In this document: positions 1 to 64,000 of the stretch, piece by piece
How the letters are laid out: the number at the start of each line of letters is the position of its first letter
How positions within the stretch are numbered: the stretch's first letter is position 1
DNA from: Alphaproteobacteria bacterium US3C007
Lineage (GTDB): Bacteria > Pseudomonadota > Alphaproteobacteria > Rhodobacterales > Rhodobacteraceae
Direction of reading: 5' to 3'
NCBI GenBank assembly: GCA_034423775.1
Contig: CP139918.1
Coordinates: 2,170,001-2,234,000 of the forward strand
DNA length: 64,000 nt
Program-made: the position numbers and the translations under genes
The notes under the pieces: generated by a model
Databases searched by the model: none
What the model saw: the letters and a program-made list of their open reading frames with translations, nothing else
What the model was told of the DNA's origin: nothing

Positions 1-213
1 GAGTGGGAACGCTTGGCGCAGGGTCTGCTTGAATATGAAACATTGACGGGCGACCAAATCAAAAACGTGATGCGCGGCGATCCCCCGGAAGCCGATGACG
101 ATGCGGGCAATGCGGCAGGGGGCGAAAAACCAGCCTCCATCACCGCTATTCCCAAAACCAAGCCGAAAGCCAAGCCTTCAGCAGATGGAGATATGGCACC
201 CGAACCAACCTAA
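1..213 (+). CDS. ftsH: ATP-dependent zinc metalloprotease FtsH, C-terminal end (partial)
   Basis: Only the last 70 codons are present; the gene begins before the window. FtsH is the membrane-anchored AAA+ zinc protease that degrades misfolded membrane proteins and regulatory substrates. The visible piece carries the typical end of the peptidase domain (LLEYETLTGDQIKNVMRG), followed by an acidic, then Pro/Lys/Ala-rich disordered tail. Such a variable tail is usual in alphaproteobacterial FtsH. The frame is open from base 1 and ends with TAA at 211-213. It converges on lpdA, and a shared hairpin terminator lies between them. The call rests on one short motif plus tail character, so the catalytic part cannot be checked. 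Confidence 0.82.
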   Translation, partial: EWERLAQGLLEYETLTGDQIKNVMRGDPPEADDDAGNAAGGEKPASITAIPKTKPKAKPSADGDMAPEPT

Positions 214-320
214 CAGCGCCAAGCGGATAGAATGTCCGCGCTATGGGCGCTATGGGTGGGGGGTATAGGATCCTGGTCTGCGCGGATGCGTTCAGCGACG
301 GCGTTACAGCATCTCAATTA

Positions 321-354
321 AAAAAGGTGATCTTAAAAGTTAGATCACCTTTTT
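321..354. terminator. Bidirectional hairpin terminator between ftsH and lpdA
   Basis: A 13-bp perfect inverted repeat, AAAAAGGTGATCT (321-333) and AGATCACCTTTTT (342-354), encloses an 8-nt loop. It has A-runs on one side and T-runs on the other, so it can end transcripts from both converging genes. Confidence 0.85.
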
Positions 355-433
355 CTTTTGCCATGTGTGTTTATTTGGCCAACGGATCGTTGGCAGAGGT
401 TCGGCAGACTCAGGCTGACGCGAAAAACTGGCT

Positions 434-1822
434 TTAGGCGTGAATGGCGCCATCGCCGCAAGCCAAAGCGGCCTCGCGTACCGCTTCTGAATACGTGGGA
501 TGGGCGTGGCAGGTTAACGCCAAATCTTCGGCGGACGCGCCAAATTCCATTGCAACGCAGATTTCATGAATCAAATCTCCGGCTGAGGGCCCTATTATAT
601 GCGCGCCCAAGATGCGATCGGTTTGCGCATCGGCCAATAGTTTGACAAAGCCATCTCCAGCAAAATTCGCCTTGGCCCGGCCATTGCCCATAAAGTTGAA
701 TTTTCCAACTTTATAAGCGCGGCCCTGCTCTTTCAGCTGTGCCTCGGTTTGGCCCACATTGGCAACTTCCGGATGCGTATAGATCACGCCTGGGATCACA
801 TCATAATTCACATGCCCATGCTTGCCTGCGATCACTTCGGCCGCGGCCATACCCTCATCCTCGGCTTTGTGCGCCAGCATTGGCCCATCAATCGCATCGC
901 CAATTGCATAGATGCCGGAAATATTGGTTTGCCAATGTGAATCGGTTTTGATCTGACCGCGCTCGCTGACCTCTATGCCAAGATCGGCCAAGCCCAACCC
1001 ATCCGTAAACGGCTTTCGCCCCGTTGCCACCAAGACAGTATCTGCGTCTATCTGGTGCGCGCTGTCATCTTTGCGCAACGTATAATTGACTTTGGCTTTG
1101 GTTTTAAGCTTTTCAACGCCGCTTACAGCTGCGCCCATGATAAATTTCAAGCCCTGCTTTTTCAGAATGCGCTGGAAGGTTTTTTGAACCTCTGCGTCCA
1201 TTCCCGGTGTGATCGCGTTTAAAAACTCTACCACGGTCACATCACTGCCCAGCCGCGCGTAAACAGATCCAAGCTCTAAGCCAATCACGCCCGCACCGAT
1301 CACCACAAGTTTTTTCGGGATCTTGGCCAAGCTTAAGGCCCCGGTTGAGCTGACCACGGTTTTTTCGTCGATCTCTATGCCGGGCAGGCTAGAGGGCGTG
1401 GAACCGCTGGCAATAATAATATCTTTCGCCTGATGACTTTCATCGCCGACTTTGACCACACCGGCCTCGGGAATGCTGCCCCAGCCTTTCAGCCAATCGA
1501 TTTTGTTCTTCTTGAAAAGAAATTCAATACCCTTGGTGTTGCCCTCAATCGTGTCGGTTTTATACGTTTGCATCTGCGACCAATCTACCGTTGGCGATTT
1601 GGCATTCAGGCCCATTTTTGCAAAATTATGTTCGGCTTCATGAAGCATATGTGACGCATGCAGCAGTGCTTTGGAAGGAATACAGCCCACATTGAGGCAG
1701 GTGCCGCCCAAGGTTTCCCGCCCTTCAACACAGGCTGTTTTCAGTCCCAGTTGAGCGCATCTGATCGCCGCAACATAGCCTCCGGGCCCGCTGCCAATCA
1801 CAATTACATCATAGCTCGCCAT
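434..1822 (-). CDS. lpdA: Dihydrolipoyl dehydrogenase (E3)
   Basis: FAD flavoprotein of 462 residues that reoxidises the dihydrolipoyl groups of 2-oxo acid dehydrogenases with NAD+. The N-terminal FAD site is GSGPGG (residues 10-15). The redox-active disulfide pair is C42 and C47 in [13 protein letters not shown] second Rossmann motif ([10 protein letters not shown], about residue 175) binds NAD, and the C-terminal HPTYSEA supplies the His-Glu pair near residue 441. It is the last gene of the sucCDAB-lpdA run, 66 bp after sucB, so it most likely serves the 2-oxoglutarate dehydrogenase complex. A separate pyruvate dehydrogenase E3 could exist elsewhere. Length is normal for the family. Confidence 0.95.
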
Positions 1823-1888
1823 TGTTATTTCCTTTCGCAGCGCGGGGGGTATTTCCCGCCTAAGCCGTCAGTAGTTTTGAGTTTCACC

Positions 1889-3403
1889 CTAAAGATCCAT
1901 CAGCAAGCGCCGGGGATCTTCAAGCGCCTCCTTCACGCGGACTAAGAAGGTTACGGCGCCTTTACCATCCACGATCCGGTGGTCATAGCTGAGGGCCAGA
2001 TACATCATTGGCCGGATCACCACTTGGCCATTCACGGCGATGGGGCGGTCTTGAATTTTATGCATGCCCAGGATTCCCGATTGCGGGGGGTTCAAAATAG
2101 GTGAGGACATTAATGAACCATAAACTCCACCATTTGAAATCGTGAAAGTGCCGCCTTGCATTTCTTCCATGCTAAGCTTGCCGTCGCGGGCGCGCTGCCC
2201 TTTTTCGCTGATCGCTTGCTCGATGGCGGCAAAGCTCATCGCATCAACATCCCGAATCACGGGCACAACCAAGCCGGTTGGCGTGCCAGCCGCGATGCCC
2301 ATATGCACAAAGTTCTTATAAACTATATCGGTGCCATCTATTTCGGCATTGACTTCGGGAACCTCTTGCAAAGCGTGGCAGCAGGCTTTGGTGAAGAAAG
2401 ACATGAAGCCAAGTTTGACACCATGCTTCTTTAAAAACAGATCTTTATATTCTGATCTAAGATCCATCACGGCGCTCATATCGACTTCGTTATACGTTGT
2501 CAGCATGGCGGCCGAATTCTGGCTGTCTTTTAGGCGCCGTGCAATGGTTTGACGCAAGCGCGTCATTTTAACCCGCTCTTCACGCGCTGCATCGCTGGCC
2601 ATAACGGGGGCGCGCGGCGCGGCTGGTGTTTGAGCGGTTGCGGCTGGCGTGTGCGCGGCGGCGGCGACAGCCCGGGTTACATCTTCTTTCATTACCCGCC
2701 CATCGCGGCCGGTGCCTTGCACCGTGCTGGGCTTAAGACCCGCTTCGGCCATAGCTTTTTTTGCAGCCGGCGCATCTTCCACCGAGCTGGCTTTAGCCGT
2801 GCTTGGGGTGGCCTCTGGAACGGGCTGCGCTGCAGACGTGTTGCCTTCCCCCTCTGCCTGGCTGATCACGGCCAAAATGGCGGTTGCATCCACTGTGCTG
2901 CCTTCCGCGGCGATAATTTTTTTCAAAACCCCTGCGCTTGGCGATGGAACTTCCACGCTGACCTTATCGGTTTCCAGCTCGCAAAGGATTTCATCGCTTT
3001 TTACGTTATCACCTGGCGCTTTGAACCAACTGGCCACGGTGGCTTCGGTCACGCTTTCCCCCAAAGTTGGAACGGCAACCTCAATATCTGATGAATCTGC
3101 TGCCGCGTTTGACGGCGCTTTAGGGGCTGGGCTCTTGGCAGTATCCGAAGCCTCGCTACGGCCTGCGCCGCTGGCAATATTGGCCAGCAAAGCATCAACG
3201 CCGACCGTTGTGCCTTCTGCCGCAACGATTTCGCTAAGAACGCCTGCGGCCGGGCTCGGCACTTCGACGGTGACTTTATCGGTTTCCAACTCGCATAGCA
3301 TTTCGTCTAAAGCCACAACATCGCCTGGTTTTTTAAACCAGGTGGCCACCGTCGCTTCTGTGACAGATTCGCCCAAAGTCGGGACACGAATTTCCGTTGT
3401 CAT
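1889..3403 (-). CDS. sucB: 2-Oxoglutarate dehydrogenase E2, dihydrolipoyl succinyltransferase, with two lipoyl domains
   Basis: E2 core of the 2-oxoglutarate dehydrogenase complex; moves the succinyl group to CoA. 504 residues. Two tandem lipoyl domains (about 1-75 and 107-182) carry ELETDKV motifs with lipoylated lysines at K43 and K147. They are joined by Ala/Pro-rich linkers. A peripheral-subunit-binding domain lies at about 211-246, and the catalytic domain runs from about 275 to the end, with active-site H475 and D479 in DHRIVDG. E. coli SucB has a single lipoyl domain and is about 400 residues, so this is a longer, duplicated form, which I believe is usual in Rhodobacterales. It starts 3 bp after the sucA stop, which implies coupled expression. 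Confidence 0.95.
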
Positions 3404-3406
3404 TGG

Positions 3407-6370
3407 TTATTTCCCTTCGATCGTCAGCGCTTCATCGATAAGCGCGGCTTGTTGGAATTTATGCTGTGCGGCTAAACCGGTGGCCGGTGAAGCGCTGGCC
3501 GAGCGGCCCACATAGCGAAGACGGTTATGTTTTGCTTTCATGCGTTCGAGCACCCATTCCAAATTGGGCTCCATGAAGCTCCAACCACCCTGGTTCTTAG
3601 GTTCCTCCTGACACCAAATCATTTCGGCATTCTCAAAGCGCTGAAGTTCCTTCATTGCTGAGATGGCCGGAAACGGATAGAACTGTTCAAAGCGCATCAA
3701 GTAAATATCATCGAGACCGCGGGCATTTCGCTCTTCCAAAAGATCATAATAAACTTTGCCCGAACACATCACGACGCGTTTGATTTTGGCATCTGGTTTA
3801 AGCTTATGCGCCGAGCTGCTGGCTTCCGCATCATCCCAAAGTACCCGATGAAAGGATGAGCCAGTGGTGAATTCTTCGGCCTTTGAGACGGCTAATTTAT
3901 GCCGCAGCAATGATTTTGGCGTCATCAGAATTAATGGTTTGCGAAAGTTCCGGTGCAATTGGCGGCGCAAAATATGAAAGTAATTGGCGGGCGTGGTGCA
4001 ATTGGCGATGATCCAATTATCTTGCCCGCACATTTGCAAAAACCGTTCGAGCCGCGCAGAGCTATGTTCTGGCCCTTGACCCTCGAATCCATGGGGCAGC
4101 AACACCACCAGACCGGACATACGCAACCATTTGCTTTCACCAGAGCTGATGAATTGATCAAACATGATTTGCGCGCCATTTGCAAAATCGCCAAATTGGG
4201 CTTCCCAAAGCGTAAGGGCGTTGGGCTCGGCCAGCGAATAGCCATATTCAAACCCTAGAACGGCATATTCGGACAGCATCGAATCGATCACATCATACCG
4301 CTTTTGTCCGGTGCGAATATGATTGAGCGGGTAAAAGCGCTCTTCGGTATCTTGATTGATCAAGCCAGAATGGCGTTGGCTAAATGTGCCCCGGGTACAG
4401 TCTTGGCCGGACAAACGCACCGGAAAGCCTTCGCATAATAGAGATCCAAAGGCCAAGGCTTCGCCGGTGGCCCAATCGAAGCCTTCGCCGGCGGCGAACA
4501 TTTTCTTTTTGGTTTCAAGCATCCGGGCGACGGTTTTATGCAGCGGAAACCCATCTGGTGCGCGGCTCAATGCAGTGCCAATATCTGCCAGCGTTTGGGT
4601 CGAAATTGATGTTTCTCCGCGCTGATATTCTTCTCCGCGGCGATCCAAATGCGACCAGCGGCCATCCAGCCAATCGGCTTTATTGGGTTTATATTCTTTT
4701 CCCGCCTCAAACTCTTCGCTCATTTTGGCTTGGAAGGCAGCTTTCATATCTTCAACTTCGCCTTCGGGTATTAGCCCATCCTTGACCAACCGTTCGGTGT
4801 AAAGCGAAAGCGTGGTTTTTTGTCGCTTGATTTGATTATACATTAAAGGGTTTGTGAACATTGGTTCATCCCCCTCATTATGCCCAAATCGGCGATAGCA
4901 GAAGATGTCGATCACCACGTCTTTTTGGAATTTTTGGCGGAATTCCGTAGCCACTTTTGCCGCATGCACAACGGCTTCTGGATCGTCACCATTCACGTGG
5001 AATATAGGAGCTTCTACCATTAAGGCGATATCGGTCGGATAGGGCGATGAGCGGCTAAAATGAGGTGCTGTGGTAAACCCAATCTGGTTATTGACAACAA
5101 CATGGATTGTTCCGCCCGTGCGATGGCCCACCAATCCAGATAGCCCAAAACATTCCGCCACAACCCCTTGGCCGGCAAAGGCCGCATCGCCATGCAGCAA
5201 TAAGGGCAAAACCTGCGTGCGATCCGCATCGCCGATTTGATCTTGTTTGGCGCGCACTTTGCCAATTACAACCGGGTTAACAGCCTCTAAATGGCTGGGG
5301 TTTGCGGTTAGCGATAGATGCACGTTATTGCCGTCAAAATCACGGTCAGAGGATGCGCCGAGATGATATTTCACATCGCCAGAGCCGTCTACATCTTCTG
5401 GCTTGAACGAGCCGCCCTGAAATTCGTTGAAAATCGCCCGGTACGGTTTTTGCATCACATTTGCCAATACAGAAAGGCGGCCGCGATGCGGCATACCGAT
5501 CACAATGTCGCGCACCCCAAGCGCACCACCGCGCTTGATGATTTGCTCTAGCGCGGGGATCAGGCTTTCCCCGCCATCCAAGCCAAAGCGTTTGGTGCCG
5601 GTGTATTTCACGTGCAGAAATTTTTCAAACCCTTCGGCTTCAACCATCTTATTCAAGATGGCTTTACGCCCCTCACGGGTGAATGTGATCTCTTTATCGC
5701 GCCCCTCGATACGTTCTTTAAGCCATGAAGATTGCTCGGGGTCCGAAATATGCATGTATTGCAAAGCAAACGTGCTGCAATAGGTGCGTTTCAGAATATC
5801 GATGATTTGGCGCATGCTGGCAAATTGCAAGCCGAGCACATTATCAATAAAGATTGGCCGATCCATATCGGCCTCTTCAAAGCCATAAGATTTTGGCTGT
5901 AACTCAAGGTGCTGCCCGGTGGCTTGAAGTTTCAAAGGATCCAGATCTGCCGATAAATGCCCACGGATGCGGTGGGCTCGAATAATCATTAAGGCGCGGA
6001 TACTGTCTAAAACCGCACGTTTCACAGCCTCTTGGCTGATTGTACTGTTGAGCTCTTTGGCCTTTCCAAGGATTTTTTCCTTGGCGGCTGCGGCCTCTTG
6101 CGGCGGCGGCATCCATTCACCAGTGAGCGCGGCGGTTAGATCATCAGTCGGTTGAGGGGGCCAATCTTTGCGGGCCCAAGACGGGCCAGAGGCGTCTGCT
6201 TTGACGTCTAAATCCGAATCCCCCAACGCTTGGAAAAAGGCTTGCCAGGCGCCATCAACCGTATTGGGGTCACGGGCATATTGCGCGTAAAGCTGCTCAA
6301 GATACGCCGCGTTGTGCCCCTGCATGAAGGAAGAGGCGTGGAACTGTTCATTCGCAGACTGATCGGTCAT
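3407..6370 (-). CDS. sucA: 2-Oxoglutarate dehydrogenase E1 component
   Basis: Thiamine diphosphate-dependent E1 that decarboxylates 2-oxoglutarate and reductively succinylates the E2 lipoyl group. 987 residues. I chose the ATG at 6370 (MTDQSANEQF) because AGAGGA sits about 8 nt upstream; the open frame extends 8 codons further without a better signal. Seen: an N-terminal E2-binding helix (about 10-40, AYLEQLYAQYARDP), the ThDP-binding part including GDAAFAGQG and VVNNQIGFTT, the histidine-rich GMPHRGRL, and a transketolase-like C-terminal half. It sits between sucD (178 bp upstream) and sucB (3 bp downstream). The sucD-sucA gap holds a weak GCGGG/CCCGC hairpin at 6491-6507, which could modulate read-through. 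Confidence 0.95.
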   Translation of the reverse strand: MTDQSANEQFHASSFMQGHNAAYLEQLYAQYARDPNTVDGAWQAFFQALGDSDLDVKADASGPSWARKDWPPQPTDDLTAALTGEWMPPPQEAAAAKEKILGKAKELNSTISQEAVKRAVLDSIRALMIIRAHRIRGHLSADLDPLKLQATGQHLELQPKSYGFEEADMDRPIFIDNVLGLQFASMRQIIDILKRTYCSTFALQYMHISDPEQSSWLKERIEGRDKEITFTREGRKAILNKMVEAEGFEKFLHVKYTGTKRFGLDGGESLIPALEQIIKRGGALGVRDIVIGMPHRGRLSVLANVMQKPYRAIFNEFQGGSFKPEDVDGSGDVKYHLGASSDRDFDGNNVHLSLTANPSHLEAVNPVVIGKVRAKQDQIGDADRTQVLPLLLHGDAAFAGQGVVAECFGLSGLVGHRTGGTIHVVVNNQIGFTTAPHFSRSSPYPTDIALMVEAPIFHVNGDDPEAVVHAAKVATEFRQKFQKDVVIDIFCYRRFGHNEGDEPMFTNPLMYNQIKRQKTTLSLYTERLVKDGLIPEGEVEDMKAAFQAKMSEEFEAGKEYKPNKADWLDGRWSHLDRRGEEYQRGETSISTQTLADIGTALSRAPDGFPLHKTVARMLETKKKMFAAGEGFDWATGEALAFGSLLCEGFPVRLSGQDCTRGTFSQRHSGLINQDTEERFYPLNHIRTGQKRYDVIDSMLSEYAVLGFEYGYSLAEPNALTLWEAQFGDFANGAQIMFDQFISSGESKWLRMSGLVVLLPHGFEGQGPEHSSARLERFLQMCGQDNWIIANCTTPANYFHILRRQLHRNFRKPLILMTPKSLLRHKLAVSKAEEFTTGSSFHRVLWDDAEASSSAHKLKPDAKIKRVVMCSGKVYYDLLEERNARGLDDIYLMRFEQFYPFPAISAMKELQRFENAEMIWCQEEPKNQGGWSFMEPNLEWVLERMKAKHNRLRYVGRSASASPATGLAAQHKFQQAALIDEALTIEGK

Positions 6371-6548
6371 GTTAGATCCTCTTAAGATGTTCAAAGTAAG
6401 GGGCGCTCAGCAAAAGTATTTTGGAATGGGCTTGCGCCAAACATTGCTGCGCCAAGCTTTGTGAATAAGGCGCTTTGCCCTGTTTATTTCGCGGGGTTAG
6501 ATCCCGCAATTTAGCCCTGATATTTTTGCTGATATAGCGCATTAAGGG

Positions 6549-7430
6549 TTACCCGATGGCTTTAAGAACCGCTTCACCCAATCCGGCTGGGCTCTCTGCA
6601 ACCACGATGCCCGCAGCTTGCATAGCTTCGATTTTATCTTCCGCACCACCTTTGCCACCGGCAACAATGGCACCGGCATGACCCATGCGACGGCCCGGAG
6701 GGGCTGTGCGTCCGGCGATAAAGCCGGCCACGGGCTTGCTGCGCCCGCGTTTGGCCTCATCTCTTAAAAACTGCGCCGCTTCTTCTTCAGCGCTGCCACC
6801 AATTTCACCGATCATAATAATTGACTGCGTTTCCTCATCCGCCAAGAACCACTCAAGCGCATCGATATGCTCGGTGCCTTTGATTGGATCCCCACCGATG
6901 CCCACGCAGGTGGATTGACCCAAGCCAACATCTGATGTTTGCTTGACCGCTTCGTAGGTTAAAGTACCCGAGCGCGACACAACCCCGACGGATCCACGGC
7001 GGTGGATATGCCCGGGCATGATGCCAATCTTACAAGCATCAGGCGTGATTACACCGGGACAATTTGGCCCGATCAACACGGAATTACTGGTCTCTAAAGC
7101 CCGCTTTACTTGCATCATATCCAACACAGGGATGCCTTCTGTGATACAGACGATCAGTTCAATTTCGGCATCGAGTGCCTCTAAAATACTATCCGCAGCA
7201 AAGGGGGGTGGGACATAAATCACCGAGGCATTTGCTTGAGTAACGGCTTTGGCCTCATGCACCGAGTTGAACACAGGCAAATCAAGATGCACTTGGCCGC
7301 CTTTTCCGGGCGTAACGCCACCAACCATTTTAGTGCCATAGGCGATGGCTTGCTCGGAATGAAAAGTGCCTTGCGAGCCGGTAAACCCTTGACAGATCAC
7401 TTTGGTGTTTTCGTTTATGAGAATTGCCAT
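6549..7430 (-). CDS. sucD: Succinyl-CoA synthetase alpha subunit
   Basis: Alpha subunit of ADP/GDP-forming succinyl-CoA ligase, which makes succinate and a nucleoside triphosphate from succinyl-CoA. 293 residues, normal length. The N-terminal CoA-binding Rossmann domain has [10 protein letters not shown] (about 16-25). The phosphohistidine is in GHAGAIV (about H251), in the context [12 protein letters not shown]. The GPNCPG motif of the ligase domain is present near 125. The ATG at 7430 lies 3 bp after the sucC stop, so the two subunit genes are translationally coupled, as usual for a 1:1 complex. Confidence 0.96.
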
Positions 7431-7433
7431 GTC

Positions 7434-8627
7434 TTACCCCTTGACCGCCGTTACGATTTTTTCGGCACCGTCTTTTAGATTATCGGCCGCGATCACGTCC
7501 AATCCCGATGTGTTGATGATCTTTTTGCCTTGTTCGACATTGGTGCCTTCCAGTCGCACTACCAGAGGTACTGCCAACCCAACTTCCTTTACCGCGGCCA
7601 CAACCCCTTCGGCGATCACATCACAGCGCATAATACCCCCAAAAATGTTGACTAAAATGCCTTTGACATTTGGATCTGAGGTAATGATTTTAAAGGCCTC
7701 GGTGACTTTTTCTTTGGTGGCCCCGCCACCAACATCCAAGAAATTTGCTGGCTCGGCGCCATAAAGTTTGATAATATCCATCGTGGCCATCGCAAGGCCT
7801 GCGCCGTTGACCATGCAGCCAATTTCGCCGTCTAAAGCAATGTAGTTAAGATCGTATTTTGAAGCTTCGAGTTCTTTGGGGTCTTCCTCTGTGGTATCTC
7901 TGAGTTCGGCGATATCAGGGTGCCGGTAGACGGCATTGCCGTCGAACCCCATTTTTGCATCTAAACATTTCAGATCGCCGCCATCGGTCACGATCAGAGG
8001 GTTGATTTCCAACATCTCAACGTCTTTTTCGATGAATAGGCGATAAAGTGTGCCCATTAAGGCCACGCATTGTTTGATCTGTTTGCCCTCTAGGTTCAGC
8101 ATGAACGCAATTCTGCGGCCATGATAGGCTTGATATCCGGTCGCCGGATCAACCGAAAAAGACAGAATTTTTTCAGGCGTTTCGGCCGCAACCTCTTCAA
8201 TGTCCATGCCGCCCTCGGTCGAGCAAACGAACGACACGCGACTGGTCTGACGATCGACCAATAGGGCCAGATAGAGCTCACGCTCGATGCCCGAACCGTC
8301 TTCGATATAGATACGGTTGACTTGTTTGCCGGCGGGGCCGGTTTGGTGGGTCACCAAAGTACGGCCGAGCATTTTCTTGGCTTCTTCTGCTGCCTCGGTG
8401 GCCGATTTGGCCATGCGAACGCCGCCTTTTTCACCCGCATCAGCTTCCGTAAAATGGCCTTTGCCGCGGCCACCGGCGTGGATTTGCGCTTTTACAACCC
8501 AAAGGGGCCCATCCAGTTCACCCGCAGCGGTTTTGGCATCGTCTGCCTTGAGCACAAAGCGCCCTTCCGAGACCGGGGCGCCATAGCTGCGCAACAAGGC
8601 TTTCGCTTGATATTCATGAATATTCAT
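7434..8627 (-). CDS. sucC: Succinyl-CoA synthetase beta subunit
   Basis: Beta subunit of succinyl-CoA ligase, 397 residues. It begins with the canonical MNIHEYQAK and has an ATP-grasp fold: the glycine-rich [14 protein letters not shown] loop near 46-60 and the metal-binding EINPLIVT near 195-205. The C-terminal ligase domain has GGGATKEKV and [10 protein letters not shown]. It is the first gene of the sucCDAB-lpdA operon. Its own promoter region carries the paired palindromic operators at 8730-8768, and a terminator behind mdh separates it from mdh, so it probably starts an independent transcript. Confidence 0.96.
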
Positions 8628-8729
8628 CGAGTGTTCCTACATGACCCAAAGTTTGCGCCATTTAGTCGCATCAAGCGGACGGTTATAAGCTTTTTTTAAA
8701 AATTTTTATAGATTTTTACGTTTTTAGGT

Positions 8730-8768
8730 ATTTTGTGATCACAGATTTTATGGGTGTGATCACAAAAT
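8730..8768. promoter_or_regulatory. Paired TGTGATCACA palindromes in the sucC promoter region
   Basis: The 333-bp gap 8628-8960 holds no gene. It contains two copies of the perfect 10-bp palindrome TGTGATCACA (8734-8743 and 8755-8764), 21 bp centre to centre. With their flanks they form a 14-bp perfect inverted repeat (ATTTTGTGATCACA at 8730-8743 against 8755-8768). They lie 107-137 bp upstream of the sucC start in an A/T-rich stretch. The same pair with the same spacing precedes sdhC. Two helical turns between sites suggests cooperative binding of a dimeric regulator. The GT...AC symmetry recalls GntR-family operators, but that is inference. Confidence 0.75.
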
Positions 8769-8874
8769 AAAATATAGCGGCAGTTTGCTAGGGTTGCCCC
8801 AGCATATGGTGGTTTCAAGCTTGCGCGCAGCGGCCCACCTGCTGGGATAAACGATGGTTGCCCGGCTGAAAATA

Positions 8875-8906
8875 AAAAAGCACGCATGCGTGCATGCGTA
8901 CTTTTT
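8875..8906 (-). terminator. Intrinsic terminator downstream of mdh
   Basis: AAAAAG-C-ACGCATGC followed after 2 nt by GCATGCGT-A-CTTTTT. The long hairpin is perfect except for one C/A mismatch and ends in a T-run when read on the minus strand. It lies 55 bp after the mdh stop and separates mdh from the sucC operon. Confidence 0.8.
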
Positions 8907-8960
8907 CAGCGTGGTAAGAAGCCCCGACAGGCACGCGGGAGCGCGCCGGCGCAGATGTCT

Positions 8961-9959
<999 letters not shown>

Positions 9960-9990
9960 TTACTGCTTTCTGATTAAATTAGCAAGTGTG

Positions 9991-10020
9991 CTGCATTGCA
10001 GCGCAAATTGGCGTTTGCGC
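9991..10020. promoter_or_regulatory. Nested inverted repeats between mdh and the TSUP gene
   Basis: CTGC-ATT-GCAG (9991-10001) overlaps a second perfect repeat, GCGCAAA-N6-TTTGCGC (10001-10020). Both lie 68-97 bp upstream of mdh and about 105-130 bp upstream of the divergent TSUP start. The first fits the CTGC-N3-GCAG form reported for the PHB regulator PhaR of Paracoccus. Assignment to any regulator is inference. Confidence 0.5.
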
Positions 10021-10122
10021 TAAGCCTCTCGCAATAGGTTGAACCGTCCGTTTTTAGACCATAGGCTCTTTCGTATGCAAAGTGGTTTGCGCGGGCCCAT
10101 TTGATAAGAAAGATGGCTGTTT

Positions 10123-10869
10123 ATGGAGGCTTGGATGTTTGCCCTGATGGGGGGCGCTGTTTTGTTTGCGGGCATTTCTAAAAGTGGATTTGGTTCTAAG
10201 GTTGATTTCATAGGGGTCGTGATTTTGGCCGGATTGATGGATCCGGGAAAAGCCATCGGAGTGATGTTGCCGTTGCTGATGGTGATGGATCTGTCGAATC
10301 TGCGCGCCTATTGGTGGAAATGGTCGCGCGGCGATGCCCTTACCTTAATTCTTGGCGGCATTCCGGGGGTTATGCTAGGGGCGTTGTTTTTCACGCAGGT
10401 CAATCAACAGGTGCTGCAATTTCTGATTGGCCTGATCAGCCTTTTGTTTTTAAGCTGGTTTTGCGCCTCACGCCTATCGACGGTTTTGTCAAGAATGGGC
10501 CCATTTTCACGTGGGGTTGGGGGGCTTGCGGGTTTCGTCGCGGGGTTTACCAGCTTTGTCAGCCATGCTGGTGGTCCGGCAGCCGCGGTGTATCTTCTGT
10601 CGAAAAACATGTCCAAAACAGAATATCAAGCCACTACTGTTCTGGTATTCTGGGTGATCAATATTTTAAAAGGCGGCCTTTACGTGGGTTTGGGCTTGCT
10701 GAGCCGCGATACGCTCGTGCTTGATCTGATGCTCTTGCCCTTTGCGTTTTGCGGTGTTTGGCTGGGGTTGCAGGCGCATCGTAAAATACCTGAAAAAGCA
10801 TTTTTTGTGTTAATGTATGTTGCTTTGGCGGTTTCCGCTTTGCGCCTTATCTGGCTGTCTTTGGCTTAA
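10123..10869 (+). CDS. TSUP-family membrane transporter (TauE/SafE type)
   Basis: 248 residues with about eight hydrophobic segments and the repeated Gly-rich loops of the TauE/SafE/YfcA family. These include AGISKSGFGSKVDFIGVVIL near 18-37 and GGLAGFVAGFTSFVSHAGGP near 128-147, the two pseudo-symmetric halves. Family members export sulfite, sulfoacetate or related organosulfur anions; substrate cannot be read from sequence. It is divergent from mdh and the first plus-strand gene before mcl2, with 133 bp in between. The ATG at 10123 follows a weak purine stretch. A role in exporting sulfite from taurine or DMSP-derived sulfur would fit a marine roseobacter, but nothing nearby proves it. Confidence 0.8.
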   Translation: MEAWMFALMGGAVLFAGISKSGFGSKVDFIGVVILAGLMDPGKAIGVMLPLLMVMDLSNLRAYWWKWSRGDALTLILGGIPGVMLGALFFTQVNQQVLQFLIGLISLLFLSWFCASRLSTVLSRMGPFSRGVGGLAGFVAGFTSFVSHAGGPAAAVYLLSKNMSKTEYQATTVLVFWVINILKGGLYVGLGLLSRDTLVLDLMLLPFAFCGVWLGLQAHRKIPEKAFFVLMYVALAVSALRLIWLSLA

Positions 10870-11002
10870 GCCGCCCAGAACGCTTTGGCATCATGCGCGA
10901 TGGCGACTGGGCTGTGGCAATTCTTGCATAATAACGTTTTGGCCTTGAACTTTTCGGCAAGAGATGCGCATTGATTTCGTAATATTATTGCGGAAGCTTC
11001 TT

Positions 11003-11863
11003 ATGACCCTATCTCATCGCCCTCTTCGATCAGCGCTTTACATACCGGGCTCTAAGCCGCGGGCTTTGGAAAAAGCGCGAAACCTGCCCACTGATAGCAT
11101 TATTTTTGACCTTGAAGATGCCGTATCCGCTGAGTCGAAATCCGAGGCGCGCGTGATCCTGCGCGCAGCTTTGGCGCAAGGCGGCTATGGCGCGCGTTTG
11201 AAAATTGTTAGAATAAACGCTCTTAATACACCGTGGGGCGAAGCTGATCTTCAGGCTTTGGATGGGCTTGACGTTGATGCTGTGCTGCTGCCAAAAGTAA
11301 ATAGCGCAGGTGATTTGGATGCGCTGGCGAATGTGGTTGGAGCAAAATGGCCGCTTTGGGCGATGCTGGAAACCCCGTTGGGCATTTTGAACGCGGGCGA
11401 AATCGCGGCTCATCCACTGCTGCAGGCCTTGGTGGCCGGCACGAATGATTTGGCAAAAGACTTAAAGTGCCAACTCACGCTGACCCGAGACAGTTTGCAA
11501 ATGGCGCTGCAATCGCTTGTGCTTGCCGCGCGGGCGCATGATGTGGCTCTGTTGGACGGAGTGTATAATCAGTTTCAGGATGAAGAAGGGTTGATCGCGC
11601 AATGCAGGCAGGGCCGTTCTTTGGGCTTTGATGGCAAAACGCTGATTCATCCGGCGCAGTTAAGCACTGCAAATCGCTGTTTCGCGCCTTCTACGAATGA
11701 AATTGAATTGGCACAGCGCCAAATATCTGCTTTTGAGGAGGCAGAAGCCGCTGGACAGGGTGTTGCAGTGCTTGATGGAACGATCATCGAGAATCTGCAT
11801 ATCGAAACCGCGCGGAAAACCTTGGCAATGGCGCAGGCAATTGCTGCAATGCAGACGGAGTAA
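11003..11863 (+). CDS. mcl2: HpcH/HpaI-type (3S)-malyl-CoA thioesterase-like protein
   Basis: 286 residues of the CitE/malyl-CoA lyase superfamily. I start at the ATG at 11003 (MTLSHRPLRSALYIPG) because GGAAG lies 6-7 nt upstream; an in-frame ATG at 10964 adds 13 unlikely residues. Seen: the CoA-binding IPGSKPRALEKA, the Mg2+-binding FDLEDAVS, and a C-terminal DGKTLIHPAQ. It is shorter than the malyl-CoA/beta-methylmalyl-CoA lyase Mcl1 (about 318). The neighbourhood (mch two genes on, mdh/suc/sdh around it) matches that of Rhodobacter sphaeroides mcl2. Mcl2 hydrolyses malyl-CoA to malate and CoA at the end of the ethylmalonyl-CoA pathway. A lyase role cannot be excluded. Confidence 0.75.
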   Translation: MTLSHRPLRSALYIPGSKPRALEKARNLPTDSIIFDLEDAVSAESKSEARVILRAALAQGGYGARLKIVRINALNTPWGEADLQALDGLDVDAVLLPKVNSAGDLDALANVVGAKWPLWAMLETPLGILNAGEIAAHPLLQALVAGTNDLAKDLKCQLTLTRDSLQMALQSLVLAARAHDVALLDGVYNQFQDEEGLIAQCRQGRSLGFDGKTLIHPAQLSTANRCFAPSTNEIELAQRQISAFEEAEAAGQGVAVLDGTIIENLHIETARKTLAMAQAIAAMQTE

Positions 11864-11866
11864 AAA

Positions 11867-12421
11867 ATGGTTTTATTGATAGCGGGTGTTGTGCTGTGGT
11901 TCGCTGCGCATGGTTTTAAGCGTCTTGCCCCCGAACGGCGCAGTGCAATGGGCGAAAAAGGAAAAGCTCCGGTTGCAATTGGAATTGCGCTTGGATTGGT
12001 GTTGATGATTATCGGCTATCGGCAAGCGGCTTTTATCGAGATTTGGTCACCCCCTGAGTTTTTAATTCATATCAACAACCTGATCATGGTTGTGGCCGTG
12101 GCTGTGTTTGCGATGGCGCATACCAAAGGTCGGATGCGTGGCCGGATGCGCCATCCAATGTTGACCTCAGTGAAGATGTGGGCCGCGGCGCATTTGCTGG
12201 TAAATGGTGACTTGGCGTCCATCATTCTATTTGGCGGCATGTTGGGTTGGGCTGTCTGGACGGTGATTAAGATCAACCGCGCAGAGGAGTGGCAACGGCC
12301 CGAGCCCGGCGAAGATAAGCGCGATTGGAAATTTTTAGTGGTGACCGTGGTGACCTTTGCCGTGATGGTAGGTTTGCATTTATGGCTGGGCGTCTCGCCC
12401 TTTGGAGCCCGGGGTGCATGA
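11867..12421 (+). CDS. NnrU-like membrane protein
   Basis: 184 residues with about five to six hydrophobic segments (about 1-15, 35-52, 66-84, 100-135 including DLASIILFGGMLGWAVW, and 150-172). The conserved core HPMLTSVKMWAAAHLLVNGDL marks the NnrU family. NnrU was named for its place near nitric oxide reductase genes; in tetrapyrrole and carotenoid work a relative is the Z-carotene isomerase, where His residues bind heme. Here it begins 3 bp after mcl2 and overlaps the DUF1737 gene by 4 nt (ATGA), so it is part of the mcl2-mch operon. No denitrification genes are in the window. The function here is unknown. Confidence 0.8.
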   Translation: MVLLIAGVVLWFAAHGFKRLAPERRSAMGEKGKAPVAIGIALGLVLMIIGYRQAAFIEIWSPPEFLIHINNLIMVVAVAVFAMAHTKGRMRGRMRHPMLTSVKMWAAAHLLVNGDLASIILFGGMLGWAVWTVIKINRAEEWQRPEPGEDKRDWKFLVVTVVTFAVMVGLHLWLGVSPFGARGA

Positions 12422-12624
12422 CCCAATTATACCGATTGCTGACTGGTGAAGACGGATCTGCTTTTTGTCATAAAGTAACGTTGGCTCTTTCAAAAGGGTG
12501 GCGGCTTTATGGCGAGGCACAATATGTTTTTGACCCAGACAGCCAAAAAATGCGTTGCGCGCAGGCGGTGATAAAAGACAGCTTAAACACCTATGATCCT
12601 GATCGAGCGCTCGGAGAACAATGA
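12418..12624 (+). CDS. DUF1737-family small protein
   Basis: 68 residues starting at the ATG at 12418, which overlaps the stop of the preceding gene (ATGA). The core MTQLYRLLTGEDGSAFCHKV and LSKGWRLYGEAQYVFD matches the short DUF1737 domain, often seen as a free-standing soluble protein of about 60-75 residues. The function of the family is unknown. The TGA stop abuts the ATG of mch with no spacer, so it is tightly coupled on both sides to ethylmalonyl-CoA pathway genes. Confidence 0.72.
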   Translation: MTQLYRLLTGEDGSAFCHKVTLALSKGWRLYGEAQYVFDPDSQKMRCAQAVIKDSLNTYDPDRALGEQ

Positions 12625-13659
12625 ATGAGCAAATCGAATATTGGGCGCTTTTTTGAAGATTATTCATTTGGCGAGGTAATCGCGCACGCTGTTCCGCGCA
12701 CCCTCACCGAGGGAGAGCGCGCGCTCTATCATGCGCTTTATCCGGCGCGCCATGCATTGAATTCGTCAGATGAATTTGCCCGAAATTGCGGGTTGCCGCG
12801 GGCCCCTTTAGACGATTGGGCTGCGTTTCATATGGTGTTCGGCAAAACCGTACCGGATATTTCACTCAATGCAGTGGCGAATTTGGGCTATGCAGAAGGG
12901 CGTTGGTTGGCCCCGATCTTTACGGGTGATACCGTGCAGGCGGTGTCTGAAGTCATCGGGTTGAAAGAAAACACAAATGGAAAAACCGGCATCGTCTATC
13001 TACGCACGCGCGGGCTGAACCAGCATGGCGATATTGTTCTTGAATATGTGCGCTGGGCAATGCTGCGCAAAAGACAGACCAGTTCGCCCGCGCCAAGGGC
13101 TGTGCTGCCCGAATTGGCCGAGGCGGTAGATCCGGCGGATCTCTGCGTTCCAGAAGGGCTGGATTTTTCCAATTATGCGTTTGATCTTGCCGGAGAGCCG
13201 TATCGTTTGTCTGCGTATAAGCGCGGTGAAGTGATTGATCACGTTGACGCGATGACCATCGAAGAAGCCGAACATATGATGGCAACGCGGCTGTGGCAAA
13301 ACACCGCCAAAGTGCATTTTGATGTAACCAGCCGCGCCGATGGCAACCGCCTGATTTATGGCGGGCACGTAATTTCTTTGGCGCGGGCATTATCGTTTAA
13401 TGGCCTAGCCAATGCGCAAATGATTGTTGCCCTGAATAGCGGCGCGCATGCCAACCCTTGTTTTGCGGGCGATACCGTTTCGGCTTGGTCTGAAGTGCTT
13501 GACATAGCGCAAACCCGCGTGCCGGGTATCGGTGCCATTCGCTTGCGGTTGGTGGCGCAAAAAAACCAAGCGGGACCGGGGCCGCTGCGCGGAGAAGACC
13601 AACGCTACCTTCCCCATATTCTTCTTGATTTGGATTATTGGGCCTTGATACCCTCATAA
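12625..13659 (+). CDS. mch: Mesaconyl-CoA hydratase (beta-methylmalyl-CoA dehydratase)
   Basis: 344 residues with two MaoC-like hotdog regions: FFEDYSFGEVIAHAVPRTLTEGE in the first half, and HFDVTSRADGNRLIYGGHVISLARALSFNG in the second. That is the length and layout of Rhodobacter Mch. The enzyme hydrates mesaconyl-C1-CoA to (2R,3S)-beta-methylmalyl-CoA, which is then split to glyoxylate and propionyl-CoA. Its presence beside mcl2, with ccr and ecm 7-10 kb away, supports an ethylmalonyl-CoA pathway for acetyl-CoA assimilation. The ATG directly follows the stop of the DUF1737 gene. mcd (methylsuccinyl-CoA dehydrogenase) and mcl1 are not in the window. Confidence 0.88.
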   Translation: MSKSNIGRFFEDYSFGEVIAHAVPRTLTEGERALYHALYPARHALNSSDEFARNCGLPRAPLDDWAAFHMVFGKTVPDISLNAVANLGYAEGRWLAPIFTGDTVQAVSEVIGLKENTNGKTGIVYLRTRGLNQHGDIVLEYVRWAMLRKRQTSSPAPRAVLPELAEAVDPADLCVPEGLDFSNYAFDLAGEPYRLSAYKRGEVIDHVDAMTIEEAEHMMATRLWQNTAKVHFDVTSRADGNRLIYGGHVISLARALSFNGLANAQMIVALNSGAHANPCFAGDTVSAWSEVLDIAQTRVPGIGAIRLRLVAQKNQAGPGPLRGEDQRYLPHILLDLDYWALIPS

Positions 13660-13673
13660 CCAGAGGAGAGGCG

Positions 13674-14408
13674 ATGCGCATCACATTATTGGCCTTTTTG
13701 GTGCTTTTTGTGGGCGGGTTACGCCCTGCTTTTGGCCAGTCAAACGCCGAGAAAATCGCCGCGCGCGACGCCTATGTGTCTTCTAACATTGTATCCATTT
13801 TTTATCATGAGTTGGGGCATGCAATTATCGATAAGATGTCGGTGCCGATTTTCGGCCAAGAAGAAGATGCGGCGGATGTTTTATCCATTTTAATGATCGA
13901 TCAAGTTTATGATGAAGAATCAGCCCAAGATGTTGCGTATGATGCCGCGCTCGGTTTTTTAGCAGATGCAGAACAGGCGGAAGAATTGGCGTTTTGGGGG
14001 GTGCATGGGCTTGATGAGCAGCGATTTTATAATCTGATTTGTTTGTTCTATGGGGCCAACCCAGCCGATCGGATCTTTTTTGCCGACGATCTTGGGTTGC
14101 CAGAAGAACGCGCTGATAGCTGCCCTGAGGAATATGATCAGGCGATTGTAAGTTGGGGAGGGGTGTTGGATCAGATGGCCGCCCTGAAGGGAAAAATAAT
14201 ATTTGAGGGCCCTGTTGAAAGCTTGATTGGCCAAGTGTTGGCGGAAGAAATCACTTTTCTAAATGGGCAATTGGGCTTTCCTGTTGATTTTGAAGTGTTG
14301 ATAGAAACATGCGAGGAGGCTAATGCGTTTTACGATCCAGAAGCCGGTTCCGTGACGCTTTGCGCAGAATTTGAAACCTATTTAAGCCGGCAATATGAAA
14401 ACATGTGA
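13674..14408 (+). CDS. Secreted DUF4344-type putative metallopeptidase
   Basis: 244 residues starting at ATG 13674 after AGAGGAGAG. A signal peptide covers about residues 1-22 (hydrophobic LLAFLVLFVGGL, then PAFGQS), so the protein is exported. The motif YHELGHAIIDK near 44-54 is an HExxH zinc site. The following acidic EEDAADVLSILMID could give the third ligand. Two cysteines (LICLFYG and DSCPEEYD) may form a disulfide. This fits the DUF4344 family of putative metallopeptidases; no substrate is known. It lies between mch and sdhC, and its stop codon sits inside the first sdh operator palindrome. It may simply end the mcl2-mch operon. Confidence 0.75.
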   Translation: MRITLLAFLVLFVGGLRPAFGQSNAEKIAARDAYVSSNIVSIFYHELGHAIIDKMSVPIFGQEEDAADVLSILMIDQVYDEESAQDVAYDAALGFLADAEQAEELAFWGVHGLDEQRFYNLICLFYGANPADRIFFADDLGLPEERADSCPEEYDQAIVSWGGVLDQMAALKGKIIFEGPVESLIGQVLAEEITFLNGQLGFPVDFEVLIETCEEANAFYDPEAGSVTLCAEFETYLSRQYENM

Positions 14409-14434
14409 TCACAAATAAAAACTCTGTGATCACA
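14404..14434. promoter_or_regulatory. Paired TGTGATCACA palindromes upstream of sdhC
   Basis: Two perfect TGTGATCACA copies lie at 14404-14413 and 14425-14434, 21 bp centre to centre, 139-169 bp upstream of the sdhC start. The spacing is exactly that of the sucC pair. The first copy overlaps the TGA stop of the preceding gene. The 164-bp gap that follows contains no gene and must hold the sdh promoter. Confidence 0.75.
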
Positions 14435-14572
14435 ACCGCGCATTTCGCCAAGAGTCAGAAAAGAATATTGTTTCTGGGGCTGTTATTACTTTCAAATCAA
14501 GATAAAAGGATCCTATCGTATCGGCGAATAGCTGTGGAGGCTTCGCTTTTAAAAGATCGTAAGGGAATTTTA

Positions 14573-14956
14573 ATGGCTGATGTAAACCGGGGCAATCGCC
14601 CTTTGTCACCGCATTTATCTATTTATCGCCCGCAGCTGACTTCGATCACGTCAATCTTAACGCGGATCACGGGAAATGCTTTATTGCTGGGTACTATCAT
14701 GGTGATATGGTGGTTATTAGCGGCGGCAACTTCGCCGGCCTATTTTGAACTGGTCAACGGAGTTGTAACCTCCTGGTTTGGAAAATTAATCCTTTTAGGC
14801 TCGATCTGGGCGCTGTGGTACCACAGCTTGGCCGGTTTGCGGCATTTGATTTGGGACAACGCCATTGGCTTGGATGTGCCGACAGCCGAAAAACTTGGCT
14901 GGGGTGTTATCATAGGGTCGCTAGTGCTGAGCGTCATCACCATTGTGGTTTTATAA
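14573..14956 (+). CDS. sdhC: Succinate dehydrogenase cytochrome b556 subunit
   Basis: 127 residues; the start at 14573 (MADVNRGNRPLSPHLSIY) follows GGGA and removes 56 spurious upstream codons. Three transmembrane helices are visible (about 30-50, 63-83, 105-126). The signature SPHLSIYRPQLTSITSILTR at the N terminus and HSLAGLRHLIWD in the second helix identify SdhC. The first His of HSLAGLRH is the expected heme b ligand. It anchors the flavoprotein and iron-sulfur subunits and forms part of the ubiquinone site. First gene of sdhCDAB. Confidence 0.95.
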   Translation: MADVNRGNRPLSPHLSIYRPQLTSITSILTRITGNALLLGTIMVIWWLLAAATSPAYFELVNGVVTSWFGKLILLGSIWALWYHSLAGLRHLIWDNAIGLDVPTAEKLGWGVIIGSLVLSVITIVVL

Positions 14957-14971
14957 GGGCAAGAAACAGAT

Positions 14972-15343
14972 ATGCGTTATTTAACGGATCGCAAACGGGC
15001 CGTGGGCCTGGGAAGCGCCAAAACAGGCACCGCGCATTTTTGGGCCATGAAGGTGAGCTCTGCGGCGCTTTTGGTGCTGGTTCCCTTATTCGTCTGCACG
15101 CTGGGGCGTGTTATCGGTGAAAGCCATCAAGATGTGATTGCGCATTTTGCCCGGCCCGGCCCGGCCTTGGTTGTGGCGCTGACGCTGATTGTTGGTCTTG
15201 AGCATTTTAAGTCGGGCGCGCAGGTTTTAATTGAAGATTATGTCCATGGGACTGCACAGAAAATCTGGATCATCGCGGTTATTTGTATGTCCTATGCCTT
15301 GATGGCAACAGGGCTGTTCGCGATCGCTAAGATGGCACTTTAA
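14972..15343 (+). CDS. sdhD: Succinate dehydrogenase hydrophobic membrane anchor subunit
   Basis: 123 residues with three hydrophobic helices (about 25-45, 55-77, 93-120). EHFKSGAQVLIEDYVHG (about 72-88) holds the histidine and Asp-Tyr pair expected for heme and quinone binding in SdhD. It starts 15 bp after sdhC and ends 12 bp before sdhA, in the standard sdhCDAB order. Confidence 0.93.
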   Translation: MRYLTDRKRAVGLGSAKTGTAHFWAMKVSSAALLVLVPLFVCTLGRVIGESHQDVIAHFARPGPALVVALTLIVGLEHFKSGAQVLIEDYVHGTAQKIWIIAVICMSYALMATGLFAIAKMAL

Positions 15344-15355
15344 AGGGCGAAGGCA

Positions 15356-17161
15356 ATGTCAGAATATACGTTTGAAACCCATGAATATGATGTTGTTGTT
15401 GTTGGCGCCGGTGGCGCCGGCTTACGGGCAACCTTGGGCATGGCAGAGCAGGGGTTGCGCACCGCCTGCGTCACCAAAGTGTTTCCAACCCGCTCGCACA
15501 CGGTTGCCGCGCAAGGCGGGATCGCGGCCTCGCTCTCAAATATGGGCCCAGATCATTGGCAATGGCACATGTATGATACCGTGAAGGGATCAGATTGGCT
15601 TGGTGATACGGATGCGATGGAATATCTGGCGCGCGAAGCGCCGAAAGCTGTTTATGAGCTTGAGCATTATGGCGTGCCATTTTCGCGCACCGAAGAAGGT
15701 AAAATTTATCAGCGGCCATTTGGCGGGCATACCACTGAGTTTGGCGAAGGTCCGCCTGTACAGCGTACCTGCGCCGCAGCCGATCGAACGGGCCACGCGA
15801 TTTTGCACACGTTATATGGTCAATCGCTGAAGAATAACGCGGAATTTTATATCGAATATTTTGCCATCGATTTGGTTATGTCTGAAGATGGAGTGTGCAC
15901 CGGGGTTGTTTGTTGGAAGCTGGATGATGGCACGATGCATGTTTTCAATGCCAAAATGGTGGTCTTGGCCACGGGTGGCTACGGACGGGCTTATTTCAGC
16001 GCAACCTCTGCGCATACCTGCACTGGGGATGGTGGCGGCATGGTGGCGCGGGCTGGTTTGCCGCTACAGGATATGGAATTTGTTCAATTCCATCCGACGG
16101 GTATTTATGGATCCGGTTGTTTGATCACCGAGGGCGCGCGCGGCGAAGGTGGCTACTTGACCAATTCAGAGGGCGAGCGTTTCATGGAGCGCTACGCACC
16201 CCATTATAAAGATCTGGCGCCGCGCGATTACGTCAGTCGCTGCATGACGATGGAAATCCGCGAGGGGCGCGGCGTTGGCGCAGAGGGAGATCATATCCAC
16301 CTCAATTTGAGCCATTTGCCGCCCGAGGCTTTGGCCGAGCGCCTGCCCGGAATTTCGGAAAGCGCGCGGATTTTTGCTGGCGTTGATGTGACCAAGGAAG
16401 CCATTCCCGTTCTGCCCACCGTGCACTATAATATGGGCGGTATTCCGACCAACTATTGGGGGGAAGTTTTAAACCCAACGGCGGATAATCCAAACGCAGT
16501 GGTGCCCGGTCTTATGGCTGTGGGTGAAGCAGGCTGCGCATCCGTGCATGGTGCAAACCGCCTTGGCTCAAACTCTTTGATCGATCTAGTCGTGTTTGGG
16601 CGCGCGGCCGCGATCCGGGCTGGCCAAGTGGTAGATCGCGCGGCACAGATCCCCAATTTGAACACCGCTGAAATTGATAAGGCCTTTGACCGCTTCGATG
16701 GGTTACGTCACGCCAATGGCGCGGTGCCAACCGCTGAGCTGCGCCTTGAGATGCAAAAAACCATGCAATCAGATGCAGCCGTATTCCGCGCTTCGGACAC
16801 ATTGGCGGCAGGCTTCAGCAAAATGACCGATATCGCCGCAAAAATGGATGATATCAAAGTGACTGATACCAGCCTGGTGTGGAACAGCGATCTTATGGAA
16901 ACGCTTGAATTGGGCAATTTGATGCCCAATGCTTTGGCCACCATCGCTGGCGCCGAGGCGCGTAAAGAAAGCCGCGGCGCGCATGCCCATGAAGACTTTG
17001 GCGATCGAGATGATGAGTCTTGGCGGGTGCATACATTGGCGGTGATTGACGGCGCCAAATGCGACCTGAGCTATCGTCCGGTCGTGTTGGACCGCCTTAC
17101 TGATGAAGATCAGGGCGGCATATCGCTTGAGAGAATCGCGCCCAAAGTGCGTACGTTTTGA
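15356..17161 (+). CDS. sdhA: Succinate dehydrogenase flavoprotein subunit
   Basis: 601 residues, full length. It oxidises succinate to fumarate at a covalently bound FAD. The dinucleotide motif [11 protein letters not shown] lies at about 16-26. The FAD-linking histidine is H48 in SHTVAAQGG. Substrate-site motifs QFHPTGIYG and [11 protein letters not shown] are present, and the capping domain and C-terminal helical domain are complete. sdhA begins 12 bp after sdhD. The opening bases GGCGCCGGTGGCGCCGG form a local repeat that simply encodes the Gly-Ala loop. Confidence 0.97.
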
Positions 17162-17210
17162 GCGCGGCTGTGGAAATAAAGACGGGATATAAAGACCAGA
17201 TGAGGGTAAT

Positions 17211-17990
17211 ATGGTTCAGCTAACGCTTCCTAAGAATTCACGGATCCGCACTGGAAAAACCTGGCCAAAACCAGCAGGTGCAACCAATATCCGCAAATTT
17301 TCCGTCTATCGGTGGTCACCAGATGATGGAGAAAATCCCAGCGTTGATACTTATTTTGTGGATATGGATACATGTGGCCCGATGGTCTTGGACGCGCTGA
17401 TCAAAATCAAAAACGAAATTGATCCCACCTTGACCTTTCGCCGCTCGTGCCGGGAAGGTATTTGCGGGTCTTGCGCGATGAATATTGATGGTATCAACAC
17501 GCTGGCATGTATTTATGGCATGGATGAGATCAAGGGCGACGTGAAGATCTATCCCTTGCCCCATATGCCCGTTATTCGGGATTTGATCCCTGATCTAACG
17601 CATTTTTACGCCCAGCATGCCAGTATCATGCCTTGGCTGGAAACCAAAACCAACCGTCCGGCGAAAGAGTGGAAGCAATCGATCGAAGATCGCAAAAAAC
17701 TAGATGGGCTGTATGAATGCGTGATGTGCGCCTCTTGCTCAACCTCTTGCCCGTCTTATTGGTGGAATGGCGATCGCTATTTGGGGCCAGCTGCCTTGCT
17801 GCACGCCTATCGTTGGATCATTGATTCGCGCGATGAAGCCACCGGAGAGCGGTTGGATGAATTGGAAGACCCGTTTAAGCTCTATCGCTGTCATACGATC
17901 ATGAATTGCGCCAAAACCTGCCCCAAGGGGCTTAACCCGGCCAAGGCGATTTCAGAAATCAAAAAGATGATGGTCGAACGGACAGTTTAG
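17211..17990 (+). CDS. sdhB: Succinate dehydrogenase iron-sulfur subunit
   Basis: 259 residues. The N-terminal ferredoxin domain has the [2Fe-2S] cysteines in [16 protein letters not shown] (about 80-95). The C-terminal domain carries [16 protein letters not shown] and [14 protein letters not shown] for the [4Fe-4S] and [3Fe-4S] clusters. The tryptophans after SCPSY are expected at the quinone site. It passes electrons from SdhA to ubiquinone. It lies 49 bp after sdhA with no intervening gene and is the last gene of the operon by content. Confidence 0.97.
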
Positions 17991-18040
17991 CGCACACGAA
18001 GCGGTCTGTTTACAGCGTCATTTTGTATTAGGGAGGTCAC

Positions 18041-18889
18041 ATGTTGGAAGGTCCTGAAGATGGCGCCGCGCGCCAAGCTGTAAAACCAGTGATTTGTTAT
18101 CCGGTTGAAAGCTTGCCCAAGCCCGATATGGCGGCTTTGAAGACCTTACGCCAGCTCGCCGTAAAATCCGATGAAGTGATCGTTGCACCGCGCGATGCCA
18201 GCTGTTTTGATGCGCCGGTGGGCTCGTTTTTTCGTATTTCCTCTATCGAAGGTGCGCAGGTTGGTGATCTGAACTTGTGGAATGCCCGAAACCTGCGCGA
18301 ACGGTTTTATTCTGGTAAAACCCGCGCTCTGCATGGCACCCATCTCACGCAGGAAGAGCGGATGTGGTCGTGCTTTCCATATTTAAGGCCGATGGCAACG
18401 GTGTTTGAAGACACGCTTGCGTGGTATGGGATCGATGCGTATGGAGGCGCGGTGCATGACGTGATTGGAACCCGCTGTGATCCGTATACGCATGGTTTGC
18501 TTTCGGGCGGAGAGACCTATCACCAATGCTGTCATTCCAACTTAACCCGGGCTTTGGCGAGCAGGCTGGCGCGGCCCGTGCGCGAGGTGGAAGATAAGGT
18601 GCATGATGTTCTGAACGTGTTTATGTGCACGGGGTTTACGCGCGATACGGGACAGTATTTCATGAAAGCCAGCCCGGTGCGCCCAGGCGATTATCTTGAG
18701 TTTTTTGCCGAAATTGATCTTCTGGGGGCGCTAAGCGCCTGCCCGGGGGGGGATTGTTCCTCGGAGCATTCCAGTGATGCTGCGATATGTTATCCGCTAA
18801 AGGTTGAGATTTTTAGCCCGCCCGCGGATGCCCTGGCTGATTGGCAGGGCCCCGCACAGTCGAGCTATGATCGCGGCCACGGGGTGTAA
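18041..18889 (+). CDS. DUF1989 (urea carboxylase-associated) family protein
   Basis: 282 residues; the ATG at 18041 follows GGGAGG. The conserved core runs from DASCFDAPVGSFFRISSIEGAQVGDL through THLTQEERMWSCFPYL, GTRCDPYTHGLLSGGETYHQCCHSNL to a late CPGGDCSS. This is the DUF1989 pattern with clustered Cys/His residues that suggest a metal site. In guanidine catabolism two DUF1989 proteins form carboxyguanidine deiminase beside a carboxylase. Here there is a single copy and no urea or guanidine carboxylase, so that role is not supported. It starts 50 bp after sdhB and may be read through from sdh. It converges on deoD. Confidence 0.78.
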   Translation: MLEGPEDGAARQAVKPVICYPVESLPKPDMAALKTLRQLAVKSDEVIVAPRDASCFDAPVGSFFRISSIEGAQVGDLNLWNARNLRERFYSGKTRALHGTHLTQEERMWSCFPYLRPMATVFEDTLAWYGIDAYGGAVHDVIGTRCDPYTHGLLSGGETYHQCCHSNLTRALASRLARPVREVEDKVHDVLNVFMCTGFTRDTGQYFMKASPVRPGDYLEFFAEIDLLGALSACPGGDCSSEHSSDAAICYPLKVEIFSPPADALADWQGPAQSSYDRGHGV

Positions 18890-18966
18890 TCACGCTGGCG
18901 CCAGGCCAATCAAAACCTGTGATGAGCGGCAAAGGCGCGCGCTGGGCCCGGCTTTTCTGGGCCTCG

Positions 18967-19674
18967 TTATGCGTCAAAAGCTGCATGTAGCGCGATTTCC
19001 ACCATATCGCCAAAACTTTTTTCGCGCTGATCCGCGGGCAGCGCCTCGCCGGTTTGCAAATGATCTGAAACGGTCAAAACGGCCAGCGCCCGCACGCCAT
19101 GTCGCGCGGCGAGATTGTACAATTCGGCCGCTTCCATTTCGACACCCAAAATACCATGGCGGGTCATTTCTTGGTTCAGGTCGGGGCGCTCATCGTAAAA
19201 CACATCTGACGAGTAGATACCGCCAATATGGGTTGCGATGGCTTTGGCTTGCGCGGCGCGGGCCGCAGCCTCTAACAAAGCATAATCGGCGCAAGGGGCA
19301 AAGTTGAATTCTTTGAAAATACCCAGAGACGGGGTGGAAATGCTGCTGGCGGTCATTGCCAGAATGATATCGCGTATCCCAACATGTGGTTGCATGCCGC
19401 CGCAGGATCCAATTCGGATTAAAGTTTTGGCCCCATAGTCTTTGATCAGCTCATTGGCGTAGATCGATAAGGATGGCATGCCCATACCCGAGCCTTGGAT
19501 GGTCACCCTGTGGTCTTTATAAAACCCTGTAAATCCCAGCATGCCGCGCACTTCGTTCACAAGCGTGACGTCAGATAGGAAGGTTTCCGCTGCCCATTTT
19601 GCGCGATAGGGATCGCCGGGCAAAAGCACCGTATCTGCGATTTGATCTGGGGTGGCACCGATATGGATTGTCAT
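18967..19674 (-). CDS. deoD: Purine nucleoside phosphorylase, DeoD type
   Basis: 235 residues of the hexameric PNP/UDP phosphorylase family. It cleaves purine (deoxy)nucleosides with phosphate to base and (deoxy)ribose 1-phosphate. Seen: the phosphate-binding [11 protein letters not shown] near 18-28, [12 protein letters not shown] near 61-72, RIGSCGGMQ near 87-95, EMEAAELY near 176-183, and the catalytic-loop SDHLQTGE near 202-209. Length matches E. coli DeoD (239). It lies 9 bp after the acetyltransferase gene and is co-directional, so the two probably share a transcript. It converges with the DUF1989 gene. Confidence 0.94.
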
Positions 19675-19683
19675 GAAAAGCCT

Positions 19684-20121
19684 CTAGCGTGTATATTTTA
19701 TAAAAGGGGTAAGCTGGCCGATCTGATCATATAGATGGCGGGCTTGATGATTGAACTCTTGCGTCATCCAGTAGACGCTTGGGCACCCGGCCTGATCGCT
19801 GGCGTGATACACGGCGGTGATTAAAGCTTTGGCAACCCCTTTGCCGCGTTGTTGCGGTGCGGTGAATAAATCTTGCAGATATACCACATCTTCGACCCGC
19901 CAATTATGCGGGTGAAAAATATAATGCACCAAACCCACCATTTCACCGCCCAATTCGGCCACGATCGCGTTTTGCGTTGTGATTTCGTTTGAACAGAGGC
20001 GCTCAAAGGTGGTGCGATACACGTTTTCCGCCAGCTCGGTCTCATAAAACGCCAGATACCCCCGCCAAAGCGCCTGCCAGGCGTGATACTCGTTGGGCCG
20101 TAAGCTGCGCGTTGTGATCAC
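19684..20121 (-). CDS. GNAT-family N-acetyltransferase
   Basis: 145 residues, probably using the GTG at 20121 (read MITTRSLRPNEY). The acetyl-CoA motif is seen as LQDLFTAPQQRGKGVAKALITAV, followed by the beta-5/alpha-4 region VYWMTQEFNHQARHLYDQIG. The N-terminal EYHAWQALWRGYLAFY resembles the small amine-acetylating GNAT group. The substrate is unknown. It is directly upstream of deoD with a 9-bp gap. The start region contains TGTGATCACC, one base off the TCA operator palindrome, but it is coding and single, so I treat it as chance. Confidence 0.82.
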   Translation of the reverse strand: MITTRSLRPNEYHAWQALWRGYLAFYETELAENVYRTTFERLCSNEITTQNAIVAELGGEMVGLVHYIFHPHNWRVEDVVYLQDLFTAPQQRGKGVAKALITAVYHASDQAGCPSVYWMTQEFNHQARHLYDQIGQLTPFIKYTR

Positions 20122-20224
20122 CGCTTGTTCCTTTATTTGCTTTTAGCGAAAATCTAACGAAGCCGGCCATACAAGGCCAGCCTTGTTCTTCGAAGGGTGT
20201 GATTTTTTGGAGCCTGTGGCCGCG

Positions 20225-22192
20225 TTACTCTGCGGCTAAATCGGTTGGATCTGCAAGACTGACGATATCCATCATAATGGCGTTCAATTCGAAATCTTTC
20301 GGGGTGTATATTTTTGCAACGCCCATCGCTGTCAGACGGGTCATATCTTCTTGTGGAATAATGCCCCCAACCACCACGGGAATGTTATCAAGTTGGGCCA
20401 GTTGCAGGCGCTTCATCATATCTTCCACTAGGGGAATATGACTGCCCGATAAGATTGACAGGCCGATCACATGGGGCTGGTGCTCTTGAACAGAGGCAAT
20501 CAGCTGTTCGGGCGTTAAGCGGATGCCATCATACGCAATCTCCATTCCGCAATCGCGCGCCCGGGCGGCGATTTGCTCGGCCCCGTTCGAGTGACCGTCA
20601 AGCCCGGGTTTGCCCATCAAAAAGCCCAAGCGGCGCCCCAGCTTCTGACTCACAAGATCGACCGCTTCGCGAATTTCATCTAGCCCTTCGCTTTTGTTGG
20701 ATACGCCGCGCGCCACGCCTGTTGGCCCTCTGTATTCGCCATAGATAAGCCGCATTTGCGCCGCCCATTCGCCGGTTGTCACGCCGGCTTTGGCCGCAGC
20801 GATAGAAGCCGGCATGATGTTCTCACCCGCCTGCGCCGCCGCGCGCAAGCTGCGCAGCGCGCTCGCCACGGATGCGTCATCGCGGGCGCTGCGCCAAGCG
20901 TTCAACCGGTCCACCTGATCCTGCTCAACGGCTGGGTCAACCGTCATTATGCCACCATCTCCGGCGGTAAGGGGCGAAGGCTCTCCCGTGGTGAACTTAT
21001 TGACCCCGACCACGGTTGTTTCTTTTGAAGCGATTTTGTTCAGCCGTTGCGTGTTGCTTTCCACGAGGCGCGATTTCATATAGCCGATTGCTTCGATTGC
21101 GCCGCCCAGCGCATCGAGCGATGCCAGCTCATGGCGCGCTTCGTCTTTCAAACGCGCAACCTTGGCCTCTATGGTGGGGTTGCCGTCGAACAGATCTTCA
21201 TATTCCAGCAGATCTGTTTCAAAGGCCATGATCTGCTGCATCCGCATCGACCATTGTTGATCCCAGGGGCGCGGCAGGCCCAAAGCTTCATTCCAGGCTG
21301 GCAATTGTACGGCCCGGGCGCGGGCATTTTTTGACAATGTGACGGCCAGCATTTCGATCAGAATACGATAAACATTATTTTCCGGTTGCTGTTCGGTAAG
21401 CCCAAGCGAATTCACTTGCACCCCATATCTGAACCGTCGGTATTTTGGATTTTCAACGCCGTAGCGGGTTTCACAAATTTCATCCCACAGGTCCACAAAG
21501 GCGCGCATCTTGCACATTTCGGTGACGAAGCGAATGCCTGCATTCACAAAAAACGAAATACGACCGACGAGTTTGGGAAAATCATGCGCTGGCACGCGTT
21601 CTTGCAACTCATCCAACACCGCGGTTGCGGTCGCCAAAGCAAAGGCAAGCTCTTGTTCTGGTGTCGCTCCGGCCTCTTGTAAATGATAAGAGCACACGTT
21701 CATTGGGTTCCACTTTGGCAGCTGCTCATAGCAATATTCTGCCACATCACCGATTAGTTTGAGCGAGGGTTGCGGGGGGCAAATATACGTGCCGCGCGAC
21801 AAATATTCTTTGATAATATCATTTTGCACGGTGCCTTGCAGCGCGCTTATATCGGCGCCCTGCTCCTCAGCGACCGCGATATATAACGCCAGCAGCCAAG
21901 GGGCTGTCGCATTGATCGTCATTGAGGTGTTCATCTGATCTAGGGGGATCTGCTCAAATAGGCTGCGCATATCGCCAAGATGGCAAATTGGCACCCCGAC
22001 TTTTCCAACTTCCCCCTGCGCCAGAAGATGATCACTGTCATAGCCTGTCTGGGTGGGTAAATCGAAGGCTACCGACAATCCCGTCTGGCCTTTTTGCAAA
22101 TTTGATCGGTAAAGCGCGTTTGAGTCGCGCGCCGTCGAATGGCCCGCATATGTTCTGATCAGCCATGGACGATCTTTTGGTGAGAAGCTCAT
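20225..22192 (-). CDS. ecm: Ethylmalonyl-CoA mutase
   Basis: 655 residues; adenosylcobalamin-dependent mutase that converts (2R)-ethylmalonyl-CoA to (2S)-methylsuccinyl-CoA. The large TIM-barrel domain (about 1-510) has GLSVAFDLPTQTGYDSD, MNTSMTINATAPW and PKWNPMNVCSYHLQEAG. The C-terminal B12-binding domain (about 520-655) has the cobalt-ligand motif in GLDGHSNGAEQIA and GLSILSGSH. Methylmalonyl-CoA mutases are longer (about 710) and have a different barrel N terminus. With ccr divergent 425 bp away, Ecm is the natural reading rather than methylmalonyl-CoA mutase. Confidence 0.9.
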   Translation of the reverse strand: MSFSPKDRPWLIRTYAGHSTARDSNALYRSNLQKGQTGLSVAFDLPTQTGYDSDHLLAQGEVGKVGVPICHLGDMRSLFEQIPLDQMNTSMTINATAPWLLALYIAVAEEQGADISALQGTVQNDIIKEYLSRGTYICPPQPSLKLIGDVAEYCYEQLPKWNPMNVCSYHLQEAGATPEQELAFALATATAVLDELQERVPAHDFPKLVGRISFFVNAGIRFVTEMCKMRAFVDLWDEICETRYGVENPKYRRFRYGVQVNSLGLTEQQPENNVYRILIEMLAVTLSKNARARAVQLPAWNEALGLPRPWDQQWSMRMQQIMAFETDLLEYEDLFDGNPTIEAKVARLKDEARHELASLDALGGAIEAIGYMKSRLVESNTQRLNKIASKETTVVGVNKFTTGEPSPLTAGDGGIMTVDPAVEQDQVDRLNAWRSARDDASVASALRSLRAAAQAGENIMPASIAAAKAGVTTGEWAAQMRLIYGEYRGPTGVARGVSNKSEGLDEIREAVDLVSQKLGRRLGFLMGKPGLDGHSNGAEQIAARARDCGMEIAYDGIRLTPEQLIASVQEHQPHVIGLSILSGSHIPLVEDMMKRLQLAQLDNIPVVVGGIIPQEDMTRLTAMGVAKIYTPKDFELNAIMMDIVSLADPTDLAAE

Positions 22193-22617
22193 CTGCGCAA
22201 CCTTTGGAATATAATATTATTACTATTTTAGGTTTGTATATGAAACAATATACCAATGTCAATTCGCTGCACTGCGGCAGGTCGATTTTTTCATCTGCTT
22301 CGTGATCTAGGCTTTGTAGACGATGATGGAGCTTATAAATCAAAGGGTTTATTGGCTGTCATGATTTTTTTATGGATCTTAGCAAATACTTATTTGGAAT
22401 TATTTTAAATAGGCTTCGTCCGTTACGGTTTGGTTATCGCAGCGTTTGCTATGCAAATTCAAAATTCAATTGGGTTTATCGTGCATTATTTTTTAATATA
22501 AGTGTAATTATATTTCAAAAATAGATTAAATTAGGTTGCAAAATTACTTTTAGGGCGATAACGGTGAATAACGCAAAAAATTCTGCGCTGCGGCGCTACA
22601 GGGCATAGGAGAGAGTG
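22193..22617. promoter_or_regulatory. Divergent ecm/ccr promoter region
   Basis: 425 bp without a gene, strongly A/T-rich compared with its neighbours. It must hold both promoters. Visible symmetry: TTTGC-TAT-GCAAA (22445-22457), and further TTGCAAAA at 22536-22543. TTTGCAA-type repeats are known for short-chain fatty acyl-CoA regulators of the RamB/PccR (ScfR) type, so co-control of both genes is plausible but inferred. CTGCACTGCGGCAG at about 22267-22280 is another imperfect palindrome. Confidence 0.5.
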
Positions 22618-23895
22618 ATGGCGCTTGATGTAAAGCCTGAAACGGCACGCTATGAGGCCAAAGAAAAAGATTTATATAATGTCGGAGAAATGCCGCCATT
22701 GGGATTTGTTCCAAAATCTATGCATGCCTGGGCCATTCGCCGCGAGCGGCATGGCGAACCGGATCGCTCGTTCCAATTGGAGGTTGTGGATGTCCCCTCG
22801 TTGGGCAGTCATGACGTACTGGTTTTGGTAATGGCCGCCGGGGTAAACTATAACGGGGTCTGGGCTGGTTTGGGCATTCCAATAAGCCCGTTTGATGTGC
22901 ATAAAGCCGCGTATCATATCGCTGGCTCTGACGCCTCTGGTATCGTTTGGGACGTAGGCGAAAAGGTCACAAGATGGCGCGTCGGGGATGAGGTGGTGAT
23001 CCATTGCAATCAGGATGATGGTGATGATGAAGAATGCAATGGCGGCGACCCGATGTATTCTGCCAGTCAGCGGATTTGGGGTTATGAGACACCAGATGGA
23101 TCTTTTGCACAATTCACAGCGGTACAATCACAGCAATTGATGCCGCGCCCTAAACATCTGACATGGGAAGAAAGTGCCTGTTACACGCTGACACTGGCGA
23201 CCGCCTATCGGATGCTATTCGGGCACCATCCGCATGATCTTAAGCCGGGGCAAAACGTGTTGGTTTGGGGCGCGTCTGGGGGGTTGGGCTCTTATGCAAT
23301 CCAACTGATCAATACGGCTGGCGCCAATGCGATTGCCGTGATTTCGGATGAAGATAAACGCGACTTTGTGCTGAGCTTGGGCGCTAAAGGCGTTATCAAT
23401 CGCAAAGATTTCAATTGCTGGGGACAATTGCCGGTTGTGAATTCTGACGCGTATAAAACTTGGTTCTCCGAGGTGCGCAAATTTGGCAAGGCCATTTGGG
23501 AGATCACGGGCAAGGGCGTGAATGTGGATATTGTATTCGAGCACCCTGGTGAAAGCACTTTCCCGGTTTCGACTTTCGTGTGTAAAAAAGGCGGGATGGT
23601 GGTGATCTGCGCGGGCACCACAGGTTATAATCTGACGTTGGATGCACGCTATCTTTGGATGAACCAGAAACGCGTTCAAGGTAGCCATTTTGCGCATTTG
23701 CAGCAAGCCTCAGCGGCCAATAAACTTATGGTCGAGCGGCGGTTAGATCCTTGCATGTCCGAAGTCTTTGGCTGGGATGAGATTCCCGCCGCGCATATTA
23801 AAATGCGCCGCAACGAGCATAAGCCGGGAAATATGGCCGTTTTGGTACAAGCGCCACGGGCAGGTTTGCGCACGTTTGAGGATGCGGTTTTATAG
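22618..23895 (+). CDS. ccr: Crotonyl-CoA carboxylase/reductase
   Basis: 425 residues from ATG 22618 (AGGAGAGAG upstream; a GTG sits directly before it). The enzyme reductively carboxylates crotonyl-CoA with NADPH and CO2 to (2S)-ethylmalonyl-CoA, the defining step of the ethylmalonyl-CoA pathway. It is an MDR-family protein: GroES-like part with VNYNGVWAGLG and GSDASGIVW, and the NADPH motif WGASGGLGSYAIQL near 220. Ccr hallmarks include the acidic insert NQDDGDDEECNGGDP, QRIWGYETPDGSFAQF and GSHFAHLQQASAAN near the end, where the CO2-site His is expected. Divergent from ecm. Confidence 0.95.
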   Translation: MALDVKPETARYEAKEKDLYNVGEMPPLGFVPKSMHAWAIRRERHGEPDRSFQLEVVDVPSLGSHDVLVLVMAAGVNYNGVWAGLGIPISPFDVHKAAYHIAGSDASGIVWDVGEKVTRWRVGDEVVIHCNQDDGDDEECNGGDPMYSASQRIWGYETPDGSFAQFTAVQSQQLMPRPKHLTWEESACYTLTLATAYRMLFGHHPHDLKPGQNVLVWGASGGLGSYAIQLINTAGANAIAVISDEDKRDFVLSLGAKGVINRKDFNCWGQLPVVNSDAYKTWFSEVRKFGKAIWEITGKGVNVDIVFEHPGESTFPVSTFVCKKGGMVVICAGTTGYNLTLDARYLWMNQKRVQGSHFAHLQQASAANKLMVERRLDPCMSEVFGWDEIPAAHIKMRRNEHKPGNMAVLVQAPRAGLRTFEDAVL

Positions 23896-24104
23896 ATTTA
23901 AAAGTGACGCCTTGGGCAGGTTGCAACGAATCGCTTTTGTTAGAGGGGGCGTGCAGCTTTTTTGGGGCCGTTCTTTGGTTTTCAGTGGTTTATTGCGAAC
24001 CCCCTCACTATTTTTGGGGAATTGGAAAACGCGAATTTCGTTAAATCAGACGCTTTGCTATCCTAGATTTAACACTCTGTTAACCATTTTTCGTGAGAAT
24101 CGCT

Positions 24105-24323
24105 ATGACGCATAATTGGATTATTGATGTCCTTTCAGATCTTCGTACTTTCGCTGAGAAGAACGGCCTAGAGGGGCTGGCTTTGCAATTAGACAATGCG
24201 CAATTAATGGCTGCACTGGAAATTGCGGCAAAAACCGAGGGGCTGCGCAGTGACGCGTTACACAAAGATCACGACCTTCGAACCCACGCTGGGGCGCCTC
24301 GAGAACGCCAGCCAGCTGGCTGA
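24105..24323 (+). CDS. Small ORF upstream of and overlapping luxR
   Basis: 72 residues from ATG 24105 (MTHNWIIDVLSDLRTFAEKNG). The first 50 residues read like a compact helical soluble protein (LEGLALQLDNAQLMAALEIA). The last 20 (DHDLRTHAGAPRERQPAG) fall where luxR already runs in another frame and look unconserved. The overlap with luxR is 74 nt if luxR starts at 24250. I believe short ORFs of this type sit before luxR in other roseobacters, but I cannot verify this. It could be a translational coupler or a micro-protein. The Shine-Dalgarno signal is weak (GAGAA). Confidence 0.55.
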   Translation: MTHNWIIDVLSDLRTFAEKNGLEGLALQLDNAQLMAALEIAAKTEGLRSDALHKDHDLRTHAGAPRERQPAG

Positions 24324-24978
24324 TGTTCAATCCGTTATTGAAGAATTTCGCGATGTATTTTCCGTTGATCATATGGTGTATCATTGGGTGAATTCGAAAT
24401 GTGGACGGCTGGGGGTGGGCACGTATTCGGGCGCTTGGGTCAGCCGCTATATTCAGCAATCCTATATTCGTATTGATCCGGTGGTTTTGGGGGGCTTTCA
24501 GCGGTTTCACCCCGTTGATTGGAAGGATCTTGATTGGTCAAGCAAAGCGGCGCGGGCGTTTCAGGCTGACGCGTTAGAGCATGGGGTGGGCCGTCAGGGG
24601 CTGTCTATTCCGATCCGAGGGCCAAAAGGCCAATACGCTTTGTTTACGATCAGTCATAACGCTTCGGATGAGGCATGGGCGGGCTTTATCGAAACGGCTC
24701 GGCGCGACCTTATTTTAATTGCGCATTATTTTAATAAAAAAATTTTAGATATCGAAGCTGAGGGTGTCGTAGATCCCAGCCCGGTGCTTTCCCCGCGCGA
24801 AAATGAAACGCTGACATTTCTGGCGCTTGGGTATAGCCGGGCGCAAGTTGCGCATACATTATGCATTTCGGAAAATACATTGCGCGTCTATATTGAAAGC
24901 GCCCGCTATAAATTGGGCGCTGCCAATACCACGCATGCGGTTTCGTTGGCGGTTAGCCGCGGGTTGATTTTGCTCTAG
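24250..24978 (+). CDS. LuxR-family quorum-sensing transcriptional regulator
   Basis: 242 residues with the proposed GTG start at 24250 preceded by GAGGGG. The N-terminal autoinducer-binding domain has SRYIQQSYIRIDPVV, where Tyr, Asp and Pro match conserved LuxR pocket residues, and VGRQGLSIPIRGPKGQYALFT. The C-terminal HTH (about 175-240) reads LSPRENETLTFLALGYSRAQ and ISENTLRVYIESARYKLGA, a good LuxR-type DNA-binding domain. luxI follows 83 bp on. It is expected to bind the acyl-homoserine lactone made by that neighbour. No clear lux box is visible upstream of either gene. Confidence 0.88.
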   Translation: MTRYTKITTFEPTLGRLENASQLADVQSVIEEFRDVFSVDHMVYHWVNSKCGRLGVGTYSGAWVSRYIQQSYIRIDPVVLGGFQRFHPVDWKDLDWSSKAARAFQADALEHGVGRQGLSIPIRGPKGQYALFTISHNASDEAWAGFIETARRDLILIAHYFNKKILDIEAEGVVDPSPVLSPRENETLTFLALGYSRAQVAHTLCISENTLRVYIESARYKLGAANTTHAVSLAVSRGLILL

Positions 24979-25061
24979 CTCGCCTGCGCTGCGCGCGCAT
25001 GTCTAAGCTAAGTTTAATGGTCTGATCCTAGTCTTTTTAAGGCAACCAGGGGATTATATAT

Positions 25062-25694
25062 TTGCTTAGATATCTTTATGGCGATCAGCTGTCTGATCAC
25101 CCGCTTTTGCGCGACACTATGTTTCGTGATCGTGCCGCCCAATTTAAAACCCGCCTTAAATGGCAGGTGGATGTGGATGAAAATGGCTTTGAGCGCGATG
25201 AGTATGACGCGCTTAATCCGCTTTATGTGATTTTGGAAAATAACCTTGGTCGGCATGAGGGCTCTTTGCGTCTGCTGCCCACCACGGGGCGCTGTATGAT
25301 CAATGAGAAGTTCCGTTTTTTGCTGGGAGGCAGCAGTCTGAGCAGCCCGTTGATCTGGGAATCTACGCGGTTCTGTCTGGCCCCCAAAGCTTTCAAGCAT
25401 AGCGCGTCAAAATTGATGCTGGCGGCGGGTGAGGTCATGCTTGGGTTTGGCGTTGAGCAATCGGTGGCTGTGTTTGATCATACGATGCGGCGCATCTATC
25501 GACGTATCGGGGCAACCCCTGAGATTTTAGCCGAGCAGGGCTCCGGTAAAACATATATCGGTCTGGGATTATGGAGTTTTTCCCCCTTGCAACGCCAGGC
25601 GGTTGCCCGCAGCGCGAAGGTTTTGCCGGAACATTCAAGCCATTGGTTTGACTTGGCTTTTGGGGCAAGTAAGCGCGTGGTGCCCGTGCCGTAA
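25062..25694 (+). CDS. Acyl-homoserine-lactone synthase (LuxI family)
   Basis: 210 residues from a TTG start at 25062, supported by AGGGGA about 9 nt upstream; the next in-frame ATG would delete the first 19 residues. LuxI invariant residues are in register: R24, F28 and W34 in FRDRAAQFKTRLKW, the acidic pair in RDEYDA (about 46 and 49), and R70 in GSLRLLPTTGR. It makes an N-acyl-homoserine lactone from acyl-ACP and S-adenosylmethionine; acyl length cannot be predicted. It pairs with the luxR gene just upstream. A TTG start may keep basal translation low. Confidence 0.9.
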   Translation: MLRYLYGDQLSDHPLLRDTMFRDRAAQFKTRLKWQVDVDENGFERDEYDALNPLYVILENNLGRHEGSLRLLPTTGRCMINEKFRFLLGGSSLSSPLIWESTRFCLAPKAFKHSASKLMLAAGEVMLGFGVEQSVAVFDHTMRRIYRRIGATPEILAEQGSGKTYIGLGLWSFSPLQRQAVARSAKVLPEHSSHWFDLAFGASKRVVPVP

Positions 25695-25746
25695 AGAAAG
25701 TGGCTTCTCTCTGGTGCTTTGGTGGCTTGGCCGGTAAACTACGCTT

Positions 25747-27279
25747 ATGCAGGTACGGCAGGTTGAACTTTCTTTAGATCAGGCAGAGGCTTATGATCAT
25801 GTGGCGGCGCTGCTGCGCGCCGCTGGCGTAGATCTTGAAAACAACCTTTTGGTGCCGGGGCGCGAGCGCGATGCCCGGGTTACCGCTTTGATCGGTAAAG
25901 CGGGTTCTGGAAAAACCTTATTGCTGTCGGAACTTTATCACGCGATGCGGCGCATCGGTGTTGATGTGGTGTCGGGGGATTATGAACCGCGGCGCAATCG
26001 TACCAAGCGCAGTTTGGCGATTTTGGCACCCACGAATAAAGCCGCCAGCGTGCTGCGTATGAAAGGTGTGCCGGCCACAACCATTCACCGCATTCTTTAT
26101 ACGCCGGTTTATGATCCGGAATATGAAAAAATTGCTGATTGGCTGGCCGGTCAATCTGAAAAACCCCAGATTGAAGATTTAAGCGAGGCGGCCCTGGCGC
26201 GCGCTTTTGAGTTTTACCAAAACAATAAATCTATCCCCGGGGCGCTGGCGGCGGCTGGCCTGCGCGGTTCGGATTTTATTACCGGCTGGAAGCGTCGCGA
26301 AGATCCGTTGGATATCGGCTTTATCGATGAAGCCTCAATGTTGGATGATCGACAATTTGAAGATTTACAGCAAATTTTTCCAATATTGGTTTTATTCGGA
26401 GATCCGGCGCAATTGGCCCCGGTAAACCAATCAGGCCAAATGGTATTTGAAAAATTAGAACCAGAAAAGCAGATCACGCTGCAACGCGTTCACCGCCAAG
26501 ATGCGGATAATCCGATCTTGGATTTGGCCCATGCGCTGGGTGATCCTGCGCTTGGATTTTCTGATTTTGAAGCGATGATATCGCATTATGCCGCGCGCGA
26601 TGAGCGCGTTGTTTTGGGCCAGCGCGTCGATGTTGATCTGATGGCCCGCAGCCCGGTTCTGGTTTGGCGCAATGCCACCCGAATTCGGCTTATTTCTGCC
26701 TTTCGAAGGGTTTATGATGCACCGGACACCGAGCTGCTTGAGGGCGAACCACTGATTTGCGATGGGATTGAATTGCCATTGAAACATCGCAAGAAGCGCC
26801 TTGATTTGGAGGCACGGGGCCTCATCAAAGGCGCGCAAGTTGTCTATTTGGGGCCTGGGCGGCGCGCCGGCTTTTCAAAATTGCACGTGATCGGGGCGGA
26901 AGACCCAAAAGTTTCAGCGGCTTCTATCATCAAAATTGAAAAACCCGGTGAAGAAGAACCGTTTATTCCGTTTGCGGCCAATATGGGCGCCGCTTTTTTA
27001 CATGGCGCGGCCGTGACCATCCATAAAGCGCAGGGCAGCCAATGGGAAACGGTGCAGGTTTTTGCACCAGATCTGGAAATGGCTGCGCGTATGGGGCGAG
27101 TCGAGGCCAATCAACCGCTTTGGAAGCGCCTTGCCTATGTGGCGATCACCCGGGCCGAGCAGCGGCTGATCTGGGTGGTGCGTAACCGATTGTCCAAACC
27201 CTCAACCCCGCTTCAAATCGAGGATCTTCGCGCGCAAGCTCCGGCGCCTTTGGCTTTGGATATTCAAGAAGATGGATAA
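25747..27279 (+). CDS. RecD-like superfamily 1 DNA helicase
   Basis: 510 residues. Walker A is GKAGSGKT (about 50-57), Walker B is GFIDEASML (about 193-201), and further SF1 motifs are LFGDPAQLAPV (motif III), HRQDADNPILDLA (IV) and AVTIHKAQGSQWE with YVAITRAEQRLIW (V/VI). This matches RecD2/TraA-type helicases with a UvrD-C2 ending. No recB or recC genes are nearby, and no relaxase domain is fused, so it is a stand-alone enzyme probably involved in DNA repair. It starts 52 bp after luxI; co-transcription with the quorum-sensing genes is possible. Confidence 0.85.
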   Translation: MQVRQVELSLDQAEAYDHVAALLRAAGVDLENNLLVPGRERDARVTALIGKAGSGKTLLLSELYHAMRRIGVDVVSGDYEPRRNRTKRSLAILAPTNKAASVLRMKGVPATTIHRILYTPVYDPEYEKIADWLAGQSEKPQIEDLSEAALARAFEFYQNNKSIPGALAAAGLRGSDFITGWKRREDPLDIGFIDEASMLDDRQFEDLQQIFPILVLFGDPAQLAPVNQSGQMVFEKLEPEKQITLQRVHRQDADNPILDLAHALGDPALGFSDFEAMISHYAARDERVVLGQRVDVDLMARSPVLVWRNATRIRLISAFRRVYDAPDTELLEGEPLICDGIELPLKHRKKRLDLEARGLIKGAQVVYLGPGRRAGFSKLHVIGAEDPKVSAASIIKIEKPGEEEPFIPFAANMGAAFLHGAAVTIHKAQGSQWETVQVFAPDLEMAARMGRVEANQPLWKRLAYVAITRAEQRLIWVVRNRLSKPSTPLQIEDLRAQAPAPLALDIQEDG

Positions 27280-27376
27280 TCTGTTCAGCTCTGCATGGGC
27301 CGCGGCAAGAAGGTGGCTTGCAAACGGCGCGGTTTCCTTTTCATATGGCAATCAGACGCTGCAGGGGGGGTGGTGA

Positions 27377-29011
27377 ATGCTTGGCCAAATGATGCATCGA
27401 CCGTTGTCGATTATCGAAATTTTAAAATTTGCGGCAGAGGCGCATCCACGCGCCGAGATGGTTTCGGTGCGCACCGAAGGTGATATACATCGCCAAACTT
27501 ACGCTGACAGTTTACGCCGCGTTGGACAATTGGCGCATGCTTTAAAAAAGCTTGGCGTCGCACCGGGCGCAAGAATTGCCACTTTGGCTTGGAATGGCTA
27601 TCGGCATTTTGAATTATATTACGCGATATCTGGGATTGGTGCGGTCTGCCACACCATCAATCCGCGCCTCAGTGCTGAGCAAATGCTATATATCATTGGC
27701 CATGCCGGCGATGAGATTTTGTTTATCGACACCAGTTTCGTGCCTCTGGTGCAGGCGCTGGCGGATAAATTGCCCAAATCACTCAAGTTTGTGGTTATGA
27801 CCGGGCCCGAGCATATGCCCCAGTCAAGCTTGGATTTTTTATGTTATGAAGACTTGTTAGAAGGGCACCCCGCGGTTTTTGATTGGCCAGAGCTGCCCGA
27901 AGACACAGCTTCGGGCCTGTGTTACACGTCGGGCACTACGGGGAACCCGAAAGGCGCGTTGTTTTCGCATCGCTCAACGCTGCTGCACGCGTATTCCACC
28001 GCCATTTCGATTCCAAACAGCCTGAAAGAGGGCGCGCGTATTTTGCCGGTTGTGCCGTTGTTCCACGTGAATGCATGGGGCCTGCCTTACACGGCGCCGA
28101 TGACGGGAAGCTCATTAATATTTCCCGGGCCCGCTCTGGACGGGGCCTCTTTATTCGATTTGATGGAGCATGAGGCAGTGTCTTCCGCTTGGGGGGTTCC
28201 AACCGTGTGGTTGGGTCTGCAAGGTGAGATTGCAGCGCGCGGGCGCCATCCAAAAGGCTTTGACAATTTGATCGTAGGGGGGTCTGCTGCGCCGCGCTCG
28301 ATGATCGAAGCCTTCGAAACCTCGGGCGTGACAGTGGTGCATGCCTGGGGGATGACAGAAATGAGTCCGGTGGGCACGCATGGGCTTTTATCGCAACATC
28401 ACCATCGCGAATTAACGCAGGATCAGCGGTTTGACTTGCAGGCCCGACAGGGGCGGCGCGCTTTCGGTGTTGATTTAAAAATCGTCGATGAGGCGGGGCA
28501 GGCTTTACCGCATGACGGTATTGCTGCTGGCGATCTTTATGTGCGCGGAAATGGTATCATTTCTGGTTATTTTGAAGATCCTGCGGCCACCGCTTCGGCC
28601 TTTGACAGCGCCGGCTGGTTCGGCACTGGCGATGTTGCCTCGATTGATCCAGAAGGGTTTTTAATCATACAGGATCGGGCGAAAGACTTGATCAAATCAG
28701 GGGGCGAATGGATCAGTTCGATTGATCTTGAAAATATTGTGATGGGCCATCCTGAGGTGGCAAATTGTGCCGTGATTGCTGTGCCCCATCCCAAATGGGA
28801 TGAGCGGCCGCTTTTGGTTGTCGTGCCTCGCGGGTCCTATAAGGTGACAAAGGCCGAGATAGATAGTCTTCTCTTGGCCCATGTGGCGCGCTGGCAATTG
28901 CCCGATGCAATCGAGTTTGTTGAAAAACTGCCCCTGACGGCCACCGGTAAAGTGTCAAAGCTCACGTTGCGTCAGCAATTTGAAGCCTTTGAATTGCCCA
29001 ATGAAACATAG
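27377..29011 (+). CDS. Acyl-CoA ligase (DmdB/AlkK-like)
   Basis: 544 residues of the acyl-adenylate-forming superfamily. Motifs: the P-loop YTSGTTGNPKGALFSH (about 188-203), WGMTEMSP in the core, GWFGTGDVASIDPEG, DRAKDLIKSGGEWIS hinge and the C-terminal catalytic lysine in LTATGKVSKL. The opening MLGQMMHRPLSI and GVCHTINPRL-type stretch resemble medium-chain acyl-CoA ligases and the 3-methylmercaptopropionyl-CoA ligase DmdB of roseobacters. An acyl-CoA dehydrogenase follows 9 bp on, which fits either DMSP demethylation (DmdB-DmdC) or general fatty-acid activation. No dmdA or dmdD is in the window, so the substrate stays open. Confidence 0.82.
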   Translation: MLGQMMHRPLSIIEILKFAAEAHPRAEMVSVRTEGDIHRQTYADSLRRVGQLAHALKKLGVAPGARIATLAWNGYRHFELYYAISGIGAVCHTINPRLSAEQMLYIIGHAGDEILFIDTSFVPLVQALADKLPKSLKFVVMTGPEHMPQSSLDFLCYEDLLEGHPAVFDWPELPEDTASGLCYTSGTTGNPKGALFSHRSTLLHAYSTAISIPNSLKEGARILPVVPLFHVNAWGLPYTAPMTGSSLIFPGPALDGASLFDLMEHEAVSSAWGVPTVWLGLQGEIAARGRHPKGFDNLIVGGSAAPRSMIEAFETSGVTVVHAWGMTEMSPVGTHGLLSQHHHRELTQDQRFDLQARQGRRAFGVDLKIVDEAGQALPHDGIAAGDLYVRGNGIISGYFEDPAATASAFDSAGWFGTGDVASIDPEGFLIIQDRAKDLIKSGGEWISSIDLENIVMGHPEVANCAVIAVPHPKWDERPLLVVVPRGSYKVTKAEIDSLLLAHVARWQLPDAIEFVEKLPLTATGKVSKLTLRQQFEAFELPNET

Positions 29012-29020
29012 AGGATTACC

Positions 29021-30256
29021 ATGGATTTAGGTGTAACTGAACGGGTTGCTACGCTGCTGAATGCGGTGCGCGAGATGATCGAAAACAATATTGCGCCGCT
29101 TGATCGCGAATATCATGCCGAAGTGGGCAAACACCCGTCCGGCAACAGGTTTGCAATGACGGACCGGCAATTGGAAATCATCGATGGGTTAAAAGCCTTG
29201 GCGCGCAAGCGCAATTTATGGAATTTCTGGTTGACTGGCAGCGATCGCGGCTACGGCTTGAGCACGGTTGAATATGCCTATTTGGCTGAAGAAATGGGCA
29301 AAGTGCCTTTGGCTGCCGAAGTGTTCAATTGCTCTGCCCCCGATACCGGCAATATGGAAGTTTTAGAGCGCTACGGTACGCAGCTGCATAAAGATCGTTG
29401 GCTGGGTGATCTGTTGGCGGGGCGGATCAGGTCTGCCTATGTGATGACCGAACCTGGGCTTGCCTCTTCTGACGCGGCGCAATTGGCCTTTGAGGCGCGC
29501 CGTGACGGGGATGATTTTATATTAAATGGTGAAAAATGGTGGATTTCTGGCGCAGGGGATCCGCGTTGTGCTTTGTATATTTTAATGGCCAGTACCGCGC
29601 CGGAAGCGGCCAAACACAGCCGCCATACGATGTTTGCGCTTGATCCGAAAACGCCTGGAATCGAGGTGCTAAGGCCAATGCAGGTTTTTGGCAATGATGA
29701 TGCCCCCCATGGTCATATGCATTTGCGCTTCACCGATGTAAGAATTTCACAAGATGCGATTATTCTTGGCGAAGGGCGCGGGTTTGAAGTGGCGCAAGGT
29801 CGGTTGGGGCCAGGGCGGATTCACCATTGTATGCGCGCGATCGGGCAGGCTGAAAAAGCCTTGGAAATGATGTGCCGGCGGGGTTTGTCACGCGAGGCTT
29901 TTGGAAAGCAGCTTACGGAATTGGGGGCCAATTATGATATCATCGCGAATGCGCGTATGGAGATCGAAATGGCGCGTCTGCTCTGTTTAAAGGCGGCCTA
30001 TATGATGGATACGGCCGGGGTACGGGCAGCTCAGCCATGGATTTCAAAAATCAAAGTGATCGCGCCGTTGATGGCGGGCAAAGTGGTGGATGAGGCCATG
30101 CAAATGCATGGCGCAGGGGGCATCAGCCAAGATTTTGATCTTGCCCATATGTGGACGCATATTCGCACGCTGCGCTTTGCCGATGGCCCCGATGCGGTGC
30201 ATCGCCGCCAAGTGGCCCGCGCAGAATTGAAAAAATATAGTAATACGCAAAAATAA
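29021..30256 (+). CDS. Acyl-CoA dehydrogenase (ACAD10/11-like)
   Basis: 411 residues; FAD-dependent alpha,beta-dehydrogenation of an acyl-CoA. The middle domain has VMTEPGLASSDAAQLAF and NGEKWWISGAGDP, the FAD/substrate contact regions. The C-terminal helical domain has SREAFGKQLTELGANYD, MQMHGAGGISQDFDLAHMW and the ending FADGPDAVHRRQVAR. This ending and the Glu/Asp pattern point to the large soluble ACAD10/11 subgroup, whose members act on unusual acyl chains. It follows the acyl-CoA ligase with a 9-bp gap in the same operon. It converges on dtd. Confidence 0.87.
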   Translation: MDLGVTERVATLLNAVREMIENNIAPLDREYHAEVGKHPSGNRFAMTDRQLEIIDGLKALARKRNLWNFWLTGSDRGYGLSTVEYAYLAEEMGKVPLAAEVFNCSAPDTGNMEVLERYGTQLHKDRWLGDLLAGRIRSAYVMTEPGLASSDAAQLAFEARRDGDDFILNGEKWWISGAGDPRCALYILMASTAPEAAKHSRHTMFALDPKTPGIEVLRPMQVFGNDDAPHGHMHLRFTDVRISQDAIILGEGRGFEVAQGRLGPGRIHHCMRAIGQAEKALEMMCRRGLSREAFGKQLTELGANYDIIANARMEIEMARLLCLKAAYMMDTAGVRAAQPWISKIKVIAPLMAGKVVDEAMQMHGAGGISQDFDLAHMWTHIRTLRFADGPDAVHRRQVARAELKKYSNTQK

Positions 30257-30306
30257 ATTCCGCCGCTTCGGCGCACTGGCGCAACTGGGCCGGCCCTAAA
30301 GTGGCT

Positions 30307-30753
30307 TTAATCGGCTTCTGTGTCGATCCAAATTGTCACTGGTCCATCATTGATCAAATTGACCTGCATATCGGCTCCGAAACGGCCGGTTTCAACGCGC
30401 GGGCCCAGATCAGCAAGGGCTTTTGCGAATGTTTCGTAAAGTTGCCTTCCCAGTTCGGGCGGCGCTGCGCGCGAAAACCCAGGTCTGTTGCCGCGCTTTG
30501 TATCGGCTGCCAGAGTGAATTGACTGATGACCAAAGCGCTGCCGCCAATGTCTAGCAAGGATTTGTTCATCCGCCCCTCGATATCTGCAAATATGCGCAA
30601 TTTGGCGATTTTTGACGCCAGTTTCTCGGCATGCTCGGGCGTATCTTCCAGCATCGCACAAATCAGGATGAGCATACCTGCATCGCATGTGCCGATCTGA
30701 TCGCCTTTCACGGCAACGGAAGCTGTCTGAACCCTTTGGATCACGGCGCGCAT
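30307..30753 (-). CDS. dtd: D-aminoacyl-tRNA deacylase
   Basis: 148 residues from ATG 30753, which has AAAGGAG 6-7 nt upstream; the frame extends 15 codons further without a start signal. It begins [15 protein letters not shown] as expected. It has the two active-site motifs [15 protein letters not shown] and the cross-subunit [11 protein letters not shown] with its Gly-cis-Pro. It hydrolyses D-amino acids from mischarged tRNAs. It lies 62 bp downstream of the DUF2927 gene and converges on the acyl-CoA dehydrogenase. Confidence 0.95.
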
Positions 30754-30815
30754 CTGTTTCTCCTTTAATAGTATGAGAAGGGGGTTGAAAAAGATCAAAG
30801 CGTCTGGCGGGAAGG

Positions 30816-31787
30816 TTAACGGCTTGGCGCGTTATGCTCAATTATCAATTGCTTCAAGAGCGGTTGCGCCTCTTGCAATTCAATGCCGGCGGGTAGGCGG
30901 GGATCGTAGAGAACCCGCAAAAGAAGGGCATCTTGATTTGTTAAAAATGCGAATTCATCATCATCATTGAAAATGGAGGGGTGCGCTGCCGGGTTGTCAT
31001 TGTGAAGCCCTAACCCTTGGGCAATTTCCTCATGAAAACAGGCTTTCTTTAACATCGGCGGATGCTCGGCGCGGATCACCGCAAGCGCTTGTTCATGTAT
31101 ATGGGAGCTGTGCCGCGCAGAAAACGTTAACACCATGCAGTGGATATCAGCGGGCATCCGTTGGATCACTTGTTGAATATTTGGCGGCACAAGCACATCC
31201 TTCTTGCGTAGGTTTTGCACCATGTTCATGCGATGCACTTCATCCACGACAACCACGTGAAAATTCCCAAGCTCGGTTGTAAGCTCAATAGGATGGCGGG
31301 TGATGTCAGACAGTTGCGTGGCATAATCTGACAGGAATTGCGTATCCTTCACGCGGGTTTCAGGGCTGAGCGAGGGGCCAAAATGCAAATTGATCTTCAC
31401 CGGTCTTTGCCATTTTGAAAGCGCCGTGGGCGTCGCTTGGGCAGGTTGAAAACCGCTGCTTGGTTCATATTCATCGTAAAATGCCAAACTGTTAAACAAC
31501 TCAGTAAGGGCCTTTGGTGTCGCGCGCGGGCTATTGGAGCCAGCATCGGTTCGAAGCAGCCCCTGGGCTATTAAGCCCGTGGCAAGGTGGTCATAGCGTT
31601 GCCTGAGCTGCCGTGATGTTTCAGCAGCAAAAGCCGGTTTGTTTGCGTCCTCTGCGCCCCGTTTGATATTGGCAAGCTCTGCGCAACCGCTCAGGCTGAG
31701 GATGAGGGCCGCACCTGTGCCTTTGAGGCTGCGTTTCCAGCGCTGTTTTATCGCAATATACATTGTCGGGCTTGTCACATCTGGCAC
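30816..31787 (-). CDS. DUF2927 lipoprotein
   Basis: 323 residues with a likely GTG start at 31787 (GGAG about 9 nt upstream). After a short positively charged N terminus, [14 protein letters not shown] is a lipobox, so the protein should be lipidated and exported. The rest matches DUF2927: [46 protein letters not shown], and [16 protein letters not shown]. This last stretch has an HE...H arrangement reminiscent of a metallopeptidase, with [15 protein letters not shown] downstream. Function is unknown. A later in-frame ATG at 31763 is an alternative start. Confidence 0.75.
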
Positions 31788-31857
31788 GTCTTATTTCTCC
31801 AGCGCAGGCATTTTTCTTTTGTGCCTATTGCCTTTACGTTTAACGCGCAGGGGCGCC

Positions 31858-32700
31858 TTATAAGTGATGTTTAGGCTTGGCTGTTCCGGCGCCGTTATGG
31901 CCGCGCTCAATCGTTAGTTTTCGGCTATACCTTGATTGGATGATCTCCACCACAATCAGGACCAAGACGCTAAAATAAAATGTTGTTTTCGACATGGGAA
32001 TGATCTCATAGCCAAAGACGCGCAGCGCCAAGCTGGGATCATGCATTGCATGTGCTGCTGCTTGACCGCTTTCTCCAAGCAGTACAATCCCGACAATCAG
32101 CAGAATAAACAGGCCTAAAACCTCGTACATGCGGTTTTTCTCCAAAAAGGCGGTTACACCATCTGCTAAGACCAACATCGCCAGCCCAGATAGCAAGATT
32201 GCGGTTGCCAGAACCGCAAATACTTTGGTGATCGCCAAGGCGGATAGAACTGAATCGAATGAGAAAATAAGGTTCATCAAAACGATCAGCAGAACTACCT
32301 GCACCGCAGATTTCCCCGGTTTGTTATCAAGATCCGCATCCAGATGTTGGATCGTAAGAAGATGGCCAATTTCTTTAACCGCTGTGTACATCAAAAATAC
32401 ACCGCCTAGCACGAACACGCATGTGGCAAAATTCACACCGCCCTCTAACACTCCAGACCAGCTGAAAATATAGAAGGGTGCGCCAAGCGCTTCGATCAGA
32501 TGGATCATTGCAAAAAGCAAAACAACCCTGAGCACCACGGCGATAATGATGCCCCAAAACCGCACGGCTTTTTGATGGGCCACGGGCGCCCTTTGGCTTT
32601 CAATCGAAATATAAAGCAAATTATCAAAGCCAAGAACGGCCTGTAAAACCAATAATACGATCAGGTTACCAAAATTTTCGATTGTAAAAAGATCAAACAT
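31858..32700 (-). CDS. TerC-family integral membrane protein
   Basis: 280 residues starting at ATG 32700 (a TTG three codons upstream is less likely). About seven transmembrane segments. The family signature is seen as LQAVLGFDNLLYISI near the N terminus and LMNLIFSFDSVLSALAI in the middle; the Asp residues in GFDN and SFDS are the conserved metal-linked positions. TerC relatives (including Alx and MeeF/MeeY) have been tied to manganese export and to metalation of secreted proteins; tellurite resistance is a historic label. No tel operon is nearby, so a manganese-related role is more likely. Confidence 0.88.
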   Translation of the reverse strand: MFDLFTIENFGNLIVLLVLQAVLGFDNLLYISIESQRAPVAHQKAVRFWGIIIAVVLRVVLLFAMIHLIEALGAPFYIFSWSGVLEGGVNFATCVFVLGGVFLMYTAVKEIGHLLTIQHLDADLDNKPGKSAVQVVLLIVLMNLIFSFDSVLSALAITKVFAVLATAILLSGLAMLVLADGVTAFLEKNRMYEVLGLFILLIVGIVLLGESGQAAAHAMHDPSLALRVFGYEIIPMSKTTFYFSVLVLIVVEIIQSRYSRKLTIERGHNGAGTAKPKHHL

Positions 32701-32775
32701 AATCCCCAAGCCTAAGCTGGGTTTAATAAATTTGACAAGATTTATTTTGATTGGCGCAAAAACGGACTGCTGCGC

Positions 32776-33558
32776 TTATCTATGCCGGCGCTGGGGCTTT
32801 TTTGCCTTTGGCTTTTCGTCAGAAACTGGCGCCAACCCCAATTGATCGCGCATGATTTTGCGGCGCACTTCTTCAACCTCGCCCAATTTCAGAGTGCCCA
32901 GCTGAAACGGGCCGAACGAGACGCGGATCAATCGGTTGACCTGCAGGCCTATAGCTTCGATCGCGCGCCGAATTTCGCGGTTTTTGCCTTCTCGTAGACC
33001 AATGGTTAACCACGCATTCGCGCCCTGCTGGCGGTCTAATGTGACGCTCATGGGCTGAAACCGTTCACCGCCGATGCGCAGGCCTGCACGCAATGGCGTA
33101 AAACTATCTTCGCTTGGCCGCCCGTTGATGCGAACGCGATAGCGGCGCAGCCATCCCGTTGCAGGCAGTTCCAGCTGGCGTTTGATTGCCCCATCATTGG
33201 TTAACAACAACAGGCCCTCAGAGTTCAGATCAAGCCGGCCCACGCTCATCACGCGGGGCAGATCTTCGGGCATTTCATCATAAATTGTTGTACGGCCTTT
33301 TTCATCGCGATCACTTGTCACCAAGCCGCTGGGTTTATGATAGAGCCAAAGCCGCGCATGATCGGGCTCTTTCAGCAGGGTGCCATCAACTTTTATCTGG
33401 TCTTTTTGCGTAACGTTCAGGGCTGGCGATGTAATAACGGTGCCGTTCACATGCACGCGGCCGGCCAGAATCATCTTTTCCGCATCGCGGCGGCTGGCAA
33501 GCCCGGCGCGGGCGATGGTTTTAGCGATGCGTTCGCCTGAAGGGGTGTTGCTGTCCAT
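32776..33558 (-). CDS. rluB: 23S rRNA pseudouridine synthase, RsuA/RluB type
   Basis: 260 residues from ATG 33558 (MDSNTPSGERIAKTIARAG). An N-terminal S4 RNA-binding domain (about 9-55, ASRRDAEKMILAGRVHVNG) is followed by the synthase domain with catalytic Asp in GRLDLNSEGLLLLTNDG. KNREIRRAIEAIGLQVNRLIR is the typical late motif, and the C terminus is Lys/Arg-rich. RluB modifies U2605 of 23S rRNA; RluE/RluF-like activity is possible. It is divergent from tadA with 63 bp between. Confidence 0.9.
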   Translation of the reverse strand: MDSNTPSGERIAKTIARAGLASRRDAEKMILAGRVHVNGTVITSPALNVTQKDQIKVDGTLLKEPDHARLWLYHKPSGLVTSDRDEKGRTTIYDEMPEDLPRVMSVGRLDLNSEGLLLLTNDGAIKRQLELPATGWLRRYRVRINGRPSEDSFTPLRAGLRIGGERFQPMSVTLDRQQGANAWLTIGLREGKNREIRRAIEAIGLQVNRLIRVSFGPFQLGTLKLGEVEEVRRKIMRDQLGLAPVSDEKPKAKKPQRRHR

Positions 33559-33621
33559 TCTTCGGGCTTTACGGCAAAAACAAGGCTTGCGAAAGGGGCA
33601 TTCAGCCGTCATCAAAAGCTT

Positions 33622-34083
33622 ATGCGGTTTAAAAGTTTTATGGAGATTGCGTTAAAGGAAGCGCGTTTGGCGGCGGAACGCGGAGAGGTTCCGGTGGGCG
33701 CGGCCGTAATCTCGCCGCAGGGCGCGGTTTTGGCGCGCGCTGGAAACCAGATGCGTGCGCAAAATGACCCCTCTGCGCATGCGGAAGTTCTGGCCATTCG
33801 TTCCGCGTGTAAAGCATTGGGATCCGAGCGCTTATCGGGCTGTGACCTTTATGTGTCGTTAGAGCCCTGCCCGATGTGTGCAGGCTTGATTGCGGCGGCG
33901 CGGATAGAACGGCTTTATTATGGGGCCTGCGATCCCAAATCTGGTGGTGTTGCGCAAGGCCCGCAGGTGTTCAGTCATGCACAATGCCATCATAAACCTG
34001 AGGTTTATTCGGGCATTGCAGAAGGCGAGGCCGCGGCGCTGTTGCGCGATTTTTTTGCCAAGCGGCGCGGCGGCGCGCGTTAA
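33622..34083 (+). CDS. tadA: tRNA-specific adenosine deaminase
   Basis: 153 residues. It deaminates the wobble adenosine of tRNA-Arg(ACG) to inosine. The zinc site is complete: HAEVLAI (catalytic His-Ala-Glu, about 53-55) and PCPMCAG with two cysteines (about 84-87). GEVPVGAAV and the C-terminal helix are typical. I keep the ATG at 33622 because family members begin with a short helix before GEVPVG. Its TAA shares bases with the TAA of ileS on the other strand (TTAA at 34080-34083), an end-to-end convergent overlap. Confidence 0.95.
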
Positions 34084-36983
34084 GCCGTGCTCAGAGCAGT
34101 GCTGCAGCGCCGGCAGGTGCCAGGATGCTGGTCTTGCCCCACATCAGGAAGAATTTTCCAGCATCGCTGACATTTTTCCCCCTCTGCTTTGGAAAAGGCA
34201 ACGCCAATCCCAGGGTGATCTGCAAGGGTGAACTGGCCGTGCTCAATCTGACCGGTCGCCAGCTGCAGCGCCGATGTTATGCAAATGTCCTCAAAGGGCA
34301 CAGATTGCAACGCGGCCAGCATCGCAGGATCGCTGATGGTGACGCTTGGTGCAGCTTCCAAACTGGCCCCAATAACTTTTTCAGAGCGCTGCACTTCCAA
34401 AGCCGATGTGACCACGCGGCGCGCAGAGCGGATCATTGCCCATTTTTCCGCCAGTTCCGGGTTTTTCCAAGCCGCGGGGGTCTCGGGAATATCCAGCAGG
34501 TGAACCGAGCTGTCATCGCCGGGGAACCGCTCAAGCCATACCTCTTCCATCGTAAAGACCAGCACGGGGGCGAGCCAGGTGGTCAGCCGGTGAAACAGAA
34601 TATCAAGCACTGTGCGCGCCGCGCGCCGTTGAACCGTATCGCCATCGCAATACAGCGCGTCTTTGCGGATATCGAAATAGAACGACGACAGATCGACAGT
34701 TGCAAAGGCAAAAACGGCTTGAAATACGCCTTGGAAATCATAGGCATCATAGCCGCTGCGCACCTTTTCATCCAATTCCGCCAAGCGGTGCAGAACCCAT
34801 TGCTCGAGCTCAGGCATGTCCTGCGGCGCGATGCGGTCGCGTTCGCTAAAATCGGCCAGCGAGCCGAGTAAAAACCGCATCGTATTGCGCAATCTACGAT
34901 AGGCATCGGCGGTATTTTTTAAGATTTCAGGTCCAATTCTAAGATCCGCAGAATAATCTGACTGCGCCACCCAGAGCCGCAAAATATCGCCGCCATATTG
35001 TTTTACCACTTGCTCAGGCGCCACCGTATTGCCCAAAGATTTTGACATTTTCATGCCTTTTTCATCGAGCGTGAAGCCATGCGTTAGCACCCCGCGATAG
35101 GGCGCATGGCCGCGGGTGCCACAGGATTGCAGCATCGAAGAATGGAACCAACCGCGATGCTGATCGGTGCCTTCCAGATAGAGATCAGCCATGCCGTCTT
35201 TGGATCCATCATCACGATCACGCAAAACAAAGGCATGCGTTGAGCCGGAATCAAACCAGACATCAAGAATATCAAAAACTTGCTCATAAGCCTCTGGGTC
35301 GACGATACCATCAAGGAAGCGATTTTTGGCCCCCTCAGCATACCACGCATCCGCGCCTTCGCTTTCAAATGCGGCGGCGATACGGGCATTGACCTCGCCG
35401 TTGCGCAGCAAGAAATCTGGGTCTGTCGGTTTGCCGCCGGTTTTTGTGAAACATGTCAGTGGAACCCCCCAAGCGCGTTGGCGCGAAAGCACCCAATCGG
35501 GGCGGGCTTCGATCATTGAATAAAGCCGGTTTCGGCCAGTTTTTGGCGTCCATTCGACCATTTTATCAATAGAATTCAGGGCCCGTTCGCGAATGGTTTT
35601 GCCGAATTCATCTTGATTATCGCCGACCGGGCGATCGATTGCGGCGAACCATTGCGGGGTGTTGCGATAGATCAGAGGCGCTTTGGATCTCCAGCTATGC
35701 GGATAACTATGCTTGATCTTTCCGCGCGCCAAAAGCTTTCCGCTTTCTGCCAGCTTCTCAATCACCGCGGCATTCACATTGCCTTCTTTGCCATTGGGTT
35801 TGAGAATCCTTTTGCCGCCGAAAAATGGCAAATCGGCCCGCATCGCGCCATCTTCCATTACGTTATAGGTAAGCACTTGCTCCAGCATGCCCGCATCGCG
35901 ATACAGCTCAAACTCATCCATACCATGGCTGGGGGCACAATGGACAAATCCGGTGCCGTCCTCTTCGGTGACAAAGGGCGCGGCGCGAAAATCGCGCGGC
36001 TCATCCCATTCGCCATCGCTGCCCTCCATGCCGGCCAAGGGATGGGACAGGCTGGTATTTGATAAATCACCCGCATCACTGATGCGCGCAAAACTTTCGA
36101 CGCGGGCCTTTTCCAGAACCGAAGCGGCCTGTTTATCCGCCAGAAGAATGCGATCGCCCGTTTTGACCCAATTGTCTTCGGGGGCGGCCGTCACCTCATA
36201 GACCCCGTAAGAAATGTCTTGGTGATAGACCACACCGCGGTTTGAAGGGATGGTCCAAGGCGTGGTGGTCCAGATTACCACATCGGCGCCTTCTAGCGCT
36301 GGGTTATCGCTATTTAGAACCGGAAAACGCACCCAAATGGTGAAGCTTTCTTTGTCATGATATTCCACTTCAGCCTCTGCCAATGCGGTTTTTTCAATGG
36401 GAGACCACATCACCGGCTTTGAGCCTTGATACAGCGTGCCCGTCATAAGAAATGTCATGAATTCTTCTGCGATCACGCGTTCTGCATGATAATCCATGGT
36501 TAAATAAGGCATTTCCCAATTGCCGGTAATCCCAAGCCGTTTGAACTCCGCGCGCTGAACATCTACCCATTCAGCAGCGAATTTGCGGCATTCTTGGCGG
36601 AAATCGACCACGGGCACCGTGTCTTTATCGCGGCCATTTTTGCGATATTGTTCCTCGATTTTCCATTCAATTGGCAAGCCGTGACAATCCCAACCTGGGA
36701 TATAGCAGGCATCTTTTCCCATCATTTGTTGGCTGCGCACAACCATGTCTTTTAAAATCTTATTGAGCGCGTGCCCAATGTGCAAATGTCCATTTGCATA
36801 AGGTGGACCATCGTGGAGGGTAAAGGGCTTACGGCCCTGCTTTTCCCTGAGGCGGTTGTAGATGCCCATGTTTTCCCATTTTTCCAACCATTCCGGTTCG
36901 CGTTTCGGCAAGCCAGCGCGCATCGGAAAATTGGTTTTTGGAAGGTTCAAAGTATCTTTATAATCGGGCGTTTCAGCGCACAT
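34080..36983 (-). CDS. ileS: Isoleucyl-tRNA synthetase
   Basis: 967 residues, class I aminoacyl-tRNA synthetase that charges tRNA-Ile and edits valine. The HIGH motif is in [15 protein letters not shown] (about 66-80), KMSKS in [14 protein letters not shown] (about 625), and the editing domain has [16 protein letters not shown]. The C-terminal zinc ribbon CQRCWK...CRRC is intact. The start [21 protein letters not shown] fits relatives. It follows ptsP by 238 bp with an imperfect terminator between, so it probably has its own promoter. Confidence 0.97.
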
Positions 36984-37200
36984 GGCTTGGTATCCTTGGG
37001 GCGTAAGAAGATAGTATAATGTACGGCGGGCTGGCGCGTACGCGTTTTCCCGGCCACTCTTATGTCTTAGAGCGCCGGGTATATAATTCGATAAGATGAT
37101 GTATAAAAAAGAGCCATTAAAGCCGCTTATAGGCCCGTCTCGCCTGCGGGTCTAGACCCTTCCGACCCTGCTGCAGAACAGTTTTCTGCCTCAATTTTCT

Positions 37201-37222
37201 AAAAGGGCGCGTTTGCGCTTTT
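37201..37222 (-). terminator. Probable terminator behind ptsP
   Basis: On the minus strand AAAAGCGC-AAAC-GCGC-CC-TTTT forms a short hairpin with a two-base bulge, beginning at the ptsP stop codon. Imperfect, so only partial termination before ileS is likely. Confidence 0.45.
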
Positions 37223-39467
37223 ATCCGCCATGCTTGGCCATGAAATTGGCCGCTGTCTTACGCAGATTATCGACACCTGCCAAGCGGGCCTGGTCTAGTT
37301 CCACCTTCAATGCTTTCAAGTCGGTATTCATGAGGGCCTGTTTGACGGGGCCAATAGAGGCGGGGCGCATTGATAAAGTATGAAGCCCCAAAGCCGCCAG
37401 ACAGACGGCTTCTAACGGGCGCCCGGCATCCTCGCCACAAAAAGACAGCGGTGTTTTATGCGCTTGGCATTTTGTCACGATATCTTCGAGAAAGCTGAGA
37501 AAGCTGCTGCTCAACGTATCATAGCGTTTGCGCACCAATTCATTTTCGCGATCAGCGGCGAAGAAGAATTGTTTCAGATCATTGCCGCCAATTGACAAAA
37601 AATCCACCGAGTCAAAAAATGCTTTGGGGGCGTAGTGGATCGAAGGGGTTTCGATCATCGCGCCAACCCGCAGGCTTTTTGGCAGCGGGTGACCTAGGAT
37701 TTTCTCGCGCTCGAGAGCTTTGTCCATTTCGCTGCGCGCTTGGCGAAATTCTTCATGTTGCGCGATAAAGGGGAACATGATTGACAGATCGCGCCCGTTT
37801 GCGCCGCGCAACAAAGCTTGCAACTGCATGCGCAACACGCCCGGTTTGTCCAAGCCAACGCGGATCGCACGCCAGCCTAGCGCCGGATTTGGCTCTTCCA
37901 CTTCGGTCATATAGGGCAGTACTTTATCCGAGCCGATATCAAGCGTTCTGAAGGTGACAGGTTTGTTTTGAGCCGATTCTAAAACCCGCGCATAGATCGC
38001 GCTCAGCTCTGAGCGTTTGGGCATTTGACTGCGTAGTAAAAACTGCAATTCGGTACGAAAAAGCCCAACGCCTTCTGCCCCAGAGCTTTCGAGGCTGGGC
38101 AGATCGGCCATTAACCCGGCATTCATCAGCAACGTGACGCGCGTCTTGCAGGCGGCGATGGCGGGGCTGTCGCGAAGGGCGGCATAGCGCTTTTGCGCCT
38201 TTGCTTGCATAGCGATTTTATCTTTGACGGCGCTGGCCACGCTGTCATCTGGGCGTAGATGGATTACCCCTGCATCACCATCGATCATGATGGGATCGCC
38301 GTTTAAGGCCTCGGTGGTTAGATTTTCGGCGTGAATGACGAGCGGAATCGCTAGAGCCCGTGCCACGATTGCGGCATGCGATCCCACCGACCCTTCTTCA
38401 AGCGCCAGACCTTTTAGGCTGCGCCCATATTCCAAGAGCTCGGCGGTGCCAATATTTTGCGCCACCAAAATCGCATCGCTCGGAATCACCGCGCCCGTAT
38501 TGCGCCCCTGGCCTGTAAGGCTGCGCAACAAACGGTTCGATAGATCATCCAAATCATGAAGGCGGTCGCGTAAATATGGGTCGGCAACTTGTGACAGCCG
38601 TGCCCGCGCCGCGGATTGTTCTTTTTCAACGGCCGCCTCTGCCGAAAGCCCCTGATCAATATCGGTGTCCATTCGGCGCAGCCAGCCGCGCGAATTGGCA
38701 AACATGCGATAGGCTTCCAGAATTGCCCTTGGCTCCTTATCGCCAAAGTGCGCTGCATCCAGCAAATCATCGATGCCGCTGCGCAACTTTTCCAATGCTG
38801 AGGACAGGCGTTGTTTTTCAATTTGCGGATCTTCAGCGATTGGATTGGTGACCACAACGCGGGGTTCATGCAGCCAAACATGGCCAGAGGCGGTGCCCTC
38901 TTGCACGGGGGTGCCGCGAAACAGGGCCGGTTCCTGGTGTTGAGGCCTTAATGCTGCGCCTTCGCCCACAAAAGCGCCTAGCTCGGCCATTTCTGCCAGA
39001 ACCATGGCCACAATTTCCAAGCCGTAAATCTCGTCTGAGGAAAATTCACGCGCGGTTTTGGATTGGACGACCAAGACCCCGAGGCCCGATCCGAGGCGCT
39101 GAATGGGCACACCCAAAAAGGACGAGTAAATTTCCTCGCCCGTTTCCGGCATAAACCGAAAGCCTTTGGTGGCTGGGGCATTCGCCGCGTTGATGGTGTT
39201 TTTGCGCGCGGCCACCCGCCCCACCAAGCCTTCCCCAAGGCGTAGGCGTGTTTTGTGAACGGCGTCGGCATGCAGGCCTTCGGTGGCGCAAAGCTCCAGC
39301 GTGCTCTTATCTCTAAAAAGGTAGATCGAGCACACTTCTGTGCCCATTGAATCGGCGATCAAATGGGTGATTTTATCCAAGCGGGCTTGGCCAGCTGAAT
39401 CTTCTGCCAGCGTGCCACGCAAGCGCTTTAGCAGTTTGCGGCTGTTGGTTCCCGTGGTGTCTTCCAT
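37221..39467 (-). CDS. ptsP: Phosphoenolpyruvate-protein phosphotransferase of the nitrogen PTS (enzyme I-Ntr)
   Basis: 748 residues from ATG 39467, 29 bp after the lysC stop; the frame runs 69 codons further into lysC but that part is not PtsP-like. The N-terminal GAF domain (about 10-160, ADSMGTEVCSIYLFRD) marks the nitrogen form and senses glutamine in studied species. The phosphohistidine is in GSVGSHAAIVARAL; the PEP-binding barrel has LFRTELQFLLR and the catalytic Cys in LSFCGEDAGRP. It phosphorylates NPr, which passes the phosphate to EIIA-Ntr. Those partners are not in the window. Co-transcription with lysC is likely. Confidence 0.94.
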   Translation of the reverse strand: MEDTTGTNSRKLLKRLRGTLAEDSAGQARLDKITHLIADSMGTEVCSIYLFRDKSTLELCATEGLHADAVHKTRLRLGEGLVGRVAARKNTINAANAPATKGFRFMPETGEEIYSSFLGVPIQRLGSGLGVLVVQSKTAREFSSDEIYGLEIVAMVLAEMAELGAFVGEGAALRPQHQEPALFRGTPVQEGTASGHVWLHEPRVVVTNPIAEDPQIEKQRLSSALEKLRSGIDDLLDAAHFGDKEPRAILEAYRMFANSRGWLRRMDTDIDQGLSAEAAVEKEQSAARARLSQVADPYLRDRLHDLDDLSNRLLRSLTGQGRNTGAVIPSDAILVAQNIGTAELLEYGRSLKGLALEEGSVGSHAAIVARALAIPLVIHAENLTTEALNGDPIMIDGDAGVIHLRPDDSVASAVKDKIAMQAKAQKRYAALRDSPAIAACKTRVTLLMNAGLMADLPSLESSGAEGVGLFRTELQFLLRSQMPKRSELSAIYARVLESAQNKPVTFRTLDIGSDKVLPYMTEVEEPNPALGWRAIRVGLDKPGVLRMQLQALLRGANGRDLSIMFPFIAQHEEFRQARSEMDKALEREKILGHPLPKSLRVGAMIETPSIHYAPKAFFDSVDFLSIGGNDLKQFFFAADRENELVRKRYDTLSSSFLSFLEDIVTKCQAHKTPLSFCGEDAGRPLEAVCLAALGLHTLSMRPASIGPVKQALMNTDLKALKVELDQARLAGVDNLRKTAANFMAKHGG

Positions 39468-39495
39468 GGGCGGCGCGCCCCCCGTTTCCCTTGGC

Positions 39496-40731
39496 TTAGG
39501 CGCTTTCGAGCCCAAATGCATGATGCAGGGATTGTACGGCAAGTTCCATATATTTCCTATCAATAAGAACGGAAATCTTGATTTCTGACGTGGCGATGAC
39601 TTTGATGTTAATGCCTTCATCAGATAATGTTTTGAACATTTTTGCCGCAACGCCGGATTGGCTTCGCATGCCAATTCCTACGGCCGATACTTTGGCGGCG
39701 TTCATATCTGCGATCAGATCGACGAAATCAACATGGTTTTCAGTCTTTGCATCCAAAAGCGCTTTTTCAGCGCGGGCGACCTGATCGGTCGGGCAGGAAA
39801 AGGTCATATCGGTGCGGCCATCTTCGGCGATATTTTGAATGATCATATCCACATTAACATTGGCCTCTGAAAGCCGTCCGAAAATAGCTGCAGCCGTGCC
39901 GGGGCGATCTTCGACCGAGACCAGCGTCATCTTCGCTTCATCGCGCGAATAGGCTATTCCTGAAACAACATTAGATTCCATAATTTCTTCCTCGCTACAG
40001 ACCAAAGTACCGGCCGTTTCCGATGGTTCCTCAAAGCTTGACAATACTCTCAGTTTTACGCGGTAGCGCATCGCCAGTTCTACAGATCGGGTTTGCAAAA
40101 CTTTTGCCCCCAGCGATGCCAATTCCAACATTTCTTCAAAGGAGATTTTGTTCAATTTGCGGGCATTGGTTTCGATCCGAGGATCGGTGGTGTAAATCCC
40201 GTCAACATCTGTGTAGATATCGCAGCGCTCTGCGTCAAAAGCCGCCGCGAATGCGACCGCCGTGGTATCAGATCCACCGCGGCCCAACGTGGTAATTCGC
40301 CCTTCGGGGCTTAACCCCTGAAAACCAGCGACCACTGCCACCCGCATGCCATCGGCAAACTTGCCGTTGATATTCTGGGTTGGAATTTCCTCAATCCGCG
40401 CGGCAGAATGGGTAGAGCTGGTGTTCAATGGTACCTGCCAGCCTTGCCAGCTGCGTGCGGGGATTTCCATTTCTTGCAACACCAGCGCCATCAGGCCGGC
40501 GGTGACATTTTCGCCAGAGGACACAACCGCATCATATTCACGCGCGTCATGTAACGGGGAGATATCATTTACCCAGCCTGCCAATTCATTCGTTTTGCCC
40601 GACATGGCCGATACGATCACGATAACATCATATCCCAGCGCTACTTCTCGCGCCACGCGTTTGGCAGCGCGGGTGATGCGGTCGATTGAGGCAACGGATG
40701 TGCCACCAAACTTCATTACCAAAACCGGCAT
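39496..40731 (-). CDS. lysC: Aspartate kinase
   Basis: 411 residues. It phosphorylates aspartate, first step toward lysine, threonine, methionine and diaminopimelate. The kinase domain (about 1-245) has KFGGTSVASIDRI, GRGGSDTTAVAFAAAF and TDVDGIYTTDPR. Two ACT domains (about 265-411) end with the region SQSGVAAKMFKTLSDEGINI, the site of lysine/threonine feedback. Length and layout are those of the single-chain class II aspartokinase, but no internal start for a beta subunit is obvious. It is upstream of and co-directional with ptsP (29 bp). Confidence 0.96.
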   Translation of the reverse strand: MPVLVMKFGGTSVASIDRITRAAKRVAREVALGYDVIVIVSAMSGKTNELAGWVNDISPLHDAREYDAVVSSGENVTAGLMALVLQEMEIPARSWQGWQVPLNTSSTHSAARIEEIPTQNINGKFADGMRVAVVAGFQGLSPEGRITTLGRGGSDTTAVAFAAAFDAERCDIYTDVDGIYTTDPRIETNARKLNKISFEEMLELASLGAKVLQTRSVELAMRYRVKLRVLSSFEEPSETAGTLVCSEEEIMESNVVSGIAYSRDEAKMTLVSVEDRPGTAAAIFGRLSEANVNVDMIIQNIAEDGRTDMTFSCPTDQVARAEKALLDAKTENHVDFVDLIADMNAAKVSAVGIGMRSQSGVAAKMFKTLSDEGINIKVIATSEIKISVLIDRKYMELAVQSLHHAFGLESA

Positions 40732-40796
40732 GATGGTCCTCTAAAGCTAAATTGCACCGCGGTGTAGGGCGAAGTAGGGCCAAGCGCAAGGGCTGT

Positions 40797-41255
40797 TCAG
40801 TTGGTTTTGCGCTTAGGATCAAAGGGCAGAGGGGCGACGGGTATCCCCTCTTCTACAAGTTTTTTTGCCTCTGTAGCTTTGGCTTCACCGTAAATTGCCC
40901 GCTCTGGCGTTAATCCGTAATGCATATCCCGAGCCTCTTGAACAAAATCGGATCCGACATAATCGGCATTTTTTTCCATATGCGCCTTGAAGTCTTTTAA
41001 AGCCTGTTGCGCAGGATGGGGGGGCTCTTGCAGGGGCTTTTGGGCTGTTTCGGGCGCGGCGTTCGGCTGGGCCATAGGAGCGGGCGCCGAGGCGGTGTTG
41101 ACCCGGGGCGCCATAATCGCTTTTGTCACCTGCGTAGAGCCGCAGATTGCACAGGTCACCATTCCGGCGTTTTGCAGTTTCTCAAACGCATCCGCAGATT
41201 GGAACCAGCTGTCAAAACTGTGCTTATTGCTGCATTTTAAGGAGTAATTGATCAT
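40797..41255 (-). CDS. DUF1178 family protein
   Basis: 152 residues. The N terminus MINYSLKCSNKHSFDSWFQSADAFEKL with C8 and a later CAICGS (about 36-40) makes a probable zinc-binding CxxC-type ribbon. A Pro/Ala-rich linker (about 50-85) leads to FVQEARDMHYGLTPERAIYGEA, the conserved C-terminal DUF1178 block. Widespread in Alphaproteobacteria; function unknown. It precedes lysC by 65 bp in the same direction. Confidence 0.85.
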   Translation of the reverse strand: MINYSLKCSNKHSFDSWFQSADAFEKLQNAGMVTCAICGSTQVTKAIMAPRVNTASAPAPMAQPNAAPETAQKPLQEPPHPAQQALKDFKAHMEKNADYVGSDFVQEARDMHYGLTPERAIYGEAKATEAKKLVEEGIPVAPLPFDPKRKTN

Positions 41256-41306
41256 CTCTCGCCGTGCTCTCTTCGCTCTGCCTTGTCAACGATTGCGGAT
41301 TTGGAA

Positions 41307-42557
41307 TCAAGCTAAATCGGTATTTGATCTGGGCATTAGGTGTTCTAACACATCCATAATAATGCTCATATCTGTGTCATGAGACAGCGCCTTTGTGGCG
41401 CGCTGCGCAAGGTTTTGTTGCGCGCTGGGCGTCTTTAACGATGACAGGGCTTTGGCTAATGCCTCAGCATCTGCTGCGCGTATCGCCGCTTTGTTTAGGG
41501 CGAGCGTTTCGTATTCAGCGCTAAAATTGCGCGTATGGGGGCCCGTGATCAGCGCGCATTCATAAGCCGCAGGTTCGTAGGGGGTGTGTCCACCGTGATC
41601 TTTAAAAGCCCCACCAACGATACACAGGCCCGAAGCGGCGTACCATTTGGGCATTTCGCCCAGCGTATCTGCCAAGATCACGTCAACCTTTTCAGGTCCG
41701 CTAGCCTGGTCTTGGCTATAGCGTTGTAGTCGCCAGCCCTGCGACAGGATAAGATCAGCTATTTCGGCGCCGCGTTTGGGATGGCGCGGCGCGATAATCA
41801 GCTGTAATTCGGGCCATGTTTGTCTCACCAAGCCAAAGGCTTTTAAGATGATTTCGTCTTCGCCGGGATGCGTTGAGGCGGCCAGGCATATATTGCGGCG
41901 TTTTTTGGGATCCAAATCGATCGTTTGGGGTTGATATAATGATTTCCAATTGAGCACAGGGCCCATTTTTTCGGGATCAATCCCTAAGCCTTTGAAGCGC
42001 TGGTAAGAGCCTGCATCTTGGGGTTGCAGATAGGCTATCGTGTTCAACAATTTGGCGCTGAGCTTCGGAAACCGGCGCCAGAGATTCTGACCGCGCGCGC
42101 TCATCCGAGCCCCCAAGGCGGTGACCGGAATGCCTGCTGCGGCCAATATGGCGATACGGTTGGGCCATAATTCGGCCTCAAAAGTCACATGCGCGGCGAT
42201 TGAATATGCCTTCATGAACCTGCGCTGTGCCCAACGGAAATCTAGCGGCGAGAGCGCCGCGTGATATCCAAGCTCTTTCGCCCAGAGACGTCCGGAAAGC
42301 GAATTACAGGTGATCAATAAGCTGTTTTGACCGTAACGCGCCGCTAGCGCGTCCAAAATTGGCTTAGCGGATTGCAGCTCACCATTCGATGCGGCGTGCA
42401 CCCAGAGCCATTTTTGCGCAGGGCGTTTCAGCGCCACTGGTTTTCCAAACCGTTGCCAGAAATCTGCCCAGTCTTCGGTACCTTTTAAACAGCGTATCAT
42501 TAAAAGGAGCACAAGCGGGAAGGCGGCAAAGTTTAAGAAGAGGCGGTATATAAACAT
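41307..42557 (-). CDS. waaA: 3-Deoxy-D-manno-octulosonic acid (KDO) transferase
   Basis: 416 residues from ATG 42557 (MFIYRLFLNFAAFPLVLLL), 16 bp after the PhyH stop; the longer frame would overlap phyH. The N-terminal hydrophobic helix (about 5-22) anchors it at the inner membrane. GT30 features: WVHAASNGELQSAKPIL, FEAELWPNRI with the catalytic Glu, APRHPKRGAEI, and CIVGGAFKDHGGHTPYEPAA. It adds KDO to lipid A precursor. In KDLL-type proteins SxGE is common at the first motif; here it reads SNGE, which is conserved enough. Confidence 0.9.
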   Translation of the reverse strand: MFIYRLFLNFAAFPLVLLLMIRCLKGTEDWADFWQRFGKPVALKRPAQKWLWVHAASNGELQSAKPILDALAARYGQNSLLITCNSLSGRLWAKELGYHAALSPLDFRWAQRRFMKAYSIAAHVTFEAELWPNRIAILAAAGIPVTALGARMSARGQNLWRRFPKLSAKLLNTIAYLQPQDAGSYQRFKGLGIDPEKMGPVLNWKSLYQPQTIDLDPKKRRNICLAASTHPGEDEIILKAFGLVRQTWPELQLIIAPRHPKRGAEIADLILSQGWRLQRYSQDQASGPEKVDVILADTLGEMPKWYAASGLCIVGGAFKDHGGHTPYEPAAYECALITGPHTRNFSAEYETLALNKAAIRAADAEALAKALSSLKTPSAQQNLAQRATKALSHDTDMSIIMDVLEHLMPRSNTDLA

Positions 42558-42573
42558 GCGCAGGACGTAGGGG

Positions 42574-43377
42574 TTATAAGCTGCTTTGGTCAAGCAGAAT
42601 AGGAAACCAGTCTTTGCGCAACCGCTCGCCAGGTTGCATCGCATGGCCGGGAAAGGGCGGTGAGGTGGGACCTGGACGCTCGATATAGCGCGCGTCATCC
42701 CCAAGCAAGCGAAGTGAAAACGCTCGGCGCCTCTCGGCGCTGTGATTACCGCGCGCGCCGTGCAAGGCATTAAAGTGAAACGCAACTGCGTCTCCCGGCT
42801 GCATATTATATTCGATGATGCTCATTCCCTCGGCATCAGGATCCGGCACGGGTTGGTAGAGATCGCTATCGGGATAAAAATTTTGTTCTGATAGCCAGCG
42901 GGTTGGCAGCACAGGTTTTTGCCACTTATGCGACCCGGCGACCACGCGCAAACTGTTTTCTTTTACTGGATCAAGGGGCACCCAAAAGCTGATATTTTGC
43001 TGGCCACTGGTGAAGTAATATGGGGCATCAGAATGCCAAGGCGTAGGTTTTGAGGTGCCTGGCTCTTTGACCAAAACATGCTCATGGAATAATTGTACCG
43101 TGTTTGATCCCATCAGCTCAGCAGCGATTTGGGCAATATGTGGCCGATGAATAACATCCGAAAATTCGGAGATGCGCGCCCAGTTGCAATAATCATCAAA
43201 AAACCGTCCGCTCTCTGTGTCGCTTAGGTTTTCTGCAGCATAGGGCCCGGGGTGCTGTAGATTAAACGCAACCCCGTCACGCAGCGGTTCAACACAATCG
43301 GCAAACATGCCGCGGATCAGCGTTACACCATCGGTGCGAAACGCGTGAATTAAATCAGTGGTTAATAATGGATGCAT
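42574..43377 (-). CDS. Phytanoyl-CoA dioxygenase family protein (PhyH)
   Basis: 267 residues; Fe(II)/2-oxoglutarate-dependent oxygenase. The metal triad is visible as H and D in TPWHSDAPYYF (about 113-121) and the distal His in ALHGARGNHS (about 208). The Arg for 2-oxoglutarate is in RRRAFSLRLLGD. The family hydroxylates phytanoyl-CoA, small organic acids or alkaloids; the substrate is unknown. WaaA follows 16 bp downstream in the same direction, though the two have no obvious functional link. A TRAP operon lies upstream, closed by a hairpin. Confidence 0.85.
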   Translation of the reverse strand: MHPLLTTDLIHAFRTDGVTLIRGMFADCVEPLRDGVAFNLQHPGPYAAENLSDTESGRFFDDYCNWARISEFSDVIHRPHIAQIAAELMGSNTVQLFHEHVLVKEPGTSKPTPWHSDAPYYFTSGQQNISFWVPLDPVKENSLRVVAGSHKWQKPVLPTRWLSEQNFYPDSDLYQPVPDPDAEGMSIIEYNMQPGDAVAFHFNALHGARGNHSAERRRAFSLRLLGDDARYIERPGPTSPPFPGHAMQPGERLRKDWFPILLDQSSL

Positions 43378-43471
43378 GCGCGCCTCTTTCTCGTCGGCGT
43401 GATCCTACGTGTCCAGATGCTGTTGTCTAGCTTTGAATGGATGCAGCGCGTGACGGGTAAGCCACAAAAGG

Positions 43472-43499
43472 AAAAGGCCGCCAGCGTTGGCGACCTTTT
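43472..43499 (-). terminator. Terminator downstream of dctM
   Basis: AAAAGGCCGCCA (43472-43483) pairs with TGGCGACCTTTT (43488-43499) around a 4-nt loop, with one mismatch, and ends in a T-run on the minus strand. It closes the TRAP operon before the PhyH gene. Confidence 0.75.
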
Positions 43500-43517
43500 A
43501 AGTTTTGCATGACGGGC

Positions 43518-46187
43518 TTAAAAATTCAGCGACAAATCACGATGAACCGCAGTGCAAGAGGCTAAGAATAGAGCCTGATCGCGGGTCAGCGCCGGTTGCA
43601 AACGCGCGCCCAATGTACCTTTCAGCGCCTCGACATATTCACTCAGAGGGCCGCGTAATTCCGCTTCCGCCTGCGCGCGCCACTCAAGCTGTGCCGCGTA
43701 TAGCTCTAGCGCTTCCTCGTAATGGGCAAGCGCTTTTTCACGGTCTTTTTTACGTTTTCCCAGCGCCTTTTTGGCTTTGCCTAAGGCTTTTTTCACATCA
43801 TCCGCGCCCTCTACAGCACGTACGCTGCGCTCGGCTTGTTTCACGGCCTCTTCTGCGGATTTGTAATCAGCATCAAGTTCAACCGCTTCTATAATTGACC
43901 TAAGGCCGATCAATTCTGCTTCCAGTGCGATATAAGCTGATGTTGCTTCCAAAACCATCAAAGCTTCTGAAGCCCCTTCAAACGTACCATCTGCAGCCCT
44001 GCGATAGGTGTTTCGCGCTTTTGTTTCGGCGGCGGTTAGCAGGCTGAAGGTCTCATATTCGGTTTCCCATGAGGCCGGTATCTCGCCTTCTAGCGTGGCA
44101 ATTTTGGCTTTTGTGTCGGCAACATCCGTGGTCAGAGCAGCGCGTCTTTGTGCAAACTCTTCGCCTTTTAAACGGGCCAGTTCTTTTTCGCTGGCTTTAA
44201 GATGCTCGTTCTCTTGGCGCAGTTGTTTTTGCACTGAGCGCACTTGGCTTAGCATTGGGCGATAGCTGTCCTCTGAGGCTTTTACCGCCGCAGCTGTCAC
44301 CGAAATCTGTGCCAAGTTCTCTAGGGCTTTATCGGCCTCTTTCAGCGAGTTGGCAATCGGATCGGCCAAAATATCTGACAGGTTTGACAAATCGATGCGT
44401 TTTGCTTTCTCGATAGCAGCGACGGTTGCGCCGCCACTTGCCGCAATTTGATCTCCAACGAATTGGTCCATGCAGAATTGCAGCCGTGGATTGCGCGGCG
44501 GCGGCGCAGATTCTGACAGCAGGTTTGAGCGGTTAGGCAGATAGTTGACCAATTGTGGATAATTGCCAACGATCCCCAGAGCCAATAATTGCAACAGAAT
44601 AAAAGGGATCACGCCGCGATACATTTCGATCGTGCGCACCACGGCCGGCGCCACGCCGCGCAAATAAAACAGCGCAAAGCCAAAAGGCGGGGTTAGAAAA
44701 GAGGTTTGGATGTTCAAGCCGATCATGACACCCAGCCACACTGCGGTTATATTTGCACCGGGATCGGCCAACAAAATCGGCGCCACAATCGGAACCACCA
44801 CAACCGCGATTTCGATGAAGTCCAAAAAGAATCCAAGCACGAAGATCACCGCCATCACAATCACAAATTGCGTCCAGAAGCCGCCCGGTAACGAGTTCAA
44901 AAACTCGCGCACCAAATCCTCGCCACCAAATGCACGGAATGCCGCGGTTAGCATCGCGGCCCCCAGCAGAATAACGAATACCAAAGCGGTGGTTTTTGCG
45001 GTTTCCATCATCACGCCATGCAACGTACCGTTGATATTGAGTACGCGCATAGCGCTCCAAATGATTCCAGTTAGCATGACCAGAGCGCCCAGCACCCCGA
45101 TCCAAATACCTTGCATATCCTCGGCGCTCTCGGCCGCTTTGATATTCATTTCATAGTTTTGCAGTGCATAGCCGGTGATCAGCAGCCCCAATATAACCAA
45201 AAAGGCAGGTACAAACGTCCATTTGTTTTGATCGACCAAGCGATACCCGGCCATCACCAAAGCACCTGCTGCGCCGATGGCGCCAGCTTGGTTCACTGTT
45301 GCAATACCGGCAATGATCGACCCCAGTACCAAGAAAATCAAAGTAAGAGGGGGCACCAACGTAATGAAAACTTGGCCCCAGAAAGCCCGATCAAATTTCC
45401 CTTCATACGGCACCGAGGGGGCCGCTGATGGTTTTAAAAACGCGTAGCCTAAAATATACAGCATATAGAGCGCCACCAAAACCAGGCCCGGGATGAAGGC
45501 GCCTAAGAACATTTCACCTGCGCTCGTTGAGGTTACGTCAAAGACGCTTGGCATCTGAAGGTTTCCGGTCGATTCCTTGAATAAGGATTTGCGCAGGCTA
45601 CCCGCTTGATCCGCCGCAGAAGCCAATTGGTCAGCCAGAATAATCAGCACGATTGAAGGCGGGATGATCTGCCCCAGCGTGCCTGAGGCTGCGATTGTAC
45701 CGGTTGCCAAGGACGGAGAGTATTTGTTACGCAGCATCGCCGGCAGGGAAATAAGACCCATCGCCACCACGGTTGCGCCGACAATACCGGTGGTTGCCGC
45801 CAATAAGGCGCCCACGAAGACAACTGAAATGCCCAACCCGCCCCGCACAGGGCCAAACAACCGTGCCATGGTCACCAAAAGATCTTCTGCGATCTTTGAA
45901 CGTTGAAGCATAATGCCCATGAAGATGAATAAAGGGATCGCAATCAACGTATCGCGTTCCACTTCCCAATATACGCCGCGCAGGTTTAAGACCCCGGCTG
46001 AGATCCACTCAGACGGGCCGCCAGAGTGAAAATAGCTGCTAACATCGCCTTCAAACGCGTAGCCGCTGAGTGCAGCGATAACGATTGTGATGATCGCAGA
46101 GCCTGGTAGCGCGAAGGCCACGGGGTAGCCCGAGCCCAATGCAGTGGCCATTATGAGGATCAAAATTAAAAGAAAAAACAGTTCCAT
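43518..46187 (-). CDS. TRAP transporter large permease (DctM) with coiled-coil C-terminal extension
   Basis: 889 residues, about double the usual DctM. Residues about 1-540 hold the permease: many transmembrane segments, GSGYPVAFALPGSAI, LFIFMGIMLQRSKIAEDLL, SGTLGQIIPPSIVLIILAD and QTSFLTPPFGFALFYLRGV. The hydrophilic loop near 200-225 is also typical. Residues about 560-889 are an Ala/Glu/Lys-rich, mostly helical coiled coil (VQKQLRQENEHLKASEKEL, KKALGKAKKALGKRKKD) with no membrane segment. Similar tails exist in other long roseobacter DctM proteins, as far as I recall; their role is unknown. It starts 7 bp after dctQ. Confidence 0.88.
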   Translation of the reverse strand: MELFFLLILILIMATALGSGYPVAFALPGSAIITIVIAALSGYAFEGDVSSYFHSGGPSEWISAGVLNLRGVYWEVERDTLIAIPLFIFMGIMLQRSKIAEDLLVTMARLFGPVRGGLGISVVFVGALLAATTGIVGATVVAMGLISLPAMLRNKYSPSLATGTIAASGTLGQIIPPSIVLIILADQLASAADQAGSLRKSLFKESTGNLQMPSVFDVTSTSAGEMFLGAFIPGLVLVALYMLYILGYAFLKPSAAPSVPYEGKFDRAFWGQVFITLVPPLTLIFLVLGSIIAGIATVNQAGAIGAAGALVMAGYRLVDQNKWTFVPAFLVILGLLITGYALQNYEMNIKAAESAEDMQGIWIGVLGALVMLTGIIWSAMRVLNINGTLHGVMMETAKTTALVFVILLGAAMLTAAFRAFGGEDLVREFLNSLPGGFWTQFVIVMAVIFVLGFFLDFIEIAVVVVPIVAPILLADPGANITAVWLGVMIGLNIQTSFLTPPFGFALFYLRGVAPAVVRTIEMYRGVIPFILLQLLALGIVGNYPQLVNYLPNRSNLLSESAPPPRNPRLQFCMDQFVGDQIAASGGATVAAIEKAKRIDLSNLSDILADPIANSLKEADKALENLAQISVTAAAVKASEDSYRPMLSQVRSVQKQLRQENEHLKASEKELARLKGEEFAQRRAALTTDVADTKAKIATLEGEIPASWETEYETFSLLTAAETKARNTYRRAADGTFEGASEALMVLEATSAYIALEAELIGLRSIIEAVELDADYKSAEEAVKQAERSVRAVEGADDVKKALGKAKKALGKRKKDREKALAHYEEALELYAAQLEWRAQAEAELRGPLSEYVEALKGTLGARLQPALTRDQALFLASCTAVHRDLSLNF

Positions 46188-46194
46188 GAAAACC

Positions 46195-47172
46195 TCAATG
46201 ACCGGTTGGATTTATTTGGCGTTTGCCAGGTTCGCCGCAAACATCGGCCCAAGCTTCCAGCATATAGCTGACAAATTGGATATACATCGTAATTGCAAAC
46301 ACGCCCAGGAAGGCGGCCATTTGGTATTTGATAAACAACCCGATGGACGCGGCTTGGCTGACCTCAAAATTCAGAATGGGCATGTTGATCAATGCCTGTT
46401 TGCCATCAAGGCCGATCAAGAGGATCGCCCAACAGGTCGACAGGCCCAGCAAGATCGTCCCAATGAAGTTTGCATAGCCTTTTGTGCGCTCACGCAGGCC
46501 AGCATAAACGATATCAACGCGCACATGGCCTTCGTCGTATAAAGTATAGGCAGAAGCAAATAGAAATAGCGCGGCATACCAATAGCGCACCAGATCACCC
46601 ATAAACGCCTGTTCATACGAGAAGACGAATCGCGAAACCACGATTGCCAATTCGGCAACCACGATCAACAGAGCCAACCACAAAAACCCAGCTGTGCGCG
46701 TGATCGCGCCGAGAATGAAGCCAAATACAAGCAGGGGTATGTGGATTTTGAGGCCAACGAAGAACGGTTTGTTCAGGTCTTTTGCTGCGCCCTCCCAGAG
46801 CAGGCTTTCGGCCAGCCCTTCCACGCGTAAAAAAGCCACAGCCACATCTGCCATACCAACTAGAAACACGCCCCAAAACAATGATCTAACCAGATAGAGG
46901 TTTAACCGATGGATGCGATCTGCATCCTGGCGCAGGGCCGTTCCAGGCGTTCCTCGGGCGAATAAAATCGCCGCAAGCATCGGAATTAAATATACCAACA
47001 TCGGCAGTGGATTGTTCCAGCGCAGCTGGGTGTCGCTTTGAAAAGAAAGGTTCAGAACATTATTGGTTAAAAATGCCAACAACATCGCCAGCAAGGCCCA
47101 AGAAACTGCTCTTATGGTCACCGCGCTTTTTACCTGCGGTTGACCGGTGTGTCCCGTGTCCGGCGCTGTCAT
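46195..47172 (-). CDS. TRAP transporter small permease (DctQ)
   Basis: 325 residues, longer than the common 160-220. It begins with a short hydrophilic stretch, then about six to seven hydrophobic segments (AVSWALLAMLLAFLTN, LPMLVYLIPMLAAILFA, SLFWGVFLVGMADVAVAFL, LLVFGFILGAITRTAGFLWLA, and the conserved WYAALFLFASAYTLYDEGHVRVDI). The final block matches the DctQ core, where the Asp-Glu-Gly-His-Val-Arg-Val-Asp run is diagnostic. It joins the DctM permease in a sodium-driven uptake system. It lies between dctP (hairpin between) and dctM (7 bp). Confidence 0.87.
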   Translation of the reverse strand: MTAPDTGHTGQPQVKSAVTIRAVSWALLAMLLAFLTNNVLNLSFQSDTQLRWNNPLPMLVYLIPMLAAILFARGTPGTALRQDADRIHRLNLYLVRSLFWGVFLVGMADVAVAFLRVEGLAESLLWEGAAKDLNKPFFVGLKIHIPLLVFGFILGAITRTAGFLWLALLIVVAELAIVVSRFVFSYEQAFMGDLVRYWYAALFLFASAYTLYDEGHVRVDIVYAGLRERTKGYANFIGTILLGLSTCWAILLIGLDGKQALINMPILNFEVSQAASIGLFIKYQMAAFLGVFAITMYIQFVSYMLEAWADVCGEPGKRQINPTGH

Positions 47173-47205
47173 TTAGTCACCTGTATTTTTTATAAAACAA
47201 ATAAA

Positions 47206-47235
47206 AAGAGTGCGTGTAATCAAACACGCACTCTT
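47206..47235 (-). terminator. Stem-loop between dctP and dctQ
   Basis: A 12-bp perfect stem, AAGAGTGCGTGT / ACACGCACTCTT, with a 6-nt loop sits just after the dctP stop and is followed by TTTTTAT on the minus strand. Typical of a partial terminator or 3'-end stabiliser that gives more binding protein than permease. Confidence 0.8.
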
Positions 47236-47245
47236 CTGGAGTGGG

Positions 47246-48334
47246 TTAACCGATATCGAATACGCGGTTACGCTGGTTCAAGAACGTTGTCTCGAATTGT
47301 GCGAGCATGCCGCCGATTTCGCGCATGCCTTTTTGATAGGCATCATCAACTTCGGTTGCCAACGCAGAGTGATCGCGCGTTTCTTCGAACACTTCCAATG
47401 CGCCTTCGCTCATTGCATCCCAAACATCATCGTTAAAGTTACGAACTTCAACGCCTTGCTCTTCGACCAGTTTGGTCAGGTATTCGCCGTTCCGCGCCAT
47501 CGTCTCGTCATGCGCCAGCGCGTGCTCTTCCGCCGCGGCGGCTTGGATCACGTTTTGCTCATAATCGGTTAGGCTTCCCCACCATTCAGCGTTCATTCCC
47601 AGCGCAATACAGCTGCCTGGCTCATGCATACCACCGGTGTAGTAGTATTTTGTCGCTTCATAGAATTTCAAGAAATAGTCGTTCCATGGGCCAACCCACT
47701 CTGTGGCATCGATCGAACCTGACACCAAGTTTTCATAGATCTGGCCGCCAGGCAAAGACACGGTTGAGGCGCCCAACTTTGACAATACGGTTCCGCCAAG
47801 CCCGGGAATACGCATTTTCAGGCCTTTAAAATCGTCACCGCTTTCGATTTCTTTGTTGAACCAGCCGCCCGCTTGGGTGCCTGTTGAGCCAACGGGAAGT
47901 GCTTTCAAGCCGAATTCGCCTGACACTTTATCCCACAGCGCTTGTCCACCGCCAAAGCGGATCCATGCCGTCCATTCCTGCGTGGTCATTCCAAATGGAA
48001 CAGAGGTGAAATAGGCAAAGGCCGGATGCGTTCCGATCCAGTAATAATCAGCCGCGATATAGGCCTGGCTATTGCCAGATGCCACTTCGTTGAACGAATC
48101 AAACGCGCCAACACGCTCGCCCGCAGCGAAATATTCAACATTCAAGGCACCGTCAGAAATTTCACCGACGCGGCGCGCGAAACGCTGAGCAGATGTTCCG
48201 AGGCCCGGGAAGTCACGCCCCCAAGTTGCAACAACGGTCATGGTTTTGCCATGACCACCGGCAACGGCGGGTGCCGCCAAAGCAGCGCCAGTAGCGCCAA
48301 TCGCAGCGCCTTTTAAAAACTTACGACGTTCCAT
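47246..48334 (-). CDS. TRAP transporter substrate-binding protein (DctP/TakP-like)
   Basis: 362 residues from ATG 48334 (GAGGAG 8 nt upstream). The N terminus MERRKFLKGAAIGATGAALA carries a twin-Arg-like motif and a cleavable signal, so the protein is periplasmic. The body resembles the alpha-keto-acid-binding TakP group: DYYWIGTHPAFAYFTSVPFG, GWFNKEIESGDDFKGLKMRI and TEWVGPWNDYFLKFYEATKY. The conserved Arg of KMRI binds the carboxylate. The ligand is probably a small carboxylic acid. The upstream pxp genes suggest 5-oxoproline as an alternative, but a 224-bp gap separates them. Confidence 0.88.
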   Translation of the reverse strand: MERRKFLKGAAIGATGAALAAPAVAGGHGKTMTVVATWGRDFPGLGTSAQRFARRVGEISDGALNVEYFAAGERVGAFDSFNEVASGNSQAYIAADYYWIGTHPAFAYFTSVPFGMTTQEWTAWIRFGGGQALWDKVSGEFGLKALPVGSTGTQAGGWFNKEIESGDDFKGLKMRIPGLGGTVLSKLGASTVSLPGGQIYENLVSGSIDATEWVGPWNDYFLKFYEATKYYYTGGMHEPGSCIALGMNAEWWGSLTDYEQNVIQAAAAEEHALAHDETMARNGEYLTKLVEEQGVEVRNFNDDVWDAMSEGALEVFEETRDHSALATEVDDAYQKGMREIGGMLAQFETTFLNQRNRVFDIG

Positions 48335-48557
48335 ACAGTTTCTCCTCACTGTTTAATTTTTTGCAGGGCAGTCCTCCGAGCCCCAATATTGGTCAAGTTA
48401 TCTAACCAGTTTGCGGATCGCAACTAATTTGTCCCTTGCACGTAATTTAATTAGCCGTTTCTGAGGACAAGGCAAGGTTTTTCACGCCTGTGAGCCCGCT
48501 TGTAAAGGCCATTGCCAGTTTTAGGATCGTTTGAGTTTTGCCTATCTAATTGCCGCG

Positions 48558-49319
48558 TCAGAGGCAAAATTTCGCCAAGGTGACCCCAGCTTGTTCCAGT
48601 GATCTGCGCACCGACTTGGCAATTTTGAGGGCATTTGGCGTATCTCCATGCAGACAAATTGTATCGATTCGAGCTTTTATAGGCTGTCCCGAGCGCGTGA
48701 TGATGCTGCCGTTTAACACCATTTCGGTGACCCGATCAGCCGCCAGCGCTGGATCATGGATCACCGCGCCCTCGATTGAACGATCCACCAGCGTTGCATC
48801 CTCATTATAGGCCCGATCGGCAAAAATTTCGCCAACGTATCGACAGGGTAAGCTTTGCGCGACCTCTTCTTGAGCGCTGGCTGCCAGCACCATTAAAATG
48901 GTCTCTGGCGCGACTGAAAGCGCGGCTTCATAGGCGTCATAAGCCAGCTCTGCATGTTCCGATGCCATGTTTGACAGCGCGCCATGCAGTTTAATATGGC
49001 GAATTTCAGCGCCAACGCTGCGCGCCATCGCCTGCGCTGCCCCGATCTGGTAGCGTATTTGATTTTGTAACGTGGTTTTGGATAGGTGAAGCCGCCGCCG
49101 TCCAAACCCTTGCAGATCGTCAAAGCCCGGATGCGCGCCGATACCGACCCCGCAATCCTGCGCCTGCTGCATTGTTTGCTGCATCACATCTGGATCCCCT
49201 GCGTGAAAGCCACAAGCAACATTGGCCGAGGTGATCACTTGTAAAAGAGCGCCGTCATTGCCCATTTTCCAGGGGCCGAAGCTTTCCCCCATATCCGCAT
49301 TTAAATCAATATTTTTCAT
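48558..49319 (-). CDS. pxpA: 5-Oxoprolinase subunit A (LamB/YcsF family)
   Basis: 253 residues. It starts MKNIDLNADMGESFGPW, the family signature, and contains NVACGFHAGDP and GIGAHPGFDDLQGFGRR, with conserved His/Asp residues. PxpA with PxpB and PxpC hydrolyses 5-oxoproline (pyroglutamate) to glutamate at the expense of ATP. Its ATG overlaps the pxpC stop by 4 nt (ATGA). Transcription order is racemase-pxpB-pxpC-pxpA. A weak TTTTGCCT/AGGCAAAA hairpin covers the stop codon (48537-48569). Confidence 0.93.
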   Translation of the reverse strand: MKNIDLNADMGESFGPWKMGNDGALLQVITSANVACGFHAGDPDVMQQTMQQAQDCGVGIGAHPGFDDLQGFGRRRLHLSKTTLQNQIRYQIGAAQAMARSVGAEIRHIKLHGALSNMASEHAELAYDAYEAALSVAPETILMVLAASAQEEVAQSLPCRYVGEIFADRAYNEDATLVDRSIEGAVIHDPALAADRVTEMVLNGSIITRSGQPIKARIDTICLHGDTPNALKIAKSVRRSLEQAGVTLAKFCL

Positions 49320-50338
49320 TGCTTTGCATCTCCTGCATCGAAGGCCGACACCACGCCTCCGATCAATTGAAGCGACAAGAGGTTGTTCATTTTATAGGGA
49401 TCTTGCAACAATGGATGCAAGCGGTCAGATAATTGAGACACGCGTTCAGTATACCGGTTTTCATATTCAAGCGCTTGTTCAAGCGACAGAAATTTAAACG
49501 TAATCGGGGCATCTAAGCCGGCTTGCGCGATTTTTGGTAGATCACTCGGAAGCACCGTTCCAATCCGTGGATAACCTCCGGTGCTTTGGCATTCCGGCAT
49601 CAAGACAAAGGGGCGTCCATCACCGGTCATTTGAATATCCCCTGGCACGATGATTTCAGAAAGAATTTTAAGTTGATTGCTTATTTGAAACGGCGCGCCT
49701 TCAAAGTCTAATTTTATGCCCATGCGGTTGGCACGAATGTCGCGGGTGAAAATTGTATTTTCAAAGCGCGCGCGCTCAGCTGGGCTGAAAAGATCGGTTT
49801 GAACCGAGGCGACGATATGAATGCTGCCCCCTTGGAAGCGATCGTCTACCTCTAATTTTTGGCCGATAAAGGGTTTCTCGTGCGGGCCGATCGGCAGAGT
49901 GGCGCCTGCAGCCAACGCCTCGCCGATTCCAATCGCACGGTGCGCAGCACGGGCCTTCAAAAAAACTTCTGTGTCGAAGCCGCCTCCCACCGACAAATAG
50001 GCATACGTGCCCGCTCGCACCCCCCCTAAGCGCAAAATTGCCCCATCTGGCAGATGATGCGCGGCGTTCCAAGCCACGGGCGTTCCGTCCAGCTCTGCGT
50101 TCATCGGGGCACCGGTTAACGCAATTTTGATATCACCTTGAGCTTGGAAGACGCCGCCAAACCCAGCCATCTCTAGTGCCCCATCGCCGCTGACTTGCCC
50201 AAGAAGTACGGCGCCTTCCTCCAACGCCAAACAATCTGCGGCGCCCGATTTCGAAAGCCCTTGAGCCAAATAACCTGGGCGACCAAAATCTTGAATGCTT
50301 GCATGAGCGCCACAGGAGAGGATCTTTAGCCCGGCCAT
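49316..50338 (-). CDS. pxpC: 5-Oxoprolinase subunit C (biotin-dependent carboxyltransferase/KipA family)
   Basis: 340 residues from ATG 50338; its A is also the last base of the pxpB stop (TGATG), and a GTG directly before is possible. It begins with the family pattern LKILSCGAHASIQDFGRPGYLAQGL. It has GAADCLALEEGAVLLG, LTGAPMNAELDG, GGYPRIGTVLPSDLPKIAQAG. It forms the PxpBC partner complex for PxpA. The related KipA/urea-amidolyase domain shares the fold, but the three-gene order fixes the assignment. Confidence 0.92.
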   Translation of the reverse strand: MAGLKILSCGAHASIQDFGRPGYLAQGLSKSGAADCLALEEGAVLLGQVSGDGALEMAGFGGVFQAQGDIKIALTGAPMNAELDGTPVAWNAAHHLPDGAILRLGGVRAGTYAYLSVGGGFDTEVFLKARAAHRAIGIGEALAAGATLPIGPHEKPFIGQKLEVDDRFQGGSIHIVASVQTDLFSPAERARFENTIFTRDIRANRMGIKLDFEGAPFQISNQLKILSEIIVPGDIQMTGDGRPFVLMPECQSTGGYPRIGTVLPSDLPKIAQAGLDAPITFKFLSLEQALEYENRYTERVSQLSDRLHPLLQDPYKMNNLLSLQLIGGVVSAFDAGDAKQ

Positions 50339-51138
50339 CACAAAGCGCGAATCACTGCGCCGCCATCACCGCTGTGATCTTGGCTTTTAAGGTTAAAAAG
50401 CTGTTCTGCCGATACGGATTGCAATTGCAATTCATCTCCCGGGCGCAGCGCAAAGGGATTATCGGGCTGTTGGGGGCGAAAGCATTGAAAGGCAGTTTGC
50501 CCAATATGGCGCCAGCCGGTTGGGTTATCGGCGGCAAAAATTATCACTTGCCGGATCGCCACGACCAATGCGCCGCCAGGGACTTTTGGGTTCACGTGCT
50601 CCATACGCGGAATATCCCAAGCCGGTGGCAACTCGCCGGCATAAGGTTGGCCCGGGGCATATCCTATGGCCATCACCCGCAGCGGCGCAGCTGTCAAGCT
50701 TTGGATGGCCGTGGCTCTGTCCATCCCGGCCAGCTCTGCTGCGTGGGATAATTGTGGCCCGTTTGCAGCATCAAAAGCGCAGGGAATCATGAACAAACGA
50801 CGTCCGCGGGGCAGCGCGGCCTGATACCAATCATGTTGCTCAAGCAACTCTGTTAGCCGCGCGCGCATCTGAGAATGGGTCAGGGCAGCTGTGTCAAATC
50901 GCAGAAAGCTTGACGCCAACGTGCTGCTGGTTTCTTCGATGCCGCGCCACGCCTGCTGGTCAATCGCGGCTTTAAATGCCAAGGCAGCGCGATTTGAGGT
51001 TTCGTTCAAGCCGCCGCTGAACTGCACCAGAAAGCCGTTTAACCCCACAGGAACGATGCGTGGATATGTGAGTCGTTGTTGCACGTCGCCATCGCCTTTT
51101 TTGACGGTTTCAGGCGTTGCGTCACCGGGCATGGCCAT
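50338..51138 (-). CDS. pxpB: 5-Oxoprolinase subunit B (KipI family)
   Basis: 266 residues from ATG 51138 (GAGG just upstream; a TTG three codons earlier is possible). It has YPRIVPVGLNGFLVQFSGGL at the start and the family block LFMIPCAFDAANGPQL...AIGYAPGQPYAG, and a late NPTGWRHIGQTAFQCFRP. The first two residues groups define the KipI/PxpB family. It ends in the pxpC start. It follows the racemase gene by 29 bp. Confidence 0.91.
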   Translation of the reverse strand: MAMPGDATPETVKKGDGDVQQRLTYPRIVPVGLNGFLVQFSGGLNETSNRAALAFKAAIDQQAWRGIEETSSTLASSFLRFDTAALTHSQMRARLTELLEQHDWYQAALPRGRRLFMIPCAFDAANGPQLSHAAELAGMDRATAIQSLTAAPLRVMAIGYAPGQPYAGELPPAWDIPRMEHVNPKVPGGALVVAIRQVIIFAADNPTGWRHIGQTAFQCFRPQQPDNPFALRPGDELQLQSVSAEQLFNLKSQDHSGDGGAVIRAL

Positions 51139-51167
51139 GGTCCTCAAAGCCTTGGTTTTGCTGGGGT

Positions 51168-51884
51168 CTATACGCCACGCTGTGGCCCACGCGCGTCCAG
51201 GGCAAATCGCGCCACTGCTTGGGCCAGCACATCCAAGGTGTCGATCATCGCTGCGCTTGGATCATGGCTGGTTTGGATCATTGAAAACTCAGAGCAGGCC
51301 ACGAGCTGAAGATTGGCACCGCGGCGGGTCAATTCTGAAGAGGCGTCCAAAAGGATGCTGCGGGCCTCGGCTGTGTCGCCAGAGGTTTTGATTTTCCGGA
51401 TCGCCTGCACCATTTTTGTATCATCTTCCGGCCAAATCACGGTGCGCTCACTCGCCTGAAAATACCTTTCGAAAAGCTGAGTTTTGCGCAGTGCTGGTGA
51501 AGCGAGAATGCCAATAACATCGCCAGCTTTGCTTTTTGCAAGCGCTGTTTCCACCGATAATTTCACCATATTAAAAAACGGCAGGGCGGTTTTTCTTTGA
51601 ATAACCTCTGCAAAGAGATGCGCTGTGTTGCAGGGCATTGCCAGTGCCTCTGCGCCCCATCTGTCAAGGCGTTTGGCCATATCCCCCAGCACTGGACCGG
51701 GATCTGGCGCACCGACTGTTTGATCCAAAACATAGGCCAAGCGTGAGGGCACTTGAGGGTTCATATCGATCAGTAAAGGAATATGATCTTGATCATCCTG
51801 CGCGCGCACCGCCTTGAGCAAGCGTTGTTGAAAAAGAATGGTCGCTTCGGGCCCCATACCCCCTAAAACGCCGATTTTTCTCAT
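51168..51884 (-). CDS. Aspartate/glutamate racemase family protein
   Basis: 238 residues. The signature MRKIGVLGGMGPEATILFQQ starts it. The two catalytic cysteines are visible in AMPCNTAHLF (about 82) and LVACSEFSM (about 198), so a two-base racemase is plausible. Best guess is amino-acid (Asp or Glu) racemase of the YgeA type. As the first gene of the operon it could interconvert D- and L-glutamate, or feed D-5-oxoproline use. This link is inference from position; it is 29 bp before pxpB. Confidence 0.85.
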   Translation of the reverse strand: MRKIGVLGGMGPEATILFQQRLLKAVRAQDDQDHIPLLIDMNPQVPSRLAYVLDQTVGAPDPGPVLGDMAKRLDRWGAEALAMPCNTAHLFAEVIQRKTALPFFNMVKLSVETALAKSKAGDVIGILASPALRKTQLFERYFQASERTVIWPEDDTKMVQAIRKIKTSGDTAEARSILLDASSELTRRGANLQLVACSEFSMIQTSHDPSAAMIDTLDVLAQAVARFALDARGPQRGV

Positions 51885-52338
51885 GGGTTAGATCCTTTGT
51901 ATTTGGGCGGCTTTGCTGCTTGCGACAGCGCTTGTTTGCCCGTTAAGGCGCAGTTAAATCAATTCTGAATGGAGATGCCAAGGCCTGATTGCCGCTTATT
52001 TTGAATCCGATGGTCGGCGATTTTCCGCTGTTTTGGACGCAAGAACAGCCTGACGGCTTGATCGCAAGTGAAGTCTGGCTATCTGACGGGAGAGTGTGGG
52101 CACGGGAGATGGCGCCAATGACAAAATTTACTTTTTTGATGTATCTTCAGGTCGCCAGTTTGTTGGCAGTGGCCTTGGCAGCGGCGCTCACGCTGGATCC
52201 GCCGGCGGCGAAGGTATCCCTCCTACGGCCGCTTTAACGGCACGCGGGCTGAATATCTTGGCTGCGACGGGCGCTTTGATTGGAAACCACTGGCAGATAT
52301 GCTAAGCAGCACGCTGTGTTCAAAAGCGCGCGGTGTCG
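51885..52338. other. 454-bp intergenic stretch, possible decayed coding remnant
   Basis: No intact gene is supported. Short open frames occur in all three plus-strand frames and pass on to each other: one reads MVGDFPLFWTQEQPDG, another GDGANDKIYFFDVSSG, and a third GRFNGTRAEYLGCDGRFDW. Coding-like phrases switching frame suggest a frameshifted gene remnant, but no family is recognised. It also must hold the promoters of the racemase and CoA-transferase-like genes. Confidence 0.35.
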
Positions 52339-53448
52339 ATGTTATCAGGATTAAAAGTGATCGAGTTTGAAGGCCTTGGGCCAGCGCCTTTTGCGGGTAT
52401 GATGCTGGCAGATTTGGGCGCGGACGTGATCGTTATTCATCGCGAAACCGGAGATAAAAGCCCTGGTCTTGCCCGTCATAATCTGCTGGATCGTGGCAAA
52501 CGCTCGATCGTTTTGAATTTGAAGGATGCGGATGAAAAACAGCTTGCGCATCGTTTGGTTTGCCAAGCTGATGGGCTGATCGAAGGCTTTCGACCCGGGG
52601 TTATGGAGCGTTTGGGCTTGGGACCAGAGGAGGTGATGCAAATCAATCCGCGTTTGGTTTACGGGCGGGTTACTGGCTGGGGGCAAACCGGTCCTTTGGC
52701 GCGGGCAGCGGGTCATGATTTGAATTATTTGGCGCGCAGTGGCGGGCTTTGGTATGCGTCAAATGCCGGTGAAGCGCCGTTTCCGCCGCCCACCTTATTG
52801 GGTGATATTGGCGGCGGTGCGCTGTATCTGGTGATTGGGGTTCTGGCGGCTTTGCTGACCCAAAAAACCACCGGGAAAGGCGCTGTGATCGATGCGGCTA
52901 TGGTGGATGGGACATCGCATATGCTGTCGCTTTTGATGTCTCTTCAAGGGCAGGGCGGGCTGGTCAAAGAACGCGGCAAAAGCCTTTTGGACGGGCCGCA
53001 TTTTAGCCGTAGTTACGCCTGTCGCGGCGGCGGTTATATTTCGGTGCAATGTTTGGAGCCGCAATTTTATGCAGCCTTTTTAAGGAAATTGGACCTGCAC
53101 GAAGATGCTGATTTTTGCAAACAATTTGAGCCCGCGCTATGGCCCGAGCTCACCGCCCGTTTGGCGGGATTATTCGCGCAAAAACCGGCGCCGCATTGGG
53201 ATGATTTATTTGCGCAAACCGATGCCTGCGTTGCGAAAATAAATGCGCCGCAAGATGCGCAAAATGATCCCCATATTCAAGCGCGCCAGATATGGAGCTG
53301 GGCACAAGGCTTGCTGCAGGCAGCACCGGCGCCGCGATTTTCGACATGGGCCCCCGAAACAATGGGCGAAATACGCGCCAAAAATGCAGACCGAGGCCAG
53401 ATATTGGCAGAATTAAACGAAGGAACTCCTGATGCTCGCCCCGTTTGA
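52339..53448 (+). CDS. CaiB/BaiF-family protein, alpha-methylacyl-CoA racemase-like
   Basis: 369 residues from ATG 52339; a GTG two codons earlier is possible, and the ribosome site is weak. MLSGLKVIEFEGLGPAPFAGMMLADLGADVI is the family opening. Residues expected in alpha-methylacyl-CoA racemase are seen: GHDLNYLARSG with the catalytic His, and LLGDIGGGA with the Asp. PHFSRSYACRGGGYISVQCLEP follows. This favours racemase over CoA-transferase, which would have an Asp in a different loop. It would epimerise 2-methyl-branched acyl-CoAs. The nitroreductase gene overlaps its 3' end by 17 bp. Confidence 0.83.
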   Translation: MLSGLKVIEFEGLGPAPFAGMMLADLGADVIVIHRETGDKSPGLARHNLLDRGKRSIVLNLKDADEKQLAHRLVCQADGLIEGFRPGVMERLGLGPEEVMQINPRLVYGRVTGWGQTGPLARAAGHDLNYLARSGGLWYASNAGEAPFPPPTLLGDIGGGALYLVIGVLAALLTQKTTGKGAVIDAAMVDGTSHMLSLLMSLQGQGGLVKERGKSLLDGPHFSRSYACRGGGYISVQCLEPQFYAAFLRKLDLHEDADFCKQFEPALWPELTARLAGLFAQKPAPHWDDLFAQTDACVAKINAPQDAQNDPHIQARQIWSWAQGLLQAAPAPRFSTWAPETMGEIRAKNADRGQILAELNEGTPDARPV

Positions 53449-54112
53449 GACGCTGAACGCGCTGTTACAGACCCGCTATTCTTGCCGTGCATTTTTAGAC
53501 AGGCCGGTCGCGCATTCTGATATTGAAAAAATTGTTGAGGCGGCTCAACGGGTCCCATCTTGGTGTAACGCGCAGCCTTGGCAGCTTATTCTGTGCGAAG
53601 GCGCGCAAACCAAGATATTGGCCGCCGCGTTGACAGCGGCGGCCAAAGAGGGGTTGCAAGCACCAGAGATCCCCTTTCCCGAAAGCTATAGCGGCAAATA
53701 CAAACATCGCCGCTCAACTTGTGGCTGGCAATTATACGAGGCTGTGGGGGTTGCAAAAGGCGATCGCGCCGCGTCGCGTCAGCAAATGCTGCAAAACTAT
53801 CGCTTCTTCAATGCGCCGCAGGTGGCAATCCTGACCATTCCCAAAGAATTGGGTGCATATGCCGCGCTGGATGCGGGCGCTTTTGTCACCGCCTTTACGC
53901 TTGCCGCGCAGGCCTTGGGAATAGCCACGATAGCACAGGCGGCGATTGCCGGAATGGCGCCTATTTTGCGCGAAAATCTGCAGATTGAAGCGGATCGCGA
54001 TATTCTATGCGCTGTGTCTTTTGGCTATGAAGATAAACACCATCCGGCAAATGCGTTTCGGACCAAGCGTGCGGGCGTGCATGAGGTTCTGCGGTGGCAT
54101 AAGCCCGATTGA
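53432..54112 (+). CDS. Nitroreductase family protein
   Basis: 226 residues. FMN-binding features: N-terminal TRYSCRAFLDRPV, then AAQRVPSWCNAQPWQLILCEG, GAFVTAFTLAAQALGIATIAQAA and the late VSFGYEDKHHPANAFRTKRAG. NAD(P)H-dependent oxidoreductase of the nitro/flavin reductase class; the natural substrate is unknown. The 17-bp overlap with the AMACR-like gene implies translational coupling, so both may act on one catabolic substrate. Confidence 0.87.
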   Translation: MLAPFETLNALLQTRYSCRAFLDRPVAHSDIEKIVEAAQRVPSWCNAQPWQLILCEGAQTKILAAALTAAAKEGLQAPEIPFPESYSGKYKHRRSTCGWQLYEAVGVAKGDRAASRQQMLQNYRFFNAPQVAILTIPKELGAYAALDAGAFVTAFTLAAQALGIATIAQAAIAGMAPILRENLQIEADRDILCAVSFGYEDKHHPANAFRTKRAGVHEVLRWHKPD

Positions 54113-54181
54113 GCGGCTCTTACTGGCGCGGCCCAAGCCCGAGGCGAAGCAGCGGCTTGGGTGGCTTTGGAGCAATAGCAG

Positions 54182-54532
54182 TTAGGCTTTTGCGGCGATT
54201 ATAATCACCTCAACCAGGTGCTTGGGGGTCGCAAGGGCAGATTCGCCCGTGGCCCTTGCCGGGGCGTGGCCCTCGGGCACCCAAGCATCCCAGACCGCGT
54301 TCATATCCGCGAAATCATCCATAGAAGCCATCCAGATCGTGGCGCTTAAAATGCGCGTTTTATCCGAGCCCGTCTGCTCTAGTAAACTGTCAACTTTATC
54401 AAGAATTTCTTGGGTTTGTTCGGTGACTGATGTGCCCGGAGTTCCGACTTGGCCTGCCAAATAAATGGTGCTGCCATGTACCACAGCTTGGCTCATACGT
54501 TGCCCTGTTGCGATTCGTGTTATGTCTGACAT
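54182..54532 (-). CDS. RidA family protein
   Basis: 116 residues. The family motifs are GSTIYLAGQVG near 19-29 and the C-terminal VEVIIIAAKA. The RidA deaminase arginine (R105-equivalent) is expected just before VEV; here the sequence reads TPKHLVEVII. The usual Arg seems to be replaced (KHLVEV rather than RxxVEI), so enamine deaminase activity is uncertain; it may belong to an Rid subgroup that lacks it. It lies between the nitroreductase and an acetyltransferase, convergent and divergent respectively. Confidence 0.82.
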   Translation of the reverse strand: MSDITRIATGQRMSQAVVHGSTIYLAGQVGTPGTSVTEQTQEILDKVDSLLEQTGSDKTRILSATIWMASMDDFADMNAVWDAWVPEGHAPARATGESALATPKHLVEVIIIAAKA

Positions 54533-54773
54533 GTCTTTTCCTTTAGCGCGAGTATGGGGTTTCGATACGGGGCAGTATTTGCAATATTACGCGCAGAGGA
54601 AAGCACCGATTTGCCTTTGGATGAAATTTTACGCAGCGCGTGCGCAAGGACATGCAGATCGCGCGCCGCCCTTAAGCTGGGCAAAATAGCAAGACTGGGT
54701 GTTACGAAAGGCGGGTTGGGCGTCTATCTCGGCGCAGCGCGGTGGTGAACCTGGAAGAATGGAAGGATAATCG

Positions 54774-55370
54774 ATGCGACTTTGCGAAGAAGATATTGCC
54801 CTTACGGGCAAAGTTGCCGCGCTGGAACCTTTGTCGATGGCCCATCACGAAGATCTGGTTGAGGCGGTTCAAGATGGTGATTTGCACAAATTATGGTACA
54901 CAACCATTCCCTCTGCTGGCGAGATGCGCGCAGAGATCAGCCGGCGCTTAGACTTGCAGCGGAAAGGCTTAATGTACCCTTTTGCCGTCAAAAACCTGAA
55001 GACGCAGCGCTGCGTTGGTATGACAACCTATATGAATATTGAACAATCGCAGCGCAGGTTGGAAATTGGATCAACCTGGCTGCGAAAATCTATCCAGCGC
55101 AGCGCGGTAAATACCGAATGTAAATGGCTGCTCCTAAAATACGCGTTTGAACAATTAAATTGCATTTGCGTGGAATTTCGAACCCATGCGATGAATTTAC
55201 AAAGCCGGCGGGCGATTGAGCGCCTTGGCGCCAAGCAGGATGGGATTTTGCGCAACAATATGATTATGGCCAATGGCAGCTATCGAGACAGCGCCGTGTA
55301 TTCGATCATTGCAACCGAATGGCCGAGCGTGAAGGCAAATTTAACCTGGCAATTGCAGCAGCGCGGGTAA
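54774..55370 (+). CDS. GNAT-family acetyltransferase (RimJ/RimL-like)
   Basis: 198 residues from ATG 54774 (GGAAGGATA upstream). The pattern LEPLSMAHHEDLVEAVQDGDLHKLW at the start and AINLQSRRAIERLGAKQDGILRNN-like stretch (MNLQSRRAIERLGAKQDGIL) near the end mark the RimJ/RimL type, which acetylates protein N termini or small amines. KSIQRSAVNTECKWLLLKYAFE is the acetyl-CoA region. Target unknown. The 241-bp region before it has no supported gene. It is divergent from ridA. Confidence 0.83.
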   Translation: MRLCEEDIALTGKVAALEPLSMAHHEDLVEAVQDGDLHKLWYTTIPSAGEMRAEISRRLDLQRKGLMYPFAVKNLKTQRCVGMTTYMNIEQSQRRLEIGSTWLRKSIQRSAVNTECKWLLLKYAFEQLNCICVEFRTHAMNLQSRRAIERLGAKQDGILRNNMIMANGSYRDSAVYSIIATEWPSVKANLTWQLQQRG

Positions 55371-55701
55371 CTCCCGCTTTTGGTGCAAGGCCGGTCTTGG
55401 CCAACGAGATTGCAATTTGGGCGCGCGCGTGTGGTGTGGCCGGATGGGCTAAACCGCTGATCTATACTGCCCGCTTTGCATGAAATTTTGAAAAGCGGCA
55501 TACGCGCCCAACGGTTGCTGTGGGTTCGTTCTTACAAAAAATACAAGGTGTTCGGGTTCAGCGTTTGGATCGGCGATTTGACGTTTCGTTGGGGGCGCAG
55601 CCGAAAGGGCACTCTGGCTTTTCCGTTGATGCTGTCAGCAGATGCTTGCAGGCAGAGGCCTGCGGCGCTAAACCCCTCGGGGAAAGAATATGGAGAGGTC
55701 G
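55371..55701. other. Non-coding stretch before gatC
   Basis: 331 bp without a supported gene. Overlapping frames of 70-100 codons exist on both strands but none resembles a known protein or has a convincing start. It holds the gatCA promoter. Nothing else definite is seen. Confidence 0.3.
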
Positions 55702-55989
55702 ATGGCGATCGATACTGCAACAGCCGCAAAAGTGGCAAAATTGGCCAGAATAAAAGTGGACGAAGCGGCTTTGCCCGCCTTGGCTGAGGAATTTAATGCG
55801 ATTTTGGGATTCATCGAGCAATTAAATGCGGTGGATGTCAGCGGGGTTGAGCCCATGACCTCGGTCACTCCGCAGCGTTTGAAACGACGCGCGGATCAGG
55901 TGAATGATGGTGATCAGCAAATGCAGGTATTGGCCAATGCGCCAGACGCGCGTGAAGGGTTTTTTGCGGTTCCAAAGGTGGTTGAATAA
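55702..55989 (+). CDS. gatC: Aspartyl/glutamyl-tRNA amidotransferase subunit C
   Basis: 95 residues from ATG 55702 (GGAGAGG upstream; four codons shorter than the longest frame). It has [25 protein letters not shown] and the conserved [23 protein letters not shown], then a C-terminal FAVPKVVE that packs on GatA. It stabilises GatA in the GatCAB complex that makes Gln-tRNA and Asn-tRNA by transamidation. The TAA overlaps the gatA ATG (TAATG). Confidence 0.94.
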
Positions 55990-57476
55990 TGAGTGAGATG
56001 AACGCATGGAGTTTGGCGCAGGCCCGCGATGCGCTGCGCGCGAAACAGGTCACTTCGGTTGAACTGACCGAAGCTTGTCTAAGCGCGATTGAGGGCGCTG
56101 ATGCGCTGGGCGCGTTTGTTCACAAAACGCCCGAGTTGGCGTTGGATTTGGCACGGGCAGCGGATGAGCAGCTGGCCTCCGGGGAGGCGCCGGATATGTG
56201 CGGTTTGCCGATCGGCATCAAAGATTTATTCTGTACCAAAGGCGTAGCCAGTCAAGCGGCAAGCCGAATTTTAGAGGGTTTTAAGCCCGAATATGAAAGC
56301 ACGGTTAGCCAGAAATTGCGCGATAGCGGTGCCGTTATGTTGGGCAAGCTCAACATGGATGAGTTCGCGATGGGCAGTTCAAACGAAACCTCGATCTATG
56401 GCGACGTACTCAACCCCTGGAAACTGGGTGAGCAGGCGCTCACCCCGGGTGGATCCTCTGGCGGCTCCGCCGCGGCCGTGGCGGCAGATCTTTGTTTGGC
56501 CGCTACCGGAACCGATACCGGAGGGTCGATCCGCCAACCTGCTGCATTTACCGGCACTGTCGGGATTAAACCAACATATGGGCGCTGTTCGCGTTGGGGT
56601 ATTGTGTCCTTTGCCAGTTCGCTTGATCAAGCAGGCCCAATGACGAAAACAGTGCGGGATGCGGCGATTATGCTTGAGGCCATGTCTGGCCATGATCCCA
56701 AAGACAGCACCAGCGCTGATCTGGCCGTGCCAAATTTCGAAGCGATGTTGAATGGGGATATTCGGGGCAAAAAAATCGGTATCCCGCGCGAATATCGGAT
56801 GGATGGCATGCCGGATGAGATCGAGGCTTTATGGCAAGAAGGCCAAGATATGTTGAAATCTGCTGGGGCAGAAATGATCGATATCAGCTTGCCGCATACG
56901 CAATATGCGCTGCCAAGCTATTACGTGATTGCGCCAGCAGAAGCGTCGTCAAACCTGGCGCGTTATGATGGTGTTCGCTTTGGGCATCGGGCGGCTTTGG
57001 CGGCGGGCGATGGCATTACGGAGATGTATGAAAAAACCCGCGCGGAAGGCTTTGGCCCGGAAGTGCAGCGCCGGATCATGGTGGGAACTTATGTGCTATC
57101 CGCAGGGTTTTATGATGCGTATTACAACCGTGCGCGCAAAGTACGCGCCTTGATCAAAAAAGATTTTGACGATGTTTTTGCAACGGGTATCGATAGTATT
57201 TTAACCCCGACCACGCCCTCTGCGGCGTTTGCGCTTGGCGGTATGGCGGATGCGGATCCTTTGGAAATGTATCTTAATGATGTGTTTACGGTCACCGTGA
57301 ACTTGGCCGGCTTGCCGGGGATTTCGGTGCCCGCCGGATTGGACAAACAGGGCTTGCCGCTGGGGCTGCAGCTGATTGGTCGCCCCTGGGAGGAAGCAGA
57401 TTTGCTAAATTCTGCATACGCTCTGGAACAGGCTTCTGGTTTTGCGCATAAACCGCAGAATTGGTGGGCCTTATGA
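55989..57476 (+). CDS. gatA: Aspartyl/glutamyl-tRNA amidotransferase subunit A
   Basis: 495 residues of the amidase-signature family. It releases ammonia from glutamine for tRNA amidation. The Ser-cis-Ser-Lys triad is visible: K78 in [10 protein letters not shown], the Ser pair in [11 protein letters not shown] (about 156-157), and the nucleophilic Ser near 180 in [26 protein letters not shown] also matches. It is linked to gatC by TAATG overlap. gatB is not in the window, so the third subunit is elsewhere, which is common. Confidence 0.96.
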
Positions 57477-57492
57477 TGCAGGATCGCTGTTA

Positions 57493-58104
57493 ATGTCGGA
57501 ACCCTTTTTGATCAGAGCTTTAGCCGCCAGCGGCGCCTTGGCGCTTCTTGGCGCCTGCGAGCCAGTTGAGATTGGGCAAAACCCGACGCCAAATGCGGCC
57601 TCGGTGCTGCCGCTGCCCTCTCCGATGGCTGTTGAACAACAAAGCTTGGCGCCCGCCTCAGGGGTTGAGGTTGATGACCCAACAGGCGCGGCTGCTTCGG
57701 TTGACACGACCTCGCTGTCGGATGAAAATGATTTTGAGGCGGTCGCTGCCCGTCAATCGATCGAAAGCGATGCCAAGCGCTTGGCCGAAAGTCGCGCGAA
57801 ATATGTTTTGATTGAGCCCACTGATTTGCCCGTGCGCCCGGGCACAAATGAGATCAGCATCATCGAATACGCTTTGCGTACGACCAACCCGGTTGGGGTG
57901 CAAATCTATCGCCGCTCTGGCCTTTACAACGAAGAGCTGTATCTGCGGAGCTGTAACTTTTATGCGTCGCCAAGCGAAGCCCAGCAGTTGTTTTTAAAGC
58001 GCAGCGGTCCGAAAGTGGATTGGATGGGTCTTGATCCGGATGGCGATGGGTTTGCCTGCTCTTGGGATCCAACGCCGTTTCGCTTGGCCGGATCGTCGGG
58101 ATGA
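57493..58104 (+). CDS. Lipoprotein with Excalibur-like calcium-binding C terminus
   Basis: 203 residues from ATG 57493. A signal peptide ends in ALALLGACEP, a lipobox, so it is lipidated. A Ser/Pro/Ala-rich disordered stretch follows (about 25-95). The C-terminal part carries YLRSCNFYASPSEAQQLFLKRSG and DWMGLDPDGDGFACSWDP, with the DxDGDGxAC pattern of the Excalibur domain, normally calcium-binding. Function unknown; in other bacteria such domains occur on surface nucleases and cell-wall proteins. The stop overlaps the start of the amidase (ATGA), which suggests a cell-envelope role. Confidence 0.78.
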   Translation: MSEPFLIRALAASGALALLGACEPVEIGQNPTPNAASVLPLPSPMAVEQQSLAPASGVEVDDPTGAAASVDTTSLSDENDFEAVAARQSIESDAKRLAESRAKYVLIEPTDLPVRPGTNEISIIEYALRTTNPVGVQIYRRSGLYNEELYLRSCNFYASPSEAQQLFLKRSGPKVDWMGLDPDGDGFACSWDPTPFRLAGSSG

Positions 58105-58823
58105 TTGGCGCCCCTTTTGCGGATGTCAGGGCCTCGCCAAATTTTGGCCCACGTCGCGCAGGAGGCTCGATCGATCTTTTGCTGTTGCATTACACGGCGA
58201 TGCAAAGCGCCGAGGCCGCGCTGCAGCGCTTATGCGATCCGATCCATGAGGTGTCGGCGCATTATCTGATCACATTGGATGGCCGAGTTCTCCAACTGGT
58301 GTGCGAAAGCCAGCGTGCTTGGCATGCCGGGCGCAGTTTCTGGGCCGGTGAAACCGATATAAACAGCCGATCGATTGGTATTGAGCTTGATAATCGCGGC
58401 GATCATCCGTTTTCCAATAAACAAATGCGCGCGCTTATTGCGCTTTGTGGCGATATCGCTGGGCGTAACAATATTCCGGCGCATCGGGTTCTGGGGCATT
58501 CTGACGTTGCGATTGGCCGAAAAACCGATCCTGGTGCGCGGTTTGATTGGCGCAGATTGGCGCTCAGCGGGGTTGGTGTTTGGCCGGATCTTAAAACCTG
58601 GCATTTGAATGAGGCCGTCGAGATGGATCCGGTGATGGGTAAAGATGATCCGCGCCTTTGCGCACAGTTTGTAAAACAGGCTGCAGATTATGGATATGAT
58701 CCAAGTCTTGGTGTGGAACAAATTTTATCGTCGCTTCGGCAGCATTTCGCACCCCATCGCAGCGGCCCTTTAAGCCGCTTTGATTTTGCGCTGCTGGCCG
58801 CTTTGAATGCGCTTTGCAATTGA
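58101..58823 (+). CDS. N-acetylmuramoyl-L-alanine amidase (AmpD type)
   Basis: 240 residues from ATG 58101, overlapping the lipoprotein stop by 4 nt. Amidase_2 domain (about 1-160): LLLHYTAM with zinc-ligand His, SAHYLITLDGRVLQLV, and HRVLGHSDVAIGRKTDPG with a His and Asp ligand. A C-terminal peptidoglycan-binding-like stretch (DPSLGVEQILSSLRQHF, about 195-235) follows. There is no signal peptide, so it probably recycles 1,6-anhydro-muropeptides in the cytoplasm. The C-terminal binding region is more like AmiD. RNase P RNA begins 30 bp downstream. Confidence 0.9.
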   Translation: MIGAPFADVRASPNFGPRRAGGSIDLLLLHYTAMQSAEAALQRLCDPIHEVSAHYLITLDGRVLQLVCESQRAWHAGRSFWAGETDINSRSIGIELDNRGDHPFSNKQMRALIALCGDIAGRNNIPAHRVLGHSDVAIGRKTDPGARFDWRRLALSGVGVWPDLKTWHLNEAVEMDPVMGKDDPRLCAQFVKQAADYGYDPSLGVEQILSSLRQHFAPHRSGPLSRFDFALLAALNALCN

Positions 58824-58852
58824 CCTTGTCGCTTTTCGCGCCTACTGCACCT

Positions 58853-59247
58853 GTGCGCGGAGAACTGGATGATCGCGGCCCTTCGGGGTCGAGGAAAGTC
58901 CGGACTCCACAAAGAAATGGTGCCGGGTAACGCCCGGGCGGGGTAACCCGACGGATAGCGCAACAGAAAGCAAACCGCCTGCGCTGGTCGTAGGTAAGGG
59001 TGAAAGGGTGGGGTAAGAGCCCACCGGGGGCCTGGTAACAGGTCTTGCATGGCAAGCCCCACCAGGAGCAATGCCAAATAGGAACCTCAGGTGGGTTGAT
59101 CGTCTTTTCGATATCACCACCGGGCATCTTTGGCCTGTAGGGTTCGGGTTGGCAGCTAGAGGCGCAGGGGCAACCTTGGGCTAAGAGGAATGATCATCCA
59201 AGAGGGCAACCTCTGGACAGAATCCGGCTTATAGGTTCTCCGCGCGT
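58853..59247 (+). ncRNA. rnpB: RNase P RNA (bacterial class A)
   Basis: About 395 nt. Conserved blocks are in order: GAGGAAAGTCCGGACTCC near the start, ACAGAAAGCAAACCGCC, GGTAAGGGTGAAAGGGTG, AGAGCCCACCG, and ACAGAATCCGGCTTATAG at the end. The 5' segment GCGCGGAGAAC (58855-58865) pairs perfectly with GTTCTCCGCGC (59235-59245) as helix P1, which sets the ends. It is the catalytic RNA that matures tRNA 5' ends. It lies between the amidase and rpmG. Exact ends may differ by a few bases. Confidence 0.95.
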
Positions 59248-59373
59248 TTGCTTTGATCTGGATGCGCCGCGGAAAATATGCGCGGTCCCGGTTGACAGCA
59301 GCCTCAGCATCGCTAAAAGGCACATTCTACAGAGTTTTACGGGTGTTTGATCCCCCGCTTCAGGAGACGTTTC

Positions 59374-59541
59374 ATGGCCAAGCCAACCACTATTAAAATC
59401 CGCCTGAATTCTACCGCAGGCACTGGCCATTTTTATGTGACCAAGAAAAACGCCCGCACAATGACTGAGAAGATGATCGTTCGTAAATACGATCCGGTTG
59501 TGCGTAAGCATGTTGAATATAAAGAAGGCAAGATCAAATAA
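59374..59541 (+). CDS. rpmG: 50S ribosomal protein L33
   Basis: 55 residues from ATG 59374 with AGGAG upstream. It begins [20 protein letters not shown], and continues [20 protein letters not shown]. The four zinc-binding cysteines of some L33 forms are absent, so it is the Cys-free type. It is followed by a strong terminator. It sits just after rnpB. Confidence 0.96.
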
Positions 59542-59565
59542 GCAGGCCTTGCCCTTTTAACTGAC

Positions 59566-59600
59566 AAAAAAACCACTCAGACTTCTGAGTGGTTTTTTTG
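59566..59600 (+). terminator. Terminator after rpmG
   Basis: ACCACTCAG (59572-59580), loop ACTT, CTGAGTGGT (59585-59593), preceded by A-run and followed by TTTTTT. Perfect 9-bp stem. Confidence 0.9.
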
Positions 59601-59644
59601 TTACGGTTGATGGTTCGACCCGTCGATTTATTCAGATCGCATAA

Positions 59645-59675
59645 AAAAGGCCGCGAAGCGAACCGCGGCCTTTTC
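59645..59675 (-). terminator. Terminator after the Bax-inhibitor-like gene
   Basis: AAAAGGCCGCG (59645-59655) pairs with CGCGGCCTTTT (59664-59674) around an 8-nt loop and ends in a T-run on the minus strand, 22 bp after the stop codon. Confidence 0.88.
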
Positions 59676-59696
59676 TTGTATAAAAGTAGCGCTTGC

Positions 59697-60473
59697 TTAT
59701 TCTTGGTTGCCCATGAACATCAGCAAGAACTGGAACATGTTGAGGAAATCCAAATAAAGATTTAGCGCGCCGTGAATCGCTGATTTATCCAACCATTCCT
59801 GATCGCCATGATGCGCATGCGCCAAATAGGTATTTTTGATATTCTGTGTGTCATAGGCGGTTAGGCCGGCAAAGATCAAAACGCCCAGAACCGAAATCGC
59901 AAACATTATCGCGGGAGAGCCGAGAAACATATTGACGATCATCGCTACAAAAATGCCGATTACGCCCATGATCAGAAAAGAGCCCCAGCCCGAAATGTCT
60001 TTCTTCGTGGTGTAACCCCAAAGCGACAAGCCTGCAAAAGCGATCGCGGTGACTAAAAAGGTCTGCACGATTGAGAAAGTTGTGTAGAACACAAAGATCG
60101 AACTCAGCGAGACGCCAATTAATGTGGCGAAAAGAAAGAAGAATAACTGCGCGCCGCTGGCTGAAGCGCGTTGCATAATGGCGCCAAAGCCAAAAATCAT
60201 TCCCAAAGGTGCCAGCATCACAATCCAGCGTAGAGCCGATGTGTAAATGGCAACGCCGAAAGACGTGAGCAACGTGCCATTGGCCATCTGGCCAGCCGCC
60301 AAGGCGGGATCAGACGTGGTTGCCAAACCGGCAATGGCCCATGCGGCCAATGCTGTAATCAGCATACCAACAGACATTGTCCCGTATACTTTGTTCATAT
60401 GCGTGCGCAGGCCTTCGTCGATTTCGCCGACGCGACCCGCTGCGGTGCTGCGCATTGTTTCAAATTCTGCCAT
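59697..60473 (-). CDS. Bax inhibitor-1/YccA family membrane protein
   Basis: 258 residues with seven hydrophobic segments (about 30-50, 72-92, 100-120, 125-145, 150-172, 178-200 and near the C terminus). YGTMSVGMLITALAAWAI and LIFAGLTAYDTQNIKNTYL, with the family Asp residues in TAYDTQ, mark the BI-1/YccA family. The C-terminal ALNLYLDFLNMFQFLLMFMGNQE matches YccA-type proteins. Homologues modulate FtsH and calcium leak; the ftsH gene at the other end of the window is not linked. It is read as a single gene with its own terminator. Confidence 0.92.
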   Translation of the reverse strand: MAEFETMRSTAAGRVGEIDEGLRTHMNKVYGTMSVGMLITALAAWAIAGLATTSDPALAAGQMANGTLLTSFGVAIYTSALRWIVMLAPLGMIFGFGAIMQRASASGAQLFFFLFATLIGVSLSSIFVFYTTFSIVQTFLVTAIAFAGLSLWGYTTKKDISGWGSFLIMGVIGIFVAMIVNMFLGSPAIMFAISVLGVLIFAGLTAYDTQNIKNTYLAHAHHGDQEWLDKSAIHGALNLYLDFLNMFQFLLMFMGNQE

Positions 60474-61129
60474 AATTAACCTCCAGTGCCGAATGAACAG
60501 GATGGGATCCCCATTCTGAAAAACATATTACGGGGTATATTGGGGAGAATGAGCCAATTTTCAAGGCTTAGCGTAAGATCAATTCCTGATTTGTTAAAAA
60601 TAGTGTGAAGTGAGTCTTTTTGAACACCAGTTAAAGGCTTTATGCGTTTTTTAAGCCCTCTTTTCCGACCTTCCAAGGTGCTGAGCGGTTAAAGGCATGA
60701 ACCAGCTACAGGGTGTTGCAGGCAAAAGAACGGGCAGGCCGTTTCTGCATCTCACCGAAAAGCGAGTAGGAGCCATGGCTTATGGGAGTTTCAGCGGGCT
60801 TATGTGGTTTCTGTAAAATTGAATAGATTTGCCCTTTGCTCGGAAAATGCGAGGTTTCTTAGAAAGACCTGCGCAAAAAAGATAGCTTCTCGGGGCTGTG
60901 CTTCAAAGGTGGTGGGGGTGCGGCTTGCGTTGCGATGACCGCTTTAAAAGCCAGTTTTAAGCGCTTTGGCGACTCTCCCTTAAAGAGAGTGAATTTTAAA
61001 TTTTATTCGTTAAAGTAACAAAAGGGCTTGAATTTTGCGGCTGTTCTGTTAATCTCCATCTCATGATTTAAGGGTTAGCCAGAGTATTTAGGTCTAAACC
61101 TCCATAATTGTTATAAAAAGGAATATTCA
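60474..61129. other. 656-bp region without a supported gene
   Basis: The longest gene-free stretch. It starts with the promoter of the membrane protein and ends with that of the XRE gene. A weak hairpin ACTCTC-N7-GAGAGT lies at 60972-60990. A 13-codon frame at 60775-60816 (MAYGSFSGLMWFL) has AGGAG only 2 nt before its ATG, too close to support translation. G/A-rich runs near 60840-60960 look like structured RNA, but I cannot assign a family. Confidence 0.35.
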
Positions 61130-61501
61130 ATGGCACATCCTGTTGACGAACATGTTGGAAAGCGACTCCGGCAGCGTAGATGGCTGGTGGGGATGACGCA
61201 GCAACAATTGGCAGAGCATGTCGGGATTAAATTTCAACAAATTCAAAAATATGAAACCGGTGCGAACCGTGTAAGCGCATCGCGCCTATGGGATATCGCA
61301 AGCACTTTAGACGTTTCGATTAATTTTTTCTTCGATGGGTTGCAGGCAGAAAAAGGCGTTAAAATTCAGTCTGACGCTATGCCGTCAGATCTTATGGGCG
61401 ATAAAGAAGCGTTAGATTTGGTGCGCTCTTACTATGCGATACCGGAAAACCAACGGCGTAGATTGTTTGACCTTGCCCGGGTGCTCAGCGACGTCGCTTG
61501 A
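61130..61501 (+). CDS. Small XRE-family transcriptional regulator
   Basis: 123 residues. HTH region about 9-65: GKRLRQRRWLVGMTQQQLAEHVGIKFQQIQKYETGANRVSASRLWDIASTL, a clean lambda-Cro/C1 type helix-turn-helix. A short C-terminal helical tail (VRSYYAIPENQRRRLFDLARVLSDV) may mediate dimers. Such proteins are very common in Rhodobacterales next to hisN; target unknown. It is not the two-domain ScfR type that senses acyl-CoA. Confidence 0.88.
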   Translation: MAHPVDEHVGKRLRQRRWLVGMTQQQLAEHVGIKFQQIQKYETGANRVSASRLWDIASTLDVSINFFFDGLQAEKGVKIQSDAMPSDLMGDKEALDLVRSYYAIPENQRRRLFDLARVLSDVA

Positions 61502-61548
61502 TTTTCGCGTGATCATGCTCTAGCGCCTGTGGGCGAAAGGGTTTGATT

Positions 61549-62379
61549 ATGGAACAAGCGTATGTAAGCAGAGAGGTTCTTTCTGCGGCAGATAAAGAAG
61601 AGCTAAAACGCGTGGCGGTCGACTTGGCTGAGGCGGCTAGAGCGGCAATTTTGCCGCTATTCCGGTCAACAAACTTGGCGCTTGAAAATAAAGCCGATCA
61701 GGGCTTTGATCCTGTGACCCATGCGGATAAAGCCGCCGAGCGCGCGATGCGCGCCATCCTTGAAGCGCAACGCCCAGAGGATGGTATTTTGGGTGAAGAA
61801 TACGGGGAAACTTTTGGAAGCTCAGGGTTAACGTGGGTGCTTGATCCGATCGATGGCACCCGCTCTTTCATGAGCGGAACGCCAACCTGGGGCGTTTTGA
61901 TTGCCCTGCGCGATGCGGCGGGCCCGTTTTTTGGAGTCATTGATCAACCTTATATCGGAGAGCGTTTTATCGGCGGTTTGGGGCTGAACACGATGGCCGG
62001 TCCTTTGGGGGCGGCGGCTTTGCAAACGCGCTCTACGCGCGCTTTGAAGGATGCGCTGTTGTTTTCCACCTTTCCTGAAATTGGCAGCCGCGCCGAGCAT
62101 GCCAGCTTTCAGGCGGTGGCCAAACAGGTTAAATTGGTACGCTATGGTTTAGATTGCTATGCCTATGCCTTGCTGGCGGCGGGGCAGATCGATTTGGTGA
62201 TCGAGGCCGGATTAAGCGCCTATGATGTGCAAGCGCCGATCGCAGTGATCGAAGCCGCTGGAGGGGTCGTTTGCAATTGGCAGGGGCGTCCTGCGCATGA
62301 CGGCGGGCAAATTATCGCTGCGGCAACGCCCGAGCTGATGGCAGCCGCTTTGCCCTTGCTGCAAAACGCGCGCCTGTAA
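61549..62379 (+). CDS. hisN: Inositol-monophosphatase family, histidinol-phosphatase
   Basis: 276 residues from ATG 61549. IMPase metal motifs: DPVTHADKAAERAMR (about 56), EEYGE (about 84), LDPIDGTRSF (about 102) and the C-terminal LSAYDVQAPIAVIEAAGG (about 225). This matches the HisN subgroup that dephosphorylates L-histidinol phosphate in histidine synthesis; other IMPase substrates cannot be excluded. It follows the XRE gene by 47 bp and precedes a deaminase by 9 bp. Confidence 0.88.
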   Translation: MEQAYVSREVLSAADKEELKRVAVDLAEAARAAILPLFRSTNLALENKADQGFDPVTHADKAAERAMRAILEAQRPEDGILGEEYGETFGSSGLTWVLDPIDGTRSFMSGTPTWGVLIALRDAAGPFFGVIDQPYIGERFIGGLGLNTMAGPLGAAALQTRSTRALKDALLFSTFPEIGSRAEHASFQAVAKQVKLVRYGLDCYAYALLAAGQIDLVIEAGLSAYDVQAPIAVIEAAGGVVCNWQGRPAHDGGQIIAAATPELMAAALPLLQNARL

Positions 62380-62388
62380 AGGCCGCGC

Positions 62389-63732
62389 ATGGGCGACATC
62401 CTGATCAAAAATGCAGATTACATCCTCACCATGGATGATGCGCGACGCGAATTGCACGGCGCTGATATCCATTTACATGAGGGAGAAATTATAGCCGTCG
62501 CGCAGAATTACGCGCCGCCCGTTGACTGTGAGGTGGTGCAGGCCGAAGGCTGCGTTGTGACGCCGGGTTTGGTCAATACGCATCACCACCTCTATCAAAG
62601 CTTAACCCGCGCGGTGCCCGGCGCGCAAAACGCATTGTTGTTTGGGTGGCTGCAGACGCTCTACCCTATTTGGGCCCGCTTTGGGCCTGAAGAAATGCGC
62701 GTTTCAGCGATGGTGGGGTTGGCCGAATTGGCATTGTCTGGCTGCAGTTTAAGCGCCGATCATTTGTATTTATACCCCAACGGTGTGCGGCTGGAAGATA
62801 CGATTGAGGCGGCGCAGGAAATTGGCCTGCGCTTTTTTCCAACCCGGGGTGCGATGAGCATCGGTGAAAGCGATGGCGGCTTACCGCCTGATGCTTTGGT
62901 TGAAACGGAAGCGTGGATTTTGGAAGATTGCATCCGTGTGGTGGATGCGTTCCATGATCCCTCTCCCGCATCCATGCTCAGGGTGGGCATTGCGCCCTGT
63001 TCCCCTTTTTCAGTAAGTCGTGATTTAATGCGCGACGCGGCGCTTTTGGCGCGCGATAAGGGGGTATTTTTACACACGCATTTGGCGGAAAATGATGAGG
63101 ATATCGCCTATTCGCTTGAAAAATTTGGATGTCGCCCAGGGCAATATGCTGAAGATCTGGGATGGACAGGTGCGGATGTGTGGCACGCGCATTGTGTGAA
63201 ATTGGATGCCAAAGAAATTGCCCTATTCGGAAAAAGCCAAACCGGTGTGGCGCATTGCCCCTGTTCGAATTGCCGCCTTGGCTCTGGGATTGCTCCGCTG
63301 CGCCAAATGCGCGATGCGCGGGTGCCCGTGGGATTGGGGGTCGACGGGTCTGCCAGCAATGATTTGGGCAATTTGATGGATGAGGCGCGCCAAGCGATGT
63401 TGCTGCAAAGGGTGTCGCAAGGCGCAGATGCGATGAGTGCCCGCGAGGCGTTGGAAATTGCAACCCGCGGGGGTGCAGATGTGCTGGGCCGACCCGAATG
63501 TGGGCGCTTGGCGGTCGGAAAACGGGCGGATATTGCAATTTGGGATGTTTCTGGCGTGGAAAGTGCGGGCAGCTGGGATCCTGCGGCGTTGGTTCTTTCG
63601 GGGCCCAATAAAGTGCGGGATTTACTGGTGGAAGGGCGCTTTGTTGTGCGCGATGGCCAGCTGCGCAGCACTGATTTAGAGGCTTTGATCGCGCATCAAA
63701 ACCGTCTGGTGCAAAAGCTTATCAACGCATAG
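62389..63732 (+). CDS. 8-Oxoguanine deaminase-like amidohydrolase
   Basis: 447 residues of the cytosine-deaminase-like/TrzN amidohydrolase group. Metal-site motifs: GLVNTHHHLYQSLTR (His-x-His, about 65-67), FLHTHLAEN, VWHAHCVKL, and GVDGSASND for the catalytic Asp. The end has GKRADIAIWDVSGVE. HHLYQSLTRAVPGAQ and the SCS-type ladder point to 8-oxoguanine deaminase rather than guanine deaminase or hydroxydechloroatrazine hydrolase. It makes urate from 8-oxoguanine. A guanine-deaminase-like gene converges 27 bp on, so both may serve purine catabolism. Confidence 0.8.
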   Translation: MGDILIKNADYILTMDDARRELHGADIHLHEGEIIAVAQNYAPPVDCEVVQAEGCVVTPGLVNTHHHLYQSLTRAVPGAQNALLFGWLQTLYPIWARFGPEEMRVSAMVGLAELALSGCSLSADHLYLYPNGVRLEDTIEAAQEIGLRFFPTRGAMSIGESDGGLPPDALVETEAWILEDCIRVVDAFHDPSPASMLRVGIAPCSPFSVSRDLMRDAALLARDKGVFLHTHLAENDEDIAYSLEKFGCRPGQYAEDLGWTGADVWHAHCVKLDAKEIALFGKSQTGVAHCPCSNCRLGSGIAPLRQMRDARVPVGLGVDGSASNDLGNLMDEARQAMLLQRVSQGADAMSAREALEIATRGGADVLGRPECGRLAVGKRADIAIWDVSGVESAGSWDPAALVLSGPNKVRDLLVEGRFVVRDGQLRSTDLEALIAHQNRLVQKLINA

Positions 63733-63759
63733 GGGTTGAGAGAGGCCTCTGCGGCGCGC

Positions 63760-64000
63760 CTAACTGGTTTTGCTGTGCCGTTCTGCGCCTTTGATCCACA
63801 CCGAATGGATGGCGCGATCATCGCCCATCATGATGGTCGGAAACAGGCTTGACCAGTGATCATTCGCTTGCCTTTGCCGCTGCGCGATTGCGGGGGTTGA
63901 GGCCAAATCTAAAACCACCAGATCTGCATATTTTCCGGGTGTTAGGCTGCCGATTTCATGTTCAAGATGCAGGCTGCGCGCGGAGCCCATCGTGGCCAAC
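63760..64000 (-). CDS. guaD: Guanine deaminase-like amidohydrolase, C-terminal end (partial)
   Basis: The gene runs off the window edge; about 80 codons are present. They read ATMGSARSLHLEHEIGSLTPGKYADLVVLDLAST, the late part of an amidohydrolase barrel, and FPTIMMGDDRAIHSVWIKGAERH at the end. This matches the C terminus of GuaD-type guanine deaminase, which makes xanthine from guanine. The metal-site half is outside the window, so the assignment is by tail similarity. Confidence 0.7.
   Translation of the reverse strand, partial: LATMGSARSLHLEHEIGSLTPGKYADLVVLDLASTPAIAQRQRQANDHWSSLFPTIMMGDDRAIHSVWIKGAERHSKTS

Follow-up and report, generated by a model that had tools for sequence, protein, structure and literature searches.

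What binds the paired palindromes that stand before two TCA cycle operons in this stretch of DNA, and what is the pairing for? The window, by which we mean the whole stretch of 64,000 nucleotides analyzed here (C1:2170001-2234000), contains TGTGATCACA twice ahead of sucC and twice ahead of sdhC, and an earlier note, made from the letters alone, proposed that one dimeric and perhaps GntR-like regulator binds both pairs and co-controls the operons behind them. The comparisons described here indicate, at the level of sequence, that the element is genuine, recurs throughout the family, and very probably serves as an operator for a regulator that is already known, and that its phasing with the promoter is the part worth testing. 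What the earlier note lacked is that the system has already been described.

Results

Two operons with paired palindromes

The genes concerned were taken from open reading frames (ORFs), and the palindromes were read from the sequence.

434..1822, minus strand: lpdA (ORF)
1889..3403, minus strand: sucB (ORF)
3407..6370, minus strand: sucA, 2-oxoglutarate dehydrogenase E1 (ORF; the listed start is a TTG, 6394, and an ATG, with MTDQ, is at 6370)
6549..7430, minus strand: sucD (ORF)
7434..8627, minus strand: sucC, succinyl-CoA synthetase beta, first gene of the suc operon (ORF, named from sequence)
8734..8743, no strand: palindrome TGTGATCACA, promoter-proximal copy before sucC (sequence)
8755..8764, no strand: palindrome TGTGATCACA, promoter-distal copy before sucC (sequence)
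8961-9923, minus strand: mdh (ORF)
14404..14413, no strand: palindrome TGTGATCACA, distal copy before sdhC (sequence)
14425..14434, no strand: palindrome TGTGATCACA, proximal copy before sdhC (sequence)
14573..14956, plus strand: sdhC, likely start ATGGCTGATG (sequence and ORF)
14972..15343, plus strand: sdhD (ORF)
15356..17161, plus strand: sdhA (ORF)
17211..17990, plus strand: sdhB (ORF)

Both pairs, at 8734-8764 before sucC and at 14404-14434 before sdhC, have the form TGTGATCACA-N11-TGTGATCACA, with an 11-bp spacer and centers 21 bp apart, exactly as the earlier note had read them. It had also called the pairs identical, which holds for the palindromes and the 11-bp spacing but not for the spacer sequences and the flanks. 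The outer flanks of the suc pair are TTT and AAA, matching most relatives, and those of the sdh pair are ACA and ACC, not TTT/AAA; among the relatives, the outer flanks are TT and AA at 65-88% per position, yet at 43% at one sdhC position. A terminator-like hairpin with a T-run lies on the mdh strand at 8880-8897, between mdh and the suc operator, and transcription of mdh therefore probably stops ahead of this operator.

Rarity of the pair

With up to one mismatch to the palindrome, the window holds 7 matches, compared with a mean of 1.24 and a maximum of 5 in 100 shuffles. A scan of the whole 3.62-Mb genome with the pair pattern, one of the checks proposed in the note, found exact pairs only before suc and sdh, and allowing up to 3 mismatches added a single place with 3 mismatches, inside an ORF at C1:977170. 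From base composition, about 8e-5 exact pairs with any spacer of 1 to 31 bp are expected per genome. The window shuffles, the genome scan, and the composition expectation led us to reject a chance origin of the pairs, in agreement with the note's judgment that they were unlikely to be accidental.

The exact 10-mer itself is expected 1.9 to 3.1 times per genome from composition and occurs 7 times, 4 times in the pairs, once before a gene for a GntR/FCD protein, and twice inside ORFs. Given an expectation of 2 to 3, this count is not striking; what stands out is that four copies form pairs and where the fifth one lies. The suggestion that the palindrome might be equally common in random intergenic DNA was not borne out, as it is rare genome-wide and its other exact copies lie before the regulator gene or inside ORFs. 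A wider regulon was sought in the same genome with YGTGATCACR, which gave 25 sites, 5 of them core. Because the other 20 all fall inside ORF calls (for one, L303, the ORF continues beyond the end of the locus), no wider regulon was found by this search.

Conservation and targets among relatives

A scan of public sequences with one genome per species listed at least 122 exact pairs in at least 119 loci. Among the 122 listed, 96 are before sucC, 23 before sdhC, and 1 before sucA, and 2 are at locus edges beside mdh, where sucC would come next. By sequence title, nearly all of these loci are from Rhodobacteraceae or Rhodobacterales, with L025, L028, L056, L084, and L102 titled otherwise or less precisely. 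The comparison of suc and sdh upstream regions that the note had called for thus found the pair present in relatives, not absent from them. When GTGATCAC-N12/13-GTGATCAC was sought across the class, it was found in 5 of 5 genomes of the family, compared with 2 of 380 other genomes. One of these two outside pairs (L310) is inside an ORF; the other (L309, G369) is directly before a GntR/FCD gene whose product is 29% identical to the candidate regulator introduced below, in a genome of another family.

Several of these loci deserve separate mention. The pair is carried by contigs titled Nocardioides marinus DP1N28-1 (L084) and Maritalea mobilis DP3N28-3 (L025). The former has the gene order sdh-mdh-suc and a sucC start 89% identical to that of the window, and its title is therefore likely wrong. 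In a metagenome-assembled genome (MAG; L100), the pair is directly before sucA with no sucCD between them, and sdhB follows lpdA. Locus L309 (G369:C189) has three palindromes, with GATC cores at 974, 994, and 1015 and thus with spacings of 20 and 21 bp; a third site stands 20 bp upstream of the pair, and the two-turn layout recurs here in front of the gene of a distant GntR relative.

A candidate regulator with its own site

The genome has 18 matches to PF00392 (GntR DNA-binding), 16 of them above the cutoff, and none of the 18 lies inside the window, consistent with the statement in the note that no candidate regulator gene is present there. The fifth exact copy of TGTGATCACA, a single copy, starts 17 bp upstream of the ATG of the following gene.

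G000:C1:1556019-1556666, outside the window and about 0.6 Mb from suc and sdh: candidate regulator, a GntR/FCD protein of 216 aa

This protein matches PF00392 with 49 bits and PF07729 (FCD) with 61.7 bits, and among proteins of solved structure, the closest to it in sequence is McbR (4p9f; E value, 7e-18). Among the 30 closest of the orthologue loci (198 genomes, own included), the exact palindrome is found just upstream of the gene in 27, TGTGATCACG, which has one mismatch, in 2, and no palindrome in 1; GTGATCAC is upstream of the regulator in 2 of 3 further family genomes. The single site at the start codon suggests that the regulator probably represses its own gene. An exact GTGATCAC within 600 bp upstream is present at none of six family loci that encode regulator paralogues (35 to 39% identity), compared with 5 of 12 loci for more distant homologues from outside the family (34 to 38% identity; L327, L328, L329, L332, and L340). 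On the strength of these five, GTGATCAC may be characteristic of a larger clade of GntR proteins that regulate their own genes. Of 28 genomes in which sucC was matched, at least 10 have the regulator gene on the sucC contig, at a distance of 8 to 12 kb from sucC.

Co-occurrence of pair and regulator

Pair and regulator were compared over 198 genomes of the family, one per genus. Genomes with a strong orthologue (E value below 1e-50) numbered 177, and the 21 without one, in which the best E value was above 1e-50 or no match was found, were listed by hand. An exact pair with a spacer of 1 to 31 bp is present in 119 of the 177 but in only 1 of the 21 (Fisher's p of about 2e-8, uncorrected for relatedness, so that such p values are guides only). 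Since regulator and pair are both inherited, counts over related genomes overstate the evidence; the set of pair loci and the one-per-genus set may also overlap, and relatives are not independent.

The sucC leaders were then read in 30 of the 58 genomes that have the regulator but no exact pair. All 28 loci that could be matched have a near pair with 1 to 3 mismatches and a spacer of 11 bp, or in three cases 10 bp, that starts 124 to 174 bp ahead of the sucC start codon. In regulator-less genomes, a near pair was found in 3 of 19 loci, all of them in draft assemblies, and one such genome (G157) retains a 5-mismatch remnant at the usual sucC position. Neither the 28 nor the 19 loci include second copies or paralogues of sucC (L214, L215, and L235-L240), and five suc loci whose start was outside the search pattern were read by position. 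For sdhC, 20 genomes were picked from the 177 and 10 from the 21; the pair is present in 17 of the 20 and in 0 of the 10, the three misses being G020 (none), G007 (5 mismatches), and G012 (one palindrome only). Conversely, among 25 genomes with an exact pair, 23 have a single strong regulator match and 2 (L028 and L042, both MAGs) have none. A pair without a strong match was also seen in G019 (exact) and in G096 and G114 (near), and all five of these genomes are drafts or MAGs. G193 has two strong copies of the regulator.

Spacing of the palindromes and phasing with the promoter

Among the 75 forward pairs listed, the spacer is 11 bp (centers 21 bp apart) in 63, 10 bp (20 bp) in 9, and 21 bp (31 bp) in 1; the remaining 2, with spacers of 5 and 17, belong to a cluster or coding repeat inside an ORF of G125. 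The sole three-turn spacing among the 75 is that of an exact pair in L267 (G136:C8:44500-50500; sites 2842 and 2873), which is at neither suc nor sdh but about 83 bp before an ORF for a TauE-like transporter.

In two sets of relatives, a -35-like block, [GA]TGAC, follows the sdh pair. Of the 23 loci in the first set, 22 have the block start at 46-47, 57-59, 68-69, or 78-79 bp, and of the 17 in the second, 16 have it at 35, 46, 56-59, or 67 bp; as the block was chosen by eye from the first set, it is the second alone that tests it. No [GA]TGAC hit was found in L087 and G001, and extra hits at 13 and 132 bp (L037 and L036) and at 160 and 146 bp (G011 and G023) were left out of the phasing sums. 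The five distance classes are about 11 bp apart, and random class shifts equaled this phasing in 0.17% of 20000 trials.

For suc, a promoter model was learned on 90 leaders of 104 to 112 bp, 73 of which fit best within 1 bp of zero offset, and was applied to 31 other leaders. Of the 31, 27 had a best offset that differed from a multiple of 11 by no more than 1 bp (chance, 3 in 11), and 18 of these 27 had an offset other than zero. All 21 leaders whose score was reached by no more than 5 of 50 shuffles were on this series. The other 10 fits were weak; six of them were on the series, and four (L211, L104, L023, and L085) were not. In a few leaders, such as L027, the second-best offset was nearly equal. 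In the relatives, the distance from operator to promoter steps by whole helical turns at both suc and sdh, as in class-I-type activation.

Applied to the window, the columns conserved in relatives mark out one region.

8660..8689, minus strand: tentative suc core promoter region (-35/-10-like block)

It lies about 44 to 73 bp past the operator and is weak in this genome; consensus scans of the window gave no promoter on the suc or sdh strand and none at 8660..8689, and the window's own sdh leader is without the [GA]TGAC block of the relatives. A generic sigma-70 score averaged 9.42 for 96 suc leaders, compared with 9.65 for shuffled ones, and 9.97 for 23 sdh leaders, compared with 9.15. Since the suc leaders score below the shuffled ones, this generic score missed the suc promoter.

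Discussion

Very probably, a single FadR-type GntR regulator, itself probably the orthologue of AkgR of Rhodobacter sphaeroides, uses each of the pairs as a double operator. Sequence comparison shows the pair and the operons it precedes, the constancy of its spacing, the tendency of pair and regulator gene to occur together, and the single palindrome before the regulator gene, and this reading draws on all of these. The earlier proposal of a GntR-like regulator common to suc and sdh gains support from the palindrome of the GntR/FCD gene itself, the co-occurrence, and the apparent fit with AkgR. Work by Imam from 2015 reportedly equates AkgR with RSP_0981 and makes it a direct activator of TCA genes. 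In R. sphaeroides, the predicted targets of the GntR regulator RSP_0981 are suc, sdh, and 2-oxoglutarate dehydrogenase (PMC4344238), and PMC6365646 gives GTGATCAC among the AkgR sites and terms AkgR a transcriptional activator. The system described here shares with the AkgR regulon the GntR family, GTGATCAC in the operator, and operators before suc and sdh; it differs in that the regulator gene is 0.6 Mb from the operons. Orthology of the candidate regulator to RSP_0981 is likely in view of the single strong match in 23 of the 25 pair-bearing genomes. Counted against it is that the numbering of RSP_0981 suggests a position past sdh, whereas in Rhodobacter ruber, the regulator is found 1.3 kb past lpdA. 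The regulator and its motif are already known, and the pairs in the window are an instance of a described system. What may be new is the geometry, with palindromes 20, 21, and once 31 bp apart combined with whole-turn promoter distances; no description of a paired, phased layout was found in a literature search that covered a minority of the papers, the original AkgR paper not being among them.

Other readers of the palindromes were weighed against this regulator. The CRP consensus is TGTGA-N6-TCACA, and a CRP/FNR-type regulator would account for the letters TGTGA and TCACA, which are those of CRP half-sites. However, CRP half-sites are 6 bp apart and those here 0 bp apart, 29 of the 30 orthologue loci carry the palindrome, with no more than one mismatch, ahead of the GntR gene, and according to PMC4344238, R. 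sphaeroides is not predicted to have a CRP analogue, so that binding by such a protein is extremely improbable. Binding by another regulator with the same targets, be it CceR, which is of the LacI type, or a GntR paralogue with 35 to 39% identity, is very unlikely, if less so than binding by CRP. In R. sphaeroides, the predicted targets of CceR (RSP_1663) include mdh and sdh, but the motif predicted for RSP_1663 in the same source (PMC4344238), GTT N6-8 AAC, is unlike TGTGATCACA, and the exact GTGATCAC present at the orthologues of the candidate is upstream in 0 of 6 family paralogue loci. Just as hard to credit as CRP is that the pair acts as RNA, with the two palindromes pairing as a hairpin, terminator, or leader structure. 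Although a consensus scan called the sdh pair terminator-like on the minus strand, no likely minus-strand gene runs toward it, mdh has its separate terminator-like hairpin at 8880-8897, no Rfam match was found within 8400-15000, and the single palindrome of the regulator gene cannot form a two-palindrome hairpin. In the relatives, conserved promoter-like blocks are downstream of the pair, which places it probably outside the suc and sdh transcripts.

There is also the question of the sign of control. GntR proteins are mostly known as repressors, and on this general ground the regulator could repress suc and sdh rather than activate them. This is unlikely, as the pair in relatives ends 35 to 79 bp upstream of the -35-like block with the phase kept, and AkgR is named a transcriptional activator in PMC6365646. 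Under the double-operator reading, one regulator dimer would occupy each palindrome, and the fixed spacing suggests that the two dimers, two turns apart on the same face of the DNA, would aid each other's binding. The bound dimers would activate RNA polymerase at a downstream promoter on that same face, and sucCDAB-lpdA and sdhCDAB would rise together in response to the regulator's ligand, which may be 2-oxoglutarate or a dicarboxylate. We infer two cooperating dimers that touch RNA polymerase from the two-turn spacing, the rare three-turn variant, and the whole-turn steps at two unrelated operons. The stricter claim that the double palindrome is a composite activator unit, with cooperative dimers, that shifts from its promoter only by full turns has, in our estimation, even chances of being correct; the distances between unit and promoter are about 35, 46, 57, 68, and 79 bp at sdh and mainly 35 and 46 bp at suc.

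If this holds, the lower TCA cycle would be activated throughout the family by a FadR-type GntR protein that works as a class-I activator in helical phase with the promoter, which would be useful to know because most GntR proteins are known as repressors; a distant GntR relative would have the two-turn spacing in front of its own gene as well. In Rhodobacteraceae, one switch would join 2-oxoglutarate dehydrogenase, succinyl-CoA synthetase, and succinate dehydrogenase. The work also names a likely regulator gene for this genome and offers a natural spacing series for tests of the activation mechanism. In E. coli, CRP class-I activator sites upstream of the -35 element work at distances that step by whole helical turns, and the distances seen here are alike in this respect. 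CRP is nevertheless of an unrelated protein family with a different site, and here two dimer sites seem to form one unit.

Within the GntR proteins, double sites at a constant distance have been described for FadR-subfamily divergons and read as cooperative control (PMC4494728), whereas the pairs here serve operons away from the regulator gene. The same source gives a gap between GT and AC of 3 or 2 nt for FadR-type sites and of 4 nt for most HutC-type sites; the gap here is 4 nt and so departs from the FadR-subfamily value. PS417_07240, a GntR-like protein of Pseudomonas simiae stated to be 32% identical to AkgR, has the same 8-bp palindrome, GTGATCAC, before its own start codon, and its proposed target is a deoxyribonate cluster, not the TCA cycle (PMC6365646).
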